A DNA stretch of 20,223 bases from a virus, in IMG/VR virus record IMGVR_UViG_3300042691_023080, positions 1 to 20,223 of that record; one strand, written 5' to 3'. The notes beneath the pieces are model-generated. The model was not told where the DNA came from and did no database searches. It saw only the letters and a program-made list of their open reading frames with translations. This document shows positions 1-20,223 of this stretch, one piece after another (within the stretch, counting starts at the first letter, position 1; each line of letters starts with the position of its first letter). The translations under genes and the position numbers were made by a program.

Positions 1-47
1 ATTATGAACAGCAGGCTGTGGCTATCTCTTTACTCGATGATTTATAG
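1..47 (+). CDS. Possible 3' end of an upstream gene (partial)
   Basis: Reading from base 3 gives a 14-residue C-terminus, YEQQAVAISLLDDL, followed by TAG, which looks like the helical end of a real protein. It stops 21 bases before the terminase large subunit, where lambda-like phages carry the small terminase, so a TerS C-terminus is one guess. Because it lies wholly inside the terminal repeat, the same sequence also occurs at the far right on the - strand. Frame 1 is also open up to base 60, so this could be a chance frame. Confidence 0.3.
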   Translation, partial: YEQQAVAISLLDDL

Positions 48-70
48 ATACTTTAATTAATTGTAAATAT
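1..70. repeat. Left terminal inverted repeat, 70 bp
   Basis: The first 70 bases are the exact reverse complement of the last 70 bases. Identity stops at base 71 (G here, A on the other side), inside the start codon of the terminase gene. The repeat holds a partial reading frame that closes with TAG at 45-47 and an A/T-rich stretch up to the terminase ATG. It may be a true genome end, one arm of a larger inverted repeat, or an assembly boundary. Confidence 0.97.
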
Positions 71-1919
71 GACGAAAATAAAACTAGCAGACGAACTTGA
101 ATCCAGACTACGCAAGGTCTTTCTCCCAGACGAAGGGGGTGACGTTGTTGACTGGCTTGAGAAGAATATTCGCCAGATTCCTTTCTCCCCAATGCCTGCT
201 GGCTTCAGAGCAAAGGAAACGCCGTGGCTCATAGAGCCACTCCGTGCTTGTGCCGACCCAGAGAAGCGACTGGTTCAGATTATAGCACCGATTCAGTCTG
301 GCAAGTCTCTCCTTGCAGAGATGTTGTCTTGCTTTATTATTGCCAGACAGCCAGCCCCGACTCTTTATCTTAACGACACGAACGACAACGCCGCAGACTG
401 GATGAAAACCCGTCTCCGTGTCCTGTGGGAAAACTGCCCCCCTGTTATGGCAAAACTCCCGAAGGGGGAAGAGAAGTCAAAGGGCGATACCGTTCAAACG
501 AATGAAATGACCTTCTGGTGTCTCGGTGCGTTCAATGAAAAGAATCTTCAGAGACGCTCGATTAGATGGCTACTTGCTGACGAAACTTGGCTATACCCTA
601 AAGGCCACTTGGCAGAATCCTCTGCCCGTGTAACCTCATTCGGCTGGCTTGGCAAGAGAATCTTCATGTCTCAAGGTGGGTTTGCTGGAGACGAGACGGA
701 AGAGTTTTGGGCTACTACTGATAAGCGTGTTTGGTCTTTTGCGTGTCCGCTATGCAATTGCAGACAAGAATGGAAATGGACGCAGGTAAGAATACCAGAA
801 GACTGCATGATATACGAGGGTGAGTACGACTTCAATAAGATAAGAAACGAGACGACTTACGAGTGTGAAGGTTGTAATCATAGATTCAAAGACAGCAGAG
901 CGTCTCGTGATGAAATGAACGCAAGAGGGTTTTATGCCGTCACAAACCCAAATGCGGCTGACTATAATGCTGGATATACTTGGAATTGCCTTGCCGCACG
1001 CTCTTGGGGGACTGCCGCAGAGTCTTATATGCGTGCAAAGGTGATGCTTGACTACAATGGTGACGCAGGCCCAATGAGAATTTTTAAACAGAAGCAGTTG
1101 GCGGAGTTTTGGACTGATGAGCCAGATTCATTCGATGCTGTTCAATCAATTGGTGAATACAAGCAGGGTGAAGAATGGGAAGATGAGGCACTCATAAACC
1201 CGAAAACAAAAAAGATACACAGCGACAAGACGCTAGCCGACCAGATACCAACAAGATTTATGACTGTTGACGTTCAGAGAAACGGCTTTTACTGCTTGAT
1301 TAGAGGATGGGCGGAAGGCGGCGACAGCCGCCTCCGCAGTTGGAAGTTTGTATCTACATGGCTAGACGTGTTGGCTTTCCAGAAACTACATAAGGTACAT
1401 TCGGCACTTGTTTACGTTGACTGCGGAGACCAGTTTGATGACGTTATAAGACAGTGTGGCATAAACAAATGGACGGCACTAAGAGGCGACCAGAGAGGCG
1501 AGTTTCCGTGGAGAATACAGATGGCTGGCGGATGGAAGACTGTTAATAAAACATACGCACCTGCAAGACTGGTTAACGCTGGTACTGGAGTAGTCAGAGT
1601 TCACCACTTCTCTAACTTGGCTCTCAAGGACCAGTTAGCAAGACTGAGAAAGAGTGGAAAGCATATGTGCCCACACGATTGCGGACAGGACTACATCGAC
1701 CAGATGGAATCAGAGGCTAGAGTCATGGGAAACAATGGGAGACCAGAGTGGAGACGCATCGGCAAGAGAGCCAACCACTTGTGGGACTGTGAAGTTATGC
1801 AACTTGTTGCGGCGGCGGCATTTGGATTCCTTGGAGCCCCAAAGATTGTTGAAGACGTTAAGGAGGAAGAAGGAGAAAATGATGAAGCGGAAGAAGCAGA
1901 GGGCAAAAGGGCAAATTAA
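69..1919 (+). CDS. terL: Terminase large subunit, lambda GpA type
   Basis: This is the ATP-driven motor that translocates phage DNA through the portal into the prohead and cuts it. The 616-residue length fits the GpA family. The ATPase half has a Walker A-like loop APIQSGKS (73-80) and a Walker B-like LLADE (168-172). A probable zinc ribbon follows (C226/C229 and C266/C269). The C-terminal RNase H-like nuclease shows acidic candidates D401 (in MTVDVQ), D451 (VYVDCG) and D573 (NHLWDCE). The C-terminus ends in an acidic tail of about 20 residues. The ATG at 69 has no Shine-Dalgarno sequence and straddles the inner edge of the terminal repeat. No small terminase gene is present, although lambda-type enzymes normally need one. 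Confidence 0.96.
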   Translation: MTKIKLADELESRLRKVFLPDEGGDVVDWLEKNIRQIPFSPMPAGFRAKETPWLIEPLRACADPEKRLVQIIAPIQSGKSLLAEMLSCFIIARQPAPTLYLNDTNDNAADWMKTRLRVLWENCPPVMAKLPKGEEKSKGDTVQTNEMTFWCLGAFNEKNLQRRSIRWLLADETWLYPKGHLAESSARVTSFGWLGKRIFMSQGGFAGDETEEFWATTDKRVWSFACPLCNCRQEWKWTQVRIPEDCMIYEGEYDFNKIRNETTYECEGCNHRFKDSRASRDEMNARGFYAVTNPNAADYNAGYTWNCLAARSWGTAAESYMRAKVMLDYNGDAGPMRIFKQKQLAEFWTDEPDSFDAVQSIGEYKQGEEWEDEALINPKTKKIHSDKTLADQIPTRFMTVDVQRNGFYCLIRGWAEGGDSRLRSWKFVSTWLDVLAFQKLHKVHSALVYVDCGDQFDDVIRQCGINKWTALRGDQRGEFPWRIQMAGGWKTVNKTYAPARLVNAGTGVVRVHHFSNLALKDQLARLRKSGKHMCPHDCGQDYIDQMESEARVMGNNGRPEWRRIGKRANHLWDCEVMQLVAAAAFGFLGAPKIVEDVKEEEGENDEAEEAEGKRAN

Positions 1920-1962
1920 GAACACTTGCATACTGCGTAAACATTCACATGATGCATCTCAT

Positions 1963-1992
1963 CAGTATATAACTATACAGTATATACTATTA
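1963..1992. repeat. Two 15-bp A/T-rich tandem repeats before the RNA gene
   Basis: CAGTATATA occurs at 1963 and again at 1978, each followed by A/C-T-A-T/T-A sequence, giving a 15-bp period. It lies about 20 bases before the first helix of the structured RNA and contains -10-like hexamers (for example TATACT 1983-1988). I see no good -35 at the usual distance, so it may be a promoter/operator element, but this is inference. An 8-bp palindrome GATGCATC lies just upstream at 1951-1958. Confidence 0.35.
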
Positions 1993-2007
1993 ACTGTTCT
2001 TTAACTT

Positions 2008-2264
2008 TTGGCGGCGAGTGGTAAGCATACACAGAGATGGTATGCAAGGTTGCATAGTTACCCCACTATGAGGGTGTCTCTTCTTCGAAGAGACCCCCAG
2101 TATTTCCTCGATTGATTCCACTCGTCGCCAATCTACTTGTGTGGCTGATGATGATACGGTACGGCGAAAGCACCGTTAACCTCCGTTGGTGGGTCATAAC
2201 CATCTTCCAGCACACATCCCTTTAAAAACATAAGGCAGGCTAAAAAGCCTGCCTTATTTGTTTA
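2008..2264 (+). ncRNA. Candidate two-domain structured RNA, family not recognised
   Basis: The 357 bases between the terminase gene and the converging small ORF hold no convincing gene but fold strongly. Domain 1 is closed by a 14-bp helix (2008-2021 with 2118-2131, one G-U pair). It encloses hairpins GCATAC/GTATGC (2025-2030/2040-2045), CATAGT/ACTATG (2053-2058/2065-2070) and GTCTCTTC/GAAGAGAC (2076-2083/2087-2094), the last extended by GGG/CCC. Domain 2 is closed by TGTGTG-g-CTG/CAGCACACA (2138-2147/2208-2216) and then GATG/CATC. It holds a hairpin with a GAAA tetraloop and a 3-nt bulge (2156-2176) and a second hairpin (2176-2199). A strong terminator ends it. The helices were found by eye. 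I could not match a known class; the size and position do not fit tRNA, tmRNA, SRP RNA or a packaging RNA. The 5' end is uncertain. Confidence 0.6.
2230..2264. terminator. Bidirectional Rho-independent terminator
   Basis: A perfect 12-bp stem (2230-2241 with 2246-2257, AAGGCAGGCT core) with an AAAA loop is followed by TTTGTTTA on the + strand and by a T-rich run on the - strand. It separates the converging transcription units: terminase/RNA from the left and RtcB plus the 65-aa ORF from the right. Confidence 0.9.
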
Positions 2265-2276
2265 TCGTAATAACTG

Positions 2277-2474
2277 TTATGCTAATCTTTTGTTTAGCAA
2301 CATGCAGATAGTTATAGCATCTGCTGGAGACTCAATCAGCAAGATATCGTCATCCAAGTAAAATAAGTCTTTGCCTCCGTCTGTGTCGGATTCCCAAGTG
2401 TCCTTAAACCCATAAACGACCTTATCTCCAAACTTAGATGACTTCAGTTTGACTATAGAGTATCGGTTACTCAT
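2277..2474 (-). CDS. Small protein of 65 aa, unknown, downstream of RtcB
   Basis: The protein begins MSNRYSIVKLKSSKFGD and has an acidic middle (DTWESDTDGGKDLFYLDDDILL), then a short hydrophobic helix with ICMLL. It reads like a small soluble fold rather than noise. The gene starts 27 bases after the RtcB stop codon in the same direction and ends just before the shared terminator, so it is probably co-transcribed with rtcB. I recognise no family. A role linked to the RNA ligase is only positional inference. Confidence 0.6.
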   Translation of the reverse strand: MSNRYSIVKLKSSKFGDKVVYGFKDTWESDTDGGKDLFYLDDDILLIESPADAITICMLLNKRLA

Positions 2475-2501
2475 TTAAGTTTTGTATCTGTCTACCAGAT
2501 G

Positions 2502-3725
2502 TTAACTTCCTTCGCTTCTGTCGTTCTCGGTTTTTCCACCCATTCTGACGATTCTTGGCTGGAATTCGGCCACCTTACACACGAGGGATGACTGGCTAGC
2601 CATTACTGTGTCAATGCTCTTATAAGCCTGCGGAGACTCATCTATCCCTGCACCGAGAAGTTCAACCTTGTTATCTTCTAAGACCTTATTTCTTTGTTCA
2701 ACAGTTATTTTTTTGATGGCTTGTGAGCGAGACATAGCACGGCCAGAGCCGTGCGATGCAGAAGACAAAGACTCATCGTCACCAGTACCGATTACAACGT
2801 AAGCCTTTGTAGCCATTGATGATGGAATAATTCCAATCGTTCCCATGCCTGCTGGCGTAGCACCTTTTCTATGGACATAGTAAGGCTTGCCGTCTAACTC
2901 TTCAATCCAAGCGTAGTTGTGGTGGTTTGCTATCGTTTGAGTCACTTCATCAGACATTCCGACATAACTAATAACAGACTTGTGGATACATTCATGGTTT
3001 GCGGCAGAATAATCTCCACACAGTTGCATCAAGTCGTAATATAACTTCCCTTCTTCGGTATCCATAGATAGCCACGAAAGTTCGTTAAGAGGTTCTGGAA
3101 GAGGATTTATCTTTGATGCCAACTTAGTAAAATAATTAGCAATCGTATAACCCAATGCTCTGCTACCACTATGAGACATTAAGGCTATGCATCTTGATGA
3201 AGACTTATTAATGACCTTATAAATCTCGCTTGTCGTATTGTATTCACCCCATTCAACAAAGTGATTACCTCCACCAGATGTTCCCAGTTGCTTCCACGCT
3301 CTATCTTTCAGAGATTGACCATTTAAATCAATAGACAGTTTATCAACAAGAGCCCATCTTGGGTCATCCATTATTGGATGTTCATTCGGTTTTTGCGGGC
3401 ATGAATACCCACCGAAATAAGTTCTTTCCCTTAACGACTGTCTCAGTAAGCCATATGTTGCCTCACCCTTTGCATCAAAAACATTTGACGAAGTGTTTAC
3501 AATTACAGTCATCATCATTCGGCATCCAATATCAACGCCAACGGCATAAGGTATTACGGCATTCTCAACAGCACACACCCCACCAATTGGCATACCGTAT
3601 CCTTGGTGTGCGTCTGGCATTAAGGCTCCCTTAACGACAACAGGCAAAGACATAACATTGTCCATCTGCTTGATAGCACCATCTTCGATGTTTTCTCTTC
3701 CGTATACTTGATATGCTCTTGACAT
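2502..3725 (-). CDS. rtcB: RtcB-type RNA ligase
   Basis: RtcB joins RNA ends carrying 2',3'-cyclic phosphate or 3'-phosphate to 5'-OH ends using GTP and Mn2+, as in tRNA repair. The family signatures are all visible and in order: MPDAHQG (36-42), VGVDIGC with D65 and the metal-binding C68, GGGNHFVEWGE, LMSHSGSR, NHHNY, and the guanylylation motif SHGSGRAMSR with its histidine. I chose the ATG at 3725 (407 aa, close to the 408 aa of the E. coli enzyme) rather than the frame's first ATG at 3767. It begins MSRAYQVYG and sits 6 bases after a good promoter -10, whereas the extra 14 residues overlap that promoter. It runs against the neighbouring virion genes and is not part of a normal head module, so it looks like acquired cargo. 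Confidence 0.95.
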   Translation of the reverse strand: MSRAYQVYGRENIEDGAIKQMDNVMSLPVVVKGALMPDAHQGYGMPIGGVCAVENAVIPYAVGVDIGCRMMMTVIVNTSSNVFDAKGEATYGLLRQSLRERTYFGGYSCPQKPNEHPIMDDPRWALVDKLSIDLNGQSLKDRAWKQLGTSGGGNHFVEWGEYNTTSEIYKVINKSSSRCIALMSHSGSRALGYTIANYFTKLASKINPLPEPLNELSWLSMDTEEGKLYYDLMQLCGDYSAANHECIHKSVISYVGMSDEVTQTIANHHNYAWIEELDGKPYYVHRKGATPAGMGTIGIIPSSMATKAYVVIGTGDDESLSSASHGSGRAMSRSQAIKKITVEQRNKVLEDNKVELLGAGIDESPQAYKSIDTVMASQSSLVCKVAEFQPRIVRMGGKTENDRSEGS

Positions 3726-3731
3726 TGGATA

Positions 3732-3761
3732 TATATATGCTATAACCCCCCCTGCTGTCAA
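3732..3761 (-). promoter_or_regulatory. Promoter for rtcB with a 7-G spacer tract
   Basis: On the - strand TTGACA (3761-3756) is followed by an 18-base spacer and TATATA (3737-3732), a near-consensus sigma70-type pair. The rtcB ATG begins only 6 bases after this -10, so the transcript would be leaderless or nearly so. The spacer contains seven consecutive G (3752-3746), whose length could vary by slippage. Confidence 0.6.
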
Positions 3762-3790
3762 GCACATTCAAGTAGACATTACAAAAATAT

Positions 3791-4642
3791 ATGGGACGCT
3801 CTTACGAAATGAAAGAAGGCCGAAGGGTTATAATACCGACCACACGGCAGGCCGAAGCGATGGCACGTAAGCAAGCGGAAGCGAATATGATAAAAGACTC
3901 TAAGGGAAGAACTGGCATGACTTCCAAGATATCTGATATCGCTGGGTTAGAAGATTATATCAAGAGCCTTGGTCTATCAAAAAAAGCACAAAAAGACATA
4001 CTTGATGCGGCAAAGGTAACAGATGATTTTGTCCAATTAAACACTCTTAGAATCCTTAAGGCACTAAGAGACGGAGATACTAAAAACGAAATGGAAGATA
4101 AAAAGTCTAGATTTAACCTTGATGCCTTAATTAAAAAATGGGCAAACTCAGAAGTCGAGATGATAGCCGCTTATGACAAAAATAACAAATTTCTTGGTTA
4201 TAATACCATCGCAGATAAGGGTAAGGTTTACATGGTAACTACTGAAGGGCAATTGATTGGAGGCACAACTATCCATTCTCATCCATCCGAAGAAGGAAGG
4301 TTCTTTGGTGGAAGTTTCTCACATGGTGATTGGACGACCTTCAGAGATAATGGAGAGAGGAAAATGGTTGTCACATCAAAAGAGGGTACTTATATCCTTG
4401 AGCGAGACTCAAACTTTAAATTAACAAACACAGATATAAATAAAGTATATGTTAGAACTACTGTAAAAACCGTTCTATCAACACAGAAGTTTACAGACCC
4501 AAAGCCGACAAAATTTGGGTGTACTATGGCTGAACTTGCCGTATGGAGAGACCTTCATGCTGGAAATAAGGAACTAGCCGCAATGGCTGGGATTAAGTAC
4601 ACTTTTATACCAAATAAAGGGTTTTCTGGAATTGACAAATAA
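3791..4642 (+). CDS. Putative JAMM/JAB-like metalloprotease, phage-associated
   Basis: This 283-aa protein has a charged, helical N-terminal half (about 1-115) and a C-terminal domain with the JAMM zinc signature H162-S-H164-P followed by S177-x-x-D180. E121 or E123, about 40 residues upstream, is placed to be the catalytic glutamate. JAMM domains remove ubiquitin-like or other C-terminal peptide tags, and relatives are common in phage head and tail genes. The spacing between HxHP and SxxD is longer than in RadC-type domains, so activity is not assured. It is the first + strand gene after the rtcB insert, is divergent from rtcB across 65 bases, and leads into the connector/portal genes. Substrate unknown. 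Confidence 0.7.
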   Translation: MGRSYEMKEGRRVIIPTTRQAEAMARKQAEANMIKDSKGRTGMTSKISDIAGLEDYIKSLGLSKKAQKDILDAAKVTDDFVQLNTLRILKALRDGDTKNEMEDKKSRFNLDALIKKWANSEVEMIAAYDKNNKFLGYNTIADKGKVYMVTTEGQLIGGTTIHSHPSEEGRFFGGSFSHGDWTTFRDNGERKMVVTSKEGTYILERDSNFKLTNTDINKVYVRTTVKTVLSTQKFTDPKPTKFGCTMAELAVWRDLHAGNKELAAMAGIKYTFIPNKGFSGIDK

Positions 4643-4650
4643 TAATATTT

Positions 4651-4833
4651 ATGGAAAAGAAAAGTCCCGTTAAAACAGAGTTAACAGTAAGAGATGATAG
4701 AAGTCTTCGTGATAGAAATATCGTAAAGACAACAATAAAGCCATCTGATGCTGAAATAGAAGAAATTAAGAAATTATGGGAGAAGTTCCATAAGGAACTT
4801 CTCGACAGAACTGAAAAGAGAAGTGACGGGTAA
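4651..4833 (+). CDS. Small charged protein, 60 aa, unknown
   Basis: It starts 8 bases after the JAMM-like gene. The protein is rich in K, E and D, with a predicted amphipathic helix in the second half (DAEIEEIKKLWEKFHKELLD). A TTGACA lies 13 bases before its ATG, within the end of the preceding gene. No family is recognised. Its place before the gpW-like gene suggests a minor head or assembly role, but nothing in the sequence proves it. Confidence 0.6.
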   Translation: MEKKSPVKTELTVRDDRSLRDRNIVKTTIKPSDAEIEEIKKLWEKFHKELLDRTEKRSDG

Positions 4834-4857
4834 CAAGTTGACACTGAGCCACTCTTA

Positions 4858-5106
4858 ATGGCCGCAGAAGGAATATTTGTCGGATTACCACGTGAAACCC
4901 TCGAAAAAATGAGGGACAGGGCTGTTGAGTTGATTCTTCAAGGAAAGACAATAATGTCTTACGGAGATGGCGTTAATAACGCATCTAAACAATTTGCAAT
5001 GCCACCAAAGGAAATCCTCCACGAAGTCCAGTATGCACTCGATAAGTTGGATGGCAGGAACATAAGAGGTCTCTGGACTAATTATGGTCGCAATACTTAT
5101 AGATGA
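4858..5106 (+). CDS. gpW-like head-tail connector protein
   Basis: This 82-aa protein sits directly before the portal and overlaps it by 4 bases (ATGA at 5103-5106), as gene W does in lambda. The sequence fits the small helix/hairpin/helix layout of gpW: helix ETLEKMRDRAVELILQGK, a turn with SYGDG, then a second helix EILHEVQYALDKLDG. In lambda gpW binds under the portal once packaging is complete and retains the DNA. The match rests on size, pattern and position, not on strong identity. A TTGACA occurs 14 bases before the ATG. Confidence 0.7.
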   Translation: MAAEGIFVGLPRETLEKMRDRAVELILQGKTIMSYGDGVNNASKQFAMPPKEILHEVQYALDKLDGRNIRGLWTNYGRNTYR

Positions 5107-6797
5107 ACGAAGAAAGTAAAAGACCACTCGGATTCTTTGCAAGAGCAAGACTTGCAATATCAAATGCTATAAAGCCAAAGGCTTATACTGGCACTTGGGA
5201 TTCTGCACGATACTCGCCTCACAGGTCTAGAGTAGACGCTCCGATGCCGACCGATTTCCGAAAGGAAATGACGGCAAGCGTGAGACGTGAAATGGTGCGT
5301 CTCTCAAGGTGGCTTGAGAAAAATAACGGTCTTTTTAGACAACAAATAAAAGATACTGCATTATACTCAATTGGTGAAGGTATACACATGCAGGCTAATG
5401 GCGGAGACTTTGAGTGGCAGTCGCTTATTGAGGCAGAATGGGAGCAGGAATCTGAGTCTCCAGAGGTTACTGGAAGATTCTCGCTACTTGAATCTCTCTA
5501 CATTATATGTGAAGCACTCGATAGAGATGGTGAAATATTTGTAATAAAGGCAAGACGAAACGGTGTTCCGAAGTTTCAAATAATAGAGTCTCACAGGGTT
5601 GAGACACCTCCAACTATGGCAGAGGATGCCAACATAGCGGATGGAATAAGATACAACAAGTTTGGTGTTCCGACTGTATATTATGTCAAACAGTCAGACG
5701 GTTCTTACTCTGGAATTCCAGCATCATCTATGATGCATGTGTACGAGGCAACACATGCGTCCTCATCCCGTGCTTACCCACCTCATCAGCACGCCATAAA
5801 CAACATGCGTGACGAAATGGACCTGCTTGCGATGGAAAAGGTCGCATCAAAGGACAATGCACGTGTTTCTAGAATATTTAAAACACACGATACCAGTGCT
5901 GACAATGGAGATATTGGTCTTGGTCAGCCTCTCGGAACAAGCACAACAGATACTAACGCCTTAGATAGAGTACTCGGTGGTGTAACTGCTGTAATCCAGC
6001 CGAACGAAGAACTGGTGGCTCACCAGCCAGCAAGGCCGACAACGGCCTTTACTGGCTTCATCGAACACCTCCGTAGAGACTCTGTGATGGGCTCTCTTCC
6101 TTATGAGTTTGTAGCCGACCCAACAAAGGCTGGTGGTGCTTCTGTAAGACTAGTAGTCGCAAAGGCATCAAGATACTTCTCAAAGCGTCAAAACATAATC
6201 ATCAAGAGATTCTTGAATCCTTACTTCCAGTACTGGCTTGGAACAAAGATTAGCCGTGGAGACCTTCCTTCGGCAAAGAACTGGTGGAGAGTTGATTGGA
6301 TGGTTACTAAGAATGTAACTGTAGATGCTGGTCGTGACGCTCAGAATGAGCGTGCCGACCTTGAAATGGGAAGAAACACCCTTGAGGACGACTTCGCCGC
6401 ACGTGGCTTACAGTATGAAAAGACCATGCGTAAGCGAGCCAAGAATTTCTTGTTCTTGAAGAAACTCGCTAAGGATACGGGTCTCGACAGAGAAGACTTG
6501 TTTAGATTCTCCCCACAGGGTGGTGGACCTTCCCCGAACGAAATGGGCAAGCCAGTTATTGGCCCAGACGGCAAGCCCGTCATGGGCCCAGATGGCAAGC
6601 CAGTAATGGAACAGCCAGACCTTCAAGAGGGTATCGACATGCAGGATGACTTGGTTGGAGCAACTCAGCCAGAAACTGCCCAGCCAAACATTGGCACTGG
6701 CGTAAGTGCCGTCAATGAGACAACAACTTCCGTTGACACCCTTCCAAAACAAAACGAAGGTCTATCTGTATCAAGAGACCAAGCATTTATACGATGA
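5103..6797 (+). CDS. Portal protein, lambda gpB type
   Basis: The dodecameric portal forms the DNA channel at one capsid vertex and docks the terminase and then the connector. The 564 residues carry typical lambda-portal features: an N-terminal region with ARYSPHRSR, then VRREMVRLSRWLEKNNGLFRQQI, the DRDGEIFVI and QIIESHRVETP region, HVYEATHASSSRAYPP, and PYEFVADPTKAGGASVRLVVAKASRYFSK-type sequence. The C-terminal tail (from about 480) is low in complexity and has GKPV-x-GPD repeats. It overlaps the genes before and after by 4 bases each (ATGA), indicating translational coupling. Confidence 0.94.
   Translation: MNEESKRPLGFFARARLAISNAIKPKAYTGTWDSARYSPHRSRVDAPMPTDFRKEMTASVRREMVRLSRWLEKNNGLFRQQIKDTALYSIGEGIHMQANGGDFEWQSLIEAEWEQESESPEVTGRFSLLESLYIICEALDRDGEIFVIKARRNGVPKFQIIESHRVETPPTMAEDANIADGIRYNKFGVPTVYYVKQSDGSYSGIPASSMMHVYEATHASSSRAYPPHQHAINNMRDEMDLLAMEKVASKDNARVSRIFKTHDTSADNGDIGLGQPLGTSTTDTNALDRVLGGVTAVIQPNEELVAHQPARPTTAFTGFIEHLRRDSVMGSLPYEFVADPTKAGGASVRLVVAKASRYFSKRQNIIIKRFLNPYFQYWLGTKISRGDLPSAKNWWRVDWMVTKNVTVDAGRDAQNERADLEMGRNTLEDDFAARGLQYEKTMRKRAKNFLFLKKLAKDTGLDREDLFRFSPQGGGPSPNEMGKPVIGPDGKPVMGPDGKPVMEQPDLQEGIDMQDDLVGATQPETAQPNIGTGVSAVNETTTSVDTLPKQNEGLSVSRDQAFIR
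6546..6608 (+). repeat. 24-bp tandem repeat coding for GKPV(I/M)GPD in the portal tail
   Basis: Two full 8-codon units and a partial third encode a collagen-like proline/glycine stretch. At DNA level GGCCCA-GACGG (6561-6571) pairs with CCGTC-a-TGGGCC (6577-6588), so the repeat can also form an 11-bp hairpin with one bulge. It is probably a flexible tail segment. Confidence 0.8.
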
Positions 6798-7768
6798 TTA
6801 GAAACGACCTCTGTTACGCAATATCGGCTGGAAGACCGATGTTAATTGACCCACTAAAGGCGAAAGCCTTTTTGGACAATGCAAATATGATTCTTTCTAA
6901 TCCAGACATAGCATATTATCTATCTGCTTGGTCTGATAAGTATGATAATAAGGCTAGCAAGCCAAGAAAGCGTCCTCGTGCTGGTAATCCTTGGGTAGAA
7001 GAAGACGAAGGCCCCAATGCTGGAATTGATGCAGATTCCTTCTTCTCGTCAATGAAAGACCCTGAGATAAAGGACGGCATGGGATGCATTCCTGTTGAGG
7101 GCGTGATTGGCAAGGGCTTGTCAAAGATTGAAAGAATGCTTGGATGTGCTGATATTAAAGAAATAGCATGCACATTGGATTGCTGGGAAAAGCGTGATGA
7201 CATTTCCGAGGTTGTATTTAAGTTTGATTCTGGTGGTGGTTCAACTTCTGGCCTTGAAGAAATGGCAAAGAAGATTAGAGAATACCCAAAGACAACTATA
7301 GCGTATTGCGAAGGAGACTGCGGCTCCGCCGCATTCTGGCTCGCAAGCCAATGCTCTCGCTTCTATGTAACGTCTTCATCGAGTATCGGTGCTTGTGGCA
7401 TATACTTGACGCTGAAGAACATGGAGAAGAAGTATGAAAAGGAAGGCATCGAGATTGATATCATCAAATCTGGTGACTATAAGGCCGCTGGCGTAGAAAA
7501 CACTGGCCTTTCAGAACTTCAAAGACAAAGACTTCAAGATGAAGTTGATGAACTTCACAGAAGGTTTATAAGAGATGTTAGACTCGTAAGAGCCTTTGCA
7601 AGTGAGGATGACCTCCAAGGTCAGTCCTTCTATGGTGACGAGGCTGTAAGAAAAGGTCTTGCTACAAATCTTGTTGACAACTGGAAGGATGTTGCTGATT
7701 CAATCAAGATGAACAGGCAGTTTAACATGGACGAAAGCCTTAGCAGGCTTCTCGGAAACAAGTTTTAA
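6794..7768 (+). CDS. Capsid maturation serine protease, S49 (SppA/gpC) family
   Basis: This 324-aa protein has the ClpP/SppA fold signatures: GVIGKGL, FKFDSGGGSTSG (about 143-153), the nucleophile region EGDCGSAAFWLAS with S178, and SSSSIGACG. K230 in SGDYKAAG is the expected general base. In lambda the matching protein C cleaves portal and scaffold during prohead maturation. The first 95 residues are outside the protease fold and contain a basic patch (PRKRPRAG). It overlaps the portal gene by 4 bases and precedes the scaffold candidate, the standard order. Confidence 0.93.
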   Translation: MIRNDLCYAISAGRPMLIDPLKAKAFLDNANMILSNPDIAYYLSAWSDKYDNKASKPRKRPRAGNPWVEEDEGPNAGIDADSFFSSMKDPEIKDGMGCIPVEGVIGKGLSKIERMLGCADIKEIACTLDCWEKRDDISEVVFKFDSGGGSTSGLEEMAKKIREYPKTTIAYCEGDCGSAAFWLASQCSRFYVTSSSSIGACGIYLTLKNMEKKYEKEGIEIDIIKSGDYKAAGVENTGLSELQRQRLQDEVDELHRRFIRDVRLVRAFASEDDLQGQSFYGDEAVRKGLATNLVDNWKDVADSIKMNRQFNMDESLSRLLGNKF

Positions 7769-7772
7769 TACG

Positions 7773-7819
7773 CAAGCGAGTATCGCTTGGGTTGACAACT
7801 AATCATTTATAATTATTAC
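7773..7819 (+). promoter_or_regulatory. Hairpin plus TTGACA before the scaffold gene
   Basis: A 6-bp hairpin CAAGCG-agtat-CGCTTG (7773-7789) lies after the protease stop. It is followed at once by TTGACA (7792-7797) and, 16 bases on, TATTAC (7814-7819). The latter two could be a weak promoter placing the transcript start next to the ATG at 7828. The -10 match is poor. Confidence 0.35.
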
Positions 7820-7827
7820 CACATAAT

Positions 7828-8970
7828 ATGAGCAAATCCGTAGACACTATCCTCAAAGAACTCATCGAGTCACAGACAAAGCAGACTGTTGCACTCAATG
7901 AAAAACTCACAGCAATGGCTGGAGATAATAACACATACTTTGAGCGTATGAAGAAGATGGAAGACGGCCTTACAGAGGCCATGAAGAAAGTCCTCGACAT
8001 GGATGCTTCCATGAAGCAGTGCAACACTGACATGATGAAGAAGGTCGAGGAAATGGAAGCGAAGTATGCTGGTCTGTACAAGGCCCCAGAAAAGATGACC
8101 GAAGGCGAAATGAAAGATGAAGCCGAAGATTCCGAAGACGAGTCTGAAGACGAATCAGAAGATGAATCCGACATGAAGGAAAAGGTCGGCGGCTTCAAGG
8201 AAACTGGTGGACGCTATCAAGGCCCAATGGATGCCAAGGCAGAGTATGAAGATGCCTCAACAACTGGCCCACGCCAAATGGACCAAAACGCCAAGGCTGA
8301 AGGTATGCCCGTTCCCGCCGAAGGCGGAAACGTACTTGAAGGCATCAACAAGGAAAAAATCACTGGTCAGCCAGAGGACGGCGAAGAAGCCCCAAAGATG
8401 AAGCGTATTCGTGGTGGCAAGAAGTCCAAGGCTGAAGAATTGAATGAACAACCAAAAGCAGAAGAAACCAAGGAAGTCAAAGCCGAGCAGGCCAAGCCCG
8501 CTACTATCGCTTCTGAAGAGTCTTCCATTAACGCAACTGCTAAAGCCCTTAACAGCAAGATTGAAGCAGTACTTGAAAAACTTGCTTCCGTAAACCAGCC
8601 GAAGCCCGAGGCCTCCGAAGTGGAAGCCGCAAAGGTTGCCCTTGCTAAGGAAATGAAGGCAAAGGAAGAGGCGGTTTCACAGATGAAGGCTCTGAGCGAG
8701 AAGTTGGATGCCCTTATGACCAAGGTCTCAACTATCGAGAAGTCTGCATCAACAGTTGAGCAGAAGGCCGCACAAATCGTTGCAAGAACTGGGGTCGAAG
8801 CCGTTGAAGTTTCCCTTGACAAGAATGCAAAGGATTCGGAACAGACTGATGAAGAAGTCTTTAAGCACTTCGAATCCCTCAAGGGCACTGAACAGCGTAA
8901 GTTCTACCTTGCCAATAAGCCTGTAATCGAGCGTCACGCTTCTTCAATCCTCAGAGGCAAGCGTTCTTAA
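7828..8970 (+). CDS. Probable capsid scaffolding protein
   Basis: The 380-aa, strongly charged protein lies between the protease and the capsid genes, where scaffold proteins are found. It has an N-terminal coiled-coil region (1-90), an acidic run with repeated EDESEDESE (about 98-113), an Ala/Lys/Glu-rich linker and a second long coiled coil (about 235-325). The compact C-terminus (EEVFKHFESLKGTEQRKFYLANKPVIERHA) could be the capsid-binding part. Elongated helical scaffolds with a short coat-binding C-terminus are usual for this class. Direct homology is not visible, so a minor head protein remains possible. Confidence 0.7.
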   Translation: MSKSVDTILKELIESQTKQTVALNEKLTAMAGDNNTYFERMKKMEDGLTEAMKKVLDMDASMKQCNTDMMKKVEEMEAKYAGLYKAPEKMTEGEMKDEAEDSEDESEDESEDESDMKEKVGGFKETGGRYQGPMDAKAEYEDASTTGPRQMDQNAKAEGMPVPAEGGNVLEGINKEKITGQPEDGEEAPKMKRIRGGKKSKAEELNEQPKAEETKEVKAEQAKPATIASEESSINATAKALNSKIEAVLEKLASVNQPKPEASEVEAAKVALAKEMKAKEEAVSQMKALSEKLDALMTKVSTIEKSASTVEQKAAQIVARTGVEAVEVSLDKNAKDSEQTDEEVFKHFESLKGTEQRKFYLANKPVIERHASSILRGKRS

Positions 8971-8997
8971 AAAGAACGCTTGACTCTAACCGAGAGT
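8959..8997 (+). terminator. Double hairpin over the scaffold stop codon
   Basis: A perfect 10-bp stem AAGCGTTCTT/AAGAACGCTT (8959-8968/8972-8981) has a 3-base loop and contains the TAA stop. It is followed directly by a second hairpin ACTCT/AGAGT (8983-8987/8993-8997). There is no T run, so it may act as an attenuator, RNA-end protector or processing site rather than as a classic terminator. Confidence 0.5.
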
Positions 8998-9009
8998 TGA
9001 CCATATAGT
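8980..9009 (+). promoter_or_regulatory. Promoter-like sequence before the first basic-tail gene
   Basis: TTGACT (8980-8985), an 18-base gap and TATAGT (9004-9009) form a reasonable sigma70-like pair. The start codon at 9019 follows only 9 bases after the -10, predicting a leaderless or very short leader. The -35 overlaps the end of the stop-codon hairpin. Confidence 0.4.
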
Positions 9010-9018
9010 ACCCATACT

Positions 9019-9957
9019 ATGTCGAGAACTTGGCACGCAACAGGAACAGGCTCCTTCACAAGAGCATACGAGGTAAGGGCTGACCGCTCTGCCCTCCGTC
9101 AATACAATAAAGACCCAAACAACAGACTTAACCAGAAGGAGATACCGATTCACGGTGCTGTTTCTGGTTCTGGAACTGAAGGTAAGATAACTTACGAACG
9201 GGCTCAAGAACTGATTAAGAACGGAGATAAAATCAAAACCCCAGACGGCATTCTCCACAAGGTTACTGCCGAGAATCGTGACGAATTAATTGGCCGACTT
9301 GGTGCTGTGATTAACGTTCCAGCGGCAAACGAAGGCCGTGCGAAGGCTGGTTCGAACGTTATCCCCAGAGGCAAGGTCTTGAGATATTCTGGTAACGTCA
9401 ATGACGGAAAGAATAAGATTGGCAAGGATGGTGCTGTCAAGCCCAAGACTGGTGGCGAAAGAGGTGCGGCCAGAAGAATTAACGATAAGAACCCGATTGA
9501 AAGAACGGTTAATCAAGCCCTTCCGATGGGTATTCTGCAAGGCATTGGACAAGGCACAAACCAGATTAACAAGGGACAAGGAATCGGCTTCCAGAAGGTC
9601 GGTCCAACATCGACTTATAAGCCGAGTTCTAACTCAAGCAAGACGCAGATTAAGGGTAGTGCTGGCAATGCCAAACTCAACACAAGAACCTCTAAGGTTG
9701 GTGGATTTGCACCAAGGTCAACTCGTGGTCAGATGACTAAGGCTTATGCCGCTCGCCGTGCCGCAAACGCAAAGCAGAGAGCCGCAGATAAGAAGGCTGG
9801 CGTTCAGAAGCCCGCTCAGAAGCGTGGTCCAAGAGCACCAACCCCGAAGGGTACTACCCGTGCTGGCGGAACGCTCAAGGGCGTTCAAGGTGCTAGAATC
9901 AACAGACCGAATAACACTCGCAAGGGTGGTCGTTCTGGCAGAGGCCGCTCCAACTAA
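9019..9957 (+). CDS. Basic-tail virion protein A (paralogue of the next gene)
   Basis: This 312-aa protein has an N-terminal domain (about 1-105) that is clearly paralogous to that of the next gene. Shared marks are ATGTG-x-F, E-V/I-R-x-D, L-x-x-GD-K/R-IK-x-x-DG, KVTA-x-N, and V-P-A-N-E near residue 100. The remainder is a long, disordered, strongly basic Gly/Lys/Arg tail ending KGGRSGRGRSN. The gene lies between scaffold and major capsid protein, the position of lambda decoration gene D. A capsid-associated or DNA/RNA-binding internal protein is a reasonable inference; I recognise no family. Its stop is 3 bases before the next gene. Confidence 0.75.
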   Translation: MSRTWHATGTGSFTRAYEVRADRSALRQYNKDPNNRLNQKEIPIHGAVSGSGTEGKITYERAQELIKNGDKIKTPDGILHKVTAENRDELIGRLGAVINVPAANEGRAKAGSNVIPRGKVLRYSGNVNDGKNKIGKDGAVKPKTGGERGAARRINDKNPIERTVNQALPMGILQGIGQGTNQINKGQGIGFQKVGPTSTYKPSSNSSKTQIKGSAGNAKLNTRTSKVGGFAPRSTRGQMTKAYAARRAANAKQRAADKKAGVQKPAQKRGPRAPTPKGTTRAGGTLKGVQGARINRPNNTRKGGRSGRGRSN

Positions 9958-9960
9958 TCT

Positions 9961-10791
9961 ATGGCAGGCGGAGGAAGAACATACTATGCGACTGGAACAG
10001 GTCGCTTCTCGACGGGACAGGAAATTCGTACTGATGCCGCAGGAATAAGAACAGCAACTCGCAAGGGCGAGTTGCGTGTTCTGACCTCCTTCGGTACTAC
10101 ACAGGCGAACCCAAAGGGCTCTCTCTCAAAGGAGGAACTACTTGAAGTTCTTCGCTCTGGTGACAGAATTAAGTTTGGAGATGGAACGACAGTGAAAGTA
10201 ACAGCAGATAATAAACTTGCTGTTGTTAATCGGCTTGTTTCTGAGGGTCAGCGTCAAATCACGCCAGTTCCTGCTAATGAGTCAAAGATTGGTGGTCAGT
10301 TCAGAGGTCAGCCAACACCTGCCGCTCAACCGCAAACACCGAAGCCAGCCTCAAAGCCTGCTCCGACAGCAAAGCCAACCCCACGTGGTCAGCCGAAGCC
10401 CACTCCAAAGCCCGCTCCGAAGCCAACCCCAAAGCCTGCTCCGAAACCTGCACCAAAGCCAACCCCAAAGGGAGGCAAAGGAGGCAAGGGAGGCAAAGGC
10501 AACCCAAAGGGCAAGCCGACTGGACCGAAAAAGCCAACTGGTGGACGTGGGAAACCAACTCCAGCAGGAAAGCCGAAAGCACCACAAAAAGGCGGAAGTT
10601 CTGGAGGAAAGGAAAGAGGAACCAAGGGCTTTGGCTCAAGCAAAAAGGGGCAAGGTCTTATTGCTAGTGCTGGTGTAACTCAAACTGGAAATAGACGTAA
10701 AGGTAGCGGTGGCAAGAAGGATAGAGCCGCAAAAAGAAGAATAGTAAAGCGAAGAAAAGGCGGACGTTCCAATAGAGGAAGAAGCCGATAA
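9961..10791 (+). CDS. Basic-tail virion protein B with H1-like KP repeats
   Basis: This 276-aa protein starts [16 protein letters not shown] and repeats the roughly 105-residue N-terminal domain of its neighbour, so the pair arose by tandem duplication. After about residue 110 it changes to a histone-H1-like tail: many KPAP/KPTP units, then GGKGGKGG, and a final very basic segment ([19 protein letters not shown]). The last residues closely match the end of the neighbouring protein (KGGRS-x-RGRS), so the C-terminal tip is conserved even though the middle differs. Such tails in eukaryotic H1 and some bacterial proteins condense nucleic acid; that role here is inference. A strong terminator follows. 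Confidence 0.75.
10319..10500 (+). repeat. Low-complexity tandem coding repeat (KPAP/KPTP, then GGK)
   Basis: Repeated units of about 12 bases, variants of AAGCCNRCHCCN, encode alternating Lys-Pro-Ala/Thr-Pro. They are followed by short GGAGGCAAA-type units encoding GGKGGK. Codon variation between units shows they are not fresh identical copies. The array is likely to vary in length between related phages. Confidence 0.8.
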
Positions 10792-10801
10792 GTTGGCTAA
10801 C

Positions 10802-10832
10802 AGGCCCCCAGAAATGGGGGCCTTTTTGTTTC
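10802..10832 (+). terminator. Rho-independent terminator before the capsid gene
   Basis: AGGCCCCC (10802-10809) pairs with GGGGGCCT (10816-10823) across a 6-base loop, followed by TTTTGTTT. It ends the transcription unit of the two basic-tail genes. Confidence 0.92.
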
Positions 10833-10837
10833 AACGG

Positions 10838-10865
10838 TTGACATAGACCAATCGTTGTTCATAAG
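10838..10865 (+). promoter_or_regulatory. Promoter-like sequence for the major capsid gene
   Basis: Directly after the terminator lies TTGACA (10838-10843), a 16-base spacer and CATAAG (10860-10865), then an A/T-rich TATATAAA just before the ATG at 10880. The consensus -35 and the position between a terminator and a highly expressed gene support a promoter. The -10 is imperfect. Confidence 0.5.
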
Positions 10866-10879
10866 AACTTATATAAACT

Positions 10880-11770
10880 ATGGCTAATACTCTTGGAGGT
10901 GTAAACCTCACAATCATCGCACAAGACTCGCTCACAACGCTTCTTGCTGAATTCCCCCTCATCTCAAAGTTTTCAACAAACTTTGGTGGTGATATCGCTT
11001 CTCGTGGCGAAGCGGTAACAACCCGTCTTGCCAACTCCGTCTCTGTCACCGATATCGGTGCTAACGGCTACGCCAAGTCGGACGTTACCTCTGTTGCCAA
11101 GACCGTTACCCTGTCTAACCACAAGGGCTTCGTAATGGGCTTCACTGACGGTGAAGTCGCTAAGGGTGGTTACGACCTCCTTCGCAGAACCTTCATTCGT
11201 CCTGCCGCTCACGCCGTTTCAAAGGCTGTTCTTGACGACATGTTCGCTCTCGTCACCTCTGGCAACTATTCCTCAACTGGCTATAACAGCACGGTTGCGG
11301 CATTCGATGCTGACGCTGTTGCCACGGTTTCCCAGACCCTTACCGACCTTGACGTTCCTCAAGCGGGTCGCTTGCTGATTGTAAAGCCTTCGCTTTACAC
11401 CGCTCTCGCTAAGGACAACGCCATCCAAGCCCAGTATGCTTCTGGTACTAACGCTCCTCTGACTGAGAACCTTCTGCCTCGTATCCACGGGTTTGAAGTT
11501 AACCAGTACTCTGCGTTCCCTGCGACCATCACGAACCTCAAGGGTATCGCTGTGTCGCCCGAAGCCTTCCTTATCGCCACACGTCAGCCTGCTCTCCCCA
11601 CCAACTGGTATGGTGACGTTGCCTCTGCAACGGACGAAAAGAGCGGTCTTACCGTTCAAGTCCGTGAGTGGTACGACGGCACATCTGGTGAGCAGAAACT
11701 CTCAATGTCGATTCTCTACGGCATTGCGGTTGGTAATCCAAATTGCCTCACTAAGATTATCGCTTCTTAA
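10880..11770 (+). CDS. Major capsid protein
   Basis: This 296-aa protein begins MANTLGGVNLTIIAQDSLTTLLAEFPLISKFS and looks like an HK97-fold coat protein of the P22/gp5-like type, with VTLSNHKGFVMGFTDGEVAKGGYDLLRRTFIRPAAHAVSKAV and a segment LLIVKPSLYTALAKD typical of the A-domain region. It follows protease and scaffold and is set off by a terminator and promoter upstream and a terminator downstream, as expected for the most abundant virion protein. Codon choice differs from its neighbours, with many C-ending codons, which fits selection for high expression. No domain beyond the coat fold is seen. Confidence 0.88.
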   Translation: MANTLGGVNLTIIAQDSLTTLLAEFPLISKFSTNFGGDIASRGEAVTTRLANSVSVTDIGANGYAKSDVTSVAKTVTLSNHKGFVMGFTDGEVAKGGYDLLRRTFIRPAAHAVSKAVLDDMFALVTSGNYSSTGYNSTVAAFDADAVATVSQTLTDLDVPQAGRLLIVKPSLYTALAKDNAIQAQYASGTNAPLTENLLPRIHGFEVNQYSAFPATITNLKGIAVSPEAFLIATRQPALPTNWYGDVASATDEKSGLTVQVREWYDGTSGEQKLSMSILYGIAVGNPNCLTKIIAS

Positions 11771-11795
11771 GCGATAGTTTTAAAGGAAAACACTT

Positions 11796-11822
11796 GACCC
11801 CCCGAAAGGGGGGTCTTACTTT
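11796..11822 (+). terminator. Terminator after the major capsid gene
   Basis: GACCCCCC (11796-11803) pairs perfectly with GGGGGGTC (11808-11815) around a GAAA tetraloop. It is followed by a T-rich but interrupted tract (TTACTTT). It may be leaky, allowing reduced transcription of the following small gene. Confidence 0.8.
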
Positions 11823-11833
11823 AAAGACCTTAT

Positions 11834-12094
11834 ATGGCACAGAAATTCACATTCCTCATTACCCTCGATAAGAACGGCAATCCAGTCGGAAAGGCTTATA
11901 CCCGTGCTGATGCACAATCAGCGGTGGATGACTTCAACAAGGCTCGTGATGCGGGCAAGGAAGCATATCTCTTCCAGCATCCGAACCCAGATAAGCGTTG
12001 CAAGTCAGAGGTTGCTCGTAATGCCACTGCGGAGGCCACAAAGCCCACGCAGGACGCACCTGTGGTCGAGAAAGAACCCGACACAACTAAGTAA
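11834..12094 (+). CDS. Small structural-region protein, 86 aa, unknown
   Basis: The protein starts MAQKFTFLITLDKNGNPVGKAYTRADAQSAVDDFNKARDAG, has a short beta-like N-terminus and a helical middle, and ends in a disordered acidic/Thr-rich tail. It lies alone between two terminators, right after the capsid gene. A small head protein is likely by position. No family is recognised. Confidence 0.65.
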   Translation: MAQKFTFLITLDKNGNPVGKAYTRADAQSAVDDFNKARDAGKEAYLFQHPNPDKRCKSEVARNATAEATKPTQDAPVVEKEPDTTK

Positions 12095-12119
12095 CCGTTT
12101 GTCGGTGGACATAGAGCAA

Positions 12120-12149
12120 GGGGTGGCTAACAGCCACCCCTTTTTGTTT
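12120..12149 (+). terminator. Rho-independent terminator
   Basis: GGGGTGGCT (12120-12128) pairs with AGCCACCCC (12132-12140) across a 3-base loop, followed by TTTTTGTTT. This is the clearest terminator on the + strand. Seven bases later the next gene begins, so that gene depends on read-through or a promoter overlapping the hairpin. Confidence 0.93.
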
Positions 12150-12155
12150 ACTAAA

Positions 12156-12476
12156 ATGTCGCTCTGGGATGAAATGCGTAATGATGCTAGCGAGTTCTTA
12201 ACGGACTTCGGAAGAGAGGTCACGTTCAGAAACGAGAAGTATATAGTATTGTTAGACAATAACACCATTGAGGATACTCTTGATGTTGGTGGCTTTACTT
12301 TCAAGGCTGGATATAGAGTTAGATTCTATGTAGAAAAAGGTGGCAAACTTGAAAGAAACCTTCCAGAGTTCGGAGAAAGATTAACTATATTTGGCAGAAC
12401 ATACGCAATCGATAGAGTTACTTACAGACCACCAAGCCCTTGGTTTGATGCATTTGTGATTATATACAATCAATAA
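12156..12476 (+). CDS. Putative head-tail joining protein (FII position), 106 aa
   Basis: The start at 12156 gives MSLWDEMRNDASEFLTDFGREVTFRN. The frame stays open further upstream to 11904, but that extension runs through the 86-aa gene and the terminator, so it is rejected. Size, beta-rich character (FTFKAGYRVRFYVEKGG, ERLTIFGRTYAIDRVTYRPP) and position resemble the small head-tail connector proteins of lambda-like phages, which join the head to the tail terminator. Homology is not certain. Confidence 0.65.
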   Translation: MSLWDEMRNDASEFLTDFGREVTFRNEKYIVLLDNNTIEDTLDVGGFTFKAGYRVRFYVEKGGKLERNLPEFGERLTIFGRTYAIDRVTYRPPSPWFDAFVIIYNQ

Positions 12477-12477
12477 G

Positions 12478-13401
12478 ATGCAACTGACTCTATTAGCATT
12501 TAGAAGATTTACAATAAGTAGCGGTGGTGGTCGAATGGCATGGAGTGTTACACAGCATAACAATCTTCCAAAGGCTTGGGCCTTGCTACTTAAAAAATTC
12601 TATCCGTCTGCTGAAACGTTATTAAAGACTCAAGGAACTGCACTTTGCCATGAAATGGCAAAGTATTCGCTTCCAACAAGAGCAAACACTCAACTTACTG
12701 CAAATAACGCACTACAAATATATGAACAGGAAAATGCCGCACTAGCCAGTGTTGCGTTTAAGCCTTGGGAAAGCAGAAGTCCAGAATTTTGGTTCATGTC
12801 TGGGTATATAAACGTTACACAACATGTAATGCAAAAGGGATTTAAATTCAAGACAAACGGCTCTCAGAACTTAGCAAGCATCGGAAGATGGGACTTGCTA
12901 GAAAAACTTTTGTTAAAAAGAGGATTTACAGTTCCAGATGATGCTCCATCGAGGTCTTATGTTGTAGATGATGCCGAACTTGGCAAGTTTATAGAATGGA
13001 AAAGTCAGTATAAAAAAGGCGGGTCAAAAAAGAAGTACTATGTCAAAAACGCTAACACAATTAATAAAATTGCAACCGAAAAGAAACTCCATAACTATGC
13101 AAGTATAGTTATAAACGGATGGACCAAGGCGGCAAAGGCAATTGGAGGACAGGTTCCAAGCGGAGTCACTGTAATAAATTGGCCTTTCGGTAAAGGTATT
13201 GGCTGGGGTTCTGGCTCTGTAAAAAAAGATAGCAGAGGTCTTATGGTTTTGCGAATAGAGAACAAATATGCAAACCTTAATGGTATATTTGATGGTTCAA
13301 TCCAGCAGGCAATCTGGAAGCGTAGAACCAAGATAATGGAATCTGAAATAAAGAAACTATTTTCCGATTTACTTAATTACTGGAATTCAATTAAAACATA
13401 A
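12478..13401 (+). CDS. Putative tail completion / minor tail protein, gpZ or HK97 gp10-like position
   Basis: The 307-aa protein is encoded one base after the previous stop. The first ATG (12478) and a second at 12535 (MAWSVTQHNN) are both possible. The gene lies between the joining protein and a tail-terminator-like gene, where lambda Z or HK97 gp10-type proteins sit. It contains a basic middle (SQYKKGGSKKKYYVKN) and an aromatic/glycine-rich loop (VINWPFGKGIGWGSGS). The C-terminus is helical (WKRRTKIMESEIKKLFSDLLNYW). It is longer than gpZ (192 aa), so part of it is extra. Function is inferred mainly from order. Confidence 0.55.
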   Translation: MQLTLLAFRRFTISSGGGRMAWSVTQHNNLPKAWALLLKKFYPSAETLLKTQGTALCHEMAKYSLPTRANTQLTANNALQIYEQENAALASVAFKPWESRSPEFWFMSGYINVTQHVMQKGFKFKTNGSQNLASIGRWDLLEKLLLKRGFTVPDDAPSRSYVVDDAELGKFIEWKSQYKKGGSKKKYYVKNANTINKIATEKKLHNYASIVINGWTKAAKAIGGQVPSGVTVINWPFGKGIGWGSGSVKKDSRGLMVLRIENKYANLNGIFDGSIQQAIWKRRTKIMESEIKKLFSDLLNYWNSIKT

Positions 13402-13403
13402 AT

Positions 13404-13838
13404 ATGAGCGAACGAAGAGCACTAGAATTTAACTTTATAAAGAAACTTAAAGACGCTTTCTCTGGGTCTAATTACGAGATTGTTGAGTCAAACACATACG
13501 AGGAACGCAAGATTCCTTGTATAGTTGTTGTCGCTGGAGAAAGCCGTCTAATGGACGAACATCCAGACGCACAAGATAACTTTATTTCCGAACTTGATAT
13601 TGTTATAATGTCTAGTTCTGACGAACTAACACCAGATGAACACATGAATGTGTGTGATAAGGTTCGTTCCTTAATATTAAATAAGGCTAACAGAAACAAG
13701 ACTAACGTAAAATATTTGTATATTTATAATGTTCTTTATGGGTCTGTAAATGACATGAGAGAAGAAAGAAGACTTGCAACTCAGTATAAGTTTGAGGTTC
13801 ATTACAATTATAACATAAACCCAAGCGTTAGCCAGTGA
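13404..13838 (+). CDS. Putative tail terminator protein (gpU-like)
   Basis: This 144-aa protein has the layout of tail terminators: an N-terminal helix, a central strand pattern (IPCIVVVAG and SELDIVIMSS), a helix (HMNVCDKVRSLILNK) and a final strand pair with RRLATQYKFEVHY. It lies in the expected place between tail completion and tail tube genes. Tail terminators cap the finished tube and present it to the head. The identification depends on pattern and position. Confidence 0.6.
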   Translation: MSERRALEFNFIKKLKDAFSGSNYEIVESNTYEERKIPCIVVVAGESRLMDEHPDAQDNFISELDIVIMSSSDELTPDEHMNVCDKVRSLILNKANRNKTNVKYLYIYNVLYGSVNDMREERRLATQYKFEVHYNYNINPSVSQ

Positions 13839-13868
13839 AAACTTGAGTTGACAGCGACCAATGCGTAT

Positions 13869-13991
13869 ATGTTACTCGCTCTAATAGCACTTGTTATTGG
13901 CTTCTCTGGCGGCTTTTACGCTGGAGTAAAGAACGCAAACTCATCTAAGGTTGCCAAGGCGAAGGAAACAATTGAATTAATCAAAAAGTAA
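13869..13991 (+). CDS. 40-aa single-pass membrane protein
   Basis: The short frame begins MLLALIALVIGFSGGFYAGVK, a hydrophobic segment with a small-residue GFSGGFYAG motif. A lysine-rich cytoplasmic tail follows (SSKVAKAKETIELIKK, stop at 13991). A TTGACA lies 15 bases before the ATG, as for several other genes here. An earlier ATG at 13861 hits a stop after seven codons. Possible roles are a tail-assembly membrane anchor, superinfection factor or holin-like peptide. No lysis gene is otherwise present, but evidence for lysis is absent. Confidence 0.6.
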   Translation: MLLALIALVIGFSGGFYAGVKNANSSKVAKAKETIELIKK

Positions 13992-14000
13992 TAAACTACA

Positions 14001-14423
14001 ATGGCTGAAGATTTCTCTAATAACCCTCCCCAGTTTGATGGTCTTGAAAACACAAGCCCAGATACACCGAAGACATTCGGAACCGTGCTTAAGTACGGTC
14101 TTGACGACCTTTCTATTACGGGGATTCTTATTGACTCTTACTCAAGAGCAGTCAAGCACGCAAACATGGAGGAAATCATGGACCAGAACGGGATTGTTAC
14201 TGGAATCAGAATGTCCGATGGTCGTGCTGAAATATCTGTAAGCGGAAGAGTTAAAAGCAGTGCCGCAACACTTGTTAAGGCTGGGTCAACACTTGCTATC
14301 AATGGAGAAACAGCACTTATTACCGAAGTCAGCATGTCGGCTGGCTCAAAGGAATTCGTCAAGGTTGATATCAAAGCCGCCTGTTACGAGGGTATCGCCG
14401 CAATTGCTCCAAACGGAGCATAA
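14001..14423 (+). CDS. Putative tail tube (major tail) protein
   Basis: This 140-aa protein precedes the tail chaperone and tape measure genes, which is the place of the major tail protein. The second half is beta-rich and regular (RAEISVSGRVKSS, STLAINGETALITEVSMSAGSKEFVKVDIKAACYEG), fitting a beta-barrel tube subunit. The N-terminal 30 residues look disordered. No other gene upstream of the tape measure fits better, but the assignment is positional. Confidence 0.55.
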   Translation: MAEDFSNNPPQFDGLENTSPDTPKTFGTVLKYGLDDLSITGILIDSYSRAVKHANMEEIMDQNGIVTGIRMSDGRAEISVSGRVKSSAATLVKAGSTLAINGETALITEVSMSAGSKEFVKVDIKAACYEGIAAIAPNGA

Positions 14424-14431
14424 TTGTGCTT

Positions 14432-14449
14432 CGGCTTGAACACAAGCCG
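14432..14449 (+). promoter_or_regulatory. Hairpin reaching into the GTG start codon
   Basis: CGGCTTG (14432-14438) pairs perfectly with CAAGCCG (14443-14449) around a 4-base loop. The last paired base is the G of the GTG start of the next gene, so the start codon is partly hidden. A second 7-bp hairpin, CCCCCAA/TTGGGGG, follows inside codons 12-19 (14483-14489/14498-14504). Confidence 0.6.
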
Positions 14450-15084
14450 TGGATAAAAGATATCTCACAGCATTCCTCTGCCCCCCCAAGTTCGTAATTG
14501 GGGGTATAGAACTAGACTACTTCTGCCCAAGACACTGGATAACGCTTGAAGCACTAGAATCTCCCTTTGTATCAGCATCAAAGGATAAAACCATGTGCTA
14601 TAAAGACCTCTTTATAGCACTGAGAGTCTGCTCAACTAAAAGTTGGAAAGAAGCAGTTGCTCGTCCAAATTTCTCTGAGCGGATGAAGTATTATATGCTT
14701 GAGGGCATCCTTACACGTCAAGCAAGTGCATTTGCTCAATTCGGTTTTTACCTTAGTGAGTCAATGACTGTTCCAAAACTTTGGACAAAGGAAAACCAAG
14801 ATGATGGCAAGGTTGAATCAAATCTACCCAGCACGATGGCTATCGTTACATTGCTCATAACCAAGTTTGGCTTCAGTGAAGAGGAGGCATGGAACATGCC
14901 GTTCTCAAAAGCAATCTGGTACTCTACTGCTTTTGCAATCCAAGAAGGAGGAGAGATTAGCATCATATCAACAGAGCAGGAAGACACAGAACAGGACAAA
15001 CTAAAAGAACTTCAAGATTTTGAGAAGAAGATAATGGAATCTCTTTCTTCATCTGGTGCAAAAAAGAAAGTTAAGGTTCTATGA
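14449..15084 (+). CDS. Putative tail assembly chaperone
   Basis: This 211-aa protein sits between the tube candidate and the tape measure and overlaps the latter by 4 bases (ATGA). Tail chaperones in this position coat the tape measure during assembly. The helical C-terminal half (STMAIVTLLITKFGFSEEEAWNMPFSKAIWYSTAFAIQEGG) resembles such proteins. The start is GTG at 14449: an in-frame stop lies at 14437-14439 and the first ATG is 48 codons later. Near the 3' end is A-AAA-AAG (15060-15066) in the correct phase for -1 slippage, but the shifted frame ends two codons later, so no lambda-like G/GT fusion is made. Confidence 0.65.
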   Translation: MDKRYLTAFLCPPKFVIGGIELDYFCPRHWITLEALESPFVSASKDKTMCYKDLFIALRVCSTKSWKEAVARPNFSERMKYYMLEGILTRQASAFAQFGFYLSESMTVPKLWTKENQDDGKVESNLPSTMAIVTLLITKFGFSEEEAWNMPFSKAIWYSTAFAIQEGGEISIISTEQEDTEQDKLKELQDFEKKIMESLSSSGAKKKVKVL

Positions 15085-17195
15085 ATTGGAATTTTGATAT
15101 CAATGTGGCAAACGCCACAGCCGCATTACAGTCTCTAAGAGCAAATTTTGATAATGCTTGGAATAACATGGAGTCTGGCATTTCAAAAAATATCTCCAAG
15201 TTTAACATATATCAAAAGATATTAGATAAGTGTGTAGAAGTCGGCAAGCAACTGATAGATGAGTCAAGAGAGTTGATAAGCGTATCAACAAAGTACGACA
15301 TTCCGATTTCCCAAATGGGAAAGATGCAGATGATGGCTCAAGCAACTGGGCAGTCTGTCGGTCAACTTGCAAGAGGTTTTAGATTCCTTGAGATGAACAT
15401 GGGTCGTGCCCTTCTAAAACCTGGGGGTCCACAATATCAAGCATTTAAAGAACTCGGTCTTTCTCAAGAGCAGATGGATAAGGCTACTAAAGACACTGGG
15501 TATGCATTAGACATAGTTCGTGGAAGCGTAATGAAGATTGGTGACGAAAACAGAAGAAACGCAATTCTTGCTGAACTTTTTGGTGCTAACTGGCAGAACC
15601 TGTTGCCAATCCTTGAGATGACTGCTACCGCAACAGAGGACGCAAAAAGTTCTGGATATAAATATAGCGAGTCTATGACTCGCTCATTGACAGGAATTGG
15701 GGCGACGCTGGAAGAAATCACACAAGACCTTAAGCCTCTTGTGATGCCATTTGTTCAGATATTTGGAATTCTTGTGACGATACTTGGTATGCTAGTTGAA
15801 GGCTTAAAGATTGCTGTAAAACTTGCTGGAGGTGGATTGCTTGCGGCATGGAATGCCGTTGCTGGTGTTATAAAAGTTGTAATTGCTGGAGTCACCAAAA
15901 TAGTTGCACTGATGGCTAAAGTAATGGGATTCACGGGAGTCGGAGACGCTGTAGATGAATTTTCAAATTCATTCTTTGACAAGGCAAACGAAGACTTCAG
16001 TGCGGCTGGTGATAATGTGGCGGGAATGGGCAATACAATTGTAGAAGGCAAAAGAGAAATTGACAAGTCTGGGGATAGATTTGCTCAACAGGGTTATGCC
16101 TTGGGTGAATCTCTTGGAATGGTAGACGAGGGTGCTAGAGCGAAAAAGTTAACAAAAGATTTAGATGAGTTGACTGCAAAAAGAAAACATGCCATAGAAA
16201 CTCAAAAGATTTACATGTCTCAGATACAGGAACTTGCCAAAAAAGAAAGCCGTACTGATGAAGAAAATAAGAGACTTGCAGAGTTGAGCAAAAGGTATAG
16301 AGATGCTAGCGTGGCTGTAAAAGACCTTTCTGATGAAGAAAAGAGGGCAAAGGAACGCCTTGAAAGAGAGACTGGAAAGACAGCCGAAAAGGGAGATAAA
16401 CTAAGCGGAAATAACGTTAGAACTGCTGAAGAGAGAAAGATTGAAATCCAGAGAGGCAGACAGGCACGTGAAAGAGACTTGAGACTTCAAATGGCTCAGA
16501 CACCAATCGGTGAGCAAAAGGAGTCTTACTTTGAACTCTTAAAGGCCCAAGACGAAGTAAAGAAAATAGAAGAAGATATTGCAGAACTAAAGAGAAACAA
16601 CGCTTATGACCTTCAAAAACAAGCCGACATGGAGCACTCTCTTGGCAATGCGAAGATTGCAGTCATAGAGAAAGAACGAGCACACGAGGCATTCCTCTTG
16701 AAGTTGCAAAGAGAACGTCACGATGCTGAGAGAGCCGCACGAGATGAACTGATTAAGGGCTTGGAAGAGCGTGAGAAGTTGCTGATGCAAAGACAAGGCA
16801 CGACTGCGATTGACAAGCAGGTAGTTACTGTTCAAAACGCAATAGAGCAAATGCAAAGAGACCAAGCCGAGACTGAGGCAATTCTGGCAGACCCAAAGAG
16901 AACTCAGCAAGAAAAAGATGCGGCACTAAAAGTAGTTCAAAAATCAACAATGGGTGCGATGAAGGAATTTGATAAACTAACTACAATGCAATTCAACTGG
17001 GGTGCTTCTGATGCCGCCAAGAAGGGTATGGGTGGTGGTATTGACTTCAGAGAAAATCAGTTATCAGTATCTAAACAACAACTTGACATTTTGAAAAAGT
17101 CATACGACTTAGCACTTAAGCAGTATGGCCTCACCCCAGACCAGTTTGGAAACGTGCCGTTCTCGATGCAGAACGTAAGAAGAGCATCAAGATAA
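15081..17195 (+). CDS. Tail tape measure protein
   Basis: At 704 aa this is the longest protein. A TMP fixes tail length and is ejected with the DNA. It has an N-terminal helical part, a long hydrophobic segment of membrane-spanning character (about 219-283: PFVQIFGILVTILGMLVEGL, then AVAGVIKVVIAGVTKIVALM) and a very long charged coiled coil (about 350-620). From the usual relation of about 0.15 nm per residue the tail would be near 105 nm. It follows the chaperone candidate by a 4-base overlap and precedes the distal tail genes. No lytic transglycosylase or peptidase domain is visible. Confidence 0.88.
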   Translation: MNWNFDINVANATAALQSLRANFDNAWNNMESGISKNISKFNIYQKILDKCVEVGKQLIDESRELISVSTKYDIPISQMGKMQMMAQATGQSVGQLARGFRFLEMNMGRALLKPGGPQYQAFKELGLSQEQMDKATKDTGYALDIVRGSVMKIGDENRRNAILAELFGANWQNLLPILEMTATATEDAKSSGYKYSESMTRSLTGIGATLEEITQDLKPLVMPFVQIFGILVTILGMLVEGLKIAVKLAGGGLLAAWNAVAGVIKVVIAGVTKIVALMAKVMGFTGVGDAVDEFSNSFFDKANEDFSAAGDNVAGMGNTIVEGKREIDKSGDRFAQQGYALGESLGMVDEGARAKKLTKDLDELTAKRKHAIETQKIYMSQIQELAKKESRTDEENKRLAELSKRYRDASVAVKDLSDEEKRAKERLERETGKTAEKGDKLSGNNVRTAEERKIEIQRGRQARERDLRLQMAQTPIGEQKESYFELLKAQDEVKKIEEDIAELKRNNAYDLQKQADMEHSLGNAKIAVIEKERAHEAFLLKLQRERHDAERAARDELIKGLEEREKLLMQRQGTTAIDKQVVTVQNAIEQMQRDQAETEAILADPKRTQQEKDAALKVVQKSTMGAMKEFDKLTTMQFNWGASDAAKKGMGGGIDFRENQLSVSKQQLDILKKSYDLALKQYGLTPDQFGNVPFSMQNVRRASR

Positions 17196-17200
17196 TAAAA

Positions 17201-17974
17201 ATGAGTATACAATATGATATTTTAAGAAAAGGCACACTAGCAACTCCAATCCAATACGGAAACATGCCCTCCTCTATGGAGGGCTTGCAACCAGACTGGG
17301 AGGTGACAGATAACGGACGTGGACTTCTTGAAGGAAGTGCAAAATTCGTTTTTTCACACAACAATAGAGGTGCTGACAAAGACATACCTGTTGTCGGAAC
17401 CCCACACCCAGCGGATGGAAGGCTTCTGTGCTGGGACGTTCAAACATCATATGGCAAAGCAAAGATAGCATATGCGACTGCAAAATACATTGGGATAGCA
17501 AATGGAAATATGACAAGACCAGAGTTTACATTGTCTGGACAGGCTTCTGAGGAAAGTATTAGATATCACCCAAAGTTCAAAGAGTGGGAGGCCGAGGCTG
17601 GCAATGACTTGCAAAAAATCAAATACGATGAGAACACAAACTACTTTGTTGCTTTCGGTCCAAAGCATCCAAAGGTTCCAGCCCTTGAGCAGTTCGTATC
17701 CCCGAGCGGAACTTGCAAGGTTCAGTACTACTGCAAGTCTGTTGCTGGATGGGCTCCGTTTCTCTTCAGCGGCCTTGGAAAGCAGTCAAGCAGACCAGCA
17801 TATGCACCAGACTACCTTGATGCAGGAAGTGCAAACCTGTCTTGGTTGTTGACTGGGACAAATGTAACAGAACACGGAACAATATTTAAGGTTGAACTAG
17901 ACTTCACGCTTTCTAAACTTAATAAGCCTCACAACGAATACGTTTATCCAAGGTTTAAAGCAGACGGTTCTTAA
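17201..17974 (+). CDS. Distal tail region protein, unknown, 257 aa
   Basis: The gene starts 5 bases after the tape measure stop. The protein is beta-rich with many aromatic residues and no signal peptide. Features include SAKFVFSHNNRGADKDIPVVG, TSYGKAKIAYATAKYIGIANGNMTRPEFTLSGQASEE and a C-terminal beta segment (GTIFKVELDFTLSKLNK). By order it would be a distal tail (Dit-like) or tail-tip protein. I do not recognise a family. Confidence 0.6.
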   Translation: MSIQYDILRKGTLATPIQYGNMPSSMEGLQPDWEVTDNGRGLLEGSAKFVFSHNNRGADKDIPVVGTPHPADGRLLCWDVQTSYGKAKIAYATAKYIGIANGNMTRPEFTLSGQASEESIRYHPKFKEWEAEAGNDLQKIKYDENTNYFVAFGPKHPKVPALEQFVSPSGTCKVQYYCKSVAGWAPFLFSGLGKQSSRPAYAPDYLDAGSANLSWLLTGTNVTEHGTIFKVELDFTLSKLNKPHNEYVYPRFKADGS

Positions 17975-17988
17975 TTATAATTAAATTT

Positions 17989-18627
17989 ATGGGAATAAAT
18001 CATCTTGGAAACTCTGACGGATATAATCCGAGAAATTCTAGAAATATAAATGTCGGAGACCAGTTCAGCATTGACCATGTTAAGTCAATTCAAAGAGGAA
18101 TTGACAGAAATGAAATTGCGTCTGGGGATGGCTATCAGGTAGCAAGGTATAGCAACGCAACGGTAATAAGAATAAAACAAAATACCACTGGTGCGGCATT
18201 CAGAAACTTTCAAGTACTGCCTTATACCGATGTTAATGGAGCATGTCATGTGACATGCTCCATTGGAACCGTAAATAGAGTTATTCCAAAAATTGGAAGT
18301 CTATATCTTGACCAACTAGACGCAGAGGAACTACCGCCAAAAATAACAATAACAGCAGATGGTTACATAGTCTTGGAGGTTGCATATGAAGCAGATAAGC
18401 CATTCCCCAATACGACTGTTGTAAAGTTTGTAAACCAACTTGAAACAGAACTAAACGCATCAACATCACAATATCCTCTTGCTAGCGTAAGGTACATACC
18501 AGCAGATACTGCAAAGAAAGAGCCAGCAGACGTTGTGGCAACTCAAATACACGCCACTGGTAATCTTTCTGTTGCAAGAGTAAAGGTTGGTGCTTCTACG
18601 TTCTACTGGCAATGGTGGATTGTTTGA
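17989..18627 (+). CDS. Tail tip / fibre-region protein, unknown, 212 aa
   Basis: It starts MGINHLGNSDGYNPRNSRNINVGDQFSIDHVKSIQRGIDRNE, a phrase that looks like a conserved assembly motif. A beta-rich body follows and it ends with an aromatic cluster (FYWQWWIV). It lies between two presumed distal tail proteins, 14 bases after one and 3 bases before the next. A baseplate or fibre-adaptor role is inferred. The gene contains the long palindrome at 18235-18264, which codes through without disturbing the frame (NGACHVTCSI). Confidence 0.55.
   Translation: MGINHLGNSDGYNPRNSRNINVGDQFSIDHVKSIQRGIDRNEIASGDGYQVARYSNATVIRIKQNTTGAAFRNFQVLPYTDVNGACHVTCSIGTVNRVIPKIGSLYLDQLDAEELPPKITITADGYIVLEVAYEADKPFPNTTVVKFVNQLETELNASTSQYPLASVRYIPADTAKKEPADVVATQIHATGNLSVARVKVGASTFYWQWWIV
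18235..18264. repeat. 30-bp near-perfect palindrome inside a tail gene
   Basis: AATGGAGCATGTCA (18235-18248) and TGACATGCTCCATT (18251-18264) are exact reverse complements separated by only TG. A 14-bp arm with a 2-base centre is not expected by chance in 20 kb. It could form a cruciform, bind a dimeric protein, or reflect a fold-back copying event. Confidence 0.9.
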
Positions 18628-18630
18628 GAC

Positions 18631-20121
18631 ATGTTTGCAAAAAGAGCAGATGCTCTCCCAGAATGGGATGAGAAAAAGGCAGAAGAGGCTGGATATATTA
18701 CTGGAAATAGAGTCTGGTATGAGCCTTCTGGATTTGCTTACAGGGCTATAGCATTTACCGATAGCGGTGCTTCACCAGACTCAGACCCGTCAAGTTGGCA
18801 AATAGATTGGAATTATGCAGTGCCTTGGAGGGAAGGAACAAGGTACAAAATTGGTGCTCGTGTATATTACAACAATGGGAGAAGCACATATGTTTATGTG
18901 GCATCACCAAGATATTTTGGCGGCGGGTCGCCGCCAAATGAAGAAGAGGATAATGACGGAATAAGAACTTGGGAATTGGATTTTAAATATAATGTTAAAA
19001 GTACAAATGTTGGTGGTGTTTGGGCACAATCAACAACACCTCATGCGGAGTTTTTAGTCCCAGTAAAGACGGTTGCTGGATGGACACCGACAGGGAAACA
19101 TTCGTTTAATAGACTAGACCCAGAGGAGTATTCTGGGAGTTTTGTTGTTCCAGATAACGGTTCTGGCAGTTATGCTTATATTGGAATGAAGGACTTTAGC
19201 CAGTTCTACAAAAATCTAAGTAACCAAATTGGCGACCCTGTTAATGATTATTCAAGAATAAATTCCGTATATCAATCAAATCCTTATGATACAAAATGTT
19301 ATTCTTTTGTAGAATTAAAGCCAAATGATGATGGTGAGTATGAGCACGTAAGGGAGGGCACGCACATGGCTTATTATAAGAAAAGACTTAGAGGAAATCC
19401 GCAAGAGGGCTATGGCTCCAATGCAGTAAGTCAAGTTCATTATCTTTATGACTTATATGACCCATATGCAGATAAGACACGATATTACAATCCACATGGT
19501 TTCTCCATAGAAATGTGGCCGAATGCGAAGAGTAGCGAGTTCGTTCTTGTTCCAACTGCTGGCCTTGGTCAGCAATTTAACCCCTTAACAACAACAAGTC
19601 CGATTCCAAACGGTGGACCATTTAGTGGACCTTATGGTGGAAATAAAACGCAATTGAATGTTGGAGTTGGGCCTGTCGGCCAATGTCAAGGCGAACTAGT
19701 AGCAACAGATGGAGTCGTACAATTGCCAGCAAATCCTGTTAATGATTTAGAATTGAAATCCGAAGGTGGATACTCGACTCATTCTCCAGCATTTGCGAAC
19801 AAATCTGTTGTCATTTATATTCTTAAGGTTGATAACTTAATAAATATTAAGCCCATTACTTATACATATCCAGAAACAGGAGAGACTGTTGTTATGTATT
19901 ATGAATACGACCTTCAACCACCAACGGCAACAATCTTCAGAGAAAGAATAAACTCTTTCGAAGATTCTTATCAGACAGAGACTGGAGAAGTTCCTCCGTT
20001 TTATGATGGCAACACGTTCCTTACCAGAACAATTGCACAAGGCAACGCATTTGATTTTAAGAGGTTTAAAATTCAAAACACCTTCTCTGCATGGCGTGCT
20101 ATTGGATGGTCAGAAGGATAG
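18631..20121 (+). CDS. Putative receptor-binding / tail fibre protein with carbohydrate-binding-like modules
   Basis: This 496-aa protein is the last gene. Two short N-terminal modules (about 10-57 and 64-114) share a W...Y-x-x-G-x-x-V-x-Y...Y...P...W pattern like small chitin/cellulose-binding (CBM5/12-type) domains. Visible anchors are W12, Y22, V28, W56 and W66, Y72, V78, W114. The remainder is beta-rich, with many Asn, Gly, Pro and Tyr and no enzyme motif that I can see. Position after the tape measure and tip genes supports host-surface recognition. It ends 32 bases before the right terminal repeat, with no obvious terminator. Confidence 0.7.
   Translation: MFAKRADALPEWDEKKAEEAGYITGNRVWYEPSGFAYRAIAFTDSGASPDSDPSSWQIDWNYAVPWREGTRYKIGARVYYNNGRSTYVYVASPRYFGGGSPPNEEEDNDGIRTWELDFKYNVKSTNVGGVWAQSTTPHAEFLVPVKTVAGWTPTGKHSFNRLDPEEYSGSFVVPDNGSGSYAYIGMKDFSQFYKNLSNQIGDPVNDYSRINSVYQSNPYDTKCYSFVELKPNDDGEYEHVREGTHMAYYKKRLRGNPQEGYGSNAVSQVHYLYDLYDPYADKTRYYNPHGFSIEMWPNAKSSEFVLVPTAGLGQQFNPLTTTSPIPNGGPFSGPYGGNKTQLNVGVGPVGQCQGELVATDGVVQLPANPVNDLELKSEGGYSTHSPAFANKSVVIYILKVDNLINIKPITYTYPETGETVVMYYEYDLQPPTATIFRERINSFEDSYQTETGEVPPFYDGNTFLTRTIAQGNAFDFKRFKIQNTFSAWRAIGWSEG
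18916..18938. repeat. 10-bp GC-rich hairpin inside the fibre gene
   Basis: TTTGGCGGCG (18916-18925) pairs perfectly with CGCCGCCAAA (18929-18938) around GGT. It lies between the second carbohydrate-binding-like core and its final Trp. The 11 bases 18915-18925 are identical to 2006-2016 at the 5' edge of the structured RNA. Confidence 0.8.
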
Positions 20122-20153
20122 ACAATAGAGAACTATATAGTAATTAGTAAAGT

Positions 20154-20223
20154 ATATTTACAATTAATTAAAGTATCTATAAATCATCGAGTAAAGAGAT
20201 AGCCACAGCCTGCTGTTCATAAT
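20154..20223. repeat. Right terminal inverted repeat, 70 bp
   Basis: Exact reverse complement of bases 1-70. Between the fibre gene stop (20121) and this repeat are 32 A/T-rich bases with a short palindrome ACTATATAGT (20132-20141). Confidence 0.97.
20177..20223 (-). other. Second copy of the partial 3' frame, reversed
   Basis: Because of the inverted repeat, the 14-codon C-terminal frame seen at the left end recurs here on the - strand, pointing inward, with its TAG at 20179-20177. If both copies are real, two copies of the same gene end face each other across the window. Confidence 0.3.

Follow-up and report, generated by a model that had tools for sequence, protein, structure and literature searches.

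Gene context and features of the locus

The window, a viral DNA stretch of 20,223 nucleotides, contains the following features between its terminase gene and its head genes.

69–1919, plus strand: terminase large subunit (gpA family; PF05876 and PF20454), the upstream neighbour of the RNA
1926–1953, plus strand: promoter pattern TTGCAT-N16-CATGAT (weak sigma70-like −35/−10), upstream of domain 1
1964–1988, plus strand: hairpin between the predicted transcription start and boxA (fold z −2.4 in the window)
1996–2006, plus strand: boxA-like sequence GTTCTTTAACT, 10 of 11 positions fitting GYTCTTTAANA
2008–2131, plus strand: domain 1, with P1 (2008–2021/2118–2131), P2 (2025–2045), P3 (2053–2070) and P4 (2072–2097); covariation found
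2099–2115, plus strand: conserved single strand AGTATTTCCTCGATTGA, preceding the 3' side of P1
2132–2138, plus strand: interdomain linker of the TTCACTTT type; all 10 loci have (T)NACTTT/CCCTTT here
2139–2215, plus strand: domain 2, with P1 (2139–2147/2208–2215, bulged G2143), P2 (2150–2153/2201–2204), the P3 GAAA hairpin (2156–2176) and P4 (2179–2194)
2230–2257, plus strand: 12-bp terminator, which has the terminator form on the minus strand too, for the convergent rtcB unit
2502–3767, minus strand: RtcB RNA ligase (PF01139, E 2.4e-79), a convergent neighbour; the two-way terminator is common to RtcB and the RNA
3719–3746, plus strand: head operon promoter TTGACA-N16-TATAAC, separate from the RNA

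The portal is lambda-like and the terminase is of the lambda gpA kind. The head operon promoter was read directly; the consensus scan, which requires a T at the last −10 position, skipped it. The motif precedes the same gene in three relatives (L003, L005 and L007). A conserved ORF at 3791–4642 carries an HSHPS...SHGDW (JAMM/MPN-like) motif and gave no Pfam match at 1e-3. In 14 of 14 relatives checked, GTTGACA was strictly placed about 20–25 nt before the start codon of the small head protein (about 4835–4842 in the window, about 9440 in L016 and about 7960 in L011), with no obvious −10 at normal spacing.

Relatives were collected as 31 viral contigs through the upstream terminase, and the set was extended by terminase and small-head-protein scans and by a DNA pattern. 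In group A (L003–L010), domain 1 and domain 2 are followed by the terminator, whose stem sequence is identical in these relatives, and then, in most members, by reversed genes including rtcB. L005 is without RtcB at this place, and in L006–L010 further reversed ORFs, up to several kb, separate the RNA from the head genes; the DNA block conserved by blastn in L006–L010 runs from boxA to the terminator. In group B (L011–L014, L032 and L156), the two domains stand just before the JAMM-like ORF without a terminator, except that L011 has domain 2 alone. No terminator was found in L011–L013 and L156, where a head-region gene closely follows domain 2; in L011, L012 and L013 the JAMM-like ORF follows 25–40 nt after the RNA. 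Group C (L015–L031, L033 and others), with a terminase about 70% identical, mostly has a 2–3 kb gap without conserved ORFs. In four more distant terminase relatives the gap is only about 150–175 bases (computed from match positions), so the RNA cargo appears to be clade-specific.

By terminase and portal, the nearest cultivated relative is Verrucomicrobia phage P8625 (24–26% identity), and terminase relatives occur in Verrucomicrobiota genomes. The host of this phage is therefore probably a member of the Verrucomicrobiota, as judged from these gene relationships.

Structure and conservation of the two RNA modules

The minimum free energy of 2008–2264 was −101.2 kcal/mol, versus −67.7 ± 5.0 kcal/mol in 200 dinucleotide shuffles (z −6.74), and 0 of the 200 shuffles were as good. 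No ORF of at least 60 residues fills this region.

For domain 1, ten sequences were compared. In P1 and P2, 99% of the cells were paired and 13 of 20 pairs were changed on both sides. The number of doubly changed cells was 33 versus 9 in shuffles; none of 500 shuffles was as good, and controls with slid pairing gave 1–5. The arms of P3 were complementary in 10 of 10 loci despite their differing sequences and lengths. Within 2099–2115, TATT and CTCGATT were invariant and the remainder nearly so in these 10 loci, whose helices covary. When an antisense partner for the conserved strand TATTTCCTCGATTGA was sought within the window, only a site with 3 mismatches was found, which is at chance level.

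For domain 2, 21 of 22 pairs were doubly changed among 23 sequences (0 of 500 shuffles), with 93 doubly changed cells versus 32 in shuffles and 12–21 in slid controls; the alignment was fitted to its own model, which inflates this count. When the 11 seed sequences were folded singly, the closing helix and the hairpins mostly appeared as in the model. The RNAfold minimum-energy structure computed from the window sequence by itself departs to some extent, in domain 2, from the pairs backed by relatives.

These compensatory changes indicate that selection acts on both domains as RNA. They bear directly on the idea that the locus is a DNA site, such as cos/pac or an attachment site, and that its inverted repeats merely resemble RNA. 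The adjoining terminase would suit such a site, but pairing is kept by compensatory changes in at least 7 helices and conservation is highest in the predicted single strands, which makes a DNA site highly improbable.

The sequence-only reading had proposed a functional structured RNA of no named family, to be checked against Rfam and by covariation in homologues, and our results bear this out through the fold energy (z −6.7), the lack of an Rfam family and the abundant compensatory changes in domain 1 and domain 2. Of the elements that it described, the 14-bp closing helix, three hairpins enclosed by it, a further domain with a GAAA tetraloop and the terminator were all recovered at the positions listed above, and the pairs of domain 2 are those backed by relatives. 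Its boundaries and overall architecture needed revision. The terminator on the right side stands, but the unit begins upstream of 2008, with boxA and the promoter pattern. Both domains exist, but they do not form a single RNA fold; they are separable modules, because L011 and the group C loci have domain 2 but no domain 1. The promoter, the boxA, this modularity and the tie to larger RNA arrays were absent from that reading.

At the gathering cut-off, cmscan with Rfam 15 gave no match across the whole window. At relaxed thresholds the best match was STnc400 (22.5 of 80 bits), confined to the 3' part and the terminator, and the weak matches touched the terminator or single hairpins only. The ROOL and GOLLD covariance models had no match in the window at either gathering or relaxed thresholds, and blastn against 50,697 phage records gave no hit. 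A tRNA or tmRNA identity was rejected: ARAGORN reported none in the window, the T-arm is absent from both domains, and the combination of acceptor, TTCRANY T-arm and CCA was not found. A hammerhead ribozyme, suggested by CUGAUGA and GAAA in domain 2, was also rejected, since the core varies to CCGAAGA, the GAAA is a tetraloop and Rfam gave no match. In conclusion, it is nearly certain that a two-module phage RNA gene absent from Rfam exists here with the structure described.

RNA arrays and tRNA-like RNAs in related phages

In group C, the gap between the terminase and the head gene holds untranslated RNA domains over 2–3 kb, real tRNAs, and oversized tRNA-like RNAs of 126–221 nt. The arrays consist of many closed-helix modules joined by linkers of the TTCACTTT type. 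Three of them, of 2–2.7 kb, have no conserved ORFs, run from the terminase to the small head protein and have NNACTTT linkers.

L016, 6792–9465: array
L027, 6759–9239: array
L020, 6759–8831: array

Across 12 group C arrays, ACTTT occurred 91 times on the RNA strand versus 40 times on the opposite strand, and GTTCTTT boxA-like sites recur along the arrays.

The domain 1 model found only 10 loci, all in groups A and B, and detected none in group C arrays. The domain 2 covariance model (R1) was built from 11 sequences, and matches outside the seed group were taken up to E 0.7; all but one of these were on the RNA strand within the gap between terminase and head gene. Up to three copies of domain 2 were found in one group C array, the extra copies being the weakest matches. 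Exact-pattern scans of all viral contigs placed domain 2 solely at the terminase-head locus of this clade, and a search of 388 Verrucomicrobiota genomes with the domain 2 model, under strict filters and with no positive control, gave no match. Judged from these matches, domain 2 is a mobile or shared module, which also closes the 2–3 kb RNA arrays of more distant relatives.

This distribution bears on two other explanations. One is a packaging RNA like phi29 pRNA that works with the adjoining terminase and portal, for which the length and long closing helix of domain 1 would be suitable. Such a partner would be required in all relatives with the motor, but domain 1 occurs in only 10 group A and B loci, and L011 and all group C loci are without it although their terminases are 70–81% identical. 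The terminase belongs to the lambda gpA kind and is paired with a lambda-like portal, a type of motor for which no use of RNA is known. A phi29-type pRNA was thus rejected, and a packaging role is very improbable. The other is a degenerate relic of an RNA array without a remaining role. The window group does have only two modules, as against 2–3 kb in group C, but the pairs and junction bases are under strong purifying selection in sequences that share about 76–79% identity, which leaves little room for a relic.

A search of 14 arrays for the geometry of acceptor, D-arm and T-arm gave 13 candidates on the RNA strand, of which three have the length of a normal tRNA and one measures 85 nt. The same search gave no candidate on the opposite strand, in shuffles or in 112 kb of coding flanks. 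The oversized RNAs have an acceptor, a D-arm, a T-arm and often CCA, and a large structured insert takes the place of the anticodon arm or enlarges it. In one type, the acceptor pairs change yet stay paired. They were found at the following places.

L047, 9223–9348: oversized tRNA-like RNA
L053, 8822–8947: oversized tRNA-like RNA
L057, 9141–9266: oversized tRNA-like RNA
L105, 178–303: oversized tRNA-like RNA
L054, 8611–8740: oversized tRNA-like RNA
L051, 8433–8653: oversized tRNA-like RNA
L052, 3344–3495: oversized tRNA-like RNA
L059, 8636–8845: oversized tRNA-like RNA
L112, 3221–3430: oversized tRNA-like RNA

ARAGORN and Rfam did not list these RNAs in group C arrays. The ROOL and GOLLD models had no match in the arrays, and our literature searches returned no description of such arrays or oversized tRNA-like RNAs in phages. 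We tentatively suggest that this clade may carry a new kind of stable-RNA operon between the terminase and the head genes, made up of a promoter with boxA in the manner of rRNA operons, closed-helix modules, tRNAs and insert-bearing tRNA-like RNAs. The window RNA could be its two-module form, with a terminator of its own and an RtcB neighbour. RNAs of this kind may commandeer or protect some part of translation or tRNA metabolism in the host.

Transcription signals, proposed role and comparison with known systems

The pattern TTG[AC]NY-N16-YAT[GCA][AG]T (also written TTGNNN-N16-YATNNT) precedes domain 1 in all 10 loci, versus 0.02 of 10 expected from mononucleotide shuffles, a contrast that overstates independence because the pattern was derived from these same related loci. 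A generic consensus scan did not report 1926–1953. Hairpins of differing sequence stand at the same place before boxA in several relatives and are weaker or absent in others (e.g. L005 and L006).

The published boxA consensus is GYTCTTTAANA (PMC5725501), and GCTCTTTAAAA of L010 matches it fully. In 8 of 10 loci GYTCTTT precedes the closing helix by 11–16 nt, versus 0.05 of 10 expected. The order of promoter, boxA-like sequence and structured RNA is that of a boxA (NusB/NusE) leader. BoxA is absent in L012 and degenerate in L013, both of which keep domain 1 and domain 2, so it is not essential. In 16S leaders of Verrucomicrobiota (L164–L181), GATCTTTTAGAGAACA or GTTCTTTCGAAG was observed at the expected place of boxA, and these may be the boxA forms of the phylum. 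The rRNA leaders of the phylum are mixed, with GATCTTT in some genomes and GTTCTTT in others, and the boxA match in the window is therefore only suggestive. It suggests an antitermination like that of rRNA, which would guard the untranslated transcript.

What the transcript serves depends largely on its downstream boundary. In group A, the RNA is cut off from the head operon by the terminator and the separate promoter (3719–3746). Because these two elements isolate the RNA, we regard it as self-contained and favour action in trans over a leader function. The locus would then be an autonomous phage gene whose product is a structured non-coding RNA of about 300 nt, trans-acting and stable, which we consider the probable reading of these sequence features. 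The presence of up to three domain 2 copies in one array is easier to reconcile with a trans-acting module than with a lone cis switch, although the additional copies score lowest.

The main rival is a processive antitermination leader acting in cis (of the HK022 put or rrn type), in which boxA and the folded RNA ride with the polymerase past terminators into the head operon. It would account for boxA and its preceding hairpin, for the boxA-like sites repeated along group C arrays, and for the position of the RNA in L011–L013 and group C, where head-region genes follow closely and no terminator intervenes. However, the window group has a terminator, reversed genes after the RNA and its own head operon promoter, and two loci keep both domains with boxA absent or degenerate. 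We therefore consider a cis leader rather unlikely, although a cis role may apply in L011–L013 and L156.

The transcript start in group B points to another rival. In L012 and L013, the promoter pattern is so near that the closing helix of domain 1 begins at about +1 without an intact boxA, and in L011 it is equally near, the closing helix of domain 2 beginning about at the transcript start. With the JAMM-like ORF 25–40 nt later in these three loci, the RNA might be a 5' untranslated element through which the mRNA of the next gene is stabilised or regulated, its stem at the transcript end guarding against decay. The terminator of group A and the independent promoter of the JAMM-like gene argue against this, as do the domain 2 copies that group C arrays contain at a long distance from gene starts, and a 5' element is accordingly an unlikely explanation.

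For the trans-acting RNA, the following course may be proposed. Host RNA polymerase would start at about 1960. The hairpin and boxA would recruit NusB/NusE, and the untranslated transcript would be spared early Rho termination as in rRNA operons. Domain 1 and domain 2 would each fold on its own and be closed by a long helix between its 5' and 3' ends, leaving the UUCACUUU linkers single stranded, perhaps as cleavage sites. The stable product would act in trans, most likely by binding an RNA-binding or translation-related protein of the host or the phage; protein binding is the most likely because the conserved bases (GGUAA, AGGUU and GUAUUUCCUCGAUUGA) sit in junctions and single strands rather than in helices.

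The locus adds a new RNA family with strong covariation support, whose modules are small enough for probing and structure determination. Standard annotation leaves 2–3 kb blank in related phages, where the tRNA finder misses the oversized tRNA-like RNAs.

The phi29 pRNA resembles domain 1 in its length of about 120 nt, its long closing helix and its position beside packaging genes, but close relatives that have the same terminase lack domain 1. The put RNAs of HK022 are about 70 nt long, have two stem-loops and act in cis without boxA. The window RNA shares with them a phage RNA folded soon after the promoter, but differs in having a boxA, and the window group differs further in its terminator and in a head promoter distinct from that of the RNA. 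The nearest known kind is ROOL and GOLLD, large ornate RNAs of phages and prophages (PMC12286853), which are likewise phage-encoded, heavily structured and of unknown function, and which lie near tRNA islands, as the group C arrays do. They are single RNAs of several hundred nt, whereas the window RNA has about 250 nt in two separate modules and no Rfam match. rRNA leaders have the order boxB-boxA and direct antitermination by Nus factors (PMC5725501). The locus resembles an rRNA operon leader in its promoter, hairpin, boxA and structured untranslated RNA, and the group C unit also in its tRNAs, but the modules of the window RNA are not rRNA and their Nus dependence is putative. A boxA in a phage unit of untranslated RNA could show that Nus-factor antitermination serves stable RNAs of phages as it serves rRNA.
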